In this document: positions 1 through 64,000 of the stretch, piece after piece
How positions within the stretch are numbered: the first letter of the stretch is position 1
How the letters are laid out: the number at the start of each line of letters is the position of its first letter
Assembly (NCBI GenBank): GCA_945900945.1
Contig: CAMDKL010000009.1
Span: 1 to 64,000, forward strand
Reading direction: 5' to 3'
Origin: Pirellula staleyi DSM 6068
GTDB taxonomy: Bacteria; Planctomycetota; Planctomycetia; Pirellulales; Pirellulaceae
Length of the DNA stretch: 64,000 nucleotides
Made by a program: the position numbers and the translations under genes
The notes under the pieces: model-generated
What the model was told of the DNA's origin: nothing
Seen by the model: only the letters and a program-made list of their open reading frames with translations
Database searches by the model: none

Positions 1-3000
1 AAGATTGACCTCCGTGAGAATGAAATATCCGTCGCTCAATCATTCGGTGCTAGCATTTACTTTGGCAAGGCCCCTGCAATAATAATTCCCCTTCCTTCAT
101 GCGATGGCCGTGGTGCCAATGACTACAGTGGTCGTCTTTTTCGTGGAGATGCAAGTAAGGCCACCGGAAGCCAATTTGTTCACCTGACACACCGAAACAA
201 CTTGGGGGCTGCAGGCGGTGGAACAGCCAACGGCAGTGCTCCGCATGCCGACTCTCGGGACATGACTTTCGACGCGAACGGTAATTTGATCGAAGTTGAC
301 GACGGTGGTGTTTATCGTCGCACATCGCCGCAGAACAACACGGGAGATTGGTTTTCCGTAAACGGTGACCTGCAAGTCACAGAGGCTCACGACGTAGCGT
401 GGGATTCATTGAGCAACGTCGCGATGACCGGTAATCAAGATACTGGCACTACCTACCAACCCAGTGCGAACTCCAAGCAATGGGTCTCTTTGTCTACTGC
501 GGATGGAGGTGATGTCGCTATCGACAACATTCAGTTAGCAGGCAGCAATCAATCGGTACGTTATTCAAGCTTCCAGAATTTAGGAGCGTTTCGACGAACG
601 GTTTGGGATTCGTCTGGTGGGTTAGTTTCAACGAGTTTTCCTTCGCTTACTCCTGCGGCTGGTAGCACTGCCATTGTGGGAGCATTCCGAACTCCAGTGG
701 AATCCAACTCGGTTGCCGGAGGCAGATTGCTTATTCAAGGTTCAAATTCCTTGTATGAGTCCTTGAATGCAGGCACAACCGTGACCGCAATTGGTGTCAA
801 CCAAGGGGTCAGCAACAGCAGCATCTTCGCCAACGCGATATGGTACGGTGGAACGCAAAACAACGTCGCCAATCCCGATCTTGTATGGGCGGCAAGTGGT
901 AGCGATGTATTCCTAAGGACATCGGGCACTGGGAACGTTACTCAAACGGTCGGTGACCCGACAACGGCGGAAATTCGCGATCTCGCCGTGAACTCTCGTG
1001 ATTGGGCAAATGCTTTCGTCATCGATGACAATCAGGTTTTTCAATCGACCAACTCAGGGAATACCTGGGGCGACATCACCGGCAATTTATTGACCTTGGC
1101 TAGCGACTTACGTTCGATCTCTTTTGTCGCGGGTGTATTCGGCAATTACATCCTTGCAGGTACCAATCTGGGCGTTTTCGCTGCTGCGACCTCTACGCTA
1201 GGTACATGGAGTAAGCTAGGTGGTGCTTTGCCAAATGCGATTGTATTCGACATGGAATACGATGTTTTGGACGACATTCTTGTCGTAGGTACAATGGGTC
1301 GCGGTGCATGGAGTCTAACCAAGGTAACTTCCGTCCTGGAAGCCACCGTAGATATCTCGTTGGGGCTGAGCGAAACTTTTGTAGAAAATGGCGCTGCAGT
1401 CTTTGTCGCTCCAACGGCCAAGGTCACTGAAACAAAGCCCACCGTATACACGGGTACAACGCTGATCGTCGCAATCGGCAACAATTTTCAATCCGGTGAT
1501 CGTCTGGACATCGCAAGTCAAGGAACCGGGGCTGGCGAAATCTCCGTAGTTGGAACTCAGGTCGCCTTCGGTGGATCGCTTATTGGAGATTATTCGGGAC
1601 TTGGACAATCAATCGAAGTTACATTCAACTCGGCAGCAAATCGGGCGGCCATCGAGAGGCTTTTAACCCGTGTTTCCTTTGTTCATACGACAGATGATCC
1701 GTCCCCCAATCCGCGAGAGATAACCGCGTTTCTTGACAACGGCCAAAACGGAGCAAGTAATAATGCGACCGTTCTCCTCGACGTCGTTCCTGTCAATGAC
1801 GCGCCTAGTTCGAGCAATGTCTCCTTAGCGTCTATTAACGAAGACACCAAGAATCCGGCAGGTGTCGCCATCGGTCTGCTGGTCGTGCCACCCTTGTTTA
1901 TAGATCCTGATCGTGGCAGTTCCTTGTCTGGAATTGCAATTACTTCGAACAATGCTGTGGTTACAGACGGACAGTGGCAGTACTCCGTGGATGCGGTGAA
2001 TTGGATCCCTGTTGGTAACGTATTACCGGTCGCTAGTTTAGTTCTTTCTTCGTCGACTCGTATTCGATTTCTGTCCGCGAAGGACTATTTCGGAAGACCA
2101 ACATCGCTTTCCTATCGGGTTCTGGACGAAACTTATTTAGGAGGATTCACGACAACGGTACCTTGGATACTCGACGTTTCCGCCGCGACCATTATTGGGC
2201 CTGTTTCGTTAGCTGATGCAAGCATAGGCATTCGAATCTTGCCTGTAAACGATGCGCCTATTACCACGGTTCCAAGTCAAGCGACCAGTGTCAAACAAGA
2301 TGAACCGCTGATTTTTCAGATCCAAGCTAGCTGGTTTAGCGACGTGGATAATGCAATCTTAACGCATAGTATCAAATTAGCTAACGGTGCTAATTTACCG
2401 GCCTGGTTATCCTTTAACCCATCCTCAAAACAGTTAATGGGTACGCCGACCAATGATGACGTTGGCACTTACGATTTGGTACTCCAAGCTACGGATGCTG
2501 GCGGATTGTTCACGACACTAAAGCTCCAGTTGTTGGTGATCAATGTAAACGATCGTCCCACCAACATTGAATTGGTTGGCAGCTCTGTTCGTGAAAACGA
2601 TTTTGGAGTATTTATCGGGACGCTCTTTGGTACCGATAAAGATCGAAGCGATCAGTTTACCTGGCAAGTATCCGATCAACGATTCGCAATACAAGGCAAT
2701 ACGCTTTACTTGGCCCCCGGAATTCGACTCAATTATGAAGACACTCCTCGAATAGGTCTACAGATCACAGTTACTGATAACGGCACTCAACCTGGACCGT
2801 TGTCGCTTACGATGCAAAAGACTATTGAAGTACTCGACGTGAATGAATTTTCACCGTCTTTAAAAGCCACACAATTCAACGTGAATGAAGCGGCACTGCC
2901 GTTGTCTGAAATCGGTTTCTTAACGGCGCCGGACGGTGATACCAACAACCGTGTTCGATTCAGGTTTAACGGAACGTCGCCCCGTCTTTTTTCACTTGAC

Positions 3001-4104
3001 GGCACGACAGGACGTATTGCCCTCAAACAAGGCGCTACGCTTGACCACGAATCGGTATCGTCCTTTCAGTTTTTCGTGGAAGCCTTCGACGACGGGCTTC
3101 CAGAACTTGGGACCGTTGCTACAGTCAACGTCACAGTGACGGATTTTAATGAGTTCGACCCTCAAATAACCAATGGTGTAATTTCGATGTCGGAACGGCA
3201 AGTGACTCAGGTTCCGTTTGCGAAGCTCACCGCCACGGATGGTGACACGAGCCAATCGATTCGATTCTTCTTGCCAATCGGTGAAACCCGTTTTTCCGTT
3301 AATTCCAACACGGGCGAACTATTGTTGAATCGTCGCGGACTCTTTGACTTCGAAACGAGTTCAACCGACTCCATCGTGGTTATTGCCCAGGATAATGGGA
3401 CGCCGCCTCGCAGTGTTCAACGAACTTTGCCCCTGTTGATCCTGGATGCAAATGACCCACCTACTGCGGCAAGCGTAGACAAACCAAGTATCTTGTCCAA
3501 TGTATCTGGACTACCTCTTGGCCGGATTTCGATCGTGGACCAGGATCCAGGTCAGCTTTACACGATCATTTCGAGTGATGATCGATTTGTTGTTGTCGGC
3601 GAAGACCTTTTCGTAGCGCCTGGAAAATCGGTAAACGAAACGGATCCCCTACAAATGCTTGTTCCAATCGTTGCGACCGAAATTGGGTCGGATGGTAAGT
3701 CGTATGCATTGAATATTGGCTTGAACCGAATTCCAAACACGCATCCTTGGCAAAATCGGTTGAACCCACTTGATGTGAACCGCGACGACCGTGTCGATCC
3801 GCGAGATGTATTGGCCATTATCAACTTCCTTAACGGGAATGACGTTACCGTATTACCATTACCTAGGCCAGCTAGTACTTTGAACTTGCCGGACTACGAT
3901 GTGGATGGCGACGATGCTTTGAACCCACTTGATGTTCTCGCCATCATCAACTTCATCAATGGCACTTCGAGTGGTGAAGGAGAGGGCAGACGCCAGACGT
4001 TGCCTTCCGCGACAATCCAAACAGCCTCGGACGACGCTGCATGGTTGACAGCCTACACGCAAATCGAAGAAGAGCGTCTTTCCCTACGTCGACGTAGAGG
4101 CTAG
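1..4104 (+). CDS. Giant extracellular cadherin-like protein with C-terminal type I dockerin (5'-truncated by the window)
   Basis: The frame is open from base 1, so the gene begins upstream; a TTG at 202 is only an in-frame codon. About 1367 residues are visible. The first ~400 resemble a BNR/sortilin-like propeller, with an Asp-box-like NSGNTW near residue 347. A Calx-beta/Ig-like stretch follows. From about residue 747 to 1157 there are tandem cadherin-like modules (LNYEDTP, LDHES and FDFETS, each followed by a DNG/DDG turn). The C-terminus carries two dockerin-type calcium loops about 40 residues apart (DVNRDDRVDPRDVLAIINFL and DVDGDDALNPLDVLAIINFI). Dockerins bind cohesins, and a cohesin-like domain occurs in the protein at 43126-47766. 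The role is probably surface adhesion or scaffold attachment. The substrate is unknown. It converges with the ThuA-like gene 22 bp away. Confidence 0.85.
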   Translation, partial: KIDLRENEISVAQSFGASIYFGKAPAIIIPLPSCDGRGANDYSGRLFRGDASKATGSQFVHLTHRNNLGAAGGGTANGSAPHADSRDMTFDANGNLIEVDDGGVYRRTSPQNNTGDWFSVNGDLQVTEAHDVAWDSLSNVAMTGNQDTGTTYQPSANSKQWVSLSTADGGDVAIDNIQLAGSNQSVRYSSFQNLGAFRRTVWDSSGGLVSTSFPSLTPAAGSTAIVGAFRTPVESNSVAGGRLLIQGSNSLYESLNAGTTVTAIGVNQGVSNSSIFANAIWYGGTQNNVANPDLVWAASGSDVFLRTSGTGNVTQTVGDPTTAEIRDLAVNSRDWANAFVIDDNQVFQSTNSGNTWGDITGNLLTLASDLRSISFVAGVFGNYILAGTNLGVFAAATSTLGTWSKLGGALPNAIVFDMEYDVLDDILVVGTMGRGAWSLTKVTSVLEATVDISLGLSETFVENGAAVFVAPTAKVTETKPTVYTGTTLIVAIGNNFQSGDRLDIASQGTGAGEISVVGTQVAFGGSLIGDYSGLGQSIEVTFNSAANRAAIERLLTRVSFVHTTDDPSPNPREITAFLDNGQNGASNNATVLLDVVPVNDAPSSSNVSLASINEDTKNPAGVAIGLLVVPPLFIDPDRGSSLSGIAITSNNAVVTDGQWQYSVDAVNWIPVGNVLPVASLVLSSSTRIRFLSAKDYFGRPTSLSYRVLDETYLGGFTTTVPWILDVSAATIIGPVSLADASIGIRILPVNDAPITTVPSQATSVKQDEPLIFQIQASWFSDVDNAILTHSIKLANGANLPAWLSFNPSSKQLMGTPTNDDVGTYDLVLQATDAGGLFTTLKLQLLVINVNDRPTNIELVGSSVRENDFGVFIGTLFGTDKDRSDQFTWQVSDQRFAIQGNTLYLAPGIRLNYEDTPRIGLQITVTDNGTQPGPLSLTMQKTIEVLDVNEFSPSLKATQFNVNEAALPLSEIGFLTAPDGDTNNRVRFRFNGTSPRLFSLDGTTGRIALKQGATLDHESVSSFQFFVEAFDDGLPELGTVATVNVTVTDFNEFDPQITNGVISMSERQVTQVPFAKLTATDGDTSQSIRFFLPIGETRFSVNSNTGELLLNRRGLFDFETSSTDSIVVIAQDNGTPPRSVQRTLPLLILDANDPPTAASVDKPSILSNVSGLPLGRISIVDQDPGQLYTIISSDDRFVVVGEDLFVAPGKSVNETDPLQMLVPIVATEIGSDGKSYALNIGLNRIPNTHPWQNRLNPLDVNRDDRVDPRDVLAIINFLNGNDVTVLPLPRPASTLNLPDYDVDGDDALNPLDVLAIINFINGTSSGEGEGRRQTLPSATIQTASDDAAWLTAYTQIEEERLSLRRRRG

Positions 4105-4126
4105 CGGTTTGAATGGCCACGGTGTC

Positions 4127-5155
4127 CTATTTCGGCCTAATTGCGAAACTCTCCGGAGTCAGTTTCCATTCCGCCCACGCATCATCGGACATTGCTCCGG
4201 TGGGCTTCGGTTGGTAGTCATCGATGAATGAAACATTCGCTTTCGCTGGTATGTCTTTCTCATGACCTGTCAACGACAACATCGCATTAACCATCAATCG
4301 CCGCATGTCTTCACTGAGCCAATCCAAAGAAGCACCTGCCGTCGTGGTGAATGATTGTCCTTGTTTGCCCGATAAGGCGGTATAGGTTTTGAACCATGCG
4401 AACGGCATGCGAGTCTCTTTGCGACTATCGGTTACTGGAGGATCGGTCGCATTCAGTCCAGATAGAACTTGACCATGAAACAAAACAGCATCCGCCGCTG
4501 TAAGTCGCTCGACCGAATTGACATCGGTATGGCAAAAAATCGTATCAGCGACACCTCGAAGAACCGGGTTGTGACGCTGCGATTGGTTCACATGGGCCAT
4601 CGTGGCCTCTTGCTGAAATTTGCCATAATGAGCAATCCAAGTGTCACCCAAGATTTGCTGACCGAACCCACCCGCCCAATCCTTGCTATTGAAGCCCCAG
4701 TTTTTGTAGGGGCTTGGATTGGCTGGTGCATAGCGAAAGGCATGGGTCGCGTTGCGTATACCTAACACTGGTTTTCCGGCATTAACGTAGTCCACAATGT
4801 ATCGCATGTCCGAGTCAGGCAATTCGCGAAATCGAGCAAAGATCACCATCAAGTCGGCATCTTGGAGCAAGGCTAATCCAGGAATATTATTGGCTCGATT
4901 GGCATTGATGGTCCCTGATTTTGGATCGATTGCAAACAGGACCGTACATTTGAAACCGTGATGCTGAGAAAGGATTTTCGCGAACATGCTCATCCCCTCT
5001 TCCGAACGGTAATACTCTTCACCGGTAACGAAGACGATATGTTGACCTTTGCCGAGACCTTCCTTTCCTTCGATTGTCAAATAGGGTTCCGCAGCAGTAC
5101 AAACGTTTGTCCATGGAATCAATGCGACCAAGATAAGAATTCGATAAGCAATCAT
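4127..5155 (-). CDS. Secreted ThuA-like domain protein
   Basis: The protein has 342 residues. It starts with a signal peptide (hydrophobic RILILVALIPWTNVCTAAEP) and continues as a ThuA-like, glutamine-amidotransferase-fold domain: HIVFVTGEEYYRSEEGM, a central DADLMVIFARFRELPD strand-loop, and GKPVLGIRNATHAF, where class I amidotransferases have the nucleophile elbow. Planctomycetes carry many exported ThuA paralogues, usually near sugar or sulfatase genes, and their activity is not established. It is transcribed alone, convergent with the dockerin gene. The 200 bp upstream holds a short hairpin (GTACGGC/GCCGTAC near 5251-5268) and one copy of the 50-bp repeat. Confidence 0.85.
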   Translation of the reverse strand: MIAYRILILVALIPWTNVCTAAEPYLTIEGKEGLGKGQHIVFVTGEEYYRSEEGMSMFAKILSQHHGFKCTVLFAIDPKSGTINANRANNIPGLALLQDADLMVIFARFRELPDSDMRYIVDYVNAGKPVLGIRNATHAFRYAPANPSPYKNWGFNSKDWAGGFGQQILGDTWIAHYGKFQQEATMAHVNQSQRHNPVLRGVADTIFCHTDVNSVERLTAADAVLFHGQVLSGLNATDPPVTDSRKETRMPFAWFKTYTALSGKQGQSFTTTAGASLDWLSEDMRRLMVNAMLSLTGHEKDIPAKANVSFIDDYQPKPTGAMSDDAWAEWKLTPESFAIRPK

Positions 5156-5280
5156 TTGCGATTTTCACCTTTGTTGGAACGCTAAGAAACCCGACACTAT
5201 TGCCTGCGTGTAGGCGAACAGACAGGGCCATTCTAATAGAAATCTGTATCGTACGGCTCTCGCCGTACCGATTCCAAATT

Positions 5281-5330
5281 CAGGCCCGGGGCTAGCGCCC
5301 GCCGGTTCACGAGATCGCAGGGTGAGTGCC
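5281..5330 (+). repeat. 50-bp intergenic repeat, copy 1
   Basis: First of four copies in the window (others at 6831, 19455 and 60421), all in the same orientation. The shared core is GGGGCTAGCGCCC, then CCGGTTCAC, a variable AT-rich stretch and GTGAGTGCC. It lies between the ThuA-like and thioredoxin/PDZ genes. Confidence 0.85.
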
Positions 5331-5357
5331 TCAAGGCTTTCGCCACGGGAGACATTT

Positions 5358-6707
5358 TTATTTTGAGGTTGCGATCTCGACCGTTCGCTCTTCGGATCCT
5401 CGTCGGAAGCGAACTTTGACCAGGCGACCTACCTCTACCGTGTTTATGGAATAGGCCAGTATATCGCTATCGCGAAGCAGATCTGTTCGACCATCGTATT
5501 CGACAATGACATCGCCCTTAAGCATCCCGGCTTTTTTTGCCCGATCATGCGGTGCGTAGGCGCCAACGTGTTGGACCGCCAATGCCATTTGACCGTCTAC
5601 GACACCTAGTTCCTTGCGTTCTTCCGTAGTCGCTGGTTTAAGTGCCATCCCACCGAGACCCATTTGCCGAAACTGCCAGGAGGAAGCTCGCCATGAAATG
5701 TCTTCCAGTGATCGCCAATTTTCGGAAAGTTTGAGTGTCAGCTCGATCTGTTGACCACTGCGTTGAACTGCTGCCTTGGCGGTGCCCCCCTCCGTCGGAA
5801 CGTGGTGCAATACCCATTGCACGTCGGCAATCGAGAGTATTGCTTGTCCGGCCAAGGAAACGATTCGATCGCCGATTTGGAAACCAGAGTCTCCTCCGGC
5901 ACTCCCCTTAATAACATCTTTAACCGTAGCACATTCAGTTGGGTCCAAAATGAGCCCCACCGCTTTGGGATGTGGATAGGAGTAGAGTAATGTTTCGGGA
6001 ATCTTGCCGTACTCTTTCCGGAAATTTTCCTTGAGCCCTTCTCCAATCATATGGCAGTGAATGCAGCTCTTGACCGTATCTCCTTCGTAGTCGAGCTTAC
6101 TCGTGAAACGCGCTAAGGAAGGGATTTTTTCAGGGGTCGCGAACAGGGGCTTGCCAGCTTGTTTTCCCTCCAGGCTAGCTTTGTTCGCCGGGTAGTTGCT
6201 ATGCAACTCTAAAGCGGCCTCCAATGCTTTGCCTAGCCCCTCCACGGAGACATCCTCTTTCCACTGCGTGCGATCCGAACGCGTACCGAAGCGACCGTAG
6301 AGTGTGCCGTCCGCATTGAAAATAAAGGCAGCAAAGGATTGGTCCGTGTCGAACTGGAACATGGATAGGTCCAAACCGTTAGTACCTACAACCCTTACAC
6401 GAACAAACGATTTCAGTAACTGCTGTAGCTTTGGGTTGACCTCAATCAGGTCATCATCCAACTTGACGCACTCTTCGCAGGGGATGCAACGCAGCACAAC
6501 CAACATAGGCTGGTTCAGTCTCCCAGCGGTTTCGAAGCCTTTTTCCAAGTCATTGTAGTACCACGATCCGGTCGCTTCAAATTTTAGCTTGTCTCCTAAG
6601 ACTTTTTGTTGTCGTGTTTGAGCCAACAAATCGCTTTGGAGCAGCGACAGGAAAAGGAACAATGCAAAGCTCGGCAAACCCATTGACGCAAGTCGATTTC
6701 GGATCAT
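5358..6707 (-). CDS. Secreted thioredoxin-fold / CxxCH / double-PDZ protein
   Basis: I start the gene at the ATG at 6707, giving 449 residues. The frame opens further upstream at 6929, but that would overlap the next gene and precede the signal peptide (hydrophobic LPSFALFLFLSLLQSDLLAQ). In order: a thioredoxin-like domain (about 40-150) with CIPCEEC (Cys74, 77 and 80) at the active-site position; a single haem-type motif CIHCH at 215-219; a PDZ domain (about 250-325); and a second PDZ domain (about 365-449). It resembles the planctomycete family I recall being annotated as Trx7/PDZ domain-containing (seleno)protein. The role is probably periplasmic redox sensing or chaperoning with peptide binding through the PDZ domains; haem attachment is inferred from the motif only. 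AAGG lies about 10 bases before the chosen ATG. Confidence 0.85.
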   Translation of the reverse strand: MIRNRLASMGLPSFALFLFLSLLQSDLLAQTRQQKVLGDKLKFEATGSWYYNDLEKGFETAGRLNQPMLVVLRCIPCEECVKLDDDLIEVNPKLQQLLKSFVRVRVVGTNGLDLSMFQFDTDQSFAAFIFNADGTLYGRFGTRSDRTQWKEDVSVEGLGKALEAALELHSNYPANKASLEGKQAGKPLFATPEKIPSLARFTSKLDYEGDTVKSCIHCHMIGEGLKENFRKEYGKIPETLLYSYPHPKAVGLILDPTECATVKDVIKGSAGGDSGFQIGDRIVSLAGQAILSIADVQWVLHHVPTEGGTAKAAVQRSGQQIELTLKLSENWRSLEDISWRASSWQFRQMGLGGMALKPATTEERKELGVVDGQMALAVQHVGAYAPHDRAKKAGMLKGDVIVEYDGRTDLLRDSDILAYSINTVEVGRLVKVRFRRGSEERTVEIATSK

Positions 6708-6830
6708 AACGAAAGACCTTTTCTGACGTGGAAGTGAGAGTTTAGCATCGTGCGGAAAACAAGTGTCCCCTTTCGCTCGGCGAAAGTAGCGTTTTTCCAT
6801 TCTTTCGCGGAGCGAATTCGCCAGCGAATT

Positions 6831-6880
6831 CGGGCCCGAGGCTAGCGCCCACCGGTTCACTAAAACACAAAGTGAGTGCC
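6831..6880 (+). repeat. 50-bp intergenic repeat, copy 2
   Basis: Same element as at 5281, with GGGCCCGAGGCTAGCGCCCA and AAAGTGAGTGCC. It is followed by ATTTGGCTAACGG, as in copy 3 (the first ten bases match exactly). That tail contains the stop codon (TAG read on the minus strand, 6889-6887) of the 161-residue gene. Confidence 0.85.
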
Positions 6881-6886
6881 ATTTGG

Positions 6887-7372
6887 CTAACGGTTGGCGG
6901 CGTAGAGTTCGGCGTAAGTTAGCGCCCAAGCGTCGATTAGCTCGCGAAATTTGTCTAGATCCACCTCTCCGAGCGGTTGATAAAAACTTCGTGTCATCAA
7001 TTCTCGATTCGCGATCGTGCCTTTGGCCTGAAGATCGAGTATATAGAATTCACTCACCGGACGGACAACCATTTCGAATCGACTGTATTTGTTCCTCCTC
7101 TGTCCTCGCTCCATTATCAGATCATCACGGATACATGCAGCACCCCAGCCAGCGTCTCCGAAAACGGTCGTGAACTGGAATCCTGGGAACAAGTCCGCAA
7201 CTTTTTTGAGCACGGTTTCGATTCGGTCGGAAAGCTCTAGCCTAGATTTGCTATGCAGACTGCGAAACTCTTCGGTTTCGCTCCGCTTTCGCTCTGCTTC
7301 GGATTGCGAATGATTGGCTCGGTTGGCACCACGCGCAGCAGCTTGCTTTAGTTTGTTGTCAAATTCAGACAT
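6887..7372 (-). CDS. Hypothetical protein coupled to the Tex-like gene
   Basis: 161 residues. The N-terminus is charged and predicted helical (Lys/Arg/Glu/Ser-rich, about 1-60). A compact domain follows, with a Gly/Ala-rich FGDAGWGAACIRDDL, a basic RGQRRNKYSRFEMVVRP and a C-terminal helix. There is no signal peptide or membrane segment. I do not recognise the family. It begins 7 bp after the stop of the Tex-like gene on the same strand, so the two are almost certainly co-transcribed. That context hints at a role linked to RNA or transcription, which is inference. Its 3' end runs into a dispersed repeat. Confidence 0.7.
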   Translation of the reverse strand: MSEFDNKLKQAAARGANRANHSQSEAERKRSETEEFRSLHSKSRLELSDRIETVLKKVADLFPGFQFTTVFGDAGWGAACIRDDLIMERGQRRNKYSRFEMVVRPVSEFYILDLQAKGTIANRELMTRSFYQPLGEVDLDKFRELIDAWALTYAELYAANR

Positions 7373-7379
7373 GGTATTC

Positions 7380-10300
7380 TTATGCGGAGGTGTCGGACGC
7401 GTCTCCGCGTTCTGAAGATTCGACGCGATTTACGACATTTTCATCCGACGAACCCACCGAACATTGGCTCGAATCGACCGTCTCTACCTTTTTTTCGACA
7501 ACGGTTTCAGCGACTGGCTCATCTCGTTCCTTCTTCATAAACTGCAACAAGTCAGAGAAAGAGCGGAGCGGTTCTTTACCAGTTTGCATGGCATCGGTAA
7601 TCGGAGTCACCGGTTTCGGCGGTTCGACCCGGGCTGGCCTTCGAGCAACCTGATCCTCGGATCGAGGATTATTTCGAGATCGATCACGGTTGTTATCTCT
7701 GCCGGTTGGCCGGCCGCCACGGTTCGCACCCCCGCGATTGTCACCACCACCGCTAGGTCTATTTCCTCCCGCCGGACTTCGGCTACGATCGCTGCCTGCG
7801 CCTGCGGGTTGTGGACTGCGGTTCTCGGCTGCAGGCGGTCGACCGTCACGAGATCCACCTTGATTGCGATCGTTGCGTTGATTGCGATCATCTCGGCTTT
7901 GGTTTCCGCCCCTGTCTTGCGCGTTCTCGGTGCCATGCTGCTGAGCATCGTTGCGACGGGATGGCGTTCCGGGCGGAATGGCGGTTAGCGAAACCCGCTT
8001 CTTTTTTTCATCGACATTCAGAACCCAGACTGGCACCAAATCTCCAACTTGTACGAACTGATGAGGGTCTTCAATGAAATCAGGGGCTAAGCGACTAATG
8101 TGAATTAAACCACTGCATTCAGGTCCCAGGTCTACGAAGACACCAAAGTCGGCAACTCCGATCACTAGGGCCTGAAGCATCGTACCGCTTTGCAATCCTG
8201 CGAGCTTTGGCACTTTGCTCAACAACGGGAGCGGGTACTGAAAGTCGCGGCTATCGGTAAATGCAAACTGCAAGCAATTTGCAACTTTTTTCATTTTTTC
8301 GCGGCCCACTTGCCAGCTTCGGGCAAGCCGTTCAACATCGATGGAGTGAGTCTGGCGTTCCATTGGACCAGATGGGATCGTCGGCATGGGGACGGTAATT
8401 CGAGGCGTCTGAACGGGCGTGACAACTTCGATTGTTGCGATTGAACTCAAATCGGTAGCATTTTCCGACTCGGTTGAATCATGGCCCTCTAAGGCAACGG
8501 CTTGAGTCGATTCGGCATCATCGGCAGATGCATGGATCACAGATGCTTCGGTTTCAGATTCTGAGGGCGGTGACATGTCCACATCAGATTCAGTCGACGA
8601 TTCGGTACCCGCCAAATCATCGCTAATTGGCTCAGTCAAATCGATTGATTCGGCGAACGGTTGTTGCTCAACTTGCTTTGCGTGTTCAACAATTGCAGCT
8701 GCCGTTGCAACGGCGAGTTGAGCGTAGTCTGGTTTGGTCCAATGGACTGGACTGGATGCTGGCAGTGCCAAGTTAGCATGAGCTACCAATCGCTCCGCCA
8801 AACGGTAGTCGTCGGGATGAATGGTTGTTCCGTCTAGCGGCTCGGTACTGCCGAAGACTTTCAAAAAGCCGATAGCTTGTCGAGCTTGCATCTCGGATAG
8901 ATGCTCGCGTAGGACGGTCATTAACTCGTCGCGATTGACGATTTTTTCGTCATGGCATGCTTTGACTACGGCTTTTGCAGCCTCGGTGCTCATGCCTGGA
9001 ATGCGTTTTAGGACATCCACATCCGCATGGAAGACGTCGACGCCTGCTTGAGTGATTGCGGTTGAAACTGCGTCTTGCAACGCGGCTTCTAATTCTCTTT
9101 GCGGCAATTCACGCTGGTAGGACCCCAGTCGCAATCGAACCGGATCCACCTTGAGGATCTGCTTGAGCGGGTCTTGAAGTCTCAGTGCAAGCCAAACGGC
9201 GGCTCGGTGACGACGCGAAATGTTTGGGAGTTCCACCAGGCAGCCACGCGACATGCAATATGCGTCCGCACCTGCTCGGTCGACCATGGTCCAATACAGA
9301 GAACCGTCGGAGGACTGCTTGAGCAACTCGGAAACAGTGTGGATCAGGTAGCGTCGAGCTGGCCCATTGGAGATCGCCATGAGCGTTACCTTATGCTCAT
9401 GAATCCATTGGCCAAGTGAAACAACATTTTGAAGGACAACATCCGCTCGATTGCTGTTGCACGGAATCTCGTTCGTGAAAACAACCTTGCCGTCCGCGTC
9501 GACAATTGCGACGGCTGCCATCTTCGGGCCAATTGCATCGATGATGAGGATGCGATGCCCATGCACAGGGCGTTGCAATAGAGAAGATTGCAAATGCACC
9601 ACGGCCGCTTCGGTGAGGTCGGTGTGGGCATCTTCTTCTAAAATGCTCAATATGTCTTGATGCAGCCGTGGAAGAATCTGATTTCTGAGACCGTCCTCGG
9701 CGACCCCCAACAGCCAATGATGCAGCGGATGACGACCAGGGCAAAGTGTTTCGCGACACGCTTGAACCAGCGGCCTCTCATCGTAGTGAAATTGGAGAGC
9801 AACGATTTGAGAACGCTGTCCCCGTGACAACATCAGGATTTGATAGGGTGTCAATGCGGTGAGTGGCTTCTTGAGCTTGGAGTAGGACTCCAGAATACTT
9901 CGCAGCCATTTGCGTCGGCGCTGGCGAGGCGAAAGCTGTTTGTCCGAGAGGGTTTTGGTCTTGATCCCCTTCCCTTGCTTTCGACCTTGATGAAACTCTG
10001 CAATCATCGGTGCGACTGAGTCTGGGGCGTTCGGCTTGTTCTCAATTGCTGCCGTTTCGGTCTGCGGAAGCGGGTTAAGGATGGGTTCGACAGACTCCGA
10101 TGGCTCTGCGGATTCAGATGATTCAGTTACCACAGCGTGATCGGCAGCGGCTTCGGTATTATCGTGTACCGAGATAGTTTCATATTCCGATGCTGTATCG
10201 ATAGGTTTCGGTGAGGTGGTTTCGAGCCGTTCGATGTTGGGCGCTGAAATAACTGGTTCAGCCGGAACAATAGATACCAACGGTGCTGCGGACTCGGCGT

Positions 10301-10922
10301 GGTCAAGTTGCTTTTCGGCATCGCTTCCTTTAGGGGGGTCGGGCAATATCTTTACAGAGACACCCGCCTTCCGGAGTAGCGTTTTCTGCAATTCCTGCAT
10401 CAGTCGAACGTCTTCGCTCAATAGAAAAGCCATCCAACGCCTTGTTTGTTCAAGAACCTCTGCAGCTTGTTCAAGTGGAACGCTGGCTACTTCGGCAACC
10501 CAAGGCAAGAGATCTTCGGGAGCGTCACCTTGCATGGTCAAGATCGCTTGACCAACAGCTTCTACTTGCGGGCATTTTTCGGAAATGCCACGTGAGTTTT
10601 TCCGCGCGCGCAGATGGCGAGTTACCGTGTCGACTTGGGAAATGGTGTTGGCTTGAGATACGACCGACGCGACGGTTTCATTCCACTGCTGTTCCCTGTC
10701 CAACGTCTGCTGAACTTTTTCTTTGTGAGCTTTGAGCGACTCGGAATAGTTCAGCGCTCTACGTAAAATCGAAAGCGTCTGTTCGTCGATATTACCAAGT
10801 TCATCAGGCCGATAGTTTGCGAGGTAGTTCGGTTCGTAACCTTGATTGAGCAACTCGATCGGAAATTTAAGTTGGTCTTCTGGGAGGCGCATATACCGCG
10901 CGATCGCGTGTAGATCTTTCAT
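7380..10922 (-). CDS. Divergent Tex-like RNA-binding protein with S1 domain and RG-rich tail
   Basis: 1180 residues against about 770 for usual Tex. The N-terminal ~170 residues match the Tex helical region. An acidic Ser/Glu-rich insert follows (about 190-320). The YqgF/RNase H-like domain begins near 450 (RILIIDAIGPKMAAVAIVDA). Then comes the conserved RLQDPLKQILKVDP segment, a helix-hairpin-helix near 640-660 (LKRIPGMSTEAAKAVV), a second acidic insert, an S1 domain at about 907-980 (GVADFGVFVDLGPECSGLIH), an Arg/Gly/Asn-rich disordered tail (about 987-1100) and an acidic end. Tex proteins bind nucleic acid and act in transcription or RNA turnover. The YqgF motif reads DAIG instead of the usual DPG, so the nuclease-like site looks degenerate. 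It leads a two-gene operon with the 161-residue protein. Confidence 0.87.
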   Translation of the reverse strand: MKDLHAIARYMRLPEDQLKFPIELLNQGYEPNYLANYRPDELGNIDEQTLSILRRALNYSESLKAHKEKVQQTLDREQQWNETVASVVSQANTISQVDTVTRHLRARKNSRGISEKCPQVEAVGQAILTMQGDAPEDLLPWVAEVASVPLEQAAEVLEQTRRWMAFLLSEDVRLMQELQKTLLRKAGVSVKILPDPPKGSDAEKQLDHAESAAPLVSIVPAEPVISAPNIERLETTSPKPIDTASEYETISVHDNTEAAADHAVVTESSESAEPSESVEPILNPLPQTETAAIENKPNAPDSVAPMIAEFHQGRKQGKGIKTKTLSDKQLSPRQRRRKWLRSILESYSKLKKPLTALTPYQILMLSRGQRSQIVALQFHYDERPLVQACRETLCPGRHPLHHWLLGVAEDGLRNQILPRLHQDILSILEEDAHTDLTEAAVVHLQSSLLQRPVHGHRILIIDAIGPKMAAVAIVDADGKVVFTNEIPCNSNRADVVLQNVVSLGQWIHEHKVTLMAISNGPARRYLIHTVSELLKQSSDGSLYWTMVDRAGADAYCMSRGCLVELPNISRRHRAAVWLALRLQDPLKQILKVDPVRLRLGSYQRELPQRELEAALQDAVSTAITQAGVDVFHADVDVLKRIPGMSTEAAKAVVKACHDEKIVNRDELMTVLREHLSEMQARQAIGFLKVFGSTEPLDGTTIHPDDYRLAERLVAHANLALPASSPVHWTKPDYAQLAVATAAAIVEHAKQVEQQPFAESIDLTEPISDDLAGTESSTESDVDMSPPSESETEASVIHASADDAESTQAVALEGHDSTESENATDLSSIATIEVVTPVQTPRITVPMPTIPSGPMERQTHSIDVERLARSWQVGREKMKKVANCLQFAFTDSRDFQYPLPLLSKVPKLAGLQSGTMLQALVIGVADFGVFVDLGPECSGLIHISRLAPDFIEDPHQFVQVGDLVPVWVLNVDEKKKRVSLTAIPPGTPSRRNDAQQHGTENAQDRGGNQSRDDRNQRNDRNQGGSRDGRPPAAENRSPQPAGAGSDRSRSPAGGNRPSGGGDNRGGANRGGRPTGRDNNRDRSRNNPRSEDQVARRPARVEPPKPVTPITDAMQTGKEPLRSFSDLLQFMKKERDEPVAETVVEKKVETVDSSQCSVGSSDENVVNRVESSERGDASDTSA

Positions 10923-11304
10923 AGGTAAACCAATTCATTCTACGAATCATGTTGGTTCTAAACGCATGACGAAGTCATCGTGCTTAGAGGCCGAAATCGA
11001 AGTTTGAAGTCCTTGACGTAAATGGGTGTCGTAATGCACATGGGTGCAAACATGGTGCATGCAAGCAAACTAAGACTGGGAATCTAGGGGAGTCACCTCA
11101 AATTGTCAAGCTTTCCGTTGATTTCCTACAAGCCAGGACGCCTGGGAGGCCTGAAAATTGTCCCTTCGGGGCTAATGTGAGACCATTTTGAAAAAAATAC
11201 AAGAAATTGCTCAAGCGTTAAACTCCGCCCAGTCGATCCAAAACTACACAGATCGTTTCCATTAATACCATTCGATTTTCTCCATTTCAAAAAGTTCTTT
11301 GACT
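10923..11304. other. Divergent intergenic region, 382 bp
   Basis: Lies between the divergent Tex-like gene and the small gene at 11305 and presumably holds both promoters. There is a short palindrome CCAGGACGCCTGG near 11152. I see no tRNA, riboswitch or dispersed repeat copy here. Confidence 0.5.
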
Positions 11305-11607
11305 ATGAACAAGCCAGTTTTTCGGGTTGTTGGTTTGGATCACGCCACCTGCGGAGATGCGTATTGTGACGCGGAAACCGCTACCAATTCGATCGCGGAA
11401 CAGATGCTCGACACGGAACAGTCCCACTTTCTGCCGACAATGCCTGCCACGGTTACGGTTCGGCTCAGGGACATGTTGCCGGCTTTACAGCGATCGGCAA
11501 ACACTCGATTGGCATGGGTCAGCGACTTTGCAGACGATCCGGTTGTGATTACCAAGGATCTTTACGATGTCCTTTTAACCTACCAGCGATTTAAGAATGC
11601 TGCTTGA
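11305..11607 (+). CDS. Small hypothetical protein
   Basis: 100 residues from the ATG at 11305; an in-frame TTG two codons upstream is less likely. No signal peptide or membrane helix. The sequence has HATCGDAYCDAET near the N-terminus, TVRLRDMLPALQRSA in the middle and FADDPVVITKDLYDVL towards the end. I do not recognise it. Its stop lies 31 bp from the converging metal-ATPase stop. Confidence 0.55.
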   Translation: MNKPVFRVVGLDHATCGDAYCDAETATNSIAEQMLDTEQSHFLPTMPATVTVRLRDMLPALQRSANTRLAWVSDFADDPVVITKDLYDVLLTYQRFKNAA

Positions 11608-11638
11608 TCACGAATCGTCGAACCCGAACAAATTCGGA

Positions 11639-13591
11639 CTAAATCGTGTCTTTTTCAAACGCGGGCGTGCGTTCCCAGAGCATTCGAAGCCCATTGAGCA
11701 CTACCAAGACCGTGCTGCCCTCGTGACCAAGTACGCCGATCCACAAGGGGAGTTCGAAAAAAGTCGATAGGACGAGAATCGCGATCATCACAAATGCGAA
11801 TACCATGTTTTGCCGAACGCGTTTGCGGGCAACGCGACTAATCCATACAGCCATCGGCAATCCCTTGAGATCGTCTCGCATCAACACAACATCCGCAACC
11901 TCGAGCGCGACATCCGTGCCCGCTCCGCCCATAGCAATGCCAACGTCTGCCGTTGCGAGCGCCGGAGCATCGTTAACGCCATCGCCAATCATAGCCACAT
12001 GACGACCATTCTTGGATAGTCGCGTCAATTCCGTCACTTTTTCATCTGGCAGCAGGCTTGCGCGAACTTCATCCACTCCCAACTCCTTCGCAATCGCTTG
12101 GGCCACGCGCTCGTGATCGCCAGTCAACAGCACGATTTCTCGCACTCCAAGCCGCTTGAGAGTCGCAATCGTCCTCGCTGCTTCGGGTCGCAATCGGTCT
12201 GCAACACCAATCACACCGCCGACCCGCTCTTCGTCGGCGATAACAATGAGTGCAGTTTGGCCAGCATCTCGCATTCGCTGCGCGTTCTCGACTATCCCTG
12301 GCAATAATTCGACATGGTAAGTTTGAAAAAGACTTTCACGCCCAACTCCAACCCAAACTCCGTCGACGCGCGCGTAGACACCCAGTCCCGTATGGCTATG
12401 AAACTCTTTCAGTTCGAGAACATGCTCTGGAATACCACGCCGCGTGGCCTCTTCAACTACCGGGATTGCAAGCGGATGTTCGCTTAGTTTCTCAACGGCC
12501 GCCGCAAGCGAAAGCAATCGAGCGACATTCGCACCATGCGTGGTCCACACTTCGGTCACCGCTGGTTTGCCCATTGTCACGGTTCCAGTCTTGTCCATCG
12601 CAAGCACATCGACTTTGCCAAGTGTCTCAAGATGTACTGCCCCTTTAAAGAGCACCCCATGTCGACCCGCCAACGCGATGGCGGACAACATGACCGACGG
12701 AGAACTAACAACAACAGCACAGGGGGAGGCTGCCACCAAAAGGACCATCGCATGGTAAAAAGCGTCGTACCAACTCGACGTAGGAATAAGCATCGCCGCC
12801 ACGAAGACCAAAAAAGCACTGATAAATACTCCGATGACATACGGCTGCTGCCAGGATTCGACGAAGCGTTGAGTCGGCGTTTTCTGGGCCTGAGCTTCAT
12901 GCACCATATGGACGATACGCTCGAGCGTTGTATCCGCAATCGCTTTGGTCATTTGAACCAATACCGTCCCTTGGCCATTCATGGTCCCTGAATAGACGAC
13001 CGATCCGATGACTTTGCGAATGGCTTCGCTCTCGCCGGTCAGCGTGGATTCATCAACCCACGATTCGCCCTCGATCACGATGCCATCAATGGCGAAACGC
13101 TCACCTGGTCGAACACGAACCACATCGCCTATCTGAAGCAAGTCCACCTCAACGATATCATCGCTCTTTGTTTCCTTCGAAATTCGAGTCGCTTGCCTTG
13201 GCCGTAGCTGAACAAGCGATTCGATCGAGCGGTTCGTCCGATAGGTTGCGAACGCCTCGAGAGTTCCGCTCAAGGAAAACAGAAATAGCAGGATGGCTCC
13301 TTCTACCCAGTCCCCCAATATCGCGGCTCCCAACGCCGCTGCGACCATCAAGGTGTCTACGTTCAACTTCCCAGCGAACATCGCGGAAAGCGATTCCCTA
13401 ACGGGTCGGGCCCCGCCTGCTACATAAGCGACAATCCACATAGCCAAAGACGCATAGAAATTCGCATCAAACCAGCGTGTCAGAACAAATCCAAAAATCG
13501 TGAAGCTGGCGCAAATCAAGGTTGATATGGCGCTCGCGATGGGAGGCGAAGAAACTGGGTGCTTAGCAGAAGTCCGTGGCGTCGTAGTCAA
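11639..13591 (-). CDS. P1B-4-type heavy-metal-translocating P-type ATPase
   Basis: About 650 residues from a TTG at 13591, chosen because it follows AGG at 7 bases and lies beyond the stop of the upstream gene. An ATG at 13729 would overlap that gene by 92 bp, and 13666 is another option. There is no N-terminal metal-binding (HMA) domain. Visible motifs are the TGES-type actuator loop (LTGESEAIRK), the membrane SPC motif (AASPCAVVV, about residue 293), the phosphorylation site DKTGT (about 331), the HP motif (SEHPLA), the hinge GDGVNDAPAL and, in the last transmembrane region, HEGST (about 620). SPC plus HEGxT defines the P1B-4 group, whose characterised members export Co2+, Zn2+ or Fe2+. It is probably an inner-membrane metal exporter; which metal cannot be read from sequence. 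Confidence 0.9.
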   Translation of the reverse strand: MTTTPRTSAKHPVSSPPIASAISTLICASFTIFGFVLTRWFDANFYASLAMWIVAYVAGGARPVRESLSAMFAGKLNVDTLMVAAALGAAILGDWVEGAILLFLFSLSGTLEAFATYRTNRSIESLVQLRPRQATRISKETKSDDIVEVDLLQIGDVVRVRPGERFAIDGIVIEGESWVDESTLTGESEAIRKVIGSVVYSGTMNGQGTVLVQMTKAIADTTLERIVHMVHEAQAQKTPTQRFVESWQQPYVIGVFISAFLVFVAAMLIPTSSWYDAFYHAMVLLVAASPCAVVVSSPSVMLSAIALAGRHGVLFKGAVHLETLGKVDVLAMDKTGTVTMGKPAVTEVWTTHGANVARLLSLAAAVEKLSEHPLAIPVVEEATRRGIPEHVLELKEFHSHTGLGVYARVDGVWVGVGRESLFQTYHVELLPGIVENAQRMRDAGQTALIVIADEERVGGVIGVADRLRPEAARTIATLKRLGVREIVLLTGDHERVAQAIAKELGVDEVRASLLPDEKVTELTRLSKNGRHVAMIGDGVNDAPALATADVGIAMGGAGTDVALEVADVVLMRDDLKGLPMAVWISRVARKRVRQNMVFAFVMIAILVLSTFFELPLWIGVLGHEGSTVLVVLNGLRMLWERTPAFEKDTI

Positions 13592-13637
13592 TTCACTACC
13601 TAAATATGTGGAGCGTTCGCAAAGGAGCGAGTGACTC

Positions 13638-14573
13638 TCAACGGTCAACGAATAGTTTAAGTGCATCGAGCACGTCAAGCAATTCCTTTTGTGAGACATC
13701 TGCCCATTTGCTCGAACGATGCCGAACAATACTCAACTTGAACTGCTCCAGGGCATCCGCAATGTCAGGCGGCAGTTCTGGTAGTCCAGCAAATGGATTC
13801 CCAGGCTCCTTGGACGCGTCAAACGATTCCGATTCGAACGACGGATCCCCTGGTTGCGATTCGCCTGTCACCGAGGGATCAAAGTCGGCGTCGCCAAAAT
13901 CGGGACCTTCGGACAGTGGTCCACTTGACTCCGCTCGATCTCGCTTTTCGCGATCGGATTCTTCATCCTTCTCTGCGGTGAGAGCATCGAAATCGTCGTC
14001 TAGTTCGGATGTGATCAGTTCTTCATCGCGTGGTGCATGCGTAGGATCGCCGCCGTTCGACTCCCAACGAGTCTTTCGCATCTCGGAAATACTCCACCGG
14101 CTTCGCATCGCGCCCTCAAGCCAGAGTTCCGCGTCGTCCCAATCGATTGCGGCCAAAAAATGACTCCAGTAAAGCCCCGGATAGCTTGAGCAAGTTTGAC
14201 CAAACCGTTCGTAAACTCGACGCAAACGACCTACATGCTGACTTGTTACGGCCCCAACTTGCTTTGTCCAAGTTTCATCGCTAGAGCAGCTGGTAGACGC
14301 ATCGGAAGCGATCAAGGCCGATCGCCACTCGTGGATAATCCTGCCTTTACTCCAATTAGTTTGACTGATCAGCGTGTTCCATTGGCCAACAAATGGCGCG
14401 GTTACGGTGAGAGATTGCGCGTCGAGTTCCGCAGCGGTTTCAATCGTTAAAGAGGTACTTTCAACAGGCGTCTCGACATTGGACAAGAATGCTGGTGGTG
14501 GAGTCATATGCAATCGTTGCAGGAGGTTGGATTGAATGTCGCACAGTGCTCGTTCACTTTTGGGCGAGCTCAC
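13638..14573 (-). CDS. Hypothetical protein with acidic, disordered C-terminal region
   Basis: 311 residues from a GTG at 14573; an ATG at 14507 (289 residues) is equally possible. The first half has a globular helical domain: GQWNTLISQTNWSKGRIIHE, then a QHVGRLRRVYERFGQT helix that could be DNA-binding, and YWSHFLAAIDWDDAELWLEG. A long Asp/Glu/Ser-rich low-complexity stretch follows (about 185-270), then a short helical end. I do not recognise the family. A link with the metal ATPase 47 bp downstream on the same strand is possible but not shown. Confidence 0.65.
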   Translation of the reverse strand: MSSPKSERALCDIQSNLLQRLHMTPPPAFLSNVETPVESTSLTIETAAELDAQSLTVTAPFVGQWNTLISQTNWSKGRIIHEWRSALIASDASTSCSSDETWTKQVGAVTSQHVGRLRRVYERFGQTCSSYPGLYWSHFLAAIDWDDAELWLEGAMRSRWSISEMRKTRWESNGGDPTHAPRDEELITSELDDDFDALTAEKDEESDREKRDRAESSGPLSEGPDFGDADFDPSVTGESQPGDPSFESESFDASKEPGNPFAGLPELPPDIADALEQFKLSIVRHRSSKWADVSQKELLDVLDALKLFVDR

Positions 14574-14844
14574 TGATGTTCACGAAACAGAGTACAGCAT
14601 AGGTGATGGTTTACCAACGTCCGACCACCACGAACTAGCATGAATGATTTGCAAACCGATCAGGACGTGTCACTTAGGAAAACTTTTAGGGCAACGATCG
14701 ATAATTTGCCGGTACAATCCTTATGTGCATAACCCGTCGATAGCGTTCGAACGAGCTCGCAACCCCAACTCGCCTATTGGCTTTTCGCTAAATTCGCGAT
14801 AATGTTGCTTTCTGCATGGAACCTACTTTTGTTTTGCCAAGCAA
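14574..14844. promoter_or_regulatory. Divergent promoter region for glnS and the 311-residue gene
   Basis: 271 bp between two divergent genes, so it should contain both promoters. I see no riboswitch-like fold or dispersed repeat here. Confidence 0.4.
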
Positions 14845-16587
14845 ATGAACCAAGGAATAATCGACAACGTGAACAAACCAAGTGAATCAGGCAGTGTTCA
14901 TCCCCACAAAAACTTCATCGAAGTCGAAATCGAAAAGGACTTGGCCTCCAAGCCCGAATTGGCCGGGAAAACCGTCACCACTCGGTTTCCGCCGGAACCC
15001 AATGGCTACTTGCATATCGGCCACGCCAAAAGTATTTGCCTAAACTTTGGGCTGGCAAAAACCTATGGCGGGAGTTGCAACCTCAGATTCGACGATACCA
15101 ATCCAACAAAAGAAAGCGAGGAGTACGTCAACTCGATCCAGACCGACGTGAATTGGCTCGGCTTCCAATGGGACAAACTGCTTTTTGCGTCCGACTATTT
15201 CGGGCCACTTCATGATTGGGCCTGCCAGCTGATCGCGGAAGAAAAAGCGTTTGTGTGCGACCTCAATGCAGATCAAATGCGGGAGTACCGCGGAACGCTT
15301 ACTCAACCCGGCCGAAATAGCCCATTCCGAGATCGAACCGCCGAAGAAAACCTCGATCTATTCGCCCGCATGAAAAACGGCGAATTCCCTGACGGAGCCA
15401 AGACGCTGCGAGCCAAGATCGACATGGCGTCACCCAATCTCAATCTACGAGATCCCGTCCTCTACCGGATCATGCACGCACATCACCATCGAACTGGCGA
15501 CGCATGGTGCATCTATCCTATGTACGACTGGGCACATGGTCAAAGCGATTCAATCGAGGGTATCACGCATTCTATTTGCACACTTGAGTTCGAGGATCAT
15601 CGACCGCTTTACGATTGGTTCTGCCGAACGTTGCGCAGTTACCATCCGCGACAGATGGAGTTCGCTCGGATGAATTTGTCCTTTACCGTGTTGAGCAAAC
15701 GCAAATTGCTGCAACTGGTCGAAGACCATCATGTCTCGGGTTGGGACGACCCCCGCATGCCGACCATCAGTGGCCTAAGGAGACGCGGCTACACGCCCGA
15801 AAGTCTGCGTATGTTTTGCGACAAAATCGGCGTCGCTCGATTCAGCAGCACCATTGATGTCGTCGTTCTGGAAGGGAGCGTCCGCGAGCATTTGAATGCG
15901 ATCGCACCTCGATTCATGGCAGTGCTCGATCCGGTTAAGGTCGTGCTCACAAACTACCCTGAGAATCAAACCGAGTGGATGGACGCAGTCAATAACCCTG
16001 AAGATCCAAAGGGTGGTACTCGTCAAATCCCCTTCACTCGCGAACTCTTTATCGAGCGAGAGGATTTTATGGAAATACCACCCTCGAAATTCTTTCGACT
16101 CAAACCGGCAGGCGAAGTGCGGTTGCGTTACGGCTACGTCATCCGATGCGAAGAGGTTATCAAGGACGCGAATGGGAATATTTCGGAACTGCGGTGCACA
16201 TTCGATCCAACCACCAAGAGCGGTTCTCCTGCCGCCAACGATCGCAAAGTAAAAGGGACGATTCATTGGGTTTCGGCGACTGAATCCGCCGAGGTCGAGG
16301 TCCGACTCTACGATCGGCTTTTCCTCAGTGAGAACCCAGAGGATGCACCGCCGGGAAAGTCATTCCTAGACAACATTAATCCGAACAGTGTCCGCGTCGT
16401 GCGAGCAGTGGTTGAACCCGAAGTTGCAAAACAATCGGCGGGAGCTGCCGTCCAATTCGAACGCAATGGCTATTTCTGTGCAGACATCATCGACTCCAAA
16501 CCTGGTGTGCCCGTCTACAATCGCATCGTCTCGCTCAAAGATGCGTGGGTAAGAATTACAAACCGCGAAAGCAAGCCTCTGAATTAG
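14845..16587 (+). CDS. glnS: Glutaminyl-tRNA synthetase
   Basis: 580 residues against about 554 in E. coli. A cytoplasmic class I synthetase that charges tRNA-Gln with glutamine. The sequence aligns throughout with E. coli GlnS: the HIGH motif ([20 protein letters not shown]), [41 protein letters not shown], the KMSKS-type loop VLSKRK (Leu replacing Met), [19 protein letters not shown], and the C-terminal anticodon-binding beta-barrels ([20 protein letters not shown]). Its presence implies direct Gln-tRNA synthesis. The last 32 bp overlap the converging apbE-like gene. Confidence 0.98.
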
Positions 16588-17653
16588 AAATCAAACGCAC
16601 GGACGCTACGGATTCGTCTCTAAGCATAACCAACGCTTGCAATTTTGGCTTTTTCTCCGACAATGTCTTAAGCCATCCAGCTAGGTCTCTCCCAGCTCGA
16701 ACACATGTAGCCGTCGCGGCTGCATCTGCATCCACCGCGTTGTCTGCAAGGATCGTAACGCTTTGATGCCCCAAAACTCCGGACTTCGTCATCGGGTCAA
16801 TGATGTGACTGGAACGTTCGCTTTTTGCATTGCTATCGCCACCACCAACGATAGCGCCATCTGTAAATCGTTGCCATCGGTCGCCCGACGTTGCGACCCC
16901 ACAGTGACTCAATCGCATTCGGAGAAGCTCAACATCTTTTTCGTTTGAGTCCGTCGCAGGAACATCGATTGCAATTGGCCATCCGTCGGTATTGTGGGGC
17001 GCTCGGCCAATTCGCATATTGCCGGACGCATTGACAACATACTGATCAATCTCCATCTCCTGTAGCTTGTCAGCGATTCGATCGACGACGAACCCTTTGC
17101 CTATCGCTCCAAAGTCCAATCGGACTCCGGGGGTTGCGAACCGCATTGCCTGATTGGATGAATCGAGTTCTACCAAATTCCAACCGCTCTTGCGTCGGGC
17201 TTCCTCCCATTGGCTTGCTGTAGCTTGCTTTCGCTGCCTACGCAGTCGCGTGATGGCCCCTAGTGCGGCATCAAAGGCACCGTTACTCCATCGATGCCAC
17301 TGGTCACAAATTTGAACTACACTCCAGAGCCCGTCTGAAAGAGGGGTCCAGTTTCCCGCGTCCGCTTTCGAGCAAGCCAATGCTGACTGGCTATTCGGAT
17401 CGTAGTCGCTCAAAATCTTGACCCATTTATCAGCAACCTGGCCAGCAGCCTCGACGATTCGGCTTTGGGAGGCTTGGTTGCTGTACCATCGCAAGTTGAT
17501 TTTCGAGCCCATCGAGGGAAACTCGGCCTCGAACCCCCGTGATTCATACATGCAAGCATTTGCACGGGCAGTGCCGGACAAAAGGCTCGCTGCGTTCCAA
17601 CCGAGAGCCCAGCTAGAGATTCGCTTGAAGCAATCTCGACGATGATATTCCAT
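16556..17653 (-). CDS. FAD:protein FMN transferase (ApbE family)
   Basis: 365 residues from the ATG at 17653. The frame opens at 17743, but the shorter form starts directly at a twin-arginine-like signal (YHRRDCFKR, then a hydrophobic [13 protein letters not shown]), fitting an exported protein. Family motifs: [41 protein letters not shown], the nucleotide-binding [10 protein letters not shown] (usually GGD), [10 protein letters not shown], and the metal/catalytic [16 protein letters not shown]. ApbE enzymes attach FMN to Thr residues of respiratory subunits such as NqrB/C or RnfG. No such target lies in this window. Confidence 0.9.
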
Positions 17654-17821
17654 AGGACAACTATTTTTCGAAAATGCTTGACGGGAGATTGAGAGGTTTG
17701 CGACACTAGCATATACAACCAGTTGCTGGAATCGATTATCCATCTCGATCCCACTACCATCTTAGAGCGACATCCGGTTTTTCAAAGGCAGTATCCCGTA
17801 ATCAGTTTGAGGTTCCTGGCA

Positions 17822-18268
17822 ATGAATCGAAACTTTTCGGAACTAAACGGCATGAAGATGTGCCTCAATCACAGTCAATCTGGCATCGAAGAAGGGCTTG
17901 CTGAATTGGAGCATGACATTCGTTCGTGGCAGGAACATCCTCACCAGCGAATGACCTGGAGTAAACTGATGGAGCATTTCGTCAGTTTTCGTTGGGTCCT
18001 CGATCAGCATTTCACACGCGTTGCGGGTGAAGGCTATTTGGAAAACGTTGCTTGCCAACGCCCTGGTCTCTATACCGAACTTCGCGAAATCGAATATTGG
18101 CAATGCCGTCTGCTCGATCAGCTCGACTTGACCATTCATCACGTCCAAAACTACGACCCGCAGCGCGATGAGATCGCGGATATTGCCGATCAATTCCAGC
18201 GTCTGCATAGAGAGATTCTTGCGGAAGAGAGCCAAGAGCGGCAACTTGTAGAACGAGGATTGGCTTGA
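17822..18268 (+). CDS. Small helical protein, possibly hemerythrin-like
   Basis: 148 residues from the ATG at 17822, which follows GAGG by 9 bases; a TTG at 17723 would extend it but overlaps the divergent gene's leader. Predicted all-helical. Histidines and acidic residues (His52, His63, Glu70, His129, Glu133) sit in helices roughly as in hemerythrin HHE bundles (HFVSFRWVLDQHF, then LHREILAEE), but the match is partial. If real, it would bind a di-iron site, O2 or NO. Otherwise it is an unassigned helical protein. Confidence 0.6.
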   Translation: MNRNFSELNGMKMCLNHSQSGIEEGLAELEHDIRSWQEHPHQRMTWSKLMEHFVSFRWVLDQHFTRVAGEGYLENVACQRPGLYTELREIEYWQCRLLDQLDLTIHHVQNYDPQRDEIADIADQFQRLHREILAEESQERQLVERGLA

Positions 18269-18289
18269 CGAAAAACAAAACAAACAAAG

Positions 18290-18459
18290 GTGTCAGGGTT
18301 CGTCGGCGTAAGCCGGAGAAAAGGTAGCGAATGAAAGAGTCGTACGAGGAAAGACCTAGCCAGTCACCTTGGCCTCGAGTGATGCGTGCGTTCAGGTACT
18401 CCTCGGGGAGTATTAAGCATCGAGCCGAAAATTACTGTCGATTCTTCATTGTGGCATAG
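18290..18459 (+). mobile_element. Possible relic of a group II intron/reverse-transcriptase 5' region
   Basis: An ATG at 18331 opens a 42-residue frame beginning MKESYEE. Dropping one base near 18351 gives DLASHLGLE, a stop, then CVRSG. From memory this matches the MKESYxExLASHxGPESC stretch often found just upstream of group II intron reverse transcriptases. No reverse-transcriptase coding sequence follows. If correct, it is a frameshifted, decayed fragment. The identification rests on recalled similarity only. Confidence 0.35.
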
Positions 18460-18460
18460 G

Positions 18461-18590
18461 CTTCTAGCCTTTTTATACCCCACAAGTCGTTTGATACTGC
18501 TCTCCTGCCAACTTGCCTGGCAGGAAGCAAAGTTTGGAAATAGGGATTCTGGGTAGGCACGATCTGGTTACCAAACTCTCTCACCTGCGA
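18461..18590 (+). repeat. ~130-bp dispersed palindromic repeat, copy 1
   Basis: Closely similar to 63827-63957 along its whole length. It has TTTATACCCCACA near the left end, a perfect 8-bp stem TCCTGCCA/TGGCAGGA with a 7-base loop at 18503-18525, and GTAGGCACGATCTGGTT. Its right end lacks the second hairpin and the outer inverted repeat seen in copy 2, so it looks decayed on that side. Confidence 0.85.
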
Positions 18591-18887
18591 TGTCAAGTCT
18601 GCAGCCATTCGATAGGTGCCGTGCACACACCGAGGGGTCAACCAGGTCAACAAAGTAGGATGGCCGTTGCTCCTCCCGACGCACCCTTCTTCTCAAGAGC
18701 ACGTAGCTTGCCATCGCCTTGTAGTCATTGATCTGTCATCGTCTCCAAGATGACGACGGCGGGTACGAGTGGTCCTCTCGATTGTTGCAAGATAAGTCGT
18801 TCTTCCACGTTTTACTTGGAATGGTACGAAGAGTGCATTGGGTCCAGAGATGTTAGTCACAGCCCCCTCATTCTGGAGAATCGATTC

Positions 18888-19298
18888 ATGTTGTTTCGTA
18901 TGTTGCAAATCGGATGCGTGGTCATCGTTGCTTTCGTGGGTAGGTCTGCTCAGTCAGTCCAAGCCCAGTACCCTTTCGGCGGACAGTCATGTACCAATGG
19001 GAATGGTTACCAAGGTCAATCGTTTTATGGACAACCGGGATATGGACAGTCGGGAATGTTTCAAAACCCCGGTGTATCGAACTTCTACATGCCGGGCAAT
19101 TATGGACCTCAGAACGGATATTCACCGCAACCGCCGTTCGGTTACGGAGGAGGTTACGCCATGCCAGGGTTCAATGTAAATCAGAGTTTCTATCCGAGTG
19201 GGTTGGGTTACAACACCCCAGCTCCGATTCAACATAATCCATCGCACCATTCACATCATGCGTGGCATCCAGGTCACTATTTGTTTGGGCACCACTAG
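18888..19298 (+). CDS. Small secreted Gly/Tyr/Pro/Gln-rich protein
   Basis: 136 residues from the ATG at 18888, which follows GGAG by about 10 bases. A signal peptide (MLFRMLQIGCVVIVAFVGRS, cut near VQAQ) precedes a low-complexity mature chain with repeated GYGQ/GQPGYGQ/FGYGGGY motifs and a His-rich C-terminus (HHSHHAWHPGHYLFGHH). Such chains occur in planctomycete exported proteins. The His cluster could bind metal, which is inference. The stop codon is provided by the first bases of an intergenic palindromic element (CTAGCCCGG at 19295). Confidence 0.7.
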   Translation: MLFRMLQIGCVVIVAFVGRSAQSVQAQYPFGGQSCTNGNGYQGQSFYGQPGYGQSGMFQNPGVSNFYMPGNYGPQNGYSPQPPFGYGGGYAMPGFNVNQSFYPSGLGYNTPAPIQHNPSHHSHHAWHPGHYLFGHH

Positions 19299-19541
19299 CC
19301 CGGATTATTCACACGGAAGTCATTGATCAGCCGCAAAGGCGTTAGGCTACGGTTATGGCGTAAAAACAACTGTGGGCTAACGCCCAATGCCGCTCACTTT
19401 ACACCTTTTTACGCTAGCTTCGGGCTGCGTTTTAATCGATTTCGCTAGCGAATTCAGGCCCGGGGCTAGCGCCCACCGGTTCACGAAATCGCAAAGTGAG
19501 CGCCATTTGGCTAACGCCCTGCGGCGAATGAATAATCCTAG
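19295..19541. repeat. ~250-bp inverted-repeat-bounded composite element
   Basis: The outer arms GGATTATTCA (19302-19311) and TGAATAATCC (19529-19538) are exact inverted repeats. The inner arms CCGCAAAGGCGTTAG (19331-19345) and CTAACGCCCTGCGG (19511-19524) also pair. A copy of the 50-bp repeat lies inside. It fills almost the entire gap between the Gly/Tyr-rich gene and the DUF1501 gene. Confidence 0.7.
19455..19504 (+). repeat. 50-bp intergenic repeat, copy 3
   Basis: Same element as 5281, 6831 and 60421, nested within the composite at 19295-19541. It is followed by ATTTGGCTAACGCC, as in copy 2. Confidence 0.85.
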
Positions 19542-19553
19542 CTGGCCCCGAAA

Positions 19554-21029
19554 TTAGCCGATCAGTTCTGGTATTGGCTTTCCGTGATCCACGATTGGCG
19601 TTGGGCGTCCATTAAAGTCTTTGATGAGCGTGTTGGCTGCGTCGATTCCAAGGTGATGGTAGATCGTGGCTAGGAAGTCACCCGCCGAACATGTCCGTTC
19701 GATCGTGTCTTCACCCCGTTTGTCGGTTGCCCCGATAACGCGTCCGGTTTGGATACCGCCACCGGCCCAAATGTTCGAAAATGCTCGCGGCCAATGGTCG
19801 CGCCCTGGTTGCTGTGTTCCCGCTGGAGCGCTCGCATTTCCCGCACCCGTACTGGCTGCATACTCGATTTTTGGAGTTCGACCAAACTCACCTGTCACGA
19901 CTACGAGCACGCGTTTGTCGAGTCCCCGTTCGTAGATATCCTCAATGAGAGCCGAGACCGCTTGGTCATACGCTTGTGCGCGAAATCGCATCGCATCGAA
20001 GACGTGATGATTGACGGCGTGATCATCCCAATTGCTGACGCGACCACAAAGTGGACCACTCAGACTGGTCGTAAGAACTTCTACGCCTGCTTCAACCAAT
20101 CGGCGGGCCATCAGTAGTTGCTGGCCCCATGCGTTACGGCCATATCGGTCCCTTGTCCGATCGTCCTCCTTGGTTAGATCGAACGCTTCTCGCGTCTTCG
20201 GATTGGTCAATAGCGTCATCGCTTGCGATTCGAATCGATCGAGAGCACCCAACTCACCTTGCCGATCGAAAGCTCGTTCAAGAGTATCCAGGCGCTGACG
20301 CAATGATGAACGTCGTTCTAAACGTCGGATTTCGTTTTGATCCGACAGGCCGATGTTGGGGACCGAAAAGGTCGGCGAATTGGGATCGCCGCTTACGGTA
20401 AACGGCGAGTAAGCGTCCCCCAGGTATGCAGGACCATTGTATTCCAATGGTGGATTGATTCCCGCATAGAGAGGCAACGGATTCGATCGTTGGCCGCCTT
20501 GCGAACGCAGGTAGTTGGTGACCGTCATCCAATCCGGAAACTTCGGTTTAGGTTTGTCGCGAGTGTCTGGATCTCCGGAGAGCATCTGCATCGAACCGGC
20601 GGGATGACCTCCTGCCGTCTGACGCATGGAGCGCAGAACCGTGAGCTTGTCCGCAATACGAGCTTGCATCGGCAACAGCTCGGAGAACTGCAATCCTGGA
20701 ACCTTCGTCGAAATCGGAGAAAATGGGCCACGATACTCGCTGCCCGCTAGCGGTTTGGGATCGTAGGTGTCGATATGCGAACATCCGCCCGGCTTCCAAA
20801 CCATGATCACTGCAGTCTTCGCTCGACTTGGCTTGGAATCACTGCTCGCCTCTTGCGCAACTGCCGATTGCAGCCGCAGCAAACCAGGCAGGCTGAGGCT
20901 CGCGAATCCAGCCAGTCCCATACGAAGAAAACCACGTCGCTCGTTCGTACCAAACGTGGTTGGCCCAGGACAGGGTGCAGTTGATCCTGAAAAGCGTACG
21001 ACTGACGATGCATAAAAGGGGTCGCTCAT
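19554..21029 (-). CDS. DUF1501 family exported protein
   Basis: 491 residues. A Tat-type signal is visible (NERRGFLRMGLAGFASLSLP). The mature part has the sulfatase-like/DUF1501 signature: VIMVWKPGGCSHIDTYDPKP, a LLPMQARIADKLTVLRSM segment, PDWMTVTNYLRS, RYGRNAWGQQLLMARRLVEAGV, RVLVVVTGEFGRTPKIE and GRDHWPRAFSNIWAGGGI. DUF1501 proteins are abundant in planctomycetes and nearly always follow DUF1549/DUF1553 genes, as here. Their biochemical role is unproven; the fold resembles alkaline-phosphatase-type hydrolases. It overlaps the previous gene by 4 bp (ATGA), indicating translational coupling. Confidence 0.93.
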   Translation of the reverse strand: MSDPFYASSVVRFSGSTAPCPGPTTFGTNERRGFLRMGLAGFASLSLPGLLRLQSAVAQEASSDSKPSRAKTAVIMVWKPGGCSHIDTYDPKPLAGSEYRGPFSPISTKVPGLQFSELLPMQARIADKLTVLRSMRQTAGGHPAGSMQMLSGDPDTRDKPKPKFPDWMTVTNYLRSQGGQRSNPLPLYAGINPPLEYNGPAYLGDAYSPFTVSGDPNSPTFSVPNIGLSDQNEIRRLERRSSLRQRLDTLERAFDRQGELGALDRFESQAMTLLTNPKTREAFDLTKEDDRTRDRYGRNAWGQQLLMARRLVEAGVEVLTTSLSGPLCGRVSNWDDHAVNHHVFDAMRFRAQAYDQAVSALIEDIYERGLDKRVLVVVTGEFGRTPKIEYAASTGAGNASAPAGTQQPGRDHWPRAFSNIWAGGGIQTGRVIGATDKRGEDTIERTCSAGDFLATIYHHLGIDAANTLIKDFNGRPTPIVDHGKPIPELIG

Positions 21030-23143
21030 TTTGCCTCCGCTGGTTTGACGCGAATTGCGATCGGTTCGGATACAACAATATCCGCAGTATCTTTTGGAAC
21101 GGATTTTTCCTTGGCCGACGGTTCCTGGCTGCTTTGGTATTTCGCAACCGCACTGCCGTAGAACGCAATGAGATAATCGCCCGGTGGCGTTTTCAATGCG
21201 GCTAGATCCAAAGTAACTTCAGAACTGTCGGATGCAAGGGATACGTCGAACCTTGGAACTTGTTCAAAGCCAGCTCCAGATGTCTTCAATTGCAAAACCG
21301 TTCCGGAAAACTCGCTTCGACGCGTATGTTGTAACGGAATAGTGATCTTTTGACCGGCTGTTACTTCCCACACTTTTTTCTCTTTTGCCGCAATCGAAAT
21401 CGGAGCAAACTCAGCTCCCGTCACTGAAATGGGTAGTCCTGTTACGAGTCGAGGACTGGGGATCTCGCCCCACGAATCTACGATCGGCCATGCCATCGCT
21501 GCCATTTGTACCGGTCGTTCGACTTCGACACCGTTAACGATCGACCTGCCGAAGAAAGCAACATAGGATAGGGATTTAGGGGCTTTGTCATCGGCGGTAA
21601 CGAGCATAATCCCTCGAGTCTTACCGGCCGGTATCTTTAACCCTTGAGCCGTTACGCCGTCAGGCAACCCCTTCATTACCAACTCAATAACTCCGTCGAA
21701 TCCGTCGCGTCTGACCGCTACGACTTCAAGAGCCACGGTAATGCCTCCACGCAATGCAAGCGGTTTAGAAAGAGCATTGCGATCGCCGTTGCGAAGCTCC
21801 ATATGCAGTCCCCAGCCAGCGAGCGCAAAGTCCGGAGCTGCTTTTCGAATAATCAAACGGTAGACATTGCGAGCATCATTGCGGGTGCCGCCAAATAGAT
21901 CCGACAGCTGAAGGCGATGCAGACCGTCATCATTGATTACAAGTTTGCCGATGATGTCGAGCGAGCCACCGTCGTAGGGTGGACCATCGTAAGCGTAACC
22001 GTTAGTGGACGGCTTCATCGGACTCGCGATGTCGCTGAATTCCGCCACGTCAGTGAGCTGCTCCTTGGGCCCGTCAACGCTTACGTGCTGGATCAGCACA
22101 GTGGGATCCGTCGGTCTTCCAAACCTTTCCGACGCAACCTCCACCCACCAAACTTCTCCCTTAGTGCCCGTAAACTCAAACGTGTCCACATCGGCGGCAG
22201 GATAAAAGCTTCCAGATATATCGCAAGGCAGCGAAATTTTCTGAGCGTGAGCCGGCAAATTGTTGGACTCGGTTTCGGATGACAAAGAGTTTTCGGCGAG
22301 ACCATCCGGGGGCCATGAAAAAGAGCTGACCGTCTTTGTCGCTGCGAAGGTCGGTAGCGGTGCTTCGGACGGCAGTTCTTGCAGCGACAATCGATAGAAA
22401 TATGCGGGACCGCCTTTAAAGGTTATGTCATGGATCTTTAAGAAATGTTTGCCATCGTTCGTGGCGGTAAAGTCCAACGGTTTTCCACGACGCTCTACCA
22501 CGAGATCGCGACCGCCTGCATCTGCGATGATCAGAACCGCGTCCAGCTTGGAGTCGATCCCCCGCGAATCGCAGTTTAAAACATATCGGTGTCCTTTTTG
22601 AGCGTCGAAGGTATAGTGATCGATCGACTTGACCGACATGACTCCATTGCAAATAGAATTAACTTTCAACTCCATCGCCGTGGCTAAGGTCAAATTGGGC
22701 GTTGCTTGAACCACTTCCGATAAGGTGCCGACGGAGAAGACTCGCGATGACGAGATGCCGAGTCGTGTCATCAATCTCGCTTCGTGAATTCCGCCAGGAG
22801 TGTCCGCAGCGATTTTCACAACATACTTATTGGCTTCCGGCTGGCCATTGGCGTCCAGTTTCCGAACGGCGGCAAGGCCAGGATGGGTGAACAGCAATTC
22901 GCCAGCCCCCTCAATGCTCTCACCGGTGATCGCGATCTCGACTTGAGTTCCGACAGTCCCTCCCATAGGCATTGTTGTCAGCAACCGTGGAAGTGGGAGA
23001 CACACCGATTGGGCAATCGAAACGGAAGGCAAGATCATCGTGAATGAGCAGAAAGCTAAAAGGCAGGCCATCGCGTGACTTCGCCACGCTTCCACGACTG
23101 GATTGAAAGGCCCGGCACTTCCGTCGCAACGCGGGTTAAACAA
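21026..23143 (-). CDS. Exported protein with pre-peptidase C-terminal (PPC)-type domains
   Basis: 705 residues. The signal segment lies about 25 residues in (MACLLAFCSFTMILPSVSIA), so an ATG at 23071 is an alternative start; 23143 keeps a 15-bp gap to the upstream gene. An Ig-like start (LTTMPMGGTVGTQVEIAITG) is followed by two beta-rich PPC-like modules (DHYTFDAQKGHRYVLNCDSR and DVDTFEFTGTKGEVWWVEVA) and further beta-sandwich segments. It is the middle gene of a three-gene operon. Such proteins are found in planctomycete DUF1549-DUF1501 operons and may bind the partner complex or a polymer. No catalytic motif is visible. Confidence 0.85.
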   Translation of the reverse strand: MFNPRCDGSAGPFNPVVEAWRSHAMACLLAFCSFTMILPSVSIAQSVCLPLPRLLTTMPMGGTVGTQVEIAITGESIEGAGELLFTHPGLAAVRKLDANGQPEANKYVVKIAADTPGGIHEARLMTRLGISSSRVFSVGTLSEVVQATPNLTLATAMELKVNSICNGVMSVKSIDHYTFDAQKGHRYVLNCDSRGIDSKLDAVLIIADAGGRDLVVERRGKPLDFTATNDGKHFLKIHDITFKGGPAYFYRLSLQELPSEAPLPTFAATKTVSSFSWPPDGLAENSLSSETESNNLPAHAQKISLPCDISGSFYPAADVDTFEFTGTKGEVWWVEVASERFGRPTDPTVLIQHVSVDGPKEQLTDVAEFSDIASPMKPSTNGYAYDGPPYDGGSLDIIGKLVINDDGLHRLQLSDLFGGTRNDARNVYRLIIRKAAPDFALAGWGLHMELRNGDRNALSKPLALRGGITVALEVVAVRRDGFDGVIELVMKGLPDGVTAQGLKIPAGKTRGIMLVTADDKAPKSLSYVAFFGRSIVNGVEVERPVQMAAMAWPIVDSWGEIPSPRLVTGLPISVTGAEFAPISIAAKEKKVWEVTAGQKITIPLQHTRRSEFSGTVLQLKTSGAGFEQVPRFDVSLASDSSEVTLDLAALKTPPGDYLIAFYGSAVAKYQSSQEPSAKEKSVPKDTADIVVSEPIAIRVKPAEAK

Positions 23144-23158
23144 ATTGCACCTCGAAAA

Positions 23159-25417
23159 CTAGTGATTGAATAAAAACTCTTTTGTATTGATCAAGGCCCA
23201 GATCAGGTCCTGAAAAATTTCCTGGTTGGCTTTCTGCGGATCTATTGGATTTCCCGCAGCGTCAACTCGAGGTTCGGCCAAAAAATCTATACCCGCATTC
23301 AATTCGTCGGCTCGCGGCTCACGAGAAAACGCTACCGAGTACAGCTCGCGGATTTTTTCTTCGGAGGACTTGTCTGACTTCGCGAGCCGATCGGCTCGCC
23401 CGTTGCTTGTTGCGAGTTTCGATTTGATGTCCTTTGCATTGATCAAATGAAGGCTCTGCGCAAGGCTAGAGGATTGGACCCGTTCGCACTCGCAAACGCT
23501 TTCATTTTCCGGTCGTCCAAAAACTTTCAAGAATGGCGAACCGTTGTTGTAGCTGTTGTCCGGTAAAGCAATCGCTCGCGTGCCGCTGGGCAGATTGGGG
23601 AACTCGGTTCGAGAGCTAGTTAAGTCATCGATGGCATCCAGAAACACTTCGGCTTGGAGTCGTCTTGGGTAGTAGCGTGAGTAGTTCTGAGAATCGGCAA
23701 TGTTGTACTGATTAGGTTCGGCACTCAGTTGATAAGCATTGGAGCTGGTTATCACCTTGACTAAACTCTTTAGATCGAAACCGCTGGCGATAAAATGATG
23801 CTCCAATGCCCCGAGGAGCTCTGGATTGGAAGGCGGATTGGTGTCGCGAATATCATCTTCAGGCTCGACCAACCCACGTCGGAAAAAGTGTTTCCAATAG
23901 CGATTCACGATCGCCTTTGCGAAGAACGGATTGCTTGGCGAGCTCATCCAATCAGCGAGTTTTAGTCGCGGGTCTTCGTCCGAGGCAATTGCCGGTATTG
24001 CATCTCCGAGCGCCGCGGGTTTCAGAACATGACCGGATTTGATATTCGTGGCGGCAGCCGTGCCACGTTTATGAAAGATCATGTCTTCGCCGCGCGTGGC
24101 GGTGGGTTTGCGACCTACTTGAGTAAAGAACGCCGAGAAGCTGTAGTAGTCGTCTTGGCTCCAACGTTCAAACGGGTGGTGATGGCACTGAGCGCATTGC
24201 ATCCTGACACCTAAGAAGAGTTGCGCCACATCTTCAACCTGTTGCTTGGGCTCTTTCACCCGTTTGTACCAAACCACCGGTGGGTTAGCTATGACCGTTC
24301 CAGTTGCGGCCAATAGTTCTCGAACCATTTGGTCGTAGGGTTTATTGGCGAGTAAACTGTCTCGCACCCACGCATGGAATACGAAGTTGGAGGTGATATC
24401 GCTCGCGTCATCACGACGATTCTTCAACATGGCTGTCCATTTATTGGCAAAGAAGTCGGCATACTCGGAGCTCCGAAGCAGGCCGTCGATTGCTTGTTCG
24501 CGTTTGTTAGCGTCTTGACTTGCAAAGAAAGCGGTTCTCTCCTCATCCGTCGGCACGCGGCCTGCGATATCCAGCGACACACGACGCAGGAAGGTGGCAT
24601 CATCACAAATCGGTGACGGAGGAATTCCAAGCACTTTTAAGTTGGCAAAAACTGAGTCATCGACAAAATTCAAAGAAGGGGGTAGTTCGCGAATTTCAGC
24701 ACCCAGGGGCACGGAAGCATTGAAAACGGAAACTTTGCTTTGATAGCGAACCATCACGGCAACCTTGCCTGGTAGGTCCATCATCTTAACCAGCCCACCA
24801 GGCGTCACGTGGGCCATCGCATTATCGTTGGATTCGAACAACGCGGTGCTCGTGACATCACGCTGGGGCTGGTCCGAGTATCTTGCAATAACTTTGAGTT
24901 GCTGCTGGGAGCCTGGATTGACCGAAGCGTGATTCGGTTGCACTTCAACGGAGACCAATTGTGACGCGGTTTCATAATCATTACTTGCACCTTGTCGAAT
25001 CCAGTTCACAAGTGTGGAGTACTCTGCGGATGGCTCTTGAAATCGAACGCCACCTCCGTGCGGTAATTTGGCAGAGGCTTTCCTAAGTAACAAACTACTT
25101 TCTGGTTCCGCGAGAGATAATCTGCGGCCTCGACTATCCTTTACGATAGATTCAAAATCTTCCCCAGGCTCAAATCCAAGTAAAGACAGTCGGAATCCGT
25201 TCTGACCATTACCTGCCTTGGCATGACAAACTCCAGAGTTGCAACCAGCCTTTGTCAAAAGGGGAACGACGTCATTTACGAAACTAACTGGCTCCGAATT
25301 TTCTTGGCCCTGAGCTGAGTCGCATGTGAATGCCGTCAATGAAAACACTGCCGAGATTGCGAACGCTAAAGCTTGCGATCCAAATCGTAGACAAGCGAGT
25401 GGTTCTAAACAGTCCAT
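23159..25417 (-). CDS. DUF1549/DUF1553 planctomycete cytochrome-type protein with Big-2-like domain
   Basis: 752 residues with a signal peptide (FAISAVFSLTAFTCDSAQGQ). Next is a planctomycete cytochrome-like N-terminal module with a non-standard CNSGVCH motif (C-x4-CH) near residue 60, then a bacterial Ig-like (Big-2) region (about 160-235), then DUF1549 (FLRRVSLDIAGRVPTDEERT, FANKWTAMLKNR, and CAQCHHHPFERWSQDDYYSF with a canonical CxxCH near 412), and DUF1553 (FAKAIVNRYWKHFFRRGLVEP, ESVCECERVQSSSLAQSLHL, FNH end). It is the first gene of the operon with the PPC and DUF1501 proteins. The family is presumed to act in the periplasm in polymer degradation with haem, but function is unproven. Confidence 0.93.
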   Translation of the reverse strand: MDCLEPLACLRFGSQALAFAISAVFSLTAFTCDSAQGQENSEPVSFVNDVVPLLTKAGCNSGVCHAKAGNGQNGFRLSLLGFEPGEDFESIVKDSRGRRLSLAEPESSLLLRKASAKLPHGGGVRFQEPSAEYSTLVNWIRQGASNDYETASQLVSVEVQPNHASVNPGSQQQLKVIARYSDQPQRDVTSTALFESNDNAMAHVTPGGLVKMMDLPGKVAVMVRYQSKVSVFNASVPLGAEIRELPPSLNFVDDSVFANLKVLGIPPSPICDDATFLRRVSLDIAGRVPTDEERTAFFASQDANKREQAIDGLLRSSEYADFFANKWTAMLKNRRDDASDITSNFVFHAWVRDSLLANKPYDQMVRELLAATGTVIANPPVVWYKRVKEPKQQVEDVAQLFLGVRMQCAQCHHHPFERWSQDDYYSFSAFFTQVGRKPTATRGEDMIFHKRGTAAATNIKSGHVLKPAALGDAIPAIASDEDPRLKLADWMSSPSNPFFAKAIVNRYWKHFFRRGLVEPEDDIRDTNPPSNPELLGALEHHFIASGFDLKSLVKVITSSNAYQLSAEPNQYNIADSQNYSRYYPRRLQAEVFLDAIDDLTSSRTEFPNLPSGTRAIALPDNSYNNGSPFLKVFGRPENESVCECERVQSSSLAQSLHLINAKDIKSKLATSNGRADRLAKSDKSSEEKIRELYSVAFSREPRADELNAGIDFLAEPRVDAAGNPIDPQKANQEIFQDLIWALINTKEFLFNH

Positions 25418-26157
25418 ACTGTTATTCGATTAAGGGGCAAGTGGGAGGGGGGAGGGACCTGTTGCAGGTAGTCACACGGAATCGGCGGGATTTCGACATG
25501 TCGAACCACTCTATAATAGAATACCTACCCGCCCTCCGTCAAGCGTTGCTAAGGCGAGCGGCGGCTTGAAAAACACCTAAAAAGCAATATTCGATTTGAC
25601 AAATTTTCGTACTCGTACTCAATCGCTAGCGATGGTATACGTACTCGAAAAGGAGGATCGAGTAGGAGTACCGCTTCGCTGAGTACGAGTACGAATGCAG
25701 GAGGCGTTCATTGCAAGACGGGATGGCGAAGGTGAATCCCGATCTCCACTTCGCTCTTCTTGCACAGTTGAGGAATGTCACTCGATTGCCCCTCTTTTGG
25801 ATTTCGATACAAAGTACAGTAGTCTATTTTGCTTGGATGCTTAGCTAAATATTTATACCCGTTCCACTCGAGAACCCGATAGGAACGTTTGCGATTTCTC
25901 TCGTGCACAGGCCATAGCGAAGGTTCGGCTTGGCCCAAACCTGTTGCGTTCGATGGGCACCAGGCCAACAAACTCTTCTGCGGATTGCATCGTAAGGCCT
26001 TTTTTCTTGAAAATTGTAAGGTTTTTGTATCAGAAGGGGTATATTAGGATTTCAGGAATGCAATCCTCGCAGGCTTTACAGTTGTCCCATTCCTCCAATA
26101 CACAATGATTCCAATCACGACGAAATCTGAAGAGTTCCCACCATTTTTTTCCTCCAA
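25418..26157. other. 740-bp intergenic region
   Basis: Upstream of the DUF1549 operon (minus) and of the small secreted gene at 26158 (plus), so it holds divergent promoters. It contains the 16-bp inverted repeat at 25606-25695. The only notable frame (87 residues, minus, 25708-25971) lacks recognisable features and I do not call it. Confidence 0.5.
25606..25695. repeat. Perfect 16-bp inverted repeat with central palindrome
   Basis: TTCGTACTCGTACTCA at 25606-25621 is the exact reverse complement of TGAGTACGAGTACGAA at 25680-25695. Each arm is itself a partial tandem of GTACTC. Just inside the left arm is the perfect palindrome ATCGCTAGCGAT (25622-25633). Confidence 0.85.
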
Positions 26158-26871
26158 ATGAACCGTCGCCGCGTTTCGAGAACCCTGCCAGTCTTGTTTT
26201 TTTTCAACGCGATATTGGTCATGCCGAATCCTCTTAGCTTTGCCGACGAGAAAAAGGATTTGGCAGTAGCCATCGAGTTGATTGAAATCGTTGAAAGCGA
26301 CATTGTGGGTCAAGCAAGAGAAGGCCAAGAGCTTTTCGATTCGATCTCAGAAGAGTCCAAGATAAAACCAATCGCAGCCTATGCACTTGCGGTGATCCAA
26401 ATTCGTGACGGCAAATACTCTGAAGCATTGAATAGGCCTGCACCGCCTGTCCACCCAGGTCCTCAACCACGTCAGCCATACAAACCAGATGGGAGCTACA
26501 AAATAGATCCGAAAACGCAAGAACGAAAATATGTACCGCCGTCGAACAGCGAGGAGAAGCGTTACAAAGACGAACTTGAGCAATTCAAATCGTGGCCAAC
26601 TAGATCACAAAAGTACCAAAAAGACATGGCGGAATACCCGGCCAAAAGCCAACTTTGGGAACAGCGTATCGCATCACTGCAGATGCAAAAGAAGGATGCA
26701 GACGAAGCAGTCGCATCAGCCGAAATCGCGATGAAAGAAATGCAAGCAAAAATTAGTCAAGGGATCGGAAACGCTCTGAAACAAACCGGCGATCAACTAG
26801 AGCAATTGGAGCGATTGGCACCGATTGGCCGCGATCTCAAGCATAGCATTCAAGCATATAACCTCGAATGA
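26158..26871 (+). CDS. Secreted coiled-coil hypothetical protein
   Basis: 237 residues. Signal peptide (RTLPVLFFFNAILVMPNPLSFA), then an N-terminal helical part that resembles a TPR-like helix pair (IKPIAAYALAVIQIRDGKYSEAL). A Pro-rich linker follows (RPAPPVHPGPQPRQPYKPDG), then a long charged region predicted to form a coiled coil (about 150-237, MQKKDADEAVASAEIAMKEM). I do not recognise the family. It is probably periplasmic or envelope-associated. Confidence 0.7.
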   Translation: MNRRRVSRTLPVLFFFNAILVMPNPLSFADEKKDLAVAIELIEIVESDIVGQAREGQELFDSISEESKIKPIAAYALAVIQIRDGKYSEALNRPAPPVHPGPQPRQPYKPDGSYKIDPKTQERKYVPPSNSEEKRYKDELEQFKSWPTRSQKYQKDMAEYPAKSQLWEQRIASLQMQKKDADEAVASAEIAMKEMQAKISQGIGNALKQTGDQLEQLERLAPIGRDLKHSIQAYNLE

Positions 26872-27000
26872 CCCTAAAGCCAAGCAACTAATTCGCCCAT
26901 CCAATTTCCAACTACTTGACTTTGATTCGGAATGCACACAGCTAAGAAAGTCACTTAGGTAACGCCAATCAGACCGTTTTAGCGGGTTATTGAATCTACT

Positions 27001-28593
27001 ATGTATCGACGCGAATTCGCCCTCTCCTCAGTTGCAGCTTTGCTTTCGCAACCCCAATGTGCCAACAGACTATATTCGCAATTTGGTGTCGGTGATGCGG
27101 GTGCTCCCGTTGCTGATGATGGCCCGGTTGCTGATGGTGAATTGGCGGGTCCCGCAAAAGGTCCTTGGCGAAGGTTGTTTCTCGATGCGACTATCGTCGA
27201 AGAACAGCAGGGACTAACTCGACGATTCTATTCCGCCGAAAAGCATGCGGGCAATCCCATCATCGTTGCGGATCGCCCATGGGAAGGCACGTCTGCGATC
27301 ACAGGTCCGTACGTTTACGGGACGGTCTTGAAGGAAGGCGAGCGCTATCGAATGTGGTACCAAGTCTTGTTTCAAGGCAATCATGTCGGCTATGCCGAAT
27401 CGAACGACGCAGTGCATTGGCAGAAACCGGCACTCGATGTTATTCAATACCAAGGCCAGTCAACCAACTTCGTCGTATCCGAGTTTGATGCGGAAAAATC
27501 GGGCGGTCGCTGCCACAATCCGAATGTGATTCATCGACCGAACGAAACGAATCCCGAGCGGCGTTATGCACTGTATGGATTCGATGGAAAAGCGGGGCAT
27601 CCACGGGTAGCGTTTTCTGCGGATGGTTTGAACTGGCGGTATCCGGTCGAAAGTGTTCAGCAGCCATTATTCTCATCTTCGGATGTAGTGAATTTCGGCT
27701 ACGATCCGTATCAAGACCGTTATTACAGCACTTGGAAGACGCGAAATCGACGTGGCAGGGCCGTTGGGATTGCTTGGTCTCGCGATGGTGAAAAATGGAA
27801 TAAGCCTTTCGAAGGGCCTGTTTTTGTTGCTGACGACTTGGACCCGAGCGACGCACAGATTTATGGCATGCCCGCTTTCCCCTATCAGGGTATGTACATT
27901 GGTTTACCTTGGATGTATCGGGCTCGATATTTCCGCTTCGGTGAATATAGCGTGGAGAAGTTGCACGAAGCCCAATCGGATTCAGTCCGAAACATGGAAG
28001 TGCAATTGGCTTGGTCATGGGATTTGATCAACTGGACTCGCCCACCCGAGCGGAACCAATTCATTCCTCGTGGTCAAGCTACCGATTGGGATCGCGGTAT
28101 GATCGTGACGGCTTGCGCGCCCGTCGTAGTCGGGGACAAACTACATTTCTATTTTGGAGGCACCGATCGTGTTCATGACGAAAAGCGAGTGCAAGCATCG
28201 ATTGGTTTAGCCACTTTGCGACTGGACGGGTTCTGCTCACTGTCCAGCCAGGACTCGAACGAAGGCTGGTTGATCACTCGACGGGAGCCGTTCCGCAAAC
28301 CGATGGTCACGATCAATGCGCGCACCCAACCGGGTGGCGCGATCTCGGCCGAGATCCTGGATCGCAAGAACAAGGTTGTGGCTGGTTTTTCTCGCGATCA
28401 ATGTGTGGTATTCCAAGGAGACTCGGTCCGACATATCCTACAATGGAGTACGGGCTCGTTTCCAGAAGGTGCAACGAAGAGTGACTACAAAATTCGCTTT
28501 TGGTTAAAGAACGCAGAATTGTTTTCGTACTTGCCCGAGTCGCTCGACCCAGACCAAAGAGACTTGGCACGATTTCCAAACACGGGACCATGA
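27001..28593 (+). CDS. Exported GH32/GH43-like five-bladed beta-propeller protein
   Basis: 530 residues with an N-terminal export signal (MYRREFALSSVAALLSQPQC, an RRxF-type Tat-like motif). The mature part shows propeller blades repeating a strand-turn-W pattern: YRMWYQVLFQGNHVGYAESN, HWQKPALDV, RVAFSADGLNWRYPV, GIAWSRDGEKWNKPFEGPVF and LAWSWDLINWTRPPERNQFI. This is typical of glycosidase families 32, 43 and 68, and planctomycete homologues are annotated as such. The acidic catalytic triad cannot be assigned from sequence alone. It is followed after 1 bp by a secreted protein, so the two are probably one transcript. Confidence 0.8.
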   Translation: MYRREFALSSVAALLSQPQCANRLYSQFGVGDAGAPVADDGPVADGELAGPAKGPWRRLFLDATIVEEQQGLTRRFYSAEKHAGNPIIVADRPWEGTSAITGPYVYGTVLKEGERYRMWYQVLFQGNHVGYAESNDAVHWQKPALDVIQYQGQSTNFVVSEFDAEKSGGRCHNPNVIHRPNETNPERRYALYGFDGKAGHPRVAFSADGLNWRYPVESVQQPLFSSSDVVNFGYDPYQDRYYSTWKTRNRRGRAVGIAWSRDGEKWNKPFEGPVFVADDLDPSDAQIYGMPAFPYQGMYIGLPWMYRARYFRFGEYSVEKLHEAQSDSVRNMEVQLAWSWDLINWTRPPERNQFIPRGQATDWDRGMIVTACAPVVVGDKLHFYFGGTDRVHDEKRVQASIGLATLRLDGFCSLSSQDSNEGWLITRREPFRKPMVTINARTQPGGAISAEILDRKNKVVAGFSRDQCVVFQGDSVRHILQWSTGSFPEGATKSDYKIRFWLKNAELFSYLPESLDPDQRDLARFPNTGP

Positions 28594-28594
28594 C

Positions 28595-29221
28595 ATGATG
28601 ACAACGATCCAACCGAGGCGATATAGACCAAAACCATTTGCAATTTACTTTTTTGCGCTAACACTCTTCTTGCATTTTCTTGCATCAACTGCATGCAATG
28701 CAGAGCAGTTCGTTTTGTTCGATGTAACGTTCGAATACACGAAAGAAAATGCAGACAATTCAAAGCCGAGTAAGTCTCACTATTACGTAAAGGACAAAAT
28801 GCTCAGCGCAGATCGTCCCAAGGATTGGACGTCCCCCGTAGACTATCGCAACGGTACCGTTCACGTTCGACTGGAAGTGATAGACAAGCCAGCAGGGGAC
28901 GAACCGACGACTTGGAGCATTTGCTACATACCCAACAAAGGGCAAAAGAACGGATACGGTTGCCTGGGTACCGACATCTATAAGAAGGTTGGGGTTTACG
29001 AGAAAGACATCTCCATGAAATCGTTTTGGGAGAACGACTCTATTGTGTGGACCGAAGGCATCAAGCAGATGGACTTGGTGATCAAGGACAACAGTGGCGG
29101 CTCCGGACACGCACACAAGCGTTCCGACTCTGAGAAGTTTTTCCCTACGAATGTTCGCTTAACACTGACTCAAGTTTCGGCTGGTTCGAAATACGATCCG
29201 AAGCTTGGCCTGAAGAAGTAA
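28595..29221 (+). CDS. Secreted hypothetical protein in tandem with the GH-like gene
   Basis: 208 residues starting one base after the previous stop, so probably translationally coupled. The signal peptide is FAIYFFALTLFLHFLASTAC. The mature domain is beta-rich and Trp/Tyr-rich (FVLFDVTFEYTKENAD, HYYVKDKMLSAD, WTSPVDYRNGTVHVRLEVID, TTWSICYIPNKG), which could be a carbohydrate-binding or jelly-roll fold. No catalytic motif is recognised. Pairing with the GH-like propeller suggests carbohydrate handling, which is inference. Confidence 0.7.
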   Translation: MMTTIQPRRYRPKPFAIYFFALTLFLHFLASTACNAEQFVLFDVTFEYTKENADNSKPSKSHYYVKDKMLSADRPKDWTSPVDYRNGTVHVRLEVIDKPAGDEPTTWSICYIPNKGQKNGYGCLGTDIYKKVGVYEKDISMKSFWENDSIVWTEGIKQMDLVIKDNSGGSGHAHKRSDSEKFFPTNVRLTLTQVSAGSKYDPKLGLKK

Positions 29222-29257
29222 AGATTGGTAGTTGCAGATGAAACTGGAGAGCACGAG

Positions 29258-29275
29258 CCGCTGCGCGGGTTAAAC
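29258..29275 (-). repeat. Short GTTTAACCCGCG repeat, reverse copy
   Basis: CCGCTGCGCGGGTTAAAC is the reverse complement of GTTTAACCCGCGCAGCGG at 41447-41464. Near copies occur at 48390-48515. Confidence 0.7.
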
Positions 29276-29302
29276 ATGGACTTCAAGATTTGCGACGATA
29301 CC

Positions 29303-31243
29303 TTACTTTTTGCCCAGCAGTTTCTGAAGGAAGGCATCTATCGGTCCAATTGTTTTCATGGTCGCTTGTTCGAAACTCATTCCGCTTGCAAGGGACCGGA
29401 CGATGGTATCGTACTGAGTTTTCATTTTCGCAACGTGCATTTTTCGTATGACGCCGAAGCCAATTGTGGCCGACGCTTCATCGTTCATCGAACCATCCGA
29501 CAACGATTTCAGGTTCTTTAGCTGCAACATCGATTCCGGCAATCGCCTTAACCATGGCTGAACCCGAGCATCGTTGTCACCAACCGCAACGGTTAAGGCT
29601 TGACGCCCAGCTCCGTCCGCAAACCAGCGAGGAACTCCCTCGTGGGAGCTCATCCATAGACTCGTAAGCTGTTGCAAAAGTGAGGATTCGTTTATCTTGT
29701 TTTCCGCTTTGTCGAAAACGATCGCAACATAGCTGTCCAAAACGTCACTTCGCCAATGGCTTGACCATTCTGGCGGCAATGCTCGACTCTCAATCATCTT
29801 TCCGAATTCGCTGTAGTCATACCGTTGCTTCAAGGCGAAGATCGTTATACCACCCTTGATCAAAGGCGCTTTGCCTGAAACTTTGAACATCTGCCGGACT
29901 TGATTTGCTGCTTTATTTACCTGGGCTAGAAGGATCTTGGTATTTTCCGTACCGATATTGCCGATGACATGAAATTGATCGTCAATTGCTTCATCGGCCT
30001 CGCTTTTTGGAGATGCTACTTTCCACTTTTCGCGAGCTCTCTCGATACGCTTGGCCATCAGATCGGTATGGCTTGCTTTGTCTGCGAACGCTTTGCCAAC
30101 GACTTGATCGAGTCTAGCATCCTTGTTTTGGCCATCAAACGTCGCACCTTCTTTTATCCACGTGGCCACCAGCTGGATTTGAGAATCCGACAAAGCGGGT
30201 CTTCCCATCGGCATTCTCGCACCCTCCACGCCTTGCAGTCTTCGAACGATGAGGCTCTCATCCGGTTTGCCTGGAGAAACAATTGAACCGTTGTCGCCAC
30301 CCTTTAGGATTTGCGAAAACAGGTTGAACTGCAATCCTCCGCTAACACGAGTGGCTGCGTAATGGCATCCATTGCAATTGGCGATCAAAATAGGTGCAAT
30401 GTCGCGCGCGAAGCTCACAGTTTCTTTTCCGGTCGGTGCGTTAGTCTTGATTGGTTCCGCTTTGGTTGGTTTAGCGGCCTCTGCTGGCTTGCTGCTCGCC
30501 AACGATGTGATTGGAGCTCCCTGTGAGGGGCCGTCGAAATTCGCCCCTTCTTTGATCCACTGTTTTAATTTGGCAAAGTTTTCGGCTGACACTTTGTTAC
30601 CATTCCTCGGCATGTCGCCCGATTCAATGGATTCCACAATGCGACTGCCCACAGGATCACCAGGGAACAAGACTACGCCCCCTTTCGAACCTTTCATCAA
30701 GGCAGTGTAGGTGGCGAGCGAGAAACCGCCACGTTCAGCGTTGATATGACATCGCGAACACTGTTCGACCATCCATGGGGCAATATCTCTCGAAAAACTA
30801 ATCGTTGCTTGACTGGAAGGCAGCGGTACTGGCTTTTTCTCGTCTTCCTTTTTCGAGCGGTTCAGTTTCTTCTCTTTGAGCAACGCATCCCACGTCGGCA
30901 AGTTGGTGAGTTCTGCTCCCTCGACGCTTAGGAGTTGGTGTGCTTTCGTAAGTTCTACATGGATCTTTTTGATTTCCGAAAGTTCTTGTCCGGAGGCGTT
31001 TTGAGTTAACTCTTGGATCCGTATCGTCGACTGTTCAACGGCATCAACAGATTCTACTACTTTTCCTTCCCTGAGAAGCTGGCTCGCTTTCCTTACCAAT
31101 TCTTTGATAAGTGCAAGGTCAACTGAGTTGGAGATAGCAGTTTGATTTTGAGCAACTGCTTGGTTTTGGCAGACTTGTGATAGTAAAAGAGCGAGTCCGC
31201 AGCAAAGTCGAATGGCAATTTGTAGCATAGGATTCAATGGCAT
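29303..31243 (-). CDS. Secreted protein with two planctomycete-type c-cytochrome domains
   Basis: 646 residues. Signal peptide (LQIAIRLCCGLALLLSQVCQ). Two PSCyt1-type domains each carry a CxxCH motif: CSRCH near residue 161 (ARDIAPWMVEQ context) and CNGCH near residue 289 (ARDIAPILIAN). Each is followed by the PGDPxxS and MPRxG or MPMGR elements that usually supply the distal Met ligand. The C-terminal third is a globular domain with a gluzincin-like VPRWFADGAGRQAL segment but no HExxH, so it is not an active metallopeptidase by sequence. It lies 46 bp after the Ser/Thr kinase on the same strand and may be co-transcribed. Confidence 0.88.
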   Translation of the reverse strand: MPLNPMLQIAIRLCCGLALLLSQVCQNQAVAQNQTAISNSVDLALIKELVRKASQLLREGKVVESVDAVEQSTIRIQELTQNASGQELSEIKKIHVELTKAHQLLSVEGAELTNLPTWDALLKEKKLNRSKKEDEKKPVPLPSSQATISFSRDIAPWMVEQCSRCHINAERGGFSLATYTALMKGSKGGVVLFPGDPVGSRIVESIESGDMPRNGNKVSAENFAKLKQWIKEGANFDGPSQGAPITSLASSKPAEAAKPTKAEPIKTNAPTGKETVSFARDIAPILIANCNGCHYAATRVSGGLQFNLFSQILKGGDNGSIVSPGKPDESLIVRRLQGVEGARMPMGRPALSDSQIQLVATWIKEGATFDGQNKDARLDQVVGKAFADKASHTDLMAKRIERAREKWKVASPKSEADEAIDDQFHVIGNIGTENTKILLAQVNKAANQVRQMFKVSGKAPLIKGGITIFALKQRYDYSEFGKMIESRALPPEWSSHWRSDVLDSYVAIVFDKAENKINESSLLQQLTSLWMSSHEGVPRWFADGAGRQALTVAVGDNDARVQPWLRRLPESMLQLKNLKSLSDGSMNDEASATIGFGVIRKMHVAKMKTQYDTIVRSLASGMSFEQATMKTIGPIDAFLQKLLGKK

Positions 31244-31289
31244 CTAGAAAGAAAGGTGCATAGTGGGGACCGGTAGTACCCACTCCAAC

Positions 31290-32861
31290 TTATCGAATCG
31301 CGAAAACGGCAAATAAGATGACTGCGAACAAAACCAAAGTCACAACGCCAACGCCGACCAAAAGGGAGACGTTTGAATTTGAATCTGTTTTGGCGGAATT
31401 GCCCTGAGGTATCGCGGCAGACCTTGTTGGCTGCTTGGTCGCCGTTGGCTGCTTGGTCGCCGTTGGCTGGTCGTACGGTTTTAGTAAAGGTGACGATCCT
31501 CCACTGTTGCTATTCTGCGGGTTAGAAATCGACGACGTGGCCTTTGCAATCGCTTGGCTTTTGGATTTTTTGGCATTTGTGTCGTGCACGAGATCGATTT
31601 TGCTATCGATCGACGAAGAATCGCTTTTTACAATCGCCCTCAACACGCCACTATCCGAGGTAGACAAAACGACAACGGAACTACCTTGGTCAACTTTGGT
31701 TTTGTTGCTTAGTTTGGTCACCGTTTCGATATCTTGATTTGATTTCTTTGTTCCTTCTGAGAGCAAGTCGGAAACCGACAAATTATTGTTTCTCGATTTG
31801 GATGGATCGTCCTGGGTCTCTTGACGGTATTTGACCATCCAGGCTTCCAAAATTTCGGCCACATGCAAGCAGGTCGCGTATCGAAACTTGGGATCTTTTT
31901 GCATCATCTTGACGCAAACGCCATCCAGTTCGCCTGGACAATCGAACCTATCTTTTCGGATATCGGGGGGCATGGAATTCTGATGCCGTATAATTCGGCT
32001 TGGAATACTGCCCTCAGGAAAGGGGGCGTGCCCAGTCAATAAGAAGTAGAGTGTGCATCCCAATCCATACATGTCGGCGCGGCTGTCGATATTGTGGCTA
32101 TTGATCGCTTGTTCTGGCGGCAAGTAATCGGCTGTGCCGAGCACTTTGTCGTTGTACTCCATGGTGAGCGAAGGATCCATTTCTTCGGAGAACAAGGCCA
32201 AACCGAGATCGAGAACTTTGACGACCCCCTTTTTGTTGACAAGGATATTGGCAGGCTTAACATCGCGGTGTATCAGGCCAGCTTCGTGTGCATGGTGGAG
32301 CCCCCGAGCGGATTGTGCAATGTAGTCGGCTGCAACAGCAAATGGCAACGGACCATGCTTGCGCACGAGGGTTTGCAAGTCTGCACCATCGACATATTCC
32401 ATTACGATGTAGTGCGTATCTTTTTCGTTGTCGATATCGAACGCATGAACGATGTTCGGGTGATTCAAAGAAGCGATGGCTTTGGCTTCACGTTGAAATC
32501 GTTCAAGGTAGCTATTGTTGCCAAGCTTCGACTTTGGAAGCACTTTGATGGCCCGCTTGTGCTGCATCACTAGATGTTCGGCAAGATAGACGCTGCTCAT
32601 CCCGCCGGATCCAAGGTGTCCCAATAGTTTATGGTTTCCCAAGAAGAAGCCTTTGTACTTACCTTGCAGAACTTTTTCGCACTGCCATCGCGTAACCAGT
32701 CCGGCTTCCTCTAGTTCCTTGCAGACTGCCACCGGATCCTCGGGCAAAACCCCGTTGTTTCGCTCTTTGATCAATTCAAGCTGTGCATGAAGGATAGCCG
32801 GCTCAACAAGTCGGCTTTTTTTGATTAACTCGAATATTCGGTCAGATGTGATCTGCGTCAT
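31290..32861 (-). CDS. Planctomycete-type Ser/Thr protein kinase with one transmembrane helix
   Basis: 523 residues from the ATG at 32861, which follows GAGG by 10 bases; an upstream in-frame ATG at 32972 adds 37 atypical residues. N-terminal planctomycete leader (about 1-75), then the kinase domain: glycine-rich GHLGSGGMSSVYLAEH, catalytic Lys106, HRDVKPANIL with Asp200, DLG at 218-220 in place of DFG, and GTADYLPPEQ. A Ser/Thr/Lys-rich linker contains QPTATKQPTATKQPT (a DNA direct repeat near 31430-31472). A C-terminal TM helix (LLVGVGVVTLVLFAVILFAV) anchors it with the kinase in the cytoplasm. Its targets are unknown; co-orientation with the double-cytochrome gene is suggestive only. Confidence 0.93.
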   Translation of the reverse strand: MTQITSDRIFELIKKSRLVEPAILHAQLELIKERNNGVLPEDPVAVCKELEEAGLVTRWQCEKVLQGKYKGFFLGNHKLLGHLGSGGMSSVYLAEHLVMQHKRAIKVLPKSKLGNNSYLERFQREAKAIASLNHPNIVHAFDIDNEKDTHYIVMEYVDGADLQTLVRKHGPLPFAVAADYIAQSARGLHHAHEAGLIHRDVKPANILVNKKGVVKVLDLGLALFSEEMDPSLTMEYNDKVLGTADYLPPEQAINSHNIDSRADMYGLGCTLYFLLTGHAPFPEGSIPSRIIRHQNSMPPDIRKDRFDCPGELDGVCVKMMQKDPKFRYATCLHVAEILEAWMVKYRQETQDDPSKSRNNNLSVSDLLSEGTKKSNQDIETVTKLSNKTKVDQGSSVVVLSTSDSGVLRAIVKSDSSSIDSKIDLVHDTNAKKSKSQAIAKATSSISNPQNSNSGGSSPLLKPYDQPTATKQPTATKQPTRSAAIPQGNSAKTDSNSNVSLLVGVGVVTLVLFAVILFAVFAIR

Positions 32862-33273
32862 ACCAAACTGTTCCTCGAAGACTCCACTTTTTGTCGCGAC
32901 CTTGGGGGGAGATTCCGATTCCACGAACCTAAAAAACGAACAAAGCATGCCTTTGCAACCCAGATCTCGCAAAACGCAGACTCTGTCTTAGTGTACTGAG
33001 ATTTCTTTCTAAGCATATCTATTGACCATTAAGAATGAGGGTTTTCTCATTTTCCCACCTGACTACCCCCCTGTTGATTTCCAAACCGATAGCCTCGCAT
33101 GACTCCTCCAACGTTTTCGTCCTTAGGTTTGCTGTGAGCACGGTTCTTAAAGCTTCTTTGCAGCTTCCATTCAGTTTCAACTGCTGAGTACCCTCCCGAC
33201 CTCGGAACCTTATTGCTAAACTGAACTCAGCTTCCGTACACTCCTCACACATCATTTCGAGGCACCATTAGGC
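32862..33273. promoter_or_regulatory. Divergent region between the kinase and xylA
   Basis: 412 bp that should contain the promoters of both genes. It also holds a 78-residue minus-strand frame (33255-33019) whose start would be only 18 bp from the xylA start. That leaves no room for separate promoters if the frame is real. I saw no operator-like palindrome. Confidence 0.4.
33019..33255 (-). CDS. Possible small protein upstream of the kinase (doubtful)
   Basis: A 78-residue frame with an N-terminal MMCEEC and a mixed composition that could be coding ([34 protein letters not shown]). It is co-oriented with the kinase. Against it: it fills the divergent promoter region and its start is 18 bp from xylA. 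It matches no family I recognise. Confidence 0.25.
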
Positions 33274-34584
33274 ATGAGTTATTTTTCCGACATCAGCAAG
33301 ATCCAGTACGAAGGACCGAAAAGTCGAAACCCATTAGCATTTCGTTGGTACAACCCCTTGGAGGTGATCGAGGGAAAGACGATGAAGGATCATTTGCGAT
33401 TCAGTATCGTTTATTGGCACACAATGCGTGGTACCGGTTCGGACCCATTCGGACCAGGAACCGCAATTCGACCTTGGGATGATGGTTCCGATTCGGTCGA
33501 AAACGCCCTAAAACGAGTGGAAGTCGCTTTCGAAATATTTGAAAAACTAGATGCCCCGTTTTATGCGTTTCACGACCGAGACGTCTCCCCTGAAGGGGGT
33601 TCGTTGCGCGAGACCAATGCGAACTTTGACCGCGTCGCCAAATCCCTAAAGGATCACCAGGAAAAGACCGGGGTCAAATTGCTTTGGGGAACCGCCAACA
33701 TGTTCAGCCACCCGCGATTTATGCATGGCGCGGCTACCACATGCAACGCAGATGTCTTTGCTTTTGCCGCCGCTCAAGTCAAAAAATGCCTAGAAGTGAC
33801 CAAGGAACTTGGTGGTGAGAATTACGTATTTTGGGGCGGCCGAGAAGGCTATCAGTGCCTTTACAATACCGACATGAAACGCGAATTGGACAACCTCGCC
33901 AGATTCTTTCACATGGCCGTCGACTACGCCAAAAAGATCGGTTTCAAAGGACCGTTTTTAATCGAACCTAAACCGAAAGAACCGACAAAACATCAATACG
34001 ATAGCGATGCGGCAGCTTGCCTGAATTTCCTGCGAAACTACGACCTGATGCCCTATTTCAAGCTGAATATCGAGACCAATCACGCGACTCTAGCTGGACA
34101 CACCATGATGCACGAACTTGACTACGCTGGCATGCAGGGCGCGCTCGGTTCGATCGATGCAAACACGGGCGATTTGCTCCTAGGTTGGGATACAGATCAA
34201 TTCCCTACCGACTATTATTTGACCGCTCAATGTATGTTGGCCATCTTAAAGCACGGCGGACTAACAACCGGTGGAGTCAATTTCGATGCCAAGGTGCGAC
34301 GAGAAAGCTTTGAGCCGATCGACTTGTTCTACGCACATGTTGGCGGAATGGATGCCTTTGCTCGAGGACTCCGAATCGCTTCCGAAATTCGCAAGGACGG
34401 CGTCATCGGCCAGTTCGTATCGAATCGTTACAAAAGCTGGGATAGCGGTATCGGCATGGAAATCGAAGCTGGCAAGACATCTTTCGAAAGCTTGGAAAAG
34501 TACATGCTCGAAAAAGGCGATGTCGCTCCGAACGAAAGCGGTCGGCAAGAAATGCTCGAGAATATTTTCAATCGTTATCTCTAG
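33274..34584 (+). CDS. xylA: Xylose isomerase
   Basis: 436 residues, the length of class II (E. coli-type) enzymes. It interconverts D-xylose and D-xylulose in the cytoplasm with two divalent metals. Conserved elements: [37 protein letters not shown], the active-site [11 protein letters not shown] histidine, [33 protein letters not shown], the metal-ligand [13 protein letters not shown] and [18 protein letters not shown], and [17 protein letters not shown]. No xylulokinase or transporter lies next to it. The TAG stop is within CTAGCTCTGATTATTCATTAG, the start of an intergenic repeat-like sequence. Confidence 0.98.
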
Positions 34585-34733
34585 CTCTGATTATTCATTA
34601 GCCGAAGGGCACTCAATACCGCTGACTTTGGCCAGTAGCTGAACTCGCAAGAGTTTAGAGGTTCACCAAACTTAGCTGAATTCTTGCGAATTTTAGTTAA
34701 GTCGTGCATCAGCGTGATTCTGAAGTTCTGACT

Positions 34734-34803
34734 CTGCGAAATCTGTGCAATCTGCGGATGGAAATAATCTTCGTTATTTGTCCGCAGATTTCGCAGATGA
34801 CCG
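34734..34803. repeat. CTGCGAAATCTGCGG-type inverted repeat
   Basis: The left arm contains CTGCGAAATCTG and ATCTGCGGATGGAAATAA (34750-34767). The right arm TTATTTGTCCGCAGATTTCG (34774-34793) is largely its reverse complement. It can form a long hairpin centred near 34770. Confidence 0.75.
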
Positions 34804-34858
34804 CAGATTTTAGGACGGACCTAGCAAATCGATTTTTAGAATGGTCAAGTTGGGACGT

Positions 34859-34887
34859 AAAAAAAGGATGCGCATTTTGCTCATCCT
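34859..34887 (-). terminator. Rho-independent terminator of the alpha operon
   Basis: Read on the minus strand: AGGATGAGC, loop AAAAT, GCGCATCCT (9-bp stem with one mismatch), then a run of T. It lies 46 bp after the rplQ stop. Confidence 0.85.
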
Positions 34888-34933
34888 AATCATTCATTCT
34901 AAATTGTACGGACCAAATTTCCGAGGTTTGCTA

Positions 34934-35509
34934 TTAAGTTGCAGCAACTTCGAATGACGGCTTTGTGGCTTTTTTGGTAACGCGATCGTTTTTGCCGACG
35001 AACTCGAGAATCGCTCGCGTTCCATTATCACCCAATCGAGGCTTGGATAATCGCATGATTCGCGTGTAGCCACCTGGTCGAGTCGTAAATCTTGGCGCGA
35101 TTCGGTTGAACAGAACATCCACCGCTTGCTTGTCACGAATCATGGCATAGACGCGACGTCGTGCCGTGATGCCGGGCGAGCGAGCGTCAGCCCATTTACG
35201 CCAAGTATCGCTTTTCCGCCAAGCCTTCCACTCCTCGGTCCCGCGTTCCGCTTTGGTTTCAAACTCGACAGCGCCAGCTTCGCCAGCCAAGCCCTTCATA
35301 GCGATCGTAATGCACTTCTCTACCATTGGGCGAATTTCTTTCGCTTTTTCGAGAGTTGTGATGATTCGACCAGGCACTTTAGGGGCGTTTGGCTCCAATT
35401 CCGTTGTTTCCCGTTCGGTCAGGAAAATTGCGGAAACCATGTTCGCAAATAGCGCCTTGCGGTGCGACGAATTGCGTCCTAGAACGCGACCTTTTCTACG
35501 GTGTCTCAT
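34934..35509 (-). CDS. rplQ: 50S ribosomal protein L17
   Basis: 191 residues, about 60 longer than the usual ~125-130. The N-terminus is standard (MRHRRKGRVLGRNSSHRKAL). An insertion follows around residues 34-50 (TELEPNAPKVPGR) and a larger one at about 70-118 (KGLAGEAGAVEF to ADARSPGITARRR). The family then resumes with LFNRIAPRFTTRPGGYTRI and ILEFVG. It is the last gene of the alpha operon, 69 bp after rpoA, followed by the terminator. Confidence 0.96.
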   Translation of the reverse strand: MRHRRKGRVLGRNSSHRKALFANMVSAIFLTERETTELEPNAPKVPGRIITTLEKAKEIRPMVEKCITIAMKGLAGEAGAVEFETKAERGTEEWKAWRKSDTWRKWADARSPGITARRRVYAMIRDKQAVDVLFNRIAPRFTTRPGGYTRIMRLSKPRLGDNGTRAILEFVGKNDRVTKKATKPSFEVAAT

Positions 35510-35578
35510 GACAGATATCCAAAACGATTTAGCAAATTGATAGGTTTAGAGATAACCAACCCGCGGCTGGCAATCGGA

Positions 35579-36562
35579 TTAACGCAACGATGGAACACGC
35601 ATCCCAAGATGCAATCCCATGTTGCCAAGCTTTTCGCGAACTTCGGTCAGCGTTGTTTCGCCAAAGTTTCGGACTTCGAGCAACTGATCCTCCGTTCGCT
35701 GGACAAGATCTCGCACTTGACGAATTCCTTCAGCTTCCAAGCAGTTGTTTGCACGCACCGAAAGCTTCAATTCCGCTACGGTCGTATTGAGTTTGGCTTC
35801 GAGTTGAGCTTCTGCACTGCCAGGCCCGCCTCGAGCGACCGCGTGGACTTGTTTGCCCAATTCGCTTGACTGAACAAATGGGTTAAGGTGCTTTCGAAGG
35901 ATCTTTGCCCCTTCGACCAGAGCCATTTCAGGATGCACAGAACCATCGGTCCACAATTCGATAATCAATCGATCGTAGTTTGTCTTTTGTCCAACACGGG
36001 TCTCTTCGACGAAGTAGCGAACGCGGACGACTGGACTGTAAACAGCGTCTACGGGAATGATTCCGATTTCGTGATCGCCAGAGCTATGTTCGGTTGCTGG
36101 GACATAGCTGCGCCCGTTTTCGACGACCATTTCCATCATAAATGGAACGTCGGCGGTCAAGGTCGCGAGCACATGGTCCTTGTTGATGATCTCGACATCC
36201 GAGTCTGTTTGAACGTCGGCACCGGTGATCGGTCCAGCCTTGTCCCGTGTCACTGTCAAAACGCGAGTGTTGTCACTATGGTTCTTTACCACTAAGCTTT
36301 TGACATTCAGAACGATTTCCGTGACGTCTTCTAAAACACCTTGAATTGAGGAAAATTCGTGCTGAGCGCCGCGAATCTTGATTTGAGTTACGGCACTACC
36401 TTCCAAACTGGAGAGGAGAACACGACGCAGGCTATTGCCGATCGTTGCTCCGAAACCGCGTTCGAAAGGCTCTGTCGTAAACTTTCCGTAGGTCGACGAA
36501 AGTGTCGAGCGATCAATACTCACTTGACTCGGTAGTTCTAATCCACGCCAACGAATATGCAT
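35579..36562 (-). CDS. rpoA: RNA polymerase alpha subunit
   Basis: 327 residues, a normal length. The N-terminal assembly domain shows [20 protein letters not shown] and [15 protein letters not shown], and the C-terminal domain shows [20 protein letters not shown] and [20 protein letters not shown], the surface that contacts activators and UP elements. It lies between rpsK (65 bp upstream) and rplQ. The rpsD gene that usually precedes rpoA is missing. Confidence 0.98.
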
Positions 36563-36626
36563 TGCCTAAGTACTCCAGTAACAACTAAAACTGACTCGTG
36601 ATGACTTTTTTTGGACTCATTCCAAC

Positions 36627-37037
36627 TTAAACGCGACGACGCTTGCGAGGCCGGCAACCGTTGTGCGGAATCGGAGTGATGTCCTCGATTAATTTGACCG
36701 TGATACCTGCTGCCTGAAGAGCAGTAATAGCAGATTCACGACCTGACCCGGGCCCTTTGACACGGACTTCGATTTCCTTGACGCCAAATTTAGCAGCCTT
36801 TTCGGCAGCCTGTTGAGCCGCCAGTTGTCCTGCGAAAGGGGTGCTTTTGCGAGACCCTTTGAAACCGCTAGTTCCCGCACTGGCCCAGCATAAAGTATCG
36901 CCCTTCATGTCGGTGATCGTTACCGTCGTATTGTTGAAGGTTGCCTTTACGTGAGCAACCGCAGAGGTGACATTGCGTCGAACCTTGCGTCGCTTGTTTT
37001 GAACCGAAGCACTGGTATTTGCTGCTGTCTTGGCCAC
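36627..37037 (-). CDS. rpsK: 30S ribosomal protein S11
   Basis: 136 residues. Family motifs: [60 protein letters not shown] and the end [14 protein letters not shown]. The N-terminus is a little longer than average and Lys/Arg-rich. Second gene of the alpha operon, 125 bp after rpsM. Confidence 0.98.
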
Positions 37038-37162
37038 AGTGGGACCGTTCCTTCAAATCGAAATGCGGATGATACTTAAAAGTACGAATAAGTTAGTTCG
37101 CTATGCGAACGAACCGCAACCCATGGAAAGGCTGCGGGGTACAAACGTCGGCCCGCGAAAAA

Positions 37163-37546
37163 CTATCGCAAGTCCTTAACGCCCTTCTTGCCTGCAACCG
37201 TCTTCCGTGGCCCTTTGCGGGTTCGAGCATTGGTGCGTGTGCGTTGACCGCGGACCGGCAAGCTTTGCTTGTGCCGAACCCCTCGGTAACATTTGATTTC
37301 CCGCAGCCGGTGAATGCTCTGACCGATTTGACGACGAAGTGGGCCTTCGACAGTGTAATCTCGTTCGAGCAAAGTGGACAAACGGCTCAATTCGTCTTCA
37401 TCCAGGTCTCGAGCCTGTTTGGTCGGATTGATTTTGGTCTTTACACACGCTTCCCTAGCAATAACGGCACCAACGCCGTAAAGATACTGAAGCGAATAAA
37501 TGACTTGCTTGTCATTCGGAATATCAACACCGAGAAGACGCGGCAT
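37163..37546 (-). CDS. rpsM: 30S ribosomal protein S13
   Basis: 127 residues. Standard start MPRLLGVDIPNDKQVIYSLQ, the helix-hairpin YLYGVGAVIAREACV, HRLREIKCYRGVRHKQSLPV and the C-terminal RTRTNARTRKGPRKTVAGKK tail. First gene of the alpha operon here. No rpmJ, infA or secY gene precedes it, which differs from the common spc-alpha arrangement. The leader between 37547 and about 37680 carries a tandem CGTCGTGCAAT repeat at 37610-37632. Confidence 0.98.
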   Translation of the reverse strand: MPRLLGVDIPNDKQVIYSLQYLYGVGAVIAREACVKTKINPTKQARDLDEDELSRLSTLLERDYTVEGPLRRQIGQSIHRLREIKCYRGVRHKQSLPVRGQRTRTNARTRKGPRKTVAGKKGVKDLR

Positions 37547-37861
37547 ACTTGCCTACTCCTAAACCTTTATCTACCTGGACTTTAAGCTAACTTTGTCGCG
37601 GCGAGTTTCGTCGTGCAATCGTCGTGCAATCGTCGATGAACCGCGGTTTCCCGAACAGGGAGCCCCATAGTGTAGCGATGCAGTGCCAAACCCTGCAAGG
37701 GTTAATCATCGAGTTTGGCACGCTTTTTTCGCTAGCCCGGTTTATTCATTAGACTTTGGGCGCTTGCCGGCTAGTGCCATTTGGCTAGCTCCAGCGGCTC
37801 AGTTTGCAACCAATTCTGGAAACGGTTGCATCCTAAGTGGCGAGGGAATGCCCCGTCATCG
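37547..37861. other. Intergenic region upstream of rpsM
   Basis: 315 bp between pepF and rpsM. It contains the probable rpsM promoter/leader, a plus-strand terminator-like hairpin (37683-37729) and a GCTAGCCCGGTTTATTCATT repeat-like element at 37732-37751 followed by a TTTGGGCGCTTGCCGGCTAG palindromic stretch. No gene is seen. Confidence 0.5.
37683..37729 (+). terminator. Orphan plus-strand terminator-like hairpin
   Basis: GTGCCAAAC (37683-37691) pairs perfectly with GTTTGGCAC (37713-37721) and is followed by GC and six T. A small inner hairpin AACCCTGCAAGGGTT sits in the loop. No plus-strand gene lies upstream. Confidence 0.55.
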
Positions 37862-39676
37862 CTAAATGAGCTCGTCGAGTTGCTTGACCAACTCGCCAAA
37901 CTGGACCAATGCCGTTTCCACCGGCTCAGGCTGTGTCATGTCTACGCCAGCCCCTTTTAGCAGCTCGAGTGGGTCTTGCGAGCATCCACCCCTGAGAAAC
38001 CCTAAATAAGAGTCTAATTCAGCCTTCCCGCCCTCAAGCACCTGTTTTGACAACGCAATTGCTGCCGACAATCCTGTCGCATACTTGTAAACGTAGAACG
38101 CCCGGTAAAAATGCGGAATCCTGAAGCACTCTAAAGCAAGCTCTTGGTCCACCACAAAATCGGGACCAAAGTAAGCATTGAGCAATTCGCTATAAATGGA
38201 CTTAAAACTAGCCACGGTTAGCGGCTCACCACACTCCGCCATCTCGTGTGTGATTTTTTCAAATTCAGCAAACATGGTTTGCCGAACTATCGTTGCTCGA
38301 ATGCTATCAATCTCGTGATTGAGGATCGCTGCCTTTTCCTCCTTGGTCTTCGCGTTCCGGATCATATGGTGTGCAAGCAACTGTTCATTGAATGTGCTAG
38401 CCACCTCCGCGACGAAGATCGTGTAGTTGTAGTACTGAAAAGGCTGATTGGCGGCAGAAAAGTAGCTGTGCATGGAATGGCCCGCTTCGTGGGTTAACGT
38501 GAAGACGTCATTCAGCACGCTCGGTTTGAAATTCATCAAGATGTAAGGATCCGCGTCGTAGGTGCCGCAGCTAAAGGCTCCGCTCTGCTTGCCCTGATTC
38601 GGATAGCGATCGCTCCAGCGACCCCGGAGGCCTTTTTCTAGGACTTGGCCATACTGCTGTCCAAGCGGCTCGAGCGACTTGAGAACCAGCGAAACGGCAT
38701 CATCCCAAGTGTGATGCGACTGCTGCGCCGATAGTATCGGCACATAGGTGTCATAGTGGTGGATTTCATCTAGCTCCATCTTGCGTCGACGCATATCAAA
38801 GTAGCTGTGCACCTCCGGCAGCCGCTTTCGAACTGCGGTGATCAGGTTGTCGTAGACGCTAAGCGGAACATTGTCCGCAAACAAGGAGCTTGATCGTGCG
38901 CTCTGGTGGTTGCGTGCTTTCGCGTAGTAGACATCACCGTGGATGCTTCCTGCGAGGGTGGCTGATAGCGTATTTTCATGCCCATGGAATTGCTTGTAGT
39001 ATTGGTGAAAGGCTCGTTTGCGAACGTCGCGATTTGGGGAGATGAGAAACGAACTGAACGATGCATTTGTCAGCTCAACGGCTTCCCCTTTTTCGTTGAC
39101 TACATCCCCAAACTTGAGATCGGCGTCGTTTAATTGGCGAAAGGCTTTACTTGCTGTTTGAGCCATCTCACCTTGCATGGCCAACAGGTTTTCCTCGGGC
39201 TGGCTCAACGTATGCTCGCGATAGCGATTGATGCGTTCTAAGACTAACGAAAAAGGTTTTAAGCAATCCTCCGCCATCATCCCTTCCATTTTTTCCGGTG
39301 GGATCGACAAGATCTCAGGCCGGAGGAAGCTGGCAGCTTGGCCTGCTTTCGTTGCAAGATTTTGATAGCGAGCGACGAAGCCTTGGTAGTGACTATTGCC
39401 CTGATCCTCCGTCGTCTTTAAGAACGCATACGTACCCAGTCGTTCTCCTAACCGGTCCAGTTTTACGTCAAAGGACAAACACTGGGCTAAAACCTCAGCG
39501 GATTCGGTTAGCCGCCCCGAAAACTGAGCAAAGCCTGCGATCTCTTGTTCAAATTGCGAGAGTACCGTCAGCCAAGAGGCATCCGATTCGAATAAGCTGG
39601 TCAAGTCCCAAGTGTCGCAGACTGGAACGTCGGAACGTTTCGGGTTGGAGTAGGCTGCTTGGTTAGACGCGATCAT
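37862..39676 (-). CDS. pepF: Oligoendopeptidase F (M3 metallopeptidase)
   Basis: 604 residues, typical length. A cytoplasmic zinc peptidase that cleaves short oligopeptides. The zinc motif HEAGH is near residue 390 in LTHEAGHSMHSYFSAANQPF, followed by YTIFVAEVASTFNE, which holds the third ligand Glu. The N-terminal oligoendopeptidase domain (WDLTSLFESDASWLTVLSQF) and the C-terminal FYRAFYVYKYATGLSAAIAL are also family-typical. It is transcribed alone. Confidence 0.96.
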   Translation of the reverse strand: MIASNQAAYSNPKRSDVPVCDTWDLTSLFESDASWLTVLSQFEQEIAGFAQFSGRLTESAEVLAQCLSFDVKLDRLGERLGTYAFLKTTEDQGNSHYQGFVARYQNLATKAGQAASFLRPEILSIPPEKMEGMMAEDCLKPFSLVLERINRYREHTLSQPEENLLAMQGEMAQTASKAFRQLNDADLKFGDVVNEKGEAVELTNASFSSFLISPNRDVRKRAFHQYYKQFHGHENTLSATLAGSIHGDVYYAKARNHQSARSSSLFADNVPLSVYDNLITAVRKRLPEVHSYFDMRRRKMELDEIHHYDTYVPILSAQQSHHTWDDAVSLVLKSLEPLGQQYGQVLEKGLRGRWSDRYPNQGKQSGAFSCGTYDADPYILMNFKPSVLNDVFTLTHEAGHSMHSYFSAANQPFQYYNYTIFVAEVASTFNEQLLAHHMIRNAKTKEEKAAILNHEIDSIRATIVRQTMFAEFEKITHEMAECGEPLTVASFKSIYSELLNAYFGPDFVVDQELALECFRIPHFYRAFYVYKYATGLSAAIALSKQVLEGGKAELDSYLGFLRGGCSQDPLELLKGAGVDMTQPEPVETALVQFGELVKQLDELI

Positions 39677-39835
39677 GGCGATAATGGACTTTCTATGCGG
39701 ATCGATGACGGACTGGGCTTCTGTGTGTATTTTCTAACGCACTAAGATAACACGGACTCGCTTTTTTTCGGCACCCCGAATTCCAAAACCTGAATCGTTT
39801 AGAATTGCGGTGCAGTTTTAAGCAATATTGAATAG

Positions 39836-39913
39836 TCACGTAGGTCCGGCTGTCCTCAGCCGGACTTAACCTTCCTGAAATCTGTCAGCCTGAGGACAGG
39901 CTGACGTACGTGA
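39836..39913. repeat. REP/BIME-like double hairpin
   Basis: Outer inverted repeat TCACGTA (39836-39842) / TACGTGA (39907-39913). Two perfect 9-bp hairpins lie between: GTCCGGCTG-TCCT-CAGCCGGAC (39844-39865) and GTCAGCCTG-AGGA-CAGGCTGAC (39884-39905). Their loops are complementary, and CTGTCCTCAG in the first is the reverse complement of CTGAGGACAG in the second. It ends 22 bp before the nth start codon. Confidence 0.9.
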
Positions 39914-39935
39914 ATGGAATACGAAAAAGCCCAGC

Positions 39936-40586
39936 ATGAAAAAATCGGAACGAGCCCAAATTGTCCAAAATCGACTGGAGAGTCTCTACCCCGTGACAAC
40001 TATCCCATTGGATCATAAAGACACGTACACGTTGCTGGTTTCGGTACTCCTAAGTGCTCAATGCACCGACAAAATGGTCAATCGCGTCACCCCCTCGCTT
40101 TGGAAACTGGCGGACAACCCATTTGACATGGCCCGAAAAAATGTTGAAAGCATTCGAGAAATTATCAAGCCTTGTGGACTCAGTCCCCGAAAATCCAAAG
40201 CCATCAAGGAACTATCCTCAATATTGGTCGATGAGCATGGCGGTAAAGTCCCTAAGTCATTTGAGGCGTTGGAAAGATTACCGGGCGTCGGGCACAAAAC
40301 GGCTTCCGTCGTAATGAGTCAGGGGTTCGGACATCCGGCGTTTCCAGTCGACACCCATATCCACCGACTTGCTCAACGATGGGGACTCACCAACGGTCGT
40401 TCTGTCGTTCAAACCGAAACCGATCTCAAAAATCTATTCGCCGAATCGACCTGGAACAAGCTGCATCTTCAAATCATTTTCTATGGTCGTGAACATTGCA
40501 CCGCTCGCGGATGCGACGGCAAGGTCTGTGGGATCTGCGCTGAACTGTTTCCAAATCGAAAGAAAGCTGTGTTGACTAAAAAATAA
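39936..40586 (+). CDS. nth: Endonuclease III
   Basis: 216 residues. A bifunctional DNA glycosylase/AP lyase for oxidised pyrimidines. Helix-hairpin-helix with catalytic Lys121 (ERLPGVGHKTASVVMSQGFG) and catalytic Asp139 in FPVDTHIHRLAQRWGL. YTLLVSVLLSAQCTDKMVNR is the family N-terminal signature. The Fe-S region reads Cys188-x4-Cys193-x4-Cys198-x2-Cys201, instead of the usual C-x6-C-x2-C-x5-C, so the cluster is altered or absent. It is followed after 33 bp by comF, likely one transcript. Confidence 0.95.
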   Translation: MKKSERAQIVQNRLESLYPVTTIPLDHKDTYTLLVSVLLSAQCTDKMVNRVTPSLWKLADNPFDMARKNVESIREIIKPCGLSPRKSKAIKELSSILVDEHGGKVPKSFEALERLPGVGHKTASVVMSQGFGHPAFPVDTHIHRLAQRWGLTNGRSVVQTETDLKNLFAESTWNKLHLQIIFYGREHCTARGCDGKVCGICAELFPNRKKAVLTKK

Positions 40587-40619
40587 TGACGAAATCAAAG
40601 TGAAAGGGAGCGTCCGGTT

Positions 40620-41414
40620 TTGATCCCGCTGCTGAAAATACCATACAAGTTGCCGAAACGTTGGTATCGACATTTAATCGATCTTGTGTACCCCCGTATC
40701 TGCGTTCTGTGTTCCAAACCGATTGTGGACTCGGAACAAGAGTCGATTTGTTCGCGATGTCAGATGGAAATTACACCGACAGAATCAGGTTGCTTACGTT
40801 GCAGTGCACCGTTGCCAACGGTGCACAGTATTCTTATGGAAGCGACCGCGAAGTGTTTCTACTGTGAACGACGCAAGTGGTCATTCCGACATGCCTATTG
40901 CTATACCGCATACGCTGGTACCGCAGCTCAAGCAGCAAGAAAGATCAAGCAACAGTCCTGTGAGTCCTTGGCAATGGAGTTAGGCACGAGAGTGGGGAAA
41001 TGGCTCCAACGGCACGAAGCATTCGATTCAAAGCTCTACGACTTTGTTGTCCCGATTCCGCAGCACTGGCTTCGAAGAGTTACGATCCGATACAACCAAG
41101 CGGAGGTGCTTGCGGAAAACGTCGCATGCGAACTTGCGATTCCCATACGGCGTCATTGGCTTTATCGAACGCGTTGGACGGACAAGCAAGGGACCAAAAC
41201 GATTGTTGAGCGACGGACGGGCGTAAAGGATTCCTTTGGGTGTAAACAGAAAAAGGAAATCAAGGGGGCCAAATTCCTGATTGTGGACGACATCGTCACG
41301 AGCGGAGCAACGGTCCACGAAGCCTCGCGTGCATTGCGAAAAGCTGGTGCGGCTCGCATCGATGTAGCTGCATTTGCTCGCGGTGTAGGTGCGTTCGGCA
41401 ATCGCAAGACATAA
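40620..41414 (+). CDS. ComF family phosphoribosyltransferase-like protein
   Basis: 264 residues from a TTG at 40620 preceded by AGGGAG. An N-terminal zinc-finger-like region with CVLCSKP, CSRCQ, CLRCSAP and CFYCERR precedes the phosphoribosyltransferase fold: DFVVPIPQHWLRRVTIRYNQ and the PRPP-binding FLIVDDIVTSGATVHEASRAL. Characterised ComF proteins act in natural transformation or DNA uptake/recombination, but distant homologues are common and their substrate is unknown. Adjacent to nth. Confidence 0.9.
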   Translation: MIPLLKIPYKLPKRWYRHLIDLVYPRICVLCSKPIVDSEQESICSRCQMEITPTESGCLRCSAPLPTVHSILMEATAKCFYCERRKWSFRHAYCYTAYAGTAAQAARKIKQQSCESLAMELGTRVGKWLQRHEAFDSKLYDFVVPIPQHWLRRVTIRYNQAEVLAENVACELAIPIRRHWLYRTRWTDKQGTKTIVERRTGVKDSFGCKQKKEIKGAKFLIVDDIVTSGATVHEASRALRKAGAARIDVAAFARGVGAFGNRKT

Positions 41415-41446
41415 AGCTGCGAATAAGCAAGCGATCCTTGCGACTT

Positions 41447-41464
41447 GTTTAACCCGCGCAGCGG
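41447..41464 (+). repeat. Short GTTTAACCCGCG repeat
   Basis: GTTTAACCCGCGCAGCGG, identical to the reverse complement of 29258-29275 and related to 48390-48407. It lies between comF and the GntP permease gene. Confidence 0.7.
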
Positions 41465-41629
41465 CTGATAGGCCTGGGACAGTTCCTGATCGGGCTAGAC
41501 GGAACGGACGCCCGCCCGAAGTCCGCGATCTGTGCTAATCGATCCGATCGGTTACTCTACCACGCATTTCCTATTCATTCTGCTCTGATTCGTGCGACGG
41601 CCGCCGATCCCTTCGGCAATCTGGTCATG

Positions 41630-43036
41630 TCAGAATGACCCAAATGCCGTTCCCAGTACCACGACCGTAATCGTCGCCAGAAGAGGGAACAGGATAGTGA
41701 TCGCGGCGATGTCTTTGTATCCCTGACGATGAGTGACTCCGCAGATCAACAGCAGTGTTATCACAGCACCGTTATGTGGTAGACTATCCAGGCCGCCACA
41801 AGACATCGAAGCAACGCGATGTAGCAACTGCGGATCGATCCCAACCTCGAGGGCGCGTTCATAATAGGTTTCGCCAAACGTCTTGAGTGCGATGCTCAAT
41901 CCGCCCGATGCTGAACCGGTAATCGCAGACAAAGTGTTGACCGTGATCGCTTCGGAAATCAGAGGATTTCCGGGGGCAATTCCAGTGACAAACTTTTGCA
42001 CAATGACAAATCCCGCTAACGACTTGATCGTGCTCCCATATCCATATTCCGATGCGGTGTTGAACAGCGGCAACAGCGACGACTTTGCCCCTGCGGAGAT
42101 TGAAAGCTTGAGCTTGTCGATGGACCGGAAGTGAATCAGAATCGTTATCACCAGAGTCACAGACAACGACAGTATGGTCGACCAGATGCCGATAACTCTG
42201 CTGAGTTCTGTTTTCCCAAACTGTTCTTCTGCGAGGTAAGCTGTTTCCCATTGAGGGATCACGACAAAGGAGAAGAGCATGTTAAAAATCACTGCGCAGA
42301 CAATTGGCAGAAAGGCGCTCCATGCCGACGGCAACACGCGTGTCTCGTTAACGCATGCGCCCTCTATGGACACTGCATCAGCGGGAATAGACGGACCGAA
42401 TCCTTCGCCCATTCGGCGTGCTTGAGCTACCCGTGAATTGAGCCACCACATGCCCAGCAGGAACATGATTCCACCCCCGATACAGCCAAGTCCCGGCGCC
42501 GCAAACGAGTTGGTCCGAAAGAATTGCATGGGAATCTGATTGTGAATTTGGACCGTCCCTGGCAAGGATGTCATCGTATAGGTAAACGAACCCAGCGCGA
42601 TAGTCCCCGGTATGAGTCGTCTGGGAATATTTGCTCCACGGAATAAAGAGCGTGCCATCGGAAATACGGCAAAGACAACCACAAACAGCGAAACGCCGCT
42701 ATAGGTCAGGATACTACAACTGAGCACAATGGCCAAAGTAGTGTGCTCGATGCCGACGGTTCGCACAACCCAGTCGGCAATCTTCGCGGCTGCACCGGAC
42801 TCTTCCATCAGTTTTCCGAAGATGGCTCCGAGCAAAAATATCGGGAAATAGTCTTTGACGAATTGGCCAACACTCCCCATAAAGATTTGCGTGTAAGTTG
42901 CCAGCAGCGGCAAATGGCCGTCCAAGAAGACCGCGATCAAAGCACACAAAGGTGCCAATACCAAGACGCTAAAATCGCGATACGCGAAATAGATCAACAG
43001 TAACAACGACAAAACAATTACAGCCACACCCCACAT
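41630..43036 (-). CDS. GntP-family (gluconate/H+ symporter-like) permease
   Basis: 468 residues with about 12 hydrophobic segments (VAVIVLSLLLLIYFAYRDFS at the start). GntP-type features: YFPIFLLGAIFGKLMEESGA, the SGVSLFVVVFAVFPMARSLF helix, and the substrate-loop FTYTMTSLPGTVQIHNQIPM. GntP proteins import gluconate or related sugar acids with protons. The substrate here is not predictable. It starts 90 bp after the end of the giant surface-protein gene on the same strand; GTAGGGG lies about 10 bases before its ATG. Confidence 0.9.
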   Translation of the reverse strand: MWGVAVIVLSLLLLIYFAYRDFSVLVLAPLCALIAVFLDGHLPLLATYTQIFMGSVGQFVKDYFPIFLLGAIFGKLMEESGAAAKIADWVVRTVGIEHTTLAIVLSCSILTYSGVSLFVVVFAVFPMARSLFRGANIPRRLIPGTIALGSFTYTMTSLPGTVQIHNQIPMQFFRTNSFAAPGLGCIGGGIMFLLGMWWLNSRVAQARRMGEGFGPSIPADAVSIEGACVNETRVLPSAWSAFLPIVCAVIFNMLFSFVVIPQWETAYLAEEQFGKTELSRVIGIWSTILSLSVTLVITILIHFRSIDKLKLSISAGAKSSLLPLFNTASEYGYGSTIKSLAGFVIVQKFVTGIAPGNPLISEAITVNTLSAITGSASGGLSIALKTFGETYYERALEVGIDPQLLHRVASMSCGGLDSLPHNGAVITLLLICGVTHRQGYKDIAAITILFPLLATITVVVLGTAFGSF

Positions 43037-43125
43037 AACACCGTACCCCTACATGGAACCCCAAACCTGATGCGAAGATCCTGGGCAAGTTCACGCCTTC
43101 GCTGTGGCAAGCACCGAATAACCAA

Positions 43126-46100
43126 TCAGCGGGTTCTAAAACCGCGTCGGTAGCCGTTGGATATCGGGTTGGAATTTGCGATGGAGTTCTTGTTGGACAA
43201 CGAATCCAAATCATCGATACTTGACATACTGCCGCGAACCTGTTGGATCGCTTGATCTACAAGTGCCGGATTGAGTGTCGATGTGCTTTCTCCTTCGCCA
43301 GATCCGGTCGTTGACGAAGTTGACATGACAGGAGTGAAGTTCAGTTCGGCCGGAGTAGCTTGGATGCGGAAGAGTGAGGAGCTCCCCTCCTTGCCTCGCA
43401 TAACGACTTTAGAGTCGCTCACAGGTAGAGTAGCTTGCACGTTTTGATTGGTCGGGTTTGTTGCTCGAACCGTCAATTGGTTGCCATCATCGTTCAGCGA
43501 GACTTTTACGTTGCTGAAATTCCGCCAATCACCTTGACCATCGTTCCATACAGATTCAGTGCTTGGAGTCACCGCAGCGGTGATACCGTGTCGCAGGTTT
43601 TGTCCCATAAAATCTCGGATATCGATGTACCGAGCCTCGCGTATACCAACATTAAAGGACGTTGTTAGTGAGCTCGCTGCATTGGTTGCGGAGTTAACTA
43701 ACACGGACTGTTGGCCACCTTGAATGAATGGCAAATCAGCCAACATGAATTGATAGTCGCCTGGTCCAACATTGACAACCTTCGCACCATCGGCCGTGAC
43801 AAGGACGGGCACGGCGGTCGCACCCGCATTACTGCTCGCGGGAGGAATCACTTCCACCGTAAATGGCAATCCACCAAGTCCTAAGGGGACTTGAATTCCA
43901 ACGTCGCGAGGTGTGAAATTGCGGACGTTGAGCGTCACCGTGGCCGTATCCGTCAAACTACTGCCATCACCAAGGGTATATGTGAAAGTAGCCGATCCGG
44001 TGAAGTCCGTCGCTGGCGCACTATAGAGTACCGTTCGACCGTTTGGTCCGATCTGGACACTCCCTGTTCCTGTCGCAGGTTGTGTGACTGCCGTAACAGC
44101 GAGAGTCTCACCCGTATCGACGGTCACGTCATTTGCCAGTACGTTGAGCGATTGATTCGGAGCCGCGAGAGTGTCGAGAGAGTCGTTCACAGCATCCGGT
44201 GCGTCGTTTACACCGGTGACGTTGAAGGTCACAGTTCCGTTTGCAAGCCCACCGTTGCTGCTGCGAACGGTGTAGACCACCAATTCTTGTCCAGCAAAAT
44301 TCGCTTTGGGCGTGAAGCTCAACCGCGTTCCATTGTTGGTGACGCTCGCCGTTCCGTTGGGCGCCGTTGCACTTGAAATGGTCAGCGTATCGCTGGATAC
44401 AGCAGGCGTGTCGTTGGCAAGCACGTCGAAGTCGGCTGCAGCTGCATCTTCGTTGATCGTGAAAGACTCACCGACCACGGTCGGAGGTGGCACGGCTGGA
44501 GAAACGGTTACAGTGACCGTAGCTGTAGATGTCCCGCCGTTGCCGTCGCTGATGGTATAAGTAAACGTCTCATTGCCGGTGAATCCTGATCGGGGCGTAT
44601 ACAACACGCCACTGCCGGCGGTCGCAACGCGGACTGAACCACCTTGAGAGGGATTCCCTACCTGGGTCACCGTTAATGTTTCGCCCGTGTCCGGTCCTGA
44701 CGTATCATTCGTCAAAACGGGAATGAAGACATCGCGGTCCGTTGTCTTGACAGTTCCAAGAAAATCGTTGACCGCAACGGGATTGTCATTGACTGCGGTA
44801 AGCCCCACCGTGACGGTTGCAGTGGCCGACGCTCCCGTTTGATCCTGGACGGTGTAAGTAAAGGTTTCAGACCCATTGGTATTGGCGGCTGGCGTGTAGA
44901 TCAAGCGTCGATTGTCCGAAGCAATCGAAACGGTACCACCGCGCGACGGCGACGAGACCGACTGCAATGTTAGTACGGCGTTCGAGCCCGCAACGATCGT
45001 ATCGTTATCAAGAACGGGAAGTGGGTTGTTGGTGCTGTCTTCGTTGAAATTGAACGTATCGTTCACTGCAACAAAGTTCTGACCGATCGCCAAGTTGGCG
45101 GTCTCGAAAATCACGCGGCTCGAAGGCACGATGACATCTTCTTTGAATACAGTAATTCCACGGCTCGGGTTCTCGGCTGGGTTGGTACTGATGTTTGCTT
45201 GGCCAGTCGCCTTGACTCGCATCCTCACCGTTGCCAGCGTTTGTGGATCTCGTCCTGGGCCAACGTTGAAGCTCGAGAAGGCACCCAGCTCGTCGATCAA
45301 GCCAGCCGTCGTCGTTACCGGTGTCGCTCGCCCATTGCCAAACAAAGACGCATAAGTAACTGGACTTGCGCCAACCAACTCCAGTTTGCTGGAATCATAC
45401 TCAAAGTCCATATAAGCAGAGAAAACACCATCTCCTGCCGGATCACCGTCGGTTCGCAAATCATTTAGAACGATGCGTACGACCAATTCCTGACCGACGC
45501 TGGCCGAAGTGATTGGGCTGGTATTGGTGGAATCAAACAGCTGCAAACTGACTCTTACTTTGGCTTGGGCCGCTACGGCGATAGCCATTGTCTGCGTTTG
45601 CGAATTGCCAGCAACGTCCGTCAGACGCAGGTTTGCCGTTTGAGGACCGATTTGAGACTCGATAGGACTCCAAGTCAAAACGCCGGTCGTCGCATTCACC
45701 GTTAAGCCAGCTGGCGCATTTTCCAAAGCGTATCGCAGTCCCTGGCCTTCTTCCGCAGCAGCCAAATCGAAATTCAACGTGCTGCCGACATTCGCAGCGG
45801 TCGGTAATCCGGAGGCGGGAATTGCAGCCGGCGGTGTCGAATCGTACGAAACGGAGAGAGCGGGAGACGCACTGCTGGTGGCACCGCTTTGCGTCTGCGT
45901 AGCTGCAATGTTTCGCGTGCCATTCCCTAACTGCGAAACGAGTGTGGTTGTGATGGTGGTCGTGGCTCCGGTCGCAACTGCGGTTCCAACGATTTGGTCG
46001 CCGACTCGCAGATTCACGGTAGCGCCCGCAGTCGTGCCCGCTACGACAAATTGCATCGTGGCTGCATTCGTTACATTGTCCGAGTCGCTCGTTCCTGTAT

Positions 46101-47766
46101 CGCTTACCGATGCCAGATCAACACTTGTGGGTGCAGTAATCGCTGCCGCCACATTGAATCGCAAGACTTGAGTGTCAAATGTATCGCCTGTTGTAACGGA
46201 CGCTTGATCGGTAGCTCGAACCCCGGCAGTCAATTCAAATGCACCCGTGAAATTGGCTGGCGCGGTGACACTCAGCACACCCGTCGTTGCATTCACATTA
46301 AATTGGTAGTCAACCGAGCCTCGGCGTGTGGCTTCGTATACGACGGATTGCGCTTCGGCATCTTGGGAAGACAATTGGATGCTGACGGTTTGCCCTGGAG
46401 CTATCGCTGGTACGACGATGTCATTGAGGAATGGTGCGCCATTCGCCCAATCCGCAGCAGCCGTGGCGGTGAAAGTTCGGGAGAACGCATTTCCAGTCGA
46501 ATCTGTCACGGTGACCGTAATCGTTGAGATTCCGGTGTTTGCGAGGGCCTTCAACCGAATTAAGCCGTTCTCGGTGTCATTGAAAATTTCGGCTGACTTG
46601 ATCGAGATCTCCGAGTCAGGGCGATCGTTTGTCACCTTAGTACGCGATATGCCTTCGCGATTCGAATCTCCTTCGATAATCTGACCAAAAATAGAATGGT
46701 TAAAATCGAGATGTCGCTGAGGTCCTTCGGTGATAAAGAATTGAGAGTCGCCGGAGTCGTCCCCTGATTTTGCATACGACAAAATGCCGGTGCGATTGTG
46801 CTGTAGATCGACGTCGAATTGATCGTCAAAGGTTCCGAGAGTCGAACCACTGCTTCCCGTACCCGTTGGGTCACCGGCTTGGAGTACAAAGTTGTCGATC
46901 ACTCGATGGAAGATGATTTTGTTACTAGCCGTTTGATTGTAAAAACCACTGTTGGTGAGCGATTCGATACGTCCCACCGGTCGAGCCGCCTCGTCCGCGA
47001 ACAATCGGTAGACCATTTCACCGTAACCATTGACCGTGAGCTTCCACGACTTGTTGTTTGTAACCATCTCCGCAGCGATGGCCGATGGGTTACTGCTGGT
47101 GACAGTAATTGTTAGCGGACCGCCGTTCGGATCATACGCATCTACAGGCACATGCAGAGGTGAGCCATTGAGCACGGTTTGATTCGGAATCACGGTAAAG
47201 GTTGGGTTGCTACCCGTTGGGATGGCAATTCCCGATAGCGTTGAAAGCTGTTGCAATGTTTGAACGCCAGTCACTCGTTGTCCGTTTCCGAAATCCCATG
47301 TTGGATAGGTTGAAACGTTCTCGCTGATCGCCGTCGCATTGCGAGTGCGATCCGGATTCGACATTTCAATGAAAGGCAAGAAGTGAGCACCGTCTTGAAA
47401 CAGTGCTTTTTGTTCGGTACAGAACGGGCACCAGTCCGCACCAAAGAAACGGACGCCCGCCTGTTGTAAGGCTTTGGCAAATTCGACCAAATTTGGAGCA
47501 TCTTCTCCCTCGCCAACCAGACCGACCGTACTCAGCGGAGCCGAGTTATATTGTGCAGACGCGTTTGCCGTGGGTACCGTCGACGCGGCTACCATGGACG
47601 CAGCCTCGAAGAAATCCACAGCCATCAATTGACGCGACTCTAACGGTTCAAAACGGATTGGGCGTGCCTTATGATTGACCGATCCTGGAAGCACTCCTTG
47701 CAATATTGCCCGAAAAATTCGTCTCGCGGTTAGCTTCAAAGATTCTCGGCGTTGCATTTTCGTCAT
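43126..47766 (-). CDS. 1546-residue surface protein with thioredoxin-like, cyclophilin, cohesin-like and Ig-like domains
   Basis: The N-terminus has basic residues and a LEPR-XLL-like motif (FEPLESRQLMA), the planctomycete hallmark for such giant proteins. A thioredoxin-like domain (about 80-180) contains GADWCPFCTEQKALF. A cyclophilin-type peptidyl-prolyl isomerase domain follows (about 250-420: IIFHRVIDNFVLQAGDPTGT, SQFFITEGPQRHLDFNHSIFG). Then Ig/cadherin-like segments, a cohesin-like domain (about 739-895: LVVRIVLNDLRTDGDPAGDG, AYMDFEYDSSKLELVGA) and at least four tandem VCBS/Ig-like repeats with VLDNDT/VLTNDT/VLANDT. The C-terminal ~250 residues are unassigned. The protein is probably exported and surface-bound. 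The cohesin-like domain could bind the dockerin of the protein at 1-4104. Confidence 0.85.
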   Translation of the reverse strand: MTKMQRRESLKLTARRIFRAILQGVLPGSVNHKARPIRFEPLESRQLMAVDFFEAASMVAASTVPTANASAQYNSAPLSTVGLVGEGEDAPNLVEFAKALQQAGVRFFGADWCPFCTEQKALFQDGAHFLPFIEMSNPDRTRNATAISENVSTYPTWDFGNGQRVTGVQTLQQLSTLSGIAIPTGSNPTFTVIPNQTVLNGSPLHVPVDAYDPNGGPLTITVTSSNPSAIAAEMVTNNKSWKLTVNGYGEMVYRLFADEAARPVGRIESLTNSGFYNQTASNKIIFHRVIDNFVLQAGDPTGTGSSGSTLGTFDDQFDVDLQHNRTGILSYAKSGDDSGDSQFFITEGPQRHLDFNHSIFGQIIEGDSNREGISRTKVTNDRPDSEISIKSAEIFNDTENGLIRLKALANTGISTITVTVTDSTGNAFSRTFTATAAADWANGAPFLNDIVVPAIAPGQTVSIQLSSQDAEAQSVVYEATRRGSVDYQFNVNATTGVLSVTAPANFTGAFELTAGVRATDQASVTTGDTFDTQVLRFNVAAAITAPTSVDLASVSDTGTSDSDNVTNAATMQFVVAGTTAGATVNLRVGDQIVGTAVATGATTTITTTLVSQLGNGTRNIAATQTQSGATSSASPALSVSYDSTPPAAIPASGLPTAANVGSTLNFDLAAAEEGQGLRYALENAPAGLTVNATTGVLTWSPIESQIGPQTANLRLTDVAGNSQTQTMAIAVAAQAKVRVSLQLFDSTNTSPITSASVGQELVVRIVLNDLRTDGDPAGDGVFSAYMDFEYDSSKLELVGASPVTYASLFGNGRATPVTTTAGLIDELGAFSSFNVGPGRDPQTLATVRMRVKATGQANISTNPAENPSRGITVFKEDVIVPSSRVIFETANLAIGQNFVAVNDTFNFNEDSTNNPLPVLDNDTIVAGSNAVLTLQSVSSPSRGGTVSIASDNRRLIYTPAANTNGSETFTYTVQDQTGASATATVTVGLTAVNDNPVAVNDFLGTVKTTDRDVFIPVLTNDTSGPDTGETLTVTQVGNPSQGGSVRVATAGSGVLYTPRSGFTGNETFTYTISDGNGGTSTATVTVTVSPAVPPPTVVGESFTINEDAAAADFDVLANDTPAVSSDTLTISSATAPNGTASVTNNGTRLSFTPKANFAGQELVVYTVRSSNGGLANGTVTFNVTGVNDAPDAVNDSLDTLAAPNQSLNVLANDVTVDTGETLAVTAVTQPATGTGSVQIGPNGRTVLYSAPATDFTGSATFTYTLGDGSSLTDTATVTLNVRNFTPRDVGIQVPLGLGGLPFTVEVIPPASSNAGATAVPVLVTADGAKVVNVGPGDYQFMLADLPFIQGGQQSVLVNSATNAASSLTTSFNVGIREARYIDIRDFMGQNLRHGITAAVTPSTESVWNDGQGDWRNFSNVKVSLNDDGNQLTVRATNPTNQNVQATLPVSDSKVVMRGKEGSSSLFRIQATPAELNFTPVMSTSSTTGSGEGESTSTLNPALVDQAIQQVRGSMSSIDDLDSLSNKNSIANSNPISNGYRRGFRTR

Positions 47767-48157
47767 TTCGAAACCCTAATTACTACCCGTTTTTGGGACG
47801 TCTGTTACAGAGGAGCCACTCGCTCCAATAGTAAAACTTATGCTGATGCGGTTTGTCTACTATTGGGAAGCTTAGTTTGGAATTTAATCATATTTGAGAA
47901 AAACGACCCAATCACTATTTCAACTCGCTGTATTCCATGTTCTCGGAAACGTAGTGTTCGGAACTTGAGGGTTGGGTCGGATTATCGGGCAACTTGACGC
48001 ATGAGGCCTTGCTTGGATGCGACCAGCTACCCATTCGTTCCAAAACCCAACTTCCCAAATAACCCAATTGAACTAGGCAGAAATAGGACTGTTATCCATA
48101 ATACGCGTTCCCAAATGTCTAAGAACGCAGTTTTTGTTGAAGGTAAGTTCGAAAAAA
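47767..48157. promoter_or_regulatory. Divergent region between the giant surface-protein gene and rpmG
   Basis: 391 bp. It holds promoters for both genes. A 9-bp inverted repeat CCAATAGTA (47825-47833) / TACTATTGG (47858-47866) could be an operator or hairpin in the surface-protein leader. No gene is seen. Confidence 0.4.
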
Positions 48158-48322
48158 ATGGCCAAGAGCAAGAAGAAAAAGGAAACCACGTTCCTCGTTT
48201 GCCAAGAGACGGGCGATATCAATTACGTACTTTTGCGCAGGCCTGGCGGGGAGAAACTGCAGCTCAAGAAATACAATCGACGGCTCCGACGCGTTACGCT
48301 CCACATTGAAAAGCGTAAGTAA
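48158..48322 (+). CDS. rpmG: 50S ribosomal protein L33
   Basis: 54 residues from the ATG at 48158 (in a frame open from 48134). Lys-rich start MAKSKKKKETTFLVCQETGD, then INYVLLRRPGGEKLQLKKYN and RRLRRVTLHIEKRK. It has a single cysteine rather than the paired CxxC motifs of the zinc-binding form, so it belongs to the non-zinc type. A hairpin follows at 48356-48381. Confidence 0.95.
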   Translation: MAKSKKKKETTFLVCQETGDINYVLLRRPGGEKLQLKKYNRRLRRVTLHIEKRK

Positions 48323-48355
48323 TTCGCAACGGATCGCCGTTTTCACATCACTAAA

Positions 48356-48381
48356 ACAGGGCGAGTTTCGGCTCGCCCTGT
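48356..48381 (+). terminator. Probable rpmG terminator hairpin
   Basis: ACAGGGCGAG, loop TTTCGG, CTCGCCCTGT: a perfect 10-bp stem, 34 bp after the rpmG stop. The T-run is poor (TCTCATT), so termination may be partial or Rho-dependent. Confidence 0.65.
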
Positions 48382-48389
48382 CTCATTAC

Positions 48390-48515
48390 GTTTAACCCGC
48401 GTAGCGGTGGGATGGTTAACCCGCGTAGTGGCGGGCACGGGTCAAGCGATTGCACGACACATTTCCAGCGGCTTCGCCGGTTAAACATCAGTTCCAGCGG
48501 CTTCGTCGGTTAAAC
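48390..48515. repeat. Cluster of four short GTTTAACC-type repeats
   Basis: Two forward units (GTTTAACCCGCGTAGCGG at 48390-48407 and GGTTAACCCGCGTAGTGG at 48415-48432) and two reversed units (CCAGCGGCTTCGCCGGTTAA at 48465 and CCAGCGGCTTCGTCGGTTAA at 48494). It lies between rpmG and recJ, ending 29 bp before recJ. Confidence 0.75.
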
Positions 48516-48544
48516 TCGGACCTATTCTTCACGGAGGGCTTCCC

Positions 48545-50350
48545 ATGGCCAAGCAATGGCTGTTTAAAGGTCACGATTCCGCAGCTATCTTGGAGCTCGC
48601 CAAAAAGTCAGCTGTCGAACCCGTAGTTGCACAACTATTGCTCAATCGCGGGATGACCGAACACAAATCGATAGAGACTTTTCTCGAAGCTCGCTTCTCC
48701 GATCTGCGGGAACCAGAACTCCTGCCGGGAGTACAGGCCGCCTCGGAACGCATCTTCGCTGCTATCCAAGCCAAGACACCGATTACCGTCTATGGAGACT
48801 ACGATGCGGATGGCATGACAGGCACGTCTATTCTCTTCAGTTGTCTGCGCCTGCTCGGTGCCGAGGTCCAGTATTACGTTCCGAATCGACTCGAGGACAG
48901 CTACGGTTTGAGTTGCGACTCGATTCAAAAACTAGCACAACGCGGCCGCAAAATGATCATCAGTGTGGACTGCGGAATCGGCTCGATCAAGGAAGCGGAG
49001 CTGTGTCGTGAACTTGCGATCGACTTGATCATAACAGACCACCACCGCATGTCCGAACAGCTTCCTGATGCTGTCGTCATCGTTCATCCCGCTCTACCTG
49101 GCTACAACTATCCGTTCCATGGTCTATGCGGCGCTGGAGTCGCTTTTAAATTGGCATGGGCACTTTGCCAACATGCTAGCCAAGCCAAAAAAGTCTCAAC
49201 GGCTTTGCGTGAATTTTTGTTTCAAGCAACCACGCTGGCAGCCCTTGGAACGGTCGCTGACGTAGTACCACTCCTCGATGAAAATCGCATTATCGTTCGT
49301 CACGCATTGAAACTCATGCAACAACACGGCCCGCTCGGTCTCAAAGCCCTCATGAAGCAGACCAAGCTCGATCAAAAGAGCACACTCACAGCCGAAGATA
49401 TCGCTTTTACGCTCGCACCCCGTTTGAACGCAGCCGGGCGACTCGGTCAAGCACAGCTCGGGATCGAATTGCTCACAACGCAAGATCCGCAACGTGCCGC
49501 TGTCTTGGCTGAGTATATCGATCGACTTAATGGAGATCGCAAATCGCTCGAACGCAGCATCGTCATTGCCGCCACGAAACAAGCCAAAGAGCAATTCGAT
49601 ATCGAAAACGATTCGGCATTCGTTCTCGCCGGGCCGGGTTGGCATCTTGGCGTCATCGGCGTCGTTGCAAGTCAGCTATCGGAAAAATTCCACCGACCTG
49701 TTGTCATTATCGGTATGGACTCGACAGGACAAAAACCAGCTACAGGCTCAGCCCGATCTCAAGGGATCATCGACCTGCATGCTGCGTTGCATCAATGCCA
49801 AGATCACCTCTTGAACTACGGTGGCCATGCTGCGGCTGCGGGCTTGCGAATCGAGGAACGCAACATTGCCGCCTTTCGCGACGCTTTTTCCGAGGTGGTT
49901 TCAACGCAGCTCACGGGCCAAAAACCGATCGCTTCGCTCCATATCGATGCGGAAGCGACTTTCAAACAAATGAATCTGCACACGATTTCTACTATTGAAC
50001 GACTAGCACCCTTTGGAGCGTCTAACCCCCGTCCTATTTTGGTGGCAAGCAATGTCGAACTGGCGGATCCCGCCAAAGCGATGGGGAGCGGTGAACGGCA
50101 TATGAGCGTTAAACTCGCTCAGTACGGGGCATCGATGCGAGCCGTCGCGTTCGGTCAGGCCGAGTGGATCGAACCTTTGAACAACCATCGCGGTCAAATA
50201 GACGTCGCATTCAGACCCAATATAAACGAATTTAACGGAATGAAACGAGTTGAGCTACAATTGTTGGATTGGCGAGTTGCCAAGATCCCAATCAATCCGT
50301 CTCACAAACTACAGCCGTCCGAAGTAGAAAAAGCAAACAGTGTCCGATAA
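48545..50350 (+). CDS. recJ: Single-stranded-DNA-specific exonuclease RecJ
   Basis: 601 residues, normal length. A 5'-3' single-strand exonuclease in recombination and mismatch repair. DHH domain motifs: VYGDYDADGMTGTSILFSCL (GDYDADG at 84-90), ISVDCGIGS, IITDHHRM and LCGAGVAFKLAWAL. DHHA1 domain: GPGWHLGVIGVVASQLSEKF, SARSQGIIDLHAAL, NYGGHAAAAGLRI. The C-terminal OB-fold follows. GGAGG precedes the ATG. It overlaps the next gene by 11 bp, so the pair is co-transcribed. Confidence 0.97.
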   Translation: MAKQWLFKGHDSAAILELAKKSAVEPVVAQLLLNRGMTEHKSIETFLEARFSDLREPELLPGVQAASERIFAAIQAKTPITVYGDYDADGMTGTSILFSCLRLLGAEVQYYVPNRLEDSYGLSCDSIQKLAQRGRKMIISVDCGIGSIKEAELCRELAIDLIITDHHRMSEQLPDAVVIVHPALPGYNYPFHGLCGAGVAFKLAWALCQHASQAKKVSTALREFLFQATTLAALGTVADVVPLLDENRIIVRHALKLMQQHGPLGLKALMKQTKLDQKSTLTAEDIAFTLAPRLNAAGRLGQAQLGIELLTTQDPQRAAVLAEYIDRLNGDRKSLERSIVIAATKQAKEQFDIENDSAFVLAGPGWHLGVIGVVASQLSEKFHRPVVIIGMDSTGQKPATGSARSQGIIDLHAALHQCQDHLLNYGGHAAAAGLRIEERNIAAFRDAFSEVVSTQLTGQKPIASLHIDAEATFKQMNLHTISTIERLAPFGASNPRPILVASNVELADPAKAMGSGERHMSVKLAQYGASMRAVAFGQAEWIEPLNNHRGQIDVAFRPNINEFNGMKRVELQLLDWRVAKIPINPSHKLQPSEVEKANSVR

Positions 50351-51275
50351 AAAAGCTGCTGTCCAAGCAGAATCAACGCCACGAGCGTCCAATGCGTCGC
50401 AACGCATTGATTCTCAATTAGCCGAAACCATCGGTTCGGTCGACAACGCCCCTACCCTTTGTATGAAGCACGATCAACTCACTATCGACGGCTATTCGCG
50501 AGCTGCGGTTCAGACGTACTGGCGAATCGCGGAACTGAAACTAGGCTTTGATCTCGGTGCCCAGCCCTGGGATTATATGGCCATTCCACGATTCATGGTT
50601 TCACATGCCCACATCGACCACATCGCGGCACTCCCTGCCTACGTGGCGCGGCGTCGCATGATGAAGATGGAGCCGCCAACGATTTACATGCCGGAATCCG
50701 CAGTGTCGACAGTCGATGCGCTCCTCAAGTGTGTATCGCGCCTAGATCGTGGCAGGCTCCCATGCGATTTGATTCCTCTCACGGCCAACCAAGAGATCGA
50801 GCTTTCTCGGGAATTGGTTGTTACGACAAGCGCGACTCGGCACTCGATTCCATCGCTCGGATTTATTGTTTGGGACAGACGCAAAAAACTCCGTCCAGAG
50901 TTTGCTCATTTAACGGGCGACCAGATTCGCGACATCAAACTGTCGGGGACCGACGTGACTCACGAAGTCCGCATCCCTCTGATCGCGTATACGGGCGATA
51001 CGGCCCCCGAAGGGTTAGATGACTGCCCCGATATGTATCGAGCCAAGATCCTTATTACCGAAATGACCTTCGTCGCTCCCGATCACCGAAAAGAGAAAAT
51101 TCACAAGCACGGCCACACGCACCTGGATGATATCGTCGCTCGCCGAAATGATTTTAAAAACGAAATTGTTATCTGCGGTCACTTCAGCACCCGCTACAAC
51201 GACAGCCAAATTCGTCGTTGGGTGAACAAGGCACTTCCCGACTATCTCGACGGTCGATTGAAGCTGTGGTTGTAA
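50340..51275 (+). CDS. RNase Z-like metallo-beta-lactamase-fold hydrolase
   Basis: 311 residues from a GTG at 50340 that overlaps recJ by 11 bp. The metal site VSHAHIDHIAALPAYVARRR has His89, His91, Asp93 and His94. Further ligands: ATRHSIPSLG, IAYTGDT, and a CGHFSTRYND end. This resembles ribonuclease Z family proteins of plant/bacterial type. The substrate may be tRNA 3' trailers but is not proven. Coupling with RecJ suggests a nucleic-acid role. Confidence 0.85.
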   Translation: MSDKKAAVQAESTPRASNASQRIDSQLAETIGSVDNAPTLCMKHDQLTIDGYSRAAVQTYWRIAELKLGFDLGAQPWDYMAIPRFMVSHAHIDHIAALPAYVARRRMMKMEPPTIYMPESAVSTVDALLKCVSRLDRGRLPCDLIPLTANQEIELSRELVVTTSATRHSIPSLGFIVWDRRKKLRPEFAHLTGDQIRDIKLSGTDVTHEVRIPLIAYTGDTAPEGLDDCPDMYRAKILITEMTFVAPDHRKEKIHKHGHTHLDDIVARRNDFKNEIVICGHFSTRYNDSQIRRWVNKALPDYLDGRLKLWL

Positions 51276-51278
51276 GGA

Positions 51279-51734
51279 CTAATCCTTTAGCTCATACGTA
51301 AACGCGTTCGATCCCTTTTTGACGTCTTCTTTAAGTCCCGAAGATCCTGGTGCGGAGTACTTATTAGGAATCAAACTTTTGAGGTTTGGGGTAGGTGTTA
51401 CTCCGACTAAGTCCGCGTCTTCTGGCCTGCCAGCCTTGATGTTTTTCCTGTCAATTTCACTTTTGGTGATCGTAATGACATTGCTGCCTAGGATAGCCCC
51501 ATCACCAGACTTGTAGGTGGTCAATGAGCAGTTCCCTGATGTGTCCGTTGTGCCAACCGCTGGCTGAGGATTTTCGACCGAGATAAATTGAACAATCGCA
51601 CCCTCGACCGGATTGCCTTTGTAAGTAACTGTTACTTTTACCGGTGCCGTTGGCCGGTCACCGCCGCTGTTGCCTCCACAACCCGTGAACAAGGTACAAA
51701 GTGCTCCCAAAACAACAAATCGCGTCCAAACCAT
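51279..51734 (-). CDS. Secreted lipoprotein with carboxypeptidase-regulatory-like domain
   Basis: 151 residues from the ATG at 51734, which follows AGGAG by 8 bases; a frame from 51785 is unlikely. Signal peptide with possible lipobox (LGALCTLFTGCGGNS; Phe at -3 is unusual). The mature part is a transthyretin-like fold (VKVTVTYKGNPVEGAIVQFI, GTTDTSGNCSLTTYKSGDGA). Planctomycetes often pair such lipoproteins with DUF1559 pseudopilins, as here, and the role is unknown. It is downstream of the DUF1559 gene, separated by a hairpin. Confidence 0.8.
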   Translation of the reverse strand: MVWTRFVVLGALCTLFTGCGGNSGGDRPTAPVKVTVTYKGNPVEGAIVQFISVENPQPAVGTTDTSGNCSLTTYKSGDGAILGSNVITITKSEIDRKNIKAGRPEDADLVGVTPTPNLKSLIPNKYSAPGSSGLKEDVKKGSNAFTYELKD

Positions 51735-51769
51735 CGAAATACTCCTGTAATGCAAGATGAGAAATGAAG

Positions 51770-51801
51770 AAGGCCACTGCGACAATTGCCACAGTGGCCT
51801 T
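51770..51801 (-). terminator. Intercistronic hairpin between DUF1559 gene and lipoprotein gene
   Basis: AAGGCCACTG (51770-51779) pairs perfectly with CAGTGGCCTT (51792-51801), loop of 12 bases. It could attenuate transcription between the two genes. It lacks a strong T-run. Confidence 0.55.
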
Positions 51802-51823
51802 TGTGGAAACTTACGAATCGAAT

Positions 51824-52954
51824 TTAGTTATCGATTTGAGTGACTTCACCACCGTCCAAAGTGCCGCGTGCACCCCAAACGCCATACAAGCTTGCACCCG
51901 TTGGAACTGCTTGGATTGCTGACGTGTTGCCAGTATCGATGCTATTCGCTACGAAACTAACGGAACCATCCAAGTTAACGATGTTGACACCTCCCGTGTG
52001 CATGCTGCTTGCTGGCAAAACGACAGTGCCAGAATCGGCGGCTTGAATGCCATCACCAAAGCAAGACGGTTTATTTGGTCCCAGAACGGTATTGAAACCA
52101 GTTCGTTCTGCTTGTCCATCGGTCCATAGAATTCCAAAACGTGCTTTCAGTCGCGTTCCAGGTGCGTAACGATTGCCGATCGCAACGGCATTACAACTGC
52201 TCGGGCTTGTTTGAATAGCGAGTACTTGAGCCTCAAAGCGGCTAGTAAGCTGTGCTCCCGACGCGGTCTTAAATGTTCCGTCATTGAAATTGTCCGCGTT
52301 ATGAGCCGTTCGTTCGCTAAAAACAATGGTGTTGCTTGTACCGTCGGTGACGGCTGCCAATTTTTTGTAGAACCCAGTCCCACCGAGCGGACCACGCATC
52401 GGCTGCCGTCCGTTAACATTTAGGACCTGGTCTCCCATGTTAACGGCGTATGAGTTTGTTCCATGTTCGCCCGTCGCTATCGGAATGATCGAGTCCGATG
52501 GGCATTGGTAACCTGGAATTGATACAGTCCAGGGAAAGTATCTTAAACTTGCAGTCGTGTTATCATTTTTTGGAAACCAGGCGGATGGCCCTCCAGCGGC
52601 AACAACTCCAAGGGCCGTATTTTCGTTTCCGGCTTGAATACGTGCGAGCAAAGCAGATTGCTCGACGTAAGCCAGCAGGGGAACAAAAGGGCTGAGCCGG
52701 TCGTAGTTACCAAGGAGCCGTTCCGCGACATTGTTACCAGTCGTCGTGCCACCGGATTTGTTTGGCAATTTTTGGTAGGTACTCTCGTAATTAAGAATCG
52801 CCAAACCGATCTGTTTGAGGTTGTTCGTGCACTGCATTCGGCGAGCAGCTTCACGTGCCGCTTGTACTGCCGGGAGCAGTAGGCCAACCAAAATCCCAAT
52901 GATTGCGATAACAACCAAAAGTTCAACCAATGTAAAACCACGCGATTTTTTCAT
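51824..52954 (-). CDS. DUF1559 domain protein with type II pseudopilin N-terminus
   Basis: 376 residues. Prepilin cleavage/methylation site ([20 protein letters not shown]) and hydrophobic stalk, then the DUF1559 start [20 protein letters not shown] and C-terminal [20 protein letters not shown]. The family is greatly expanded in planctomycetes and presumed to form or decorate pseudopili at the envelope. The pairing with the downstream lipoprotein suggests a common export role. Confidence 0.95.
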
Positions 52955-53371
52955 AATGAATCCGATGAATTGAGAGGGAAAAAAAACTCTAGCCCTGAGG
53001 AACTGACTCTCGGGTACTCTAACGCCTAGCTAGTATGATAACACCCCTCTACAGGTGCTTAAAGGATAAACTTATCGCCAAAATAACTTTTTGCGTAAAA
53101 TGCCCACCCTTAGGCTGGCCTGACGAAATCGCCGCCAATAGCTGAACTAACGGCTTCGATACAAGCCCGAAGCGTAAGTGAGGGATTATTTCGCCCCCTC
53201 GCTTGCGCGTCGGGCTTGTATTCCCATCAGCCCACCCTTAGGCTTAATGGAAATTTGGCGTGATCGGTTTGTCAAGAAACATAAACCCCAAAAGAATTCC
53301 AAACGTTGGAATGAGATATGCGACCGTCATCCGTTCGCGTTTAATGCCCTAACTTGGAAAGAACTTGAACC
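52955..53371. other. Intergenic region with palindromic repeat
   Basis: 417 bp between divergent genes; it should carry both promoters. It contains the ATACAAGCCCGA palindrome (53159-53221) between two 15-bp direct repeats. No gene is seen. Confidence 0.6.
53102..53244. repeat. Palindromic element flanked by 15-bp direct repeats
   Basis: GCCCACCCTTAGGCT occurs at 53102-53116 and again at 53230-53244. Between them ATACAAGCCCGA (53159-53170) and TCGGGCTTGTAT (53210-53221) pair exactly. Adjacent partial pairing (AGCGTAAGTGAGGG with CCCTCGCTTGCGCG) extends the hairpin to about 27 bp. Confidence 0.85.
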
Positions 53372-54196
53372 ATGCGTTTTTTGATTTTCTTGGTGAGCTC
53401 TTTTTGCTTTGCGTTGGAAGCGATCGCAATCGATCCGCAAGAGGCCAACGAAACGAAGAAACTAATCTTGCCAGGAGAATCTTTCTTGGTCGAGAACCGA
53501 CCTGCATTCATTTTGTTGCCGGAGGTGTCTTTAAGGAAAACGCCGCAGCCATGGGTGTTTTATGCTCCGACATTGGCAGGGTACCCAGACGGACATGAGA
53601 AATGGATGCATCAACAATTTCTAGACGCGGGCGTTGCCGTGGCTGGAATCGATGTTGGGGAAGCGTATGGCAATCCTGCTTCTCGCAAATTGTTCGACGC
53701 ATTCTTTGATCAAATGACCGACAAGCGGGGCTTGTCCAAGCGTCCATGTTTGCTCGGACGCAGCCGAGGTGGGTTGTGGGTGACATCGTGGGCTTGCGAT
53801 CACCCAGAACGCTTCGCTGGCCTAGCGGGCATCTACCCCGTTTTTGATTTCAAGACTTATCCAGGACTCGCGAAAGCAGCTGCCGCTTACGAGATGGCGC
53901 CTGAAGAACTCGAGAAACAAATTGTGAATACCAACCCAATCGCTCGTATGTCCGTACTGGGCAAGGCCAAGCTTCCTGTATTCATCATTCACGGTGACGA
54001 GGACAAGGTTGTACCGCTCAAGGAGAATTCGCAAACATTTCTCGAAACCTATCAATCGACCGGAGCCGGGGATTCGGTAACGTTGCTCGTCGTAAAGGGG
54101 CAAGGGCATAACTTCTGGGAAGGTTTCTTCAGATGCCAAGCGTTGATCGATTTCGTCATTGAACGCGCAAAAACTGGTGCTTTAGGTCCGAAGTAA
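53372..54196 (+). CDS. Secreted alpha/beta-hydrolase
   Basis: 274 residues. Signal peptide FLIFLVSSFCFALEAIA. Nucleophile elbow GRSRGG (LLGRSRGGLWVTSWACDH), Asp in IIHGDEDKVVPLKE and His in VKGQGHNFWEGFF complete a catalytic triad. It is close to prolyl-oligopeptidase/esterase-like family members. The substrate is unknown. It is transcribed alone. Confidence 0.85.
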   Translation: MRFLIFLVSSFCFALEAIAIDPQEANETKKLILPGESFLVENRPAFILLPEVSLRKTPQPWVFYAPTLAGYPDGHEKWMHQQFLDAGVAVAGIDVGEAYGNPASRKLFDAFFDQMTDKRGLSKRPCLLGRSRGGLWVTSWACDHPERFAGLAGIYPVFDFKTYPGLAKAAAAYEMAPEELEKQIVNTNPIARMSVLGKAKLPVFIIHGDEDKVVPLKENSQTFLETYQSTGAGDSVTLLVVKGQGHNFWEGFFRCQALIDFVIERAKTGALGPK

Positions 54197-54408
54197 GCGC
54201 CCGCTGCTCCGTTTTCCTAAAAGAAATTCAGTTTTGGTAGTCTGCGAAGCCTACGTAAACTTTTCTTTTTCGGGGGTATTTCTGGAACAGGCTAAATATA
54301 TGGCGTCATTCGATCGATACTCTGACGAGCGGGAAAGGTTTTCCGCTTAGGTAAAGATTTTCACTTGCGTCGACAGGCACGTCTGGCGCGAGTCCTCAGC
54401 CTCAAATC

Positions 54409-55935
54409 ATGGAAGATACAGTCGTGAACCGCTTCACCCTCCTCTTACTCGTTGGGACTTCGATCGCTGGTGGCAACGCCTTCGGACAAAACCAAGCGTC
54501 AGGACGCGCAGGCAATTCGGGAGTCCGCGTCGCTCAGTCGCCGTTTGTACCGGCTCGGTCCAATGCTGTTCCTCGACCATCGCGCCCCGTCGGGCGCCTT
54601 GTATCGCAGCAAAGTGTGATCGCAGGCGACGGCGACGGTGAAGTCGTGTACGAAGACGCACCCGAAATCGTGCTCGGTGAGTCCTACAATCCAAACGAGG
54701 GATTGGCGGAGATTGGTGGCGGTTGCACCTCCTGTGGCGGTGGCGGATGTGCCAGTTGCGGTGACGCTTGCGGGAGCCCTTTCGGATTCGATCTTTGCAA
54801 CCCAGGCGGCTTAGGTAGAAGGCAATTGTGTATCGCCCTGCCATCCCACGGTTGGGTTAGTGTTGAGTATTTGAACTGGTACCAAAGCGGGATGGAGACT
54901 CCTGCGTTGGTTACAAGTTCTCCCGTTCCAACAGCCCAAAACTTAGCCGGGGTGCTGCCGCTCGCAACAACGCTTTATGGTGGCAACAACGATATTCTCA
55001 GCGATCGCATGAATGGTACACGCGTACGATTCGGCTGGTGGTTTGCAAACAATCCGAATCTTGGCATCGAAGGCGAATACCTAGGCTTCGGAACAAGAAC
55101 TGAGAATTTCGATCAACAATCCAACGGCAGTGCGATTTTGGCTCGACCATTTTATAATGCGGTCACCGGATTGGAAGATTCCGAACTCGTCTCGTTCCCA
55201 GGCGTTTTGTCTGGTCGAGTACGAACGACTGCAACCTCGAAACTAGATGGTGCAGCAGTTCGATTTCGACGACTACTGTGCTGCAGCAGTGGTTGTGCCT
55301 ATTCGCCCATCGCTTGCGGTCCCGTTCCATCTCAGTCCCGAATCGATGCGACTTTAGGATGGAAATATCTCCAACTGAATGAATCCCTCGGAATTCAAGA
55401 AGATCTTACGTCCCTGAGCATAAACAATCCTGGCAGTTTCATCCTCAACGACAACTTCCAAACACGAAACCAATTCAATGGTGTCGAGCTTGGTGTTCAA
55501 TGGATGGGACGTCGAGGTTATTGGTCGCTCGACATGCTGATGCGAATGGGCCTTGGTAACACTCTCCAACAAGTTACCGTCGACGGCAGCACGCAAACAA
55601 CCCAAACTGGAGCCTCAACAACCGCCAACGGTGGATTGCTAGCTCAGCGGACAAATAGCGGAACCTTTGTACGCAATCAATTCGGTGTCGTACCAGAATT
55701 GGGTGCAACTCTTGGCTATCAAATGACCCAAAGAATTCGTCTGACTGCTGGCTATTCCTTCATCTACTGGAGCAACGTGGTTCGCCCAGGGGACCAAATC
55801 GATACAACCGTCAATCCAAACCTACTTCCTCCAGAAAATCCGACACAAACTGCGTTCTTGAACCCCAGGTTTACCTTCCAAGATTCCGATTACTGGGTAC
55901 AGGGATTGAGTCTGGGCGGCGATTTTCGATGGTAA
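54409..55935 (+). CDS. BBP7-type outer-membrane beta-barrel protein
   Basis: 508 residues from the ATG at 54409; a GTG at 54424 would start the signal peptide (RFTLLLLVGTSIAGGNAFGQ) more tightly. A Gly/Cys-rich stretch follows (CTSCGGGGCASCGDACGSPF, about residue 105-125), then the barrel region with alternating amphipathic strands (WVSVEYLNWYQSGMETPALV, RVRFGWWFANNPNLGIEGEY, RIDATLGWKYLQLNESLGIQ, RIRLTAGYSFIYWSNVVRPG) and a C-terminal aromatic-ended strand (GLSLGGDFRW). It is an outer-membrane protein of the BBP7 family found in planctomycetes, of unknown function. Confidence 0.9.
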   Translation: MEDTVVNRFTLLLLVGTSIAGGNAFGQNQASGRAGNSGVRVAQSPFVPARSNAVPRPSRPVGRLVSQQSVIAGDGDGEVVYEDAPEIVLGESYNPNEGLAEIGGGCTSCGGGGCASCGDACGSPFGFDLCNPGGLGRRQLCIALPSHGWVSVEYLNWYQSGMETPALVTSSPVPTAQNLAGVLPLATTLYGGNNDILSDRMNGTRVRFGWWFANNPNLGIEGEYLGFGTRTENFDQQSNGSAILARPFYNAVTGLEDSELVSFPGVLSGRVRTTATSKLDGAAVRFRRLLCCSSGCAYSPIACGPVPSQSRIDATLGWKYLQLNESLGIQEDLTSLSINNPGSFILNDNFQTRNQFNGVELGVQWMGRRGYWSLDMLMRMGLGNTLQQVTVDGSTQTTQTGASTTANGGLLAQRTNSGTFVRNQFGVVPELGATLGYQMTQRIRLTAGYSFIYWSNVVRPGDQIDTTVNPNLLPPENPTQTAFLNPRFTFQDSDYWVQGLSLGGDFRW

Positions 55936-56151
55936 CGATTCGATAATTGACAGCTAAGCTGGCTCAATATCTGGGGCTTGATGGATCTTTTCGATCTGTC
56001 GAGCCCTTGATTCGTTGAGTGATACCGATTCGACGCCTCTAAAACCACGCAATACAAACAGATATCGCGGTCGGCAGGGAAGCAGATACGTGGGCGACAA
56101 CGCTCAAGGTTGACTCCATTGCCGCCGAGCCCATGGATGGAGCATTGAAAA

Positions 56152-59100
56152 ATGGCTGGACTTTGGAATCGACTTTACGAAATCTTGAGTGGCTCGCAAA
56201 AAGGTAAAGCGTCTCCTGCGATCAAAGCACGGGCGAAGCGCAAACTTCGAATGGAGTTGCTCGAGGGACGCCAGTTGATGGCCGCCGACATCACCGGAAC
56301 GGTCTTCCAAGACCTCACCGACAATGGATTCAACACGGGTGTTGATCCCAATCTTTCCGGGGTAAGCGTTGCGCTGTTTCGGGACGGTGGCAACACAACC
56401 TACGATAGCGGCCTTGGCACGAGCGCGGCTGGCGATGATATCTTGGTAGGGACCGTTACCTCTGCGGTTACGACAGGCCTCTATTCGTTCTCGGTAAGTA
56501 CTGCCGGGACTTATTTCATTGTCCAGTCCAGTGTTGCAACGGGCTTGCTCCAAAGATCTACGCAGCGCGTACAAACCCTCATTGTTACCCCAACCGACGT
56601 CGCAGGTATTGCGCTAACAACAATCGATACGTTTGACACGACGGCACAAACGGCGACCGCGTCTTTTGGTGTTACGAACCCGGACTTCAATGCCTCGGTT
56701 GCTTCCGAAGCGATTGGCGGTGAACGAGACATGTTCGTCAGTGCGACTGCCGGCACCATTTCGATGCAATCGGACACACCTTCGACAACCAACTTCTTAG
56801 CATTTGACGTTGGTGCAGGTGCGAACGGCACTAGAATATTGTCCTATGACGGTGTTGACAGCGACGCCCAAGTTCTTGCAACGAGCGGTCTCGGTGGACT
56901 CGATTTGACATCCGCTGGTGCGGCCACCGGCTTCCGTTTTCAAATTGGTGGCGAGGCGGGAACGCAAATAACGCTTCAGGTCAACAGCGGTGCCAACGCG
57001 TCGACAGTGACGGTTGCCATCCCGACGACATCGGGCGCATCGCCATCCGCTATTCTCGACATCCCTTTCACGGATTTCATAACCAGTAGCGGCACGGGCG
57101 CGAACTTCACGAGTGTGGGTGCAATCCAGATCTCAATTACAGGTCCAGATGCCGCCGATGCCATCATCGACACGATCGAAACTTTTGGCGCCACGGTGAT
57201 CACCCGAAACATTGCAAATCTATCGCCCATGAGCATCGGGGATCTTGTCTTCTCCGACCGGAACAACAACGGTCTTTTCGATACAGGAGCACCGACGGAA
57301 ACAGGTATTAGCGGCGTAACACTGCAATTGTTTACAGATACAAACAGCAACGGTGTGTTCGATGCAGGAACGGATATCGCCACACTGAACAGCAGTAACG
57401 TTCCCATAAGCACAACCTCGAATTCGTCGGGCATTTACACGTTTACCAATCTGTTCCCAGGCCGCTATTTTACTGTTATCCCAAGCAGCCAGTTTTTGAC
57501 TGGTGCAGCGGCGGCTGGATTTGTCGTTAGCTCAACGATTCCAGGAGGCACCAACAATGCCAACAAGGGCACAGCGGTTGTTGGCACCGGCGTCGTGACT
57601 TCGCTGGTATCGCTCAACGCAGATACAGCTCCGACCACCGACGGAGACTCGAGTACTGATACGGACTTCAGCTTCGATATTGGCTTGGTTCCTCAGTTCG
57701 ACCTAACGGTTGCAAAGACTTCGACAGCGACGGTCGCGACAACTGGCACTACGATTACTTATACGATCGCGGCGAGGAATGATGGACCATCGCCTGCGAC
57801 TGGGGTGACTCTTTCGGACGACATCCCGGACGGTATTCGCGTCATTACCGCTACATCGAACGTCGGTACCGATGTTGTAACGGTTCCTGCCTCGGCCTCG
57901 GATACCACCGCCACAAATCCAGACAATATTACGGTGGACGTTGGTACATTAGCCGCAAGCGCATCGACACAACGCACTATCACGATCGTTGCCGAAGTGC
58001 TTGCGATAACGACCGGTACTGGTACCCCGGCTGCGATCGTCAACAGCGTGACCATTGCAGGTCTCGGGACGGAATTGACTACGTTGCCTAACACGGCTTC
58101 GGTTTCGCTCCCTGTTCAATTGCGAAGCGACTTGGTTGTCGTAAAAACGATCACAACCAATCCGGCTTCAACCGGCGTTCCAGCGATAGCTGCCCCAGGA
58201 TCGACCATTACCTATACCCTGATAGCGCGTAACGATGGCCCCAGTCGGGCGACGACTGTTCGAGTCACCGACAATGTCCCAGACGGCATCCGAATTTTGA
58301 CGGCGACCTCAAGCGACGTTACCGATACCGTGACGATCCCCGCTTCGTCCCAAGACACAACGGCAAGCAATCCCGATAATCTTACAGTAGCCGTCGGTGA
58401 ACTATTGATCGGTGCAGGCAATCAAACCACGATCACAATCACCGCAGTGATCCTGGCGGCAACATCCGGCCTGTTTACCAACACCGCCAACATTGCGGCG
58501 ACCGACACGACGGTGAACGATGAAATATCACAAACCAACAACGATAGCCAAATCGCCGCAAATGCCCAGCGCGATATCGACTTAGTCGTCACGAAGTCCA
58601 TCACGACGAATCCCGTTTCAAGTACGACCCCAGCCACGGCTTTGCCAAATTCGACGTTTACCTACACGATCCTGGCACGCAACGACGGTCCGTTTGATGC
58701 GACGACGGTACGCGTCGTAGATAATCTTCCAGACGGCATTCGAGTTATCTCTGCGGTTTCCAGTGACGTTACTGACACGGTGACGATTCCAGCCACGGCA
58801 CAAGATACTACGGCAGCAAATAACGATGACATAACCATCGATGTCGGCAACCTAGCCGTTGGAGCTGGAAGCCAGACAACCATTACTATTATTGGTGTCG
58901 TTCTGTCCGCAACACAAGGTAACTTTACCAACTTGGCGACGATCTCAGCGACCGATACCGCTGTCAATATTGAGGCGGTCACGAATAACAACAGTAGTTC
59001 GATTATCGCCAATGCTCCTCGCGCAGTCGACTTAACCGTCGCAAAGTCTGGGCCAACAACGGCGATATCTGGAAACACCATCACTTACACGATGACGGCA

Positions 59101-60207
59101 ACTAACAACGGTCCCTCGGATGCGATCAGCGTGCAAGTTGTTGACGATATTCCAGATGGTATCCGAGTGATCAGTGCAACGGTCAACGGAAGTACGGTAA
59201 CGATTCCGGCATCCGCCTCAGATACTACTGCATCCAATCCTGACAACATCACTTTTGCGGTTGGCAATCTAGCCACGGGTGGCAGCAACAATACGATTAT
59301 CATCGTTGCGGCCATTTTACCTGCATCGACTGCCGCTCTAGTGAACAGCGCCGTGATCAGTACGACGGACATAGCCACAGTCGAGTCAATTGCCAACAAC
59401 AATGCCGCATCGGTCACGACAACATTGACACAACAGAATGACGTTGCAATCAGCAAGAGCGGCCCAACGTCTGCAGCGATCGGTAGCAGTGTTACTTACA
59501 CCATGAACGTGACGAACAATGGCCCGTCGACCGCGACGTCGGTCAGCGTCGTGGATACTCTGCCAACCGGAGTCAACTTTGTTTCGGGAACATCGCTGAT
59601 CGGTTCGACCGCAGCGGGTACCGTTGCTGCTGGCTCAAGCAATACGGCTAACGTGACCATTCCGACATTGGCACCGGGCGAAACGGCTGTCGTTACGATT
59701 CTCGCAACGGCCCCAGCGGCCACTCCAGGCAACGTAACGAACACGGTTACGGTGACTGCGACCAACGATACGGTTTCGACTAACAACACAGCGACCGCCG
59801 CTACTGCCATTACAGCACCTGTTGTTGCAAACCTAGCCGGTCGAATTTACATTGACAGCAACAAAGATGGGACTGGCCAGTCCACAGAGCCTGGCATTTC
59901 CGGCGTACCAGTAACGTTGACGGGTACGGCAACGGTCGGTAACGCGGTGGTGAACCGAACGACCACGACGGATTCCAATGGAGACTACTCCTTTGCAAAT
60001 GTGGATCAAGGAACGTATACGGTCGCTTCGGGATCGCCAAAAGATTTCATTTTCCGAACTGCAAACCCTGGTACAACCGGCGGAACAGCAGGAACTCAGC
60101 AAATCACGACGATCAATCTAGCGGGAGTTAACTCGACGGCCAATAATGTTGGATTCACGCGGGTATTTAGCAAGAGGCTATTCCTAGCATCTGGACCGAC
60201 CAACTAG
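56152..60207 (+). CDS. 1351-residue surface protein with SdrD_B-like and five DUF11 domains
   Basis: N-terminal LEPR-XLL-like motif (MELLEGRQLMAADI). SdrD_B-like domains occur near the start (ITGTVFQDLTDNGFNTGVDP), at about 365 (IGDLVFSDRNNNGLFDTGAP) and at the C-terminus (about 1227, LAGRIYIDSNKDGTGQSTEP). Five DUF11-type repeats begin near residues 516, 659, 809, 960 and 1097. The first four share PDGIRV(I/L)xA and DTTAxNxDN(I/L)T almost unchanged. SdrD_B and DUF11 domains are found in adhesins and surface layers. The chain is Thr/Ala/Ser-rich with very few Cys. It is probably an exported surface or matrix protein. Confidence 0.88.
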   Translation: MAGLWNRLYEILSGSQKGKASPAIKARAKRKLRMELLEGRQLMAADITGTVFQDLTDNGFNTGVDPNLSGVSVALFRDGGNTTYDSGLGTSAAGDDILVGTVTSAVTTGLYSFSVSTAGTYFIVQSSVATGLLQRSTQRVQTLIVTPTDVAGIALTTIDTFDTTAQTATASFGVTNPDFNASVASEAIGGERDMFVSATAGTISMQSDTPSTTNFLAFDVGAGANGTRILSYDGVDSDAQVLATSGLGGLDLTSAGAATGFRFQIGGEAGTQITLQVNSGANASTVTVAIPTTSGASPSAILDIPFTDFITSSGTGANFTSVGAIQISITGPDAADAIIDTIETFGATVITRNIANLSPMSIGDLVFSDRNNNGLFDTGAPTETGISGVTLQLFTDTNSNGVFDAGTDIATLNSSNVPISTTSNSSGIYTFTNLFPGRYFTVIPSSQFLTGAAAAGFVVSSTIPGGTNNANKGTAVVGTGVVTSLVSLNADTAPTTDGDSSTDTDFSFDIGLVPQFDLTVAKTSTATVATTGTTITYTIAARNDGPSPATGVTLSDDIPDGIRVITATSNVGTDVVTVPASASDTTATNPDNITVDVGTLAASASTQRTITIVAEVLAITTGTGTPAAIVNSVTIAGLGTELTTLPNTASVSLPVQLRSDLVVVKTITTNPASTGVPAIAAPGSTITYTLIARNDGPSRATTVRVTDNVPDGIRILTATSSDVTDTVTIPASSQDTTASNPDNLTVAVGELLIGAGNQTTITITAVILAATSGLFTNTANIAATDTTVNDEISQTNNDSQIAANAQRDIDLVVTKSITTNPVSSTTPATALPNSTFTYTILARNDGPFDATTVRVVDNLPDGIRVISAVSSDVTDTVTIPATAQDTTAANNDDITIDVGNLAVGAGSQTTITIIGVVLSATQGNFTNLATISATDTAVNIEAVTNNNSSSIIANAPRAVDLTVAKSGPTTAISGNTITYTMTATNNGPSDAISVQVVDDIPDGIRVISATVNGSTVTIPASASDTTASNPDNITFAVGNLATGGSNNTIIIVAAILPASTAALVNSAVISTTDIATVESIANNNAASVTTTLTQQNDVAISKSGPTSAAIGSSVTYTMNVTNNGPSTATSVSVVDTLPTGVNFVSGTSLIGSTAAGTVAAGSSNTANVTIPTLAPGETAVVTILATAPAATPGNVTNTVTVTATNDTVSTNNTATAATAITAPVVANLAGRIYIDSNKDGTGQSTEPGISGVPVTLTGTATVGNAVVNRTTTTDSNGDYSFANVDQGTYTVASGSPKDFIFRTANPGTTGGTAGTQQITTINLAGVNSTANNVGFTRVFSKRLFLASGPTN

Positions 60208-60342
60208 GTCTTCATCCATTTTCTGGAGCCTTCGGTACTTGCGGGGGCCGTCATTGGTGTATAAAACTTTTCTAGCCTGTGATTGCAGGGCCAAATTCTT
60301 AAAAGCCCAATTGCACTCACTCTGCAACATGAGCCGAAACAC

Positions 60343-60386
60343 GTTAGCGTCGGTTTTCTCATTACCCAGGGAAAACCGGTGCTAAC
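60343..60386. repeat. 16-bp imperfect palindrome adjoining repeat copy 4
   Basis: GTTAGCGTCGGTTTTC (60343-60358) pairs with GAAAACCGGTGCTAAC (60371-60386) at 14 of 16 positions. It is followed by GCACTGCGGCTGATAGG, recalling the CTAACGCCCTGCGG arm of the composite at 19511. Confidence 0.75.
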
Positions 60387-60420
60387 GCACTGCGGCTGAT
60401 AGGTTCCGTCGCCAAGGTGA

Positions 60421-60470
60421 GCGGCCCGGGGCTAGCGCCCGCCGGTTCACTAAGTCGCATGGTGAGTGCC
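60421..60470 (+). repeat. 50-bp intergenic repeat, copy 4
   Basis: Same element as 5281, 6831 and 19455; here with GGCCCGGGGCTAGCGCCCG and GGTGAGTGCC. The cysC frame is open through it, but the start must be downstream. Confidence 0.85.
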
Positions 60471-60533
60471 GCAGTCAAACAACCCATGGCCACGGGCAAC
60501 CATTCCAAAACGTCCCTCCAAAGACCGGTCCAC

Positions 60534-61202
60534 ATGAGCCAAGACCCACGCGTTGTTTGGCATAACCAATCTGTTACGAAACAGCTCCGCTTCGAACGCC
60601 ATCGACATCGAGGATGCGTTGTCTGGTTTACTGGGCTGAGTGGCTCGGGTAAAAGTACGGTTGCCAATCTTGTAGAACAGAAACTCTTCGAGCGAGGCGC
60701 CCATACGTACTTGCTCGACGGTGACAACGTCCGACACGGACTCTGTGCAGGTCCGAATTTGCTCGAACCAGTTCATGGCTCCGAATTCGCAAAACGATTC
60801 GGCCTCGGATTCGGCCCACAGGATCGCGAAGAAAATATTCGTCGTGTAGGGGCGATTACGGAACTCTTTGCATCCGCAGGCCTCATCTGCCTAACTGCCT
60901 TTGTAAGTCCGTATCGTGTCGACCGCGATCGTGTCAGGTATGGTGTAGAATCGTGTGGAGCCAAAGGGGATTTTCTGGAGGTGTTCGTCAACACTCCGCT
61001 GGAGACTTGCATCGCACGCGATCCCAAAGGACTGTATCAGCAAGCCATCCAAGGCAAGATCCCGAACTTCACCGGTATTTCAGATCCCTACGAATCGCCC
61101 GAGTCAGCCGAATTGGAACTCGCGGGCGATTCCCAAACACCCGAACACTTAGCCGAACAAGTCATTCAGATGCTCATAGCGCGAAAGGTAATCACCCCAT
61201 GA
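60534..61202 (+). CDS. cysC: Adenylylsulfate kinase (APS kinase)
   Basis: 222 residues from the ATG at 60534. The frame is open from 60417 inside a repeat, and 60486 is the other candidate start; the family N-terminus (VVWHNQSVT) favours 60534. It phosphorylates APS to PAPS in the cytoplasm, the sulfate donor for sulfation. P-loop GLSGSGKST with Lys40, LLDGDNVRHGL, DREENIRRVGAITELFASAG, CLTAFVSPYRVDRDRVR and LEVFVNTPLETCIARDPKGL. No sulfate adenylyltransferase is adjacent. Its stop overlaps the next start (ATGA). Confidence 0.95.
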   Translation: MSQDPRVVWHNQSVTKQLRFERHRHRGCVVWFTGLSGSGKSTVANLVEQKLFERGAHTYLLDGDNVRHGLCAGPNLLEPVHGSEFAKRFGLGFGPQDREENIRRVGAITELFASAGLICLTAFVSPYRVDRDRVRYGVESCGAKGDFLEVFVNTPLETCIARDPKGLYQQAIQGKIPNFTGISDPYESPESAELELAGDSQTPEHLAEQVIQMLIARKVITP

Positions 61203-61960
61203 ATTTTTTTAACACAATGAACTCTTCTATCGGTGCAATGGTACTGCTAATCACCGTTGCATTGGTGCCGTCCGTCTTTGGTCAAGAAAAAACGGCCAAC
61301 GAGAATAACTCTTTGCAGTTTTATGCAAAGCACGATCTGACGAAATACGCGTTGGAAGCAGCCAAGTGGGACAAAGACGTCGCCAAATTGGCAGCGACCA
61401 ATTCAACGGAGGGAGGCGAAGATTTCATACTTTGCATAGGCAGTTCCAGTTTCCGGTTATGGGACACGATTGCCGAGGATATGGCACCCTATAAAATTGT
61501 GCGCAGAGCCTACGGAGGTGCAAAATACTGCGATCTTGCAATCCATTCGCCCCAACTTATCAACGGTCTTCGGTTTCGCGCCGCGATGATTTTCATCGGA
61601 AACGATATCACCGGCAAGGAAACAGACAAAACCCCAGAAGAGGTTGCTCGGCTTGCGAAGATCGTCATGGACTCTGTACGCAAGCAGCGTCCTGACTCGC
61701 CGGTCTTCTTGATTGCGGTCACACCGTCGCCCTCTCGATTTCAACACTGGCCTCGAATTAAGTTGGCCAATCAATCGCTCGAAAAACTGGCCGGAAGCGA
61801 AGCGAATACCTTTTTTGTTGCTTCTCAAAACAAGTATTTGAATCTGCAGGGCGAGCCACGACCGGAATTGTTTGTCAAGGATATGCTGCATCAGAACAAA
61901 GAAGGCTATGCGATTTGGTCAAGTGTCCTTAAAGACTCGCTTAAGAAAAATCTTCGTTGA
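61199..61960 (+). CDS. Secreted SGNH-type hydrolase
   Basis: 253 residues starting at the ATG overlapping the cysC stop. Signal peptide GAMVLLITVALVPSVFG. SGNH blocks: I (LCIGSSSFRLWDTI, nucleophile Ser), II (VRRAYGGAKYCDL), III (IFIGNDITGKE, Asn) and V (KDMLHQNKEGYAIWSSVL, Asp and His). The fold serves esterases and lipases, often deacetylating polysaccharides. Overlap with cysC hints at processing of sulfated or acetylated glycans, which is inference. Confidence 0.88.
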   Translation: MNFFNTMNSSIGAMVLLITVALVPSVFGQEKTANENNSLQFYAKHDLTKYALEAAKWDKDVAKLAATNSTEGGEDFILCIGSSSFRLWDTIAEDMAPYKIVRRAYGGAKYCDLAIHSPQLINGLRFRAAMIFIGNDITGKETDKTPEEVARLAKIVMDSVRKQRPDSPVFLIAVTPSPSRFQHWPRIKLANQSLEKLAGSEANTFFVASQNKYLNLQGEPRPELFVKDMLHQNKEGYAIWSSVLKDSLKKNLR

Positions 61961-62142
61961 ATCGTTTTTTTGGGATTTCAAGCAAGTTTTGACTCTCGCG
62001 TTTTTAGGCGCTCGACTTTGGCCACGAAGTGTTTGGGATTCGATCGTTTTTCTACCCCTGAGTGCCATTCATTTCGACTATGATATTGAGATGGAATTAG
62101 TGTGCAACCTCAATAGCGAGGCAAGTCCAAGAGGGATTATCG

Positions 62143-62742
62143 ATGCAAATAGTAGAGCCTGAGTCCGACACAGTCGCTCCATTCCCTGTACGGAAGTTCA
62201 GCAAACCCGAGTATCAACTTCTTGGCAAGTTGGGAGTATTATCCGTCGAAGATCGGGTCGCATTGCTGGAAGGTTGGATCGTACCTAAGATGAATCATAA
62301 TCCTCCGCACGATTTGGCATTGATGCTCGTCGAAAAGAAATTGCGATGCTGCATACCCTCCAACATGTTGCTTCGCATACAAATGCCTATTTCCACAGTG
62401 GACAGCGAGCCGGAGCCTGACTTGGCTATCGTACTTGGCCCTATTCGGAGATATTCCAAGCGTCATCCGGAGCCAGACGATGTCTTGCTGGTTATCGAGA
62501 TTGCCGATACTCCGCTGGCACGAGATCGACAAAAGTGCAGACTGTACGCACGCGGAAACATGAGGCAGTATTGGATCGTCAATCTTGAGAGTCGACAAAT
62601 CGAAGTTTATTGCCAACCCAGTGGCCCCACGCTTGAGCCAGCCTATCGGAACCGCGACGTTTTCGACGAGTCAGGCACAATTTCGTCTTCGATGGATGGA
62701 ACGGTAGTCGTTCCTATACAAGTCAGAGATCTGCTACCGTAG
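62143..62742 (+). CDS. Uma2-family (DUF820) endonuclease-like protein
   Basis: 199 residues. Restriction-endonuclease-like fold: N-terminal YQLLGKLGVLSVEDRVALLE, then EGWIVPKM, the acidic SEPEPDLAIVLG and the catalytic-type VLLVIEIADTPLARDRQKCR (E-x-A-[D/S]...D-x-x-x-K), RQYWIVNLESRQIEVY. GAGGG lies 9 bases before the ATG. Uma2 genes are often multicopy in planctomycetes and cyanobacteria; their function is not established. Confidence 0.88.
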   Translation: MQIVEPESDTVAPFPVRKFSKPEYQLLGKLGVLSVEDRVALLEGWIVPKMNHNPPHDLALMLVEKKLRCCIPSNMLLRIQMPISTVDSEPEPDLAIVLGPIRRYSKRHPEPDDVLLVIEIADTPLARDRQKCRLYARGNMRQYWIVNLESRQIEVYCQPSGPTLEPAYRNRDVFDESGTISSSMDGTVVVPIQVRDLLP

Positions 62743-62761
62743 TTGAAAGCCCTGACTGACC

Positions 62762-63745
62762 ATGTTTCGCATCCTTTTGAAAAAGTATGTCCATGAAGCC
62801 AAGCTATTGTGGTGTGCATGTGCATTGGTGGTCTTTTTCTTTCCTTGGGTGCGAATTTGGACGGTTAGCCAATTCGAATTGAGCGGATTCGCCCCACTCA
62901 TCGAACAATTTCGAGCGTTCGAAAAATTCTCCCCGGTTCCGCTCGAACAGTTTCTAACCTACCACGGTGTGATCGGGTTTACGTTTGATGAGCCGGTACT
63001 AATCCTATGCATTCTCGTTTGGAGTATTGCGAGAGGTTCCGATGTAGTTAGCGGTGAGCTAGGTCGCGGAACGATGGAGATGTTGCTTGCCCAACCACTG
63101 AGCCGCGGACAAGTCTACGCAGCACACGCAGTTGTGACGATAGTCGGTTTGATGCTCTTGTGCGGGTTGGTTTTTTTTGGGATCTATCTGGGGATCCATA
63201 CCAATTCAACACCCGTCAGCAGTACTGGGATGTTTCGACTGCCCATTTTAAACTTTAGTGTAAGCAATCCATTTGGTGCGGCCACGACCCAGATGGTACC
63301 TCTTTTGGAGTTGGTATCACCCAGCGTTTACATTGTGCCGACCCTGAATCTGTTTTCACTCGGCTTCATGCTTCTGGGATTGAGCGTCATGGTGAGTTCG
63401 TTCGATCAGTATCGATGGCGAACGATTGGCATCGTGATCAGCGTTTACGTCCTGCAACTTTTGCTTTTCATCCTATCCAAGTCGACACCGCGAATGGGCC
63501 ACCTGAAGCCGTTTAGTTTCCTTTCGGCATACCAGCCCGATTGGATTGTCCAAGTCGTCTATCACGATCCGGAGCTCGCGTGGTCCTGGTGGATCGTACC
63601 GGAGGCGAGCGCAAAGGGAGGTGTAACAATGCCATCCTATCTTGGTCCCATGTTCTACGTTTCGTCGCTACTTGTGTTAGGATGTGTCAGTTACGCCATT
63701 GGATACGTGAAGTTCAAAACTCGGGATTTACCGGCACCTCAATAA
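62762..63745 (+). CDS. ABC-2 type transporter permease subunit
   Basis: 327 residues with about six membrane segments (CACALVVFFFPWVRIWT, VLILCILVWSIARGSDVVSG, VVTIVGLMLLCGLVFFGIYL, LNLFSLGFMLLGLSVMVSSF, IGIVISVYVLQLLLFILSKS, SSLLVLGCVSYAIGYVKF). The GELGRGTMEMLLAQPLSRGQ loop is the ABC-2/ABC exporter permease signature. No ATPase subunit is in the window; it may lie downstream. A dispersed repeat starts 81 bp after its stop. Confidence 0.88.
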   Translation: MFRILLKKYVHEAKLLWCACALVVFFFPWVRIWTVSQFELSGFAPLIEQFRAFEKFSPVPLEQFLTYHGVIGFTFDEPVLILCILVWSIARGSDVVSGELGRGTMEMLLAQPLSRGQVYAAHAVVTIVGLMLLCGLVFFGIYLGIHTNSTPVSSTGMFRLPILNFSVSNPFGAATTQMVPLLELVSPSVYIVPTLNLFSLGFMLLGLSVMVSSFDQYRWRTIGIVISVYVLQLLLFILSKSTPRMGHLKPFSFLSAYQPDWIVQVVYHDPELAWSWWIVPEASAKGGVTMPSYLGPMFYVSSLLVLGCVSYAIGYVKFKTRDLPAPQ

Positions 63746-63826
63746 CGCACCCCAAAGTAAGAAGGATGAAATAATTGCAGGGCAGATTTCGACGCTTACG
63801 GCCTGTGATTTCAAAGCTCAGACAGG

Positions 63827-64000
63827 CTAGCAGCCTTTTCATACCCCTCGAATCAGCTGATACCGCTCTCCTGCCAGCTTGACTGGCAGGAAGCGAAGTT
63901 TGAAAATAGGAATTCTAGGTAGGCACGATCTGGTTCCCATACTCTCTCACCCACGAGACAAGCTCGTGGGAGTCGTACGGAAAAGTTGTGGGGTATAAAT
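63827..64000 (+). repeat. ~170-bp dispersed palindromic repeat, copy 2
   Basis: Matches 18461-18590 and extends further. The hairpin TCCTGCCAG-CTTGA-CTGGCAGGA is at 63869-63891 and a second hairpin CCCACGAG-ACAAG-CTCGTGGG at 63950-63970. The right end TGTGGGGTATAAA (63987-63999) is the reverse complement of TTTATACCCCACA at the left of copy 1. It may continue beyond the window. Confidence 0.8.

Follow-up and report, generated by a model that had tools for sequence, protein, structure and literature searches.

The minus strand of the window (the whole stretch of 64,000 nucleotides analysed here, on contig C9 of genome G000, which spans 6.47 Mb at an estimated completeness of 99.96%) encodes P0002, a protein of 1,546 residues with thioredoxin, cyclophilin, cohesin and cadherin-like domains. 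We place at about even the chance that it is an exported, non-cellulosomal surface receptor for dockerins with built-in folding and redox enzymes. On this reading, P0002 would be exported to the cell surface as a structural protein, its cohesin would hold secreted dockerin-bearing proteins there, and the N-terminal thioredoxin and cyclophilin would assist proteins that are docked, or have just been exported, in folding or in keeping correct disulfides, with binding presumably coupled to folding. The receptor reading draws on domain identities, intact active-site residues, conservation across the family and the uniform dockerins of G000.

Architecture and foldase domains of P0002

The features of the P0002 locus are as follows, from the N-terminus of the protein.

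43126-47766, minus strand: whole P0002 ORF (1,546 aa, ORF call), thioredoxin-cyclophilin-cohesin-cadherin, predicted exported
47614-47664, minus strand: planctomycete extracellular motif (Planc_extracel), aa 35-51, RPIRFEPLESRQLMA (Pfam, 17.5 bits; ortholog conservation)
47218-47493, minus strand: predicted VKOR-type thioredoxin-like domain, aa ~92-183 (profile to 3kp8 and AlphaFold model)
47419-47430, minus strand: CPFC redox motif, aa 113-116 (sequence; ortholog alignment)
46588-47043, minus strand: cyclophilin-type peptidyl-prolyl isomerase domain, aa 242-393 (Pfam PF00160, E 3e-28)
45574-46131, minus strand: Ig-like domains Big_13 and He_PIG, aa 546-731 (Pfam)
45061-45570, minus strand: predicted cohesin domain, aa 733-902 (PF00963, 24.1-24.6 bits; AF2 model; Foldseek)
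43915-45060, minus strand: tandem Big_9/cadherin-like/tandem-95 repeats, aa ~903-1284 (Pfam Big_9, E 3e-65; NF012211)
43342-43914, minus strand: conserved C-terminal region, aa ~1285-1475 (conservation among relatives)

A single ORF joining thioredoxin-like, cyclophilin, cohesin-like and Ig-like domains had been proposed here in an earlier note that gave no strand; the ORF is real, and the Ig-like component is borne out by Pfam matches to Ig-like/cadherin-like families at E values down to 3e-65. Its closest relatives on GTDB contigs come from Pirellula and other planctomycete MAGs, where the best segment is 64-79% identical over most of the protein. PADLOC returned no match, and the gene neighbours of P0002, which are ordinary genes, were rejected as a functional clue. 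Elsewhere in the window, positions 56152-60207 (plus strand) encode an exported-type protein of 1,351 residues that contains DUF11 and SdrD_B repeats; its gene adjoins one for a BBP7 porin (54409-55935).

The Planc_extracel motif scores below its Pfam cut-off (17.5 versus 25.5 bits), but is nevertheless kept across orthologs. Together with the cadherin-like repeats, this export motif suggests that P0002 is located on the cell surface. Neither a transmembrane segment nor a sorting signal was seen in the conserved C-terminal region, and a search of the P0002 sequence for a membrane anchor found none.

The only cysteines of P0002 are C113 and C116 of the CPFC motif. On its own, the surrounding region scores below the Pfam Thioredoxin threshold, while a profile of 25 P0002 orthologs matched the thioredoxin domain of Synechococcus VKOR (3kp8) with an E value of 6e-19. 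The AlphaFold model of the domain (pLDDT 89) aligns to 3kp8 with Z 14.9 and 34% identity, whereas families ranking after the VKOR partner domain reach a Z of only ~8. As modelled, the domain is of the VKOR type, with a fold nearest the VKOR partner domain and a CxxC present, and the thioredoxin-like CPFC motif noticed earlier falls within it. Both cysteines are retained in 28 of 29 alignment rows. The exception is an ortholog in another genome (L061, G010), in which both are substituted (WDSVS) and the remainder of the protein is conserved; redox activity is therefore not required in every case. The VKOR membrane domain (PF07884) has no match in G000 and was found in 56 of 149 genomes sampled from the same family (Pirellulaceae), so VKOR was rejected as an obligatory partner of the thioredoxin domain.

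In the cyclophilin domain, R288, F293, Q296, F344, L353 and H357 are invariant across 30 alignment rows. From a hand alignment, we take these to be the equivalents of CypA R55, F60, Q63, F113, L122 and H126, and the position matching CypA W121 is His in P0002 and H, F, N or S across orthologs. Judged from its sequence, P0002 has a Pro_isomerase domain with the catalytic Arg/Phe/Gln/Phe/Leu/His set intact, in agreement with the cyclophilin motifs first reported for it.

A divergent cohesin and the dockerins of the same genome

The cohesin had been called at residues ~739-895. When checked by HMM, this call proved right but marginal by sequence, because its PF00963 score of 24.1-24.6 bits barely reaches the cut-off of 24.1, and the domain is missing from the whole-protein hmmscan listing. 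Across 27 orthologous domains, PF00963 matched 8 at E 0.1 (best E 4e-8). A profile search against PDB sequences recovered no cohesin, and only the fold search did so: for an AlphaFold model built from the 27-ortholog alignment (pLDDT 92.6, pTM 0.88), the best 16 Foldseek matches in the PDB were all cohesins. VIA-align gave Z 14.9 against 2vo8, and identity to solved cohesins is 10-20%. The model thus indicates that residues 733-902 of P0002 have a cohesin fold.

The motifs D-x-R, GVF(S/A)AYxD and GLIDELGA are strongly conserved in the ortholog alignment of P0002-type cohesins, and our hand alignment suggests that they perhaps lie on the strands that contact dockerin. This conservation argues against a purely structural or adhesive role for the cohesin-fold domain among the Ig-like domains, in which P0002 would be a cell-wall or adhesion protein that binds no dockerin. 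Such a role is rather unlikely in our estimation, but it fits the Ig/cadherin-like domains that flank the cohesin, the marginal Pfam score and the adhesive use of the fold elsewhere; a cohesin fold alone is no proof of dockerin binding, since it also occurs in TMEM132 adhesion proteins (PMC6030884).

A candidate ligand for the P0002 cohesin is encoded at the start of the window.

1-4104, plus strand: P0001, dockerin-bearing candidate ligand, truncated N-terminally at the contig start (ORF; Pfam)
3772-3960, plus strand: type I dockerin of P0001, two complete calcium loops, DVNRDDRVDPRD and DVDGDDALNPLD (PF00404, 34-36 bits)

The P0001 dockerin is genuine, as first described, but the protein does not end with it: the domain covers residues 1258-1320 of 1,367 and is followed by 47 more, with cadherin repeats upstream. 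The P0002 cohesin is a plausible, putative partner of this dockerin. Approximately 15 dockerin ORFs are present in G000, and the 15 scanned for domains (P0001 among them, some incomplete) feature a peroxiredoxin (P0003), a reprolysin-like peptidase, an L-type lectin, RTX repeats, GEVED, SdrD_B and cadherin/Ig-like domains. Because several of these ORFs are truncated at a stretch boundary or contig end, some cargo domains may have escaped detection. P0003 (L094, G000:C54:21655-22395) carries its dockerin in front of the peroxiredoxin (AhpC/TSA), which has the peroxidatic Cys and no second Cys close by. Fusions of this kind occur in only 4/149 family genomes, and dockerin-peroxiredoxin was rejected on that count as a general partner of the P0002 thioredoxin.

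A regular expression that left loop positions 10 and 11 free recovered 27 dockerin halves from G000, where position 10 is P in 26 and position 11 is L or I in 25. This uniformity is as expected if the dockerins bind one cohesin type, and the recovered dockerins appear to form one recognition class. G000 has three clear cohesins of the same type: P0002 carries one, and the other two belong to P0004 (L091, G000:C7:40374-45764), a protein of 1,797 residues with SdrD_B, GEVED, a dockerin and a metzincin-like HExxHxxGxxH motif (HEMGHNLGAIH). The P0004 cohesins lie as a pair before its dockerin, an adaptor-like architecture. This cohesin-cohesin-dockerin arrangement with a metzincin-like motif, the reprolysin-like dockerin protein L098, and the planctosome proposed in PMC6461901 would all suit a planctosome-like peptidase complex in which dockerins dock mainly on a P0004-type scaffold and P0002 is minor or separate. 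We consider this unlikely; P0002-type proteins are the best-scoring carriers of this cohesin type in most genomes listed, in a comparison that favours them as the profile was built from P0002-type cohesins.

The earlier note had also suggested a cellulosome-like arrangement, which in the strict sense is not supported. A true cellulosome for polysaccharide breakdown would accommodate the presence of both cohesin and type I dockerins, but P0002 has a single cohesin and P0004 two, where a cellulosome scaffold has several, and neither P0002 nor any of the 15 dockerin ORFs, some of them incomplete, gave a glycoside hydrolase, CBM or SLH match. For these reasons of cohesin number and missing glycosidases, the system is not taken to be a cellulosome: domain content largely refutes that reading, which we regard as very improbable.

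Distribution across the Pirellulaceae

Relatives of any part of P0002 occur in 131 of the 149 family genomes, and near full-length copies in ~56 (a single alignment of at least 1,300 residues, counted by hand from the listing), which points to an old, conserved family. The P0002-type cohesin was found in 123 of the 149, with 1 to 19 copies each. Six genomes carry it in a phylum-wide sample of 246, three of them in the family and three outside (two weak matches and one strong), so by sequence search this cohesin seems nearly confined to the Pirellulaceae.

Pfam detects dockerins in 129/149 family genomes, but cohesins in only 42. The P0002-type cohesin, by comparison, is present in 123 of the 129 dockerin-bearing genomes and missing from 20/20 dockerin-free genomes, a pattern that argues against the solely adhesive role considered above. 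Among the six dockerin-bearing genomes without it, four have one to three dockerin matches, and the other two (G067 and G144, both of genus g67) have 18 and 34. For six of the cohesin-negative genomes, the absence is read from the overall tally. A Fisher test by genome (7e-20) was set aside as a measure of significance because the sampled genomes are related. An RpoB tree of 78 genomes shows three changes of the cohesin, each accompanied by lost or marginal dockerins; with marginal dockerins set aside, cohesin and dockerin changes are concordant in 3/3 cases (sign test p 0.25). The phylogeny-corrected co-occurrence is therefore concordant and suggestive, but not significant, and cohesin and dockerin within one protein could explain part of it.

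Several family genomes also encode two Pfam-cohesin ORFs on opposite strands, separated by ~1 kb; the shorter spans ~400-500 residues and the longer often exceeds 1,000 (for example, G130:C1:475359-476939, G013:C8:306165-307910 and G045:C1:1684678-1686510).

Known systems and a possible role for P0002

Cohesin/dockerin systems outside Firmicutes have already been described, including the planctosome, a proposed cohesin/dockerin peptidase complex of the planctomycete Nemodlikiaceae (PMC6461901). Going by the passage that describes it, the planctosome and the G000 system are both planctomycete, non-cellulosomal and equipped with reprolysin-like/metzincin cargo. The planctosome anchor is described there with lamin-tail, P-domains and thrombospondin repeats and with no mention of thioredoxin or cyclophilin, whereas a Pfam scan reported neither lamin-tail nor P-domains in P0002. 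The Synechococcus VKOR-thioredoxin fusion (3kp9) resembles the P0002 thioredoxin domain (Z 14.7-14.9, 34% identity), but in P0002 this domain stands apart from VKOR, which G000 lacks, and is joined instead to a cyclophilin and a cohesin. P0002 shares the cohesin fold with cohesins of clostridial scaffoldins and of C. perfringens glycosidases (2vo8, 2jh2), yet identity to these is 14-18% and no carbohydrate-active context was found on the P0002 side. YTV-domain cell wall proteins of Planctomycetales (Hieu 2008) likewise belong to the planctomycete cell envelope, where P0002 is predicted to reside, and have repeated domains, but are described as cysteine-rich (cited in PMC8567305), in contrast to the two cysteines of P0002. 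We judge P0002 to be a cohesin protein of non-cellulosomal kind that carries foldase domains, with the planctosome as the nearest idea in print; our literature search found no paper combining cohesin, dockerin, thioredoxin and cyclophilin.

The receptor reading of P0002 is favoured by the family-wide match between this cohesin and dockerins and by the three concordant changes on the RpoB tree. Counting against it are the sign test, the dockerins of G067 and G144 that have no such cohesin, the loss of both cysteines in L061, and the lack of a VKOR and of an anchor. On balance, the many secreted dockerin proteins of this family have a good candidate partner in the P0002 cohesin. A broader proposal, which we advance tentatively and with more doubt than belief, is that the Pirellulaceae have an overlooked, family-wide cohesin type and that P0002 is its conserved surface receptor, on which captured dockerin proteins are folded or repaired, so that attachment is coupled to extracellular folding. 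A cohesin type mostly missed by Pfam would supply the missing partner for these dockerins and open the purpose of dockerins in planctomycetes to direct tests. If true, a dockerin receptor equipped with foldase domains would represent a new way of tending proteins outside the cell.
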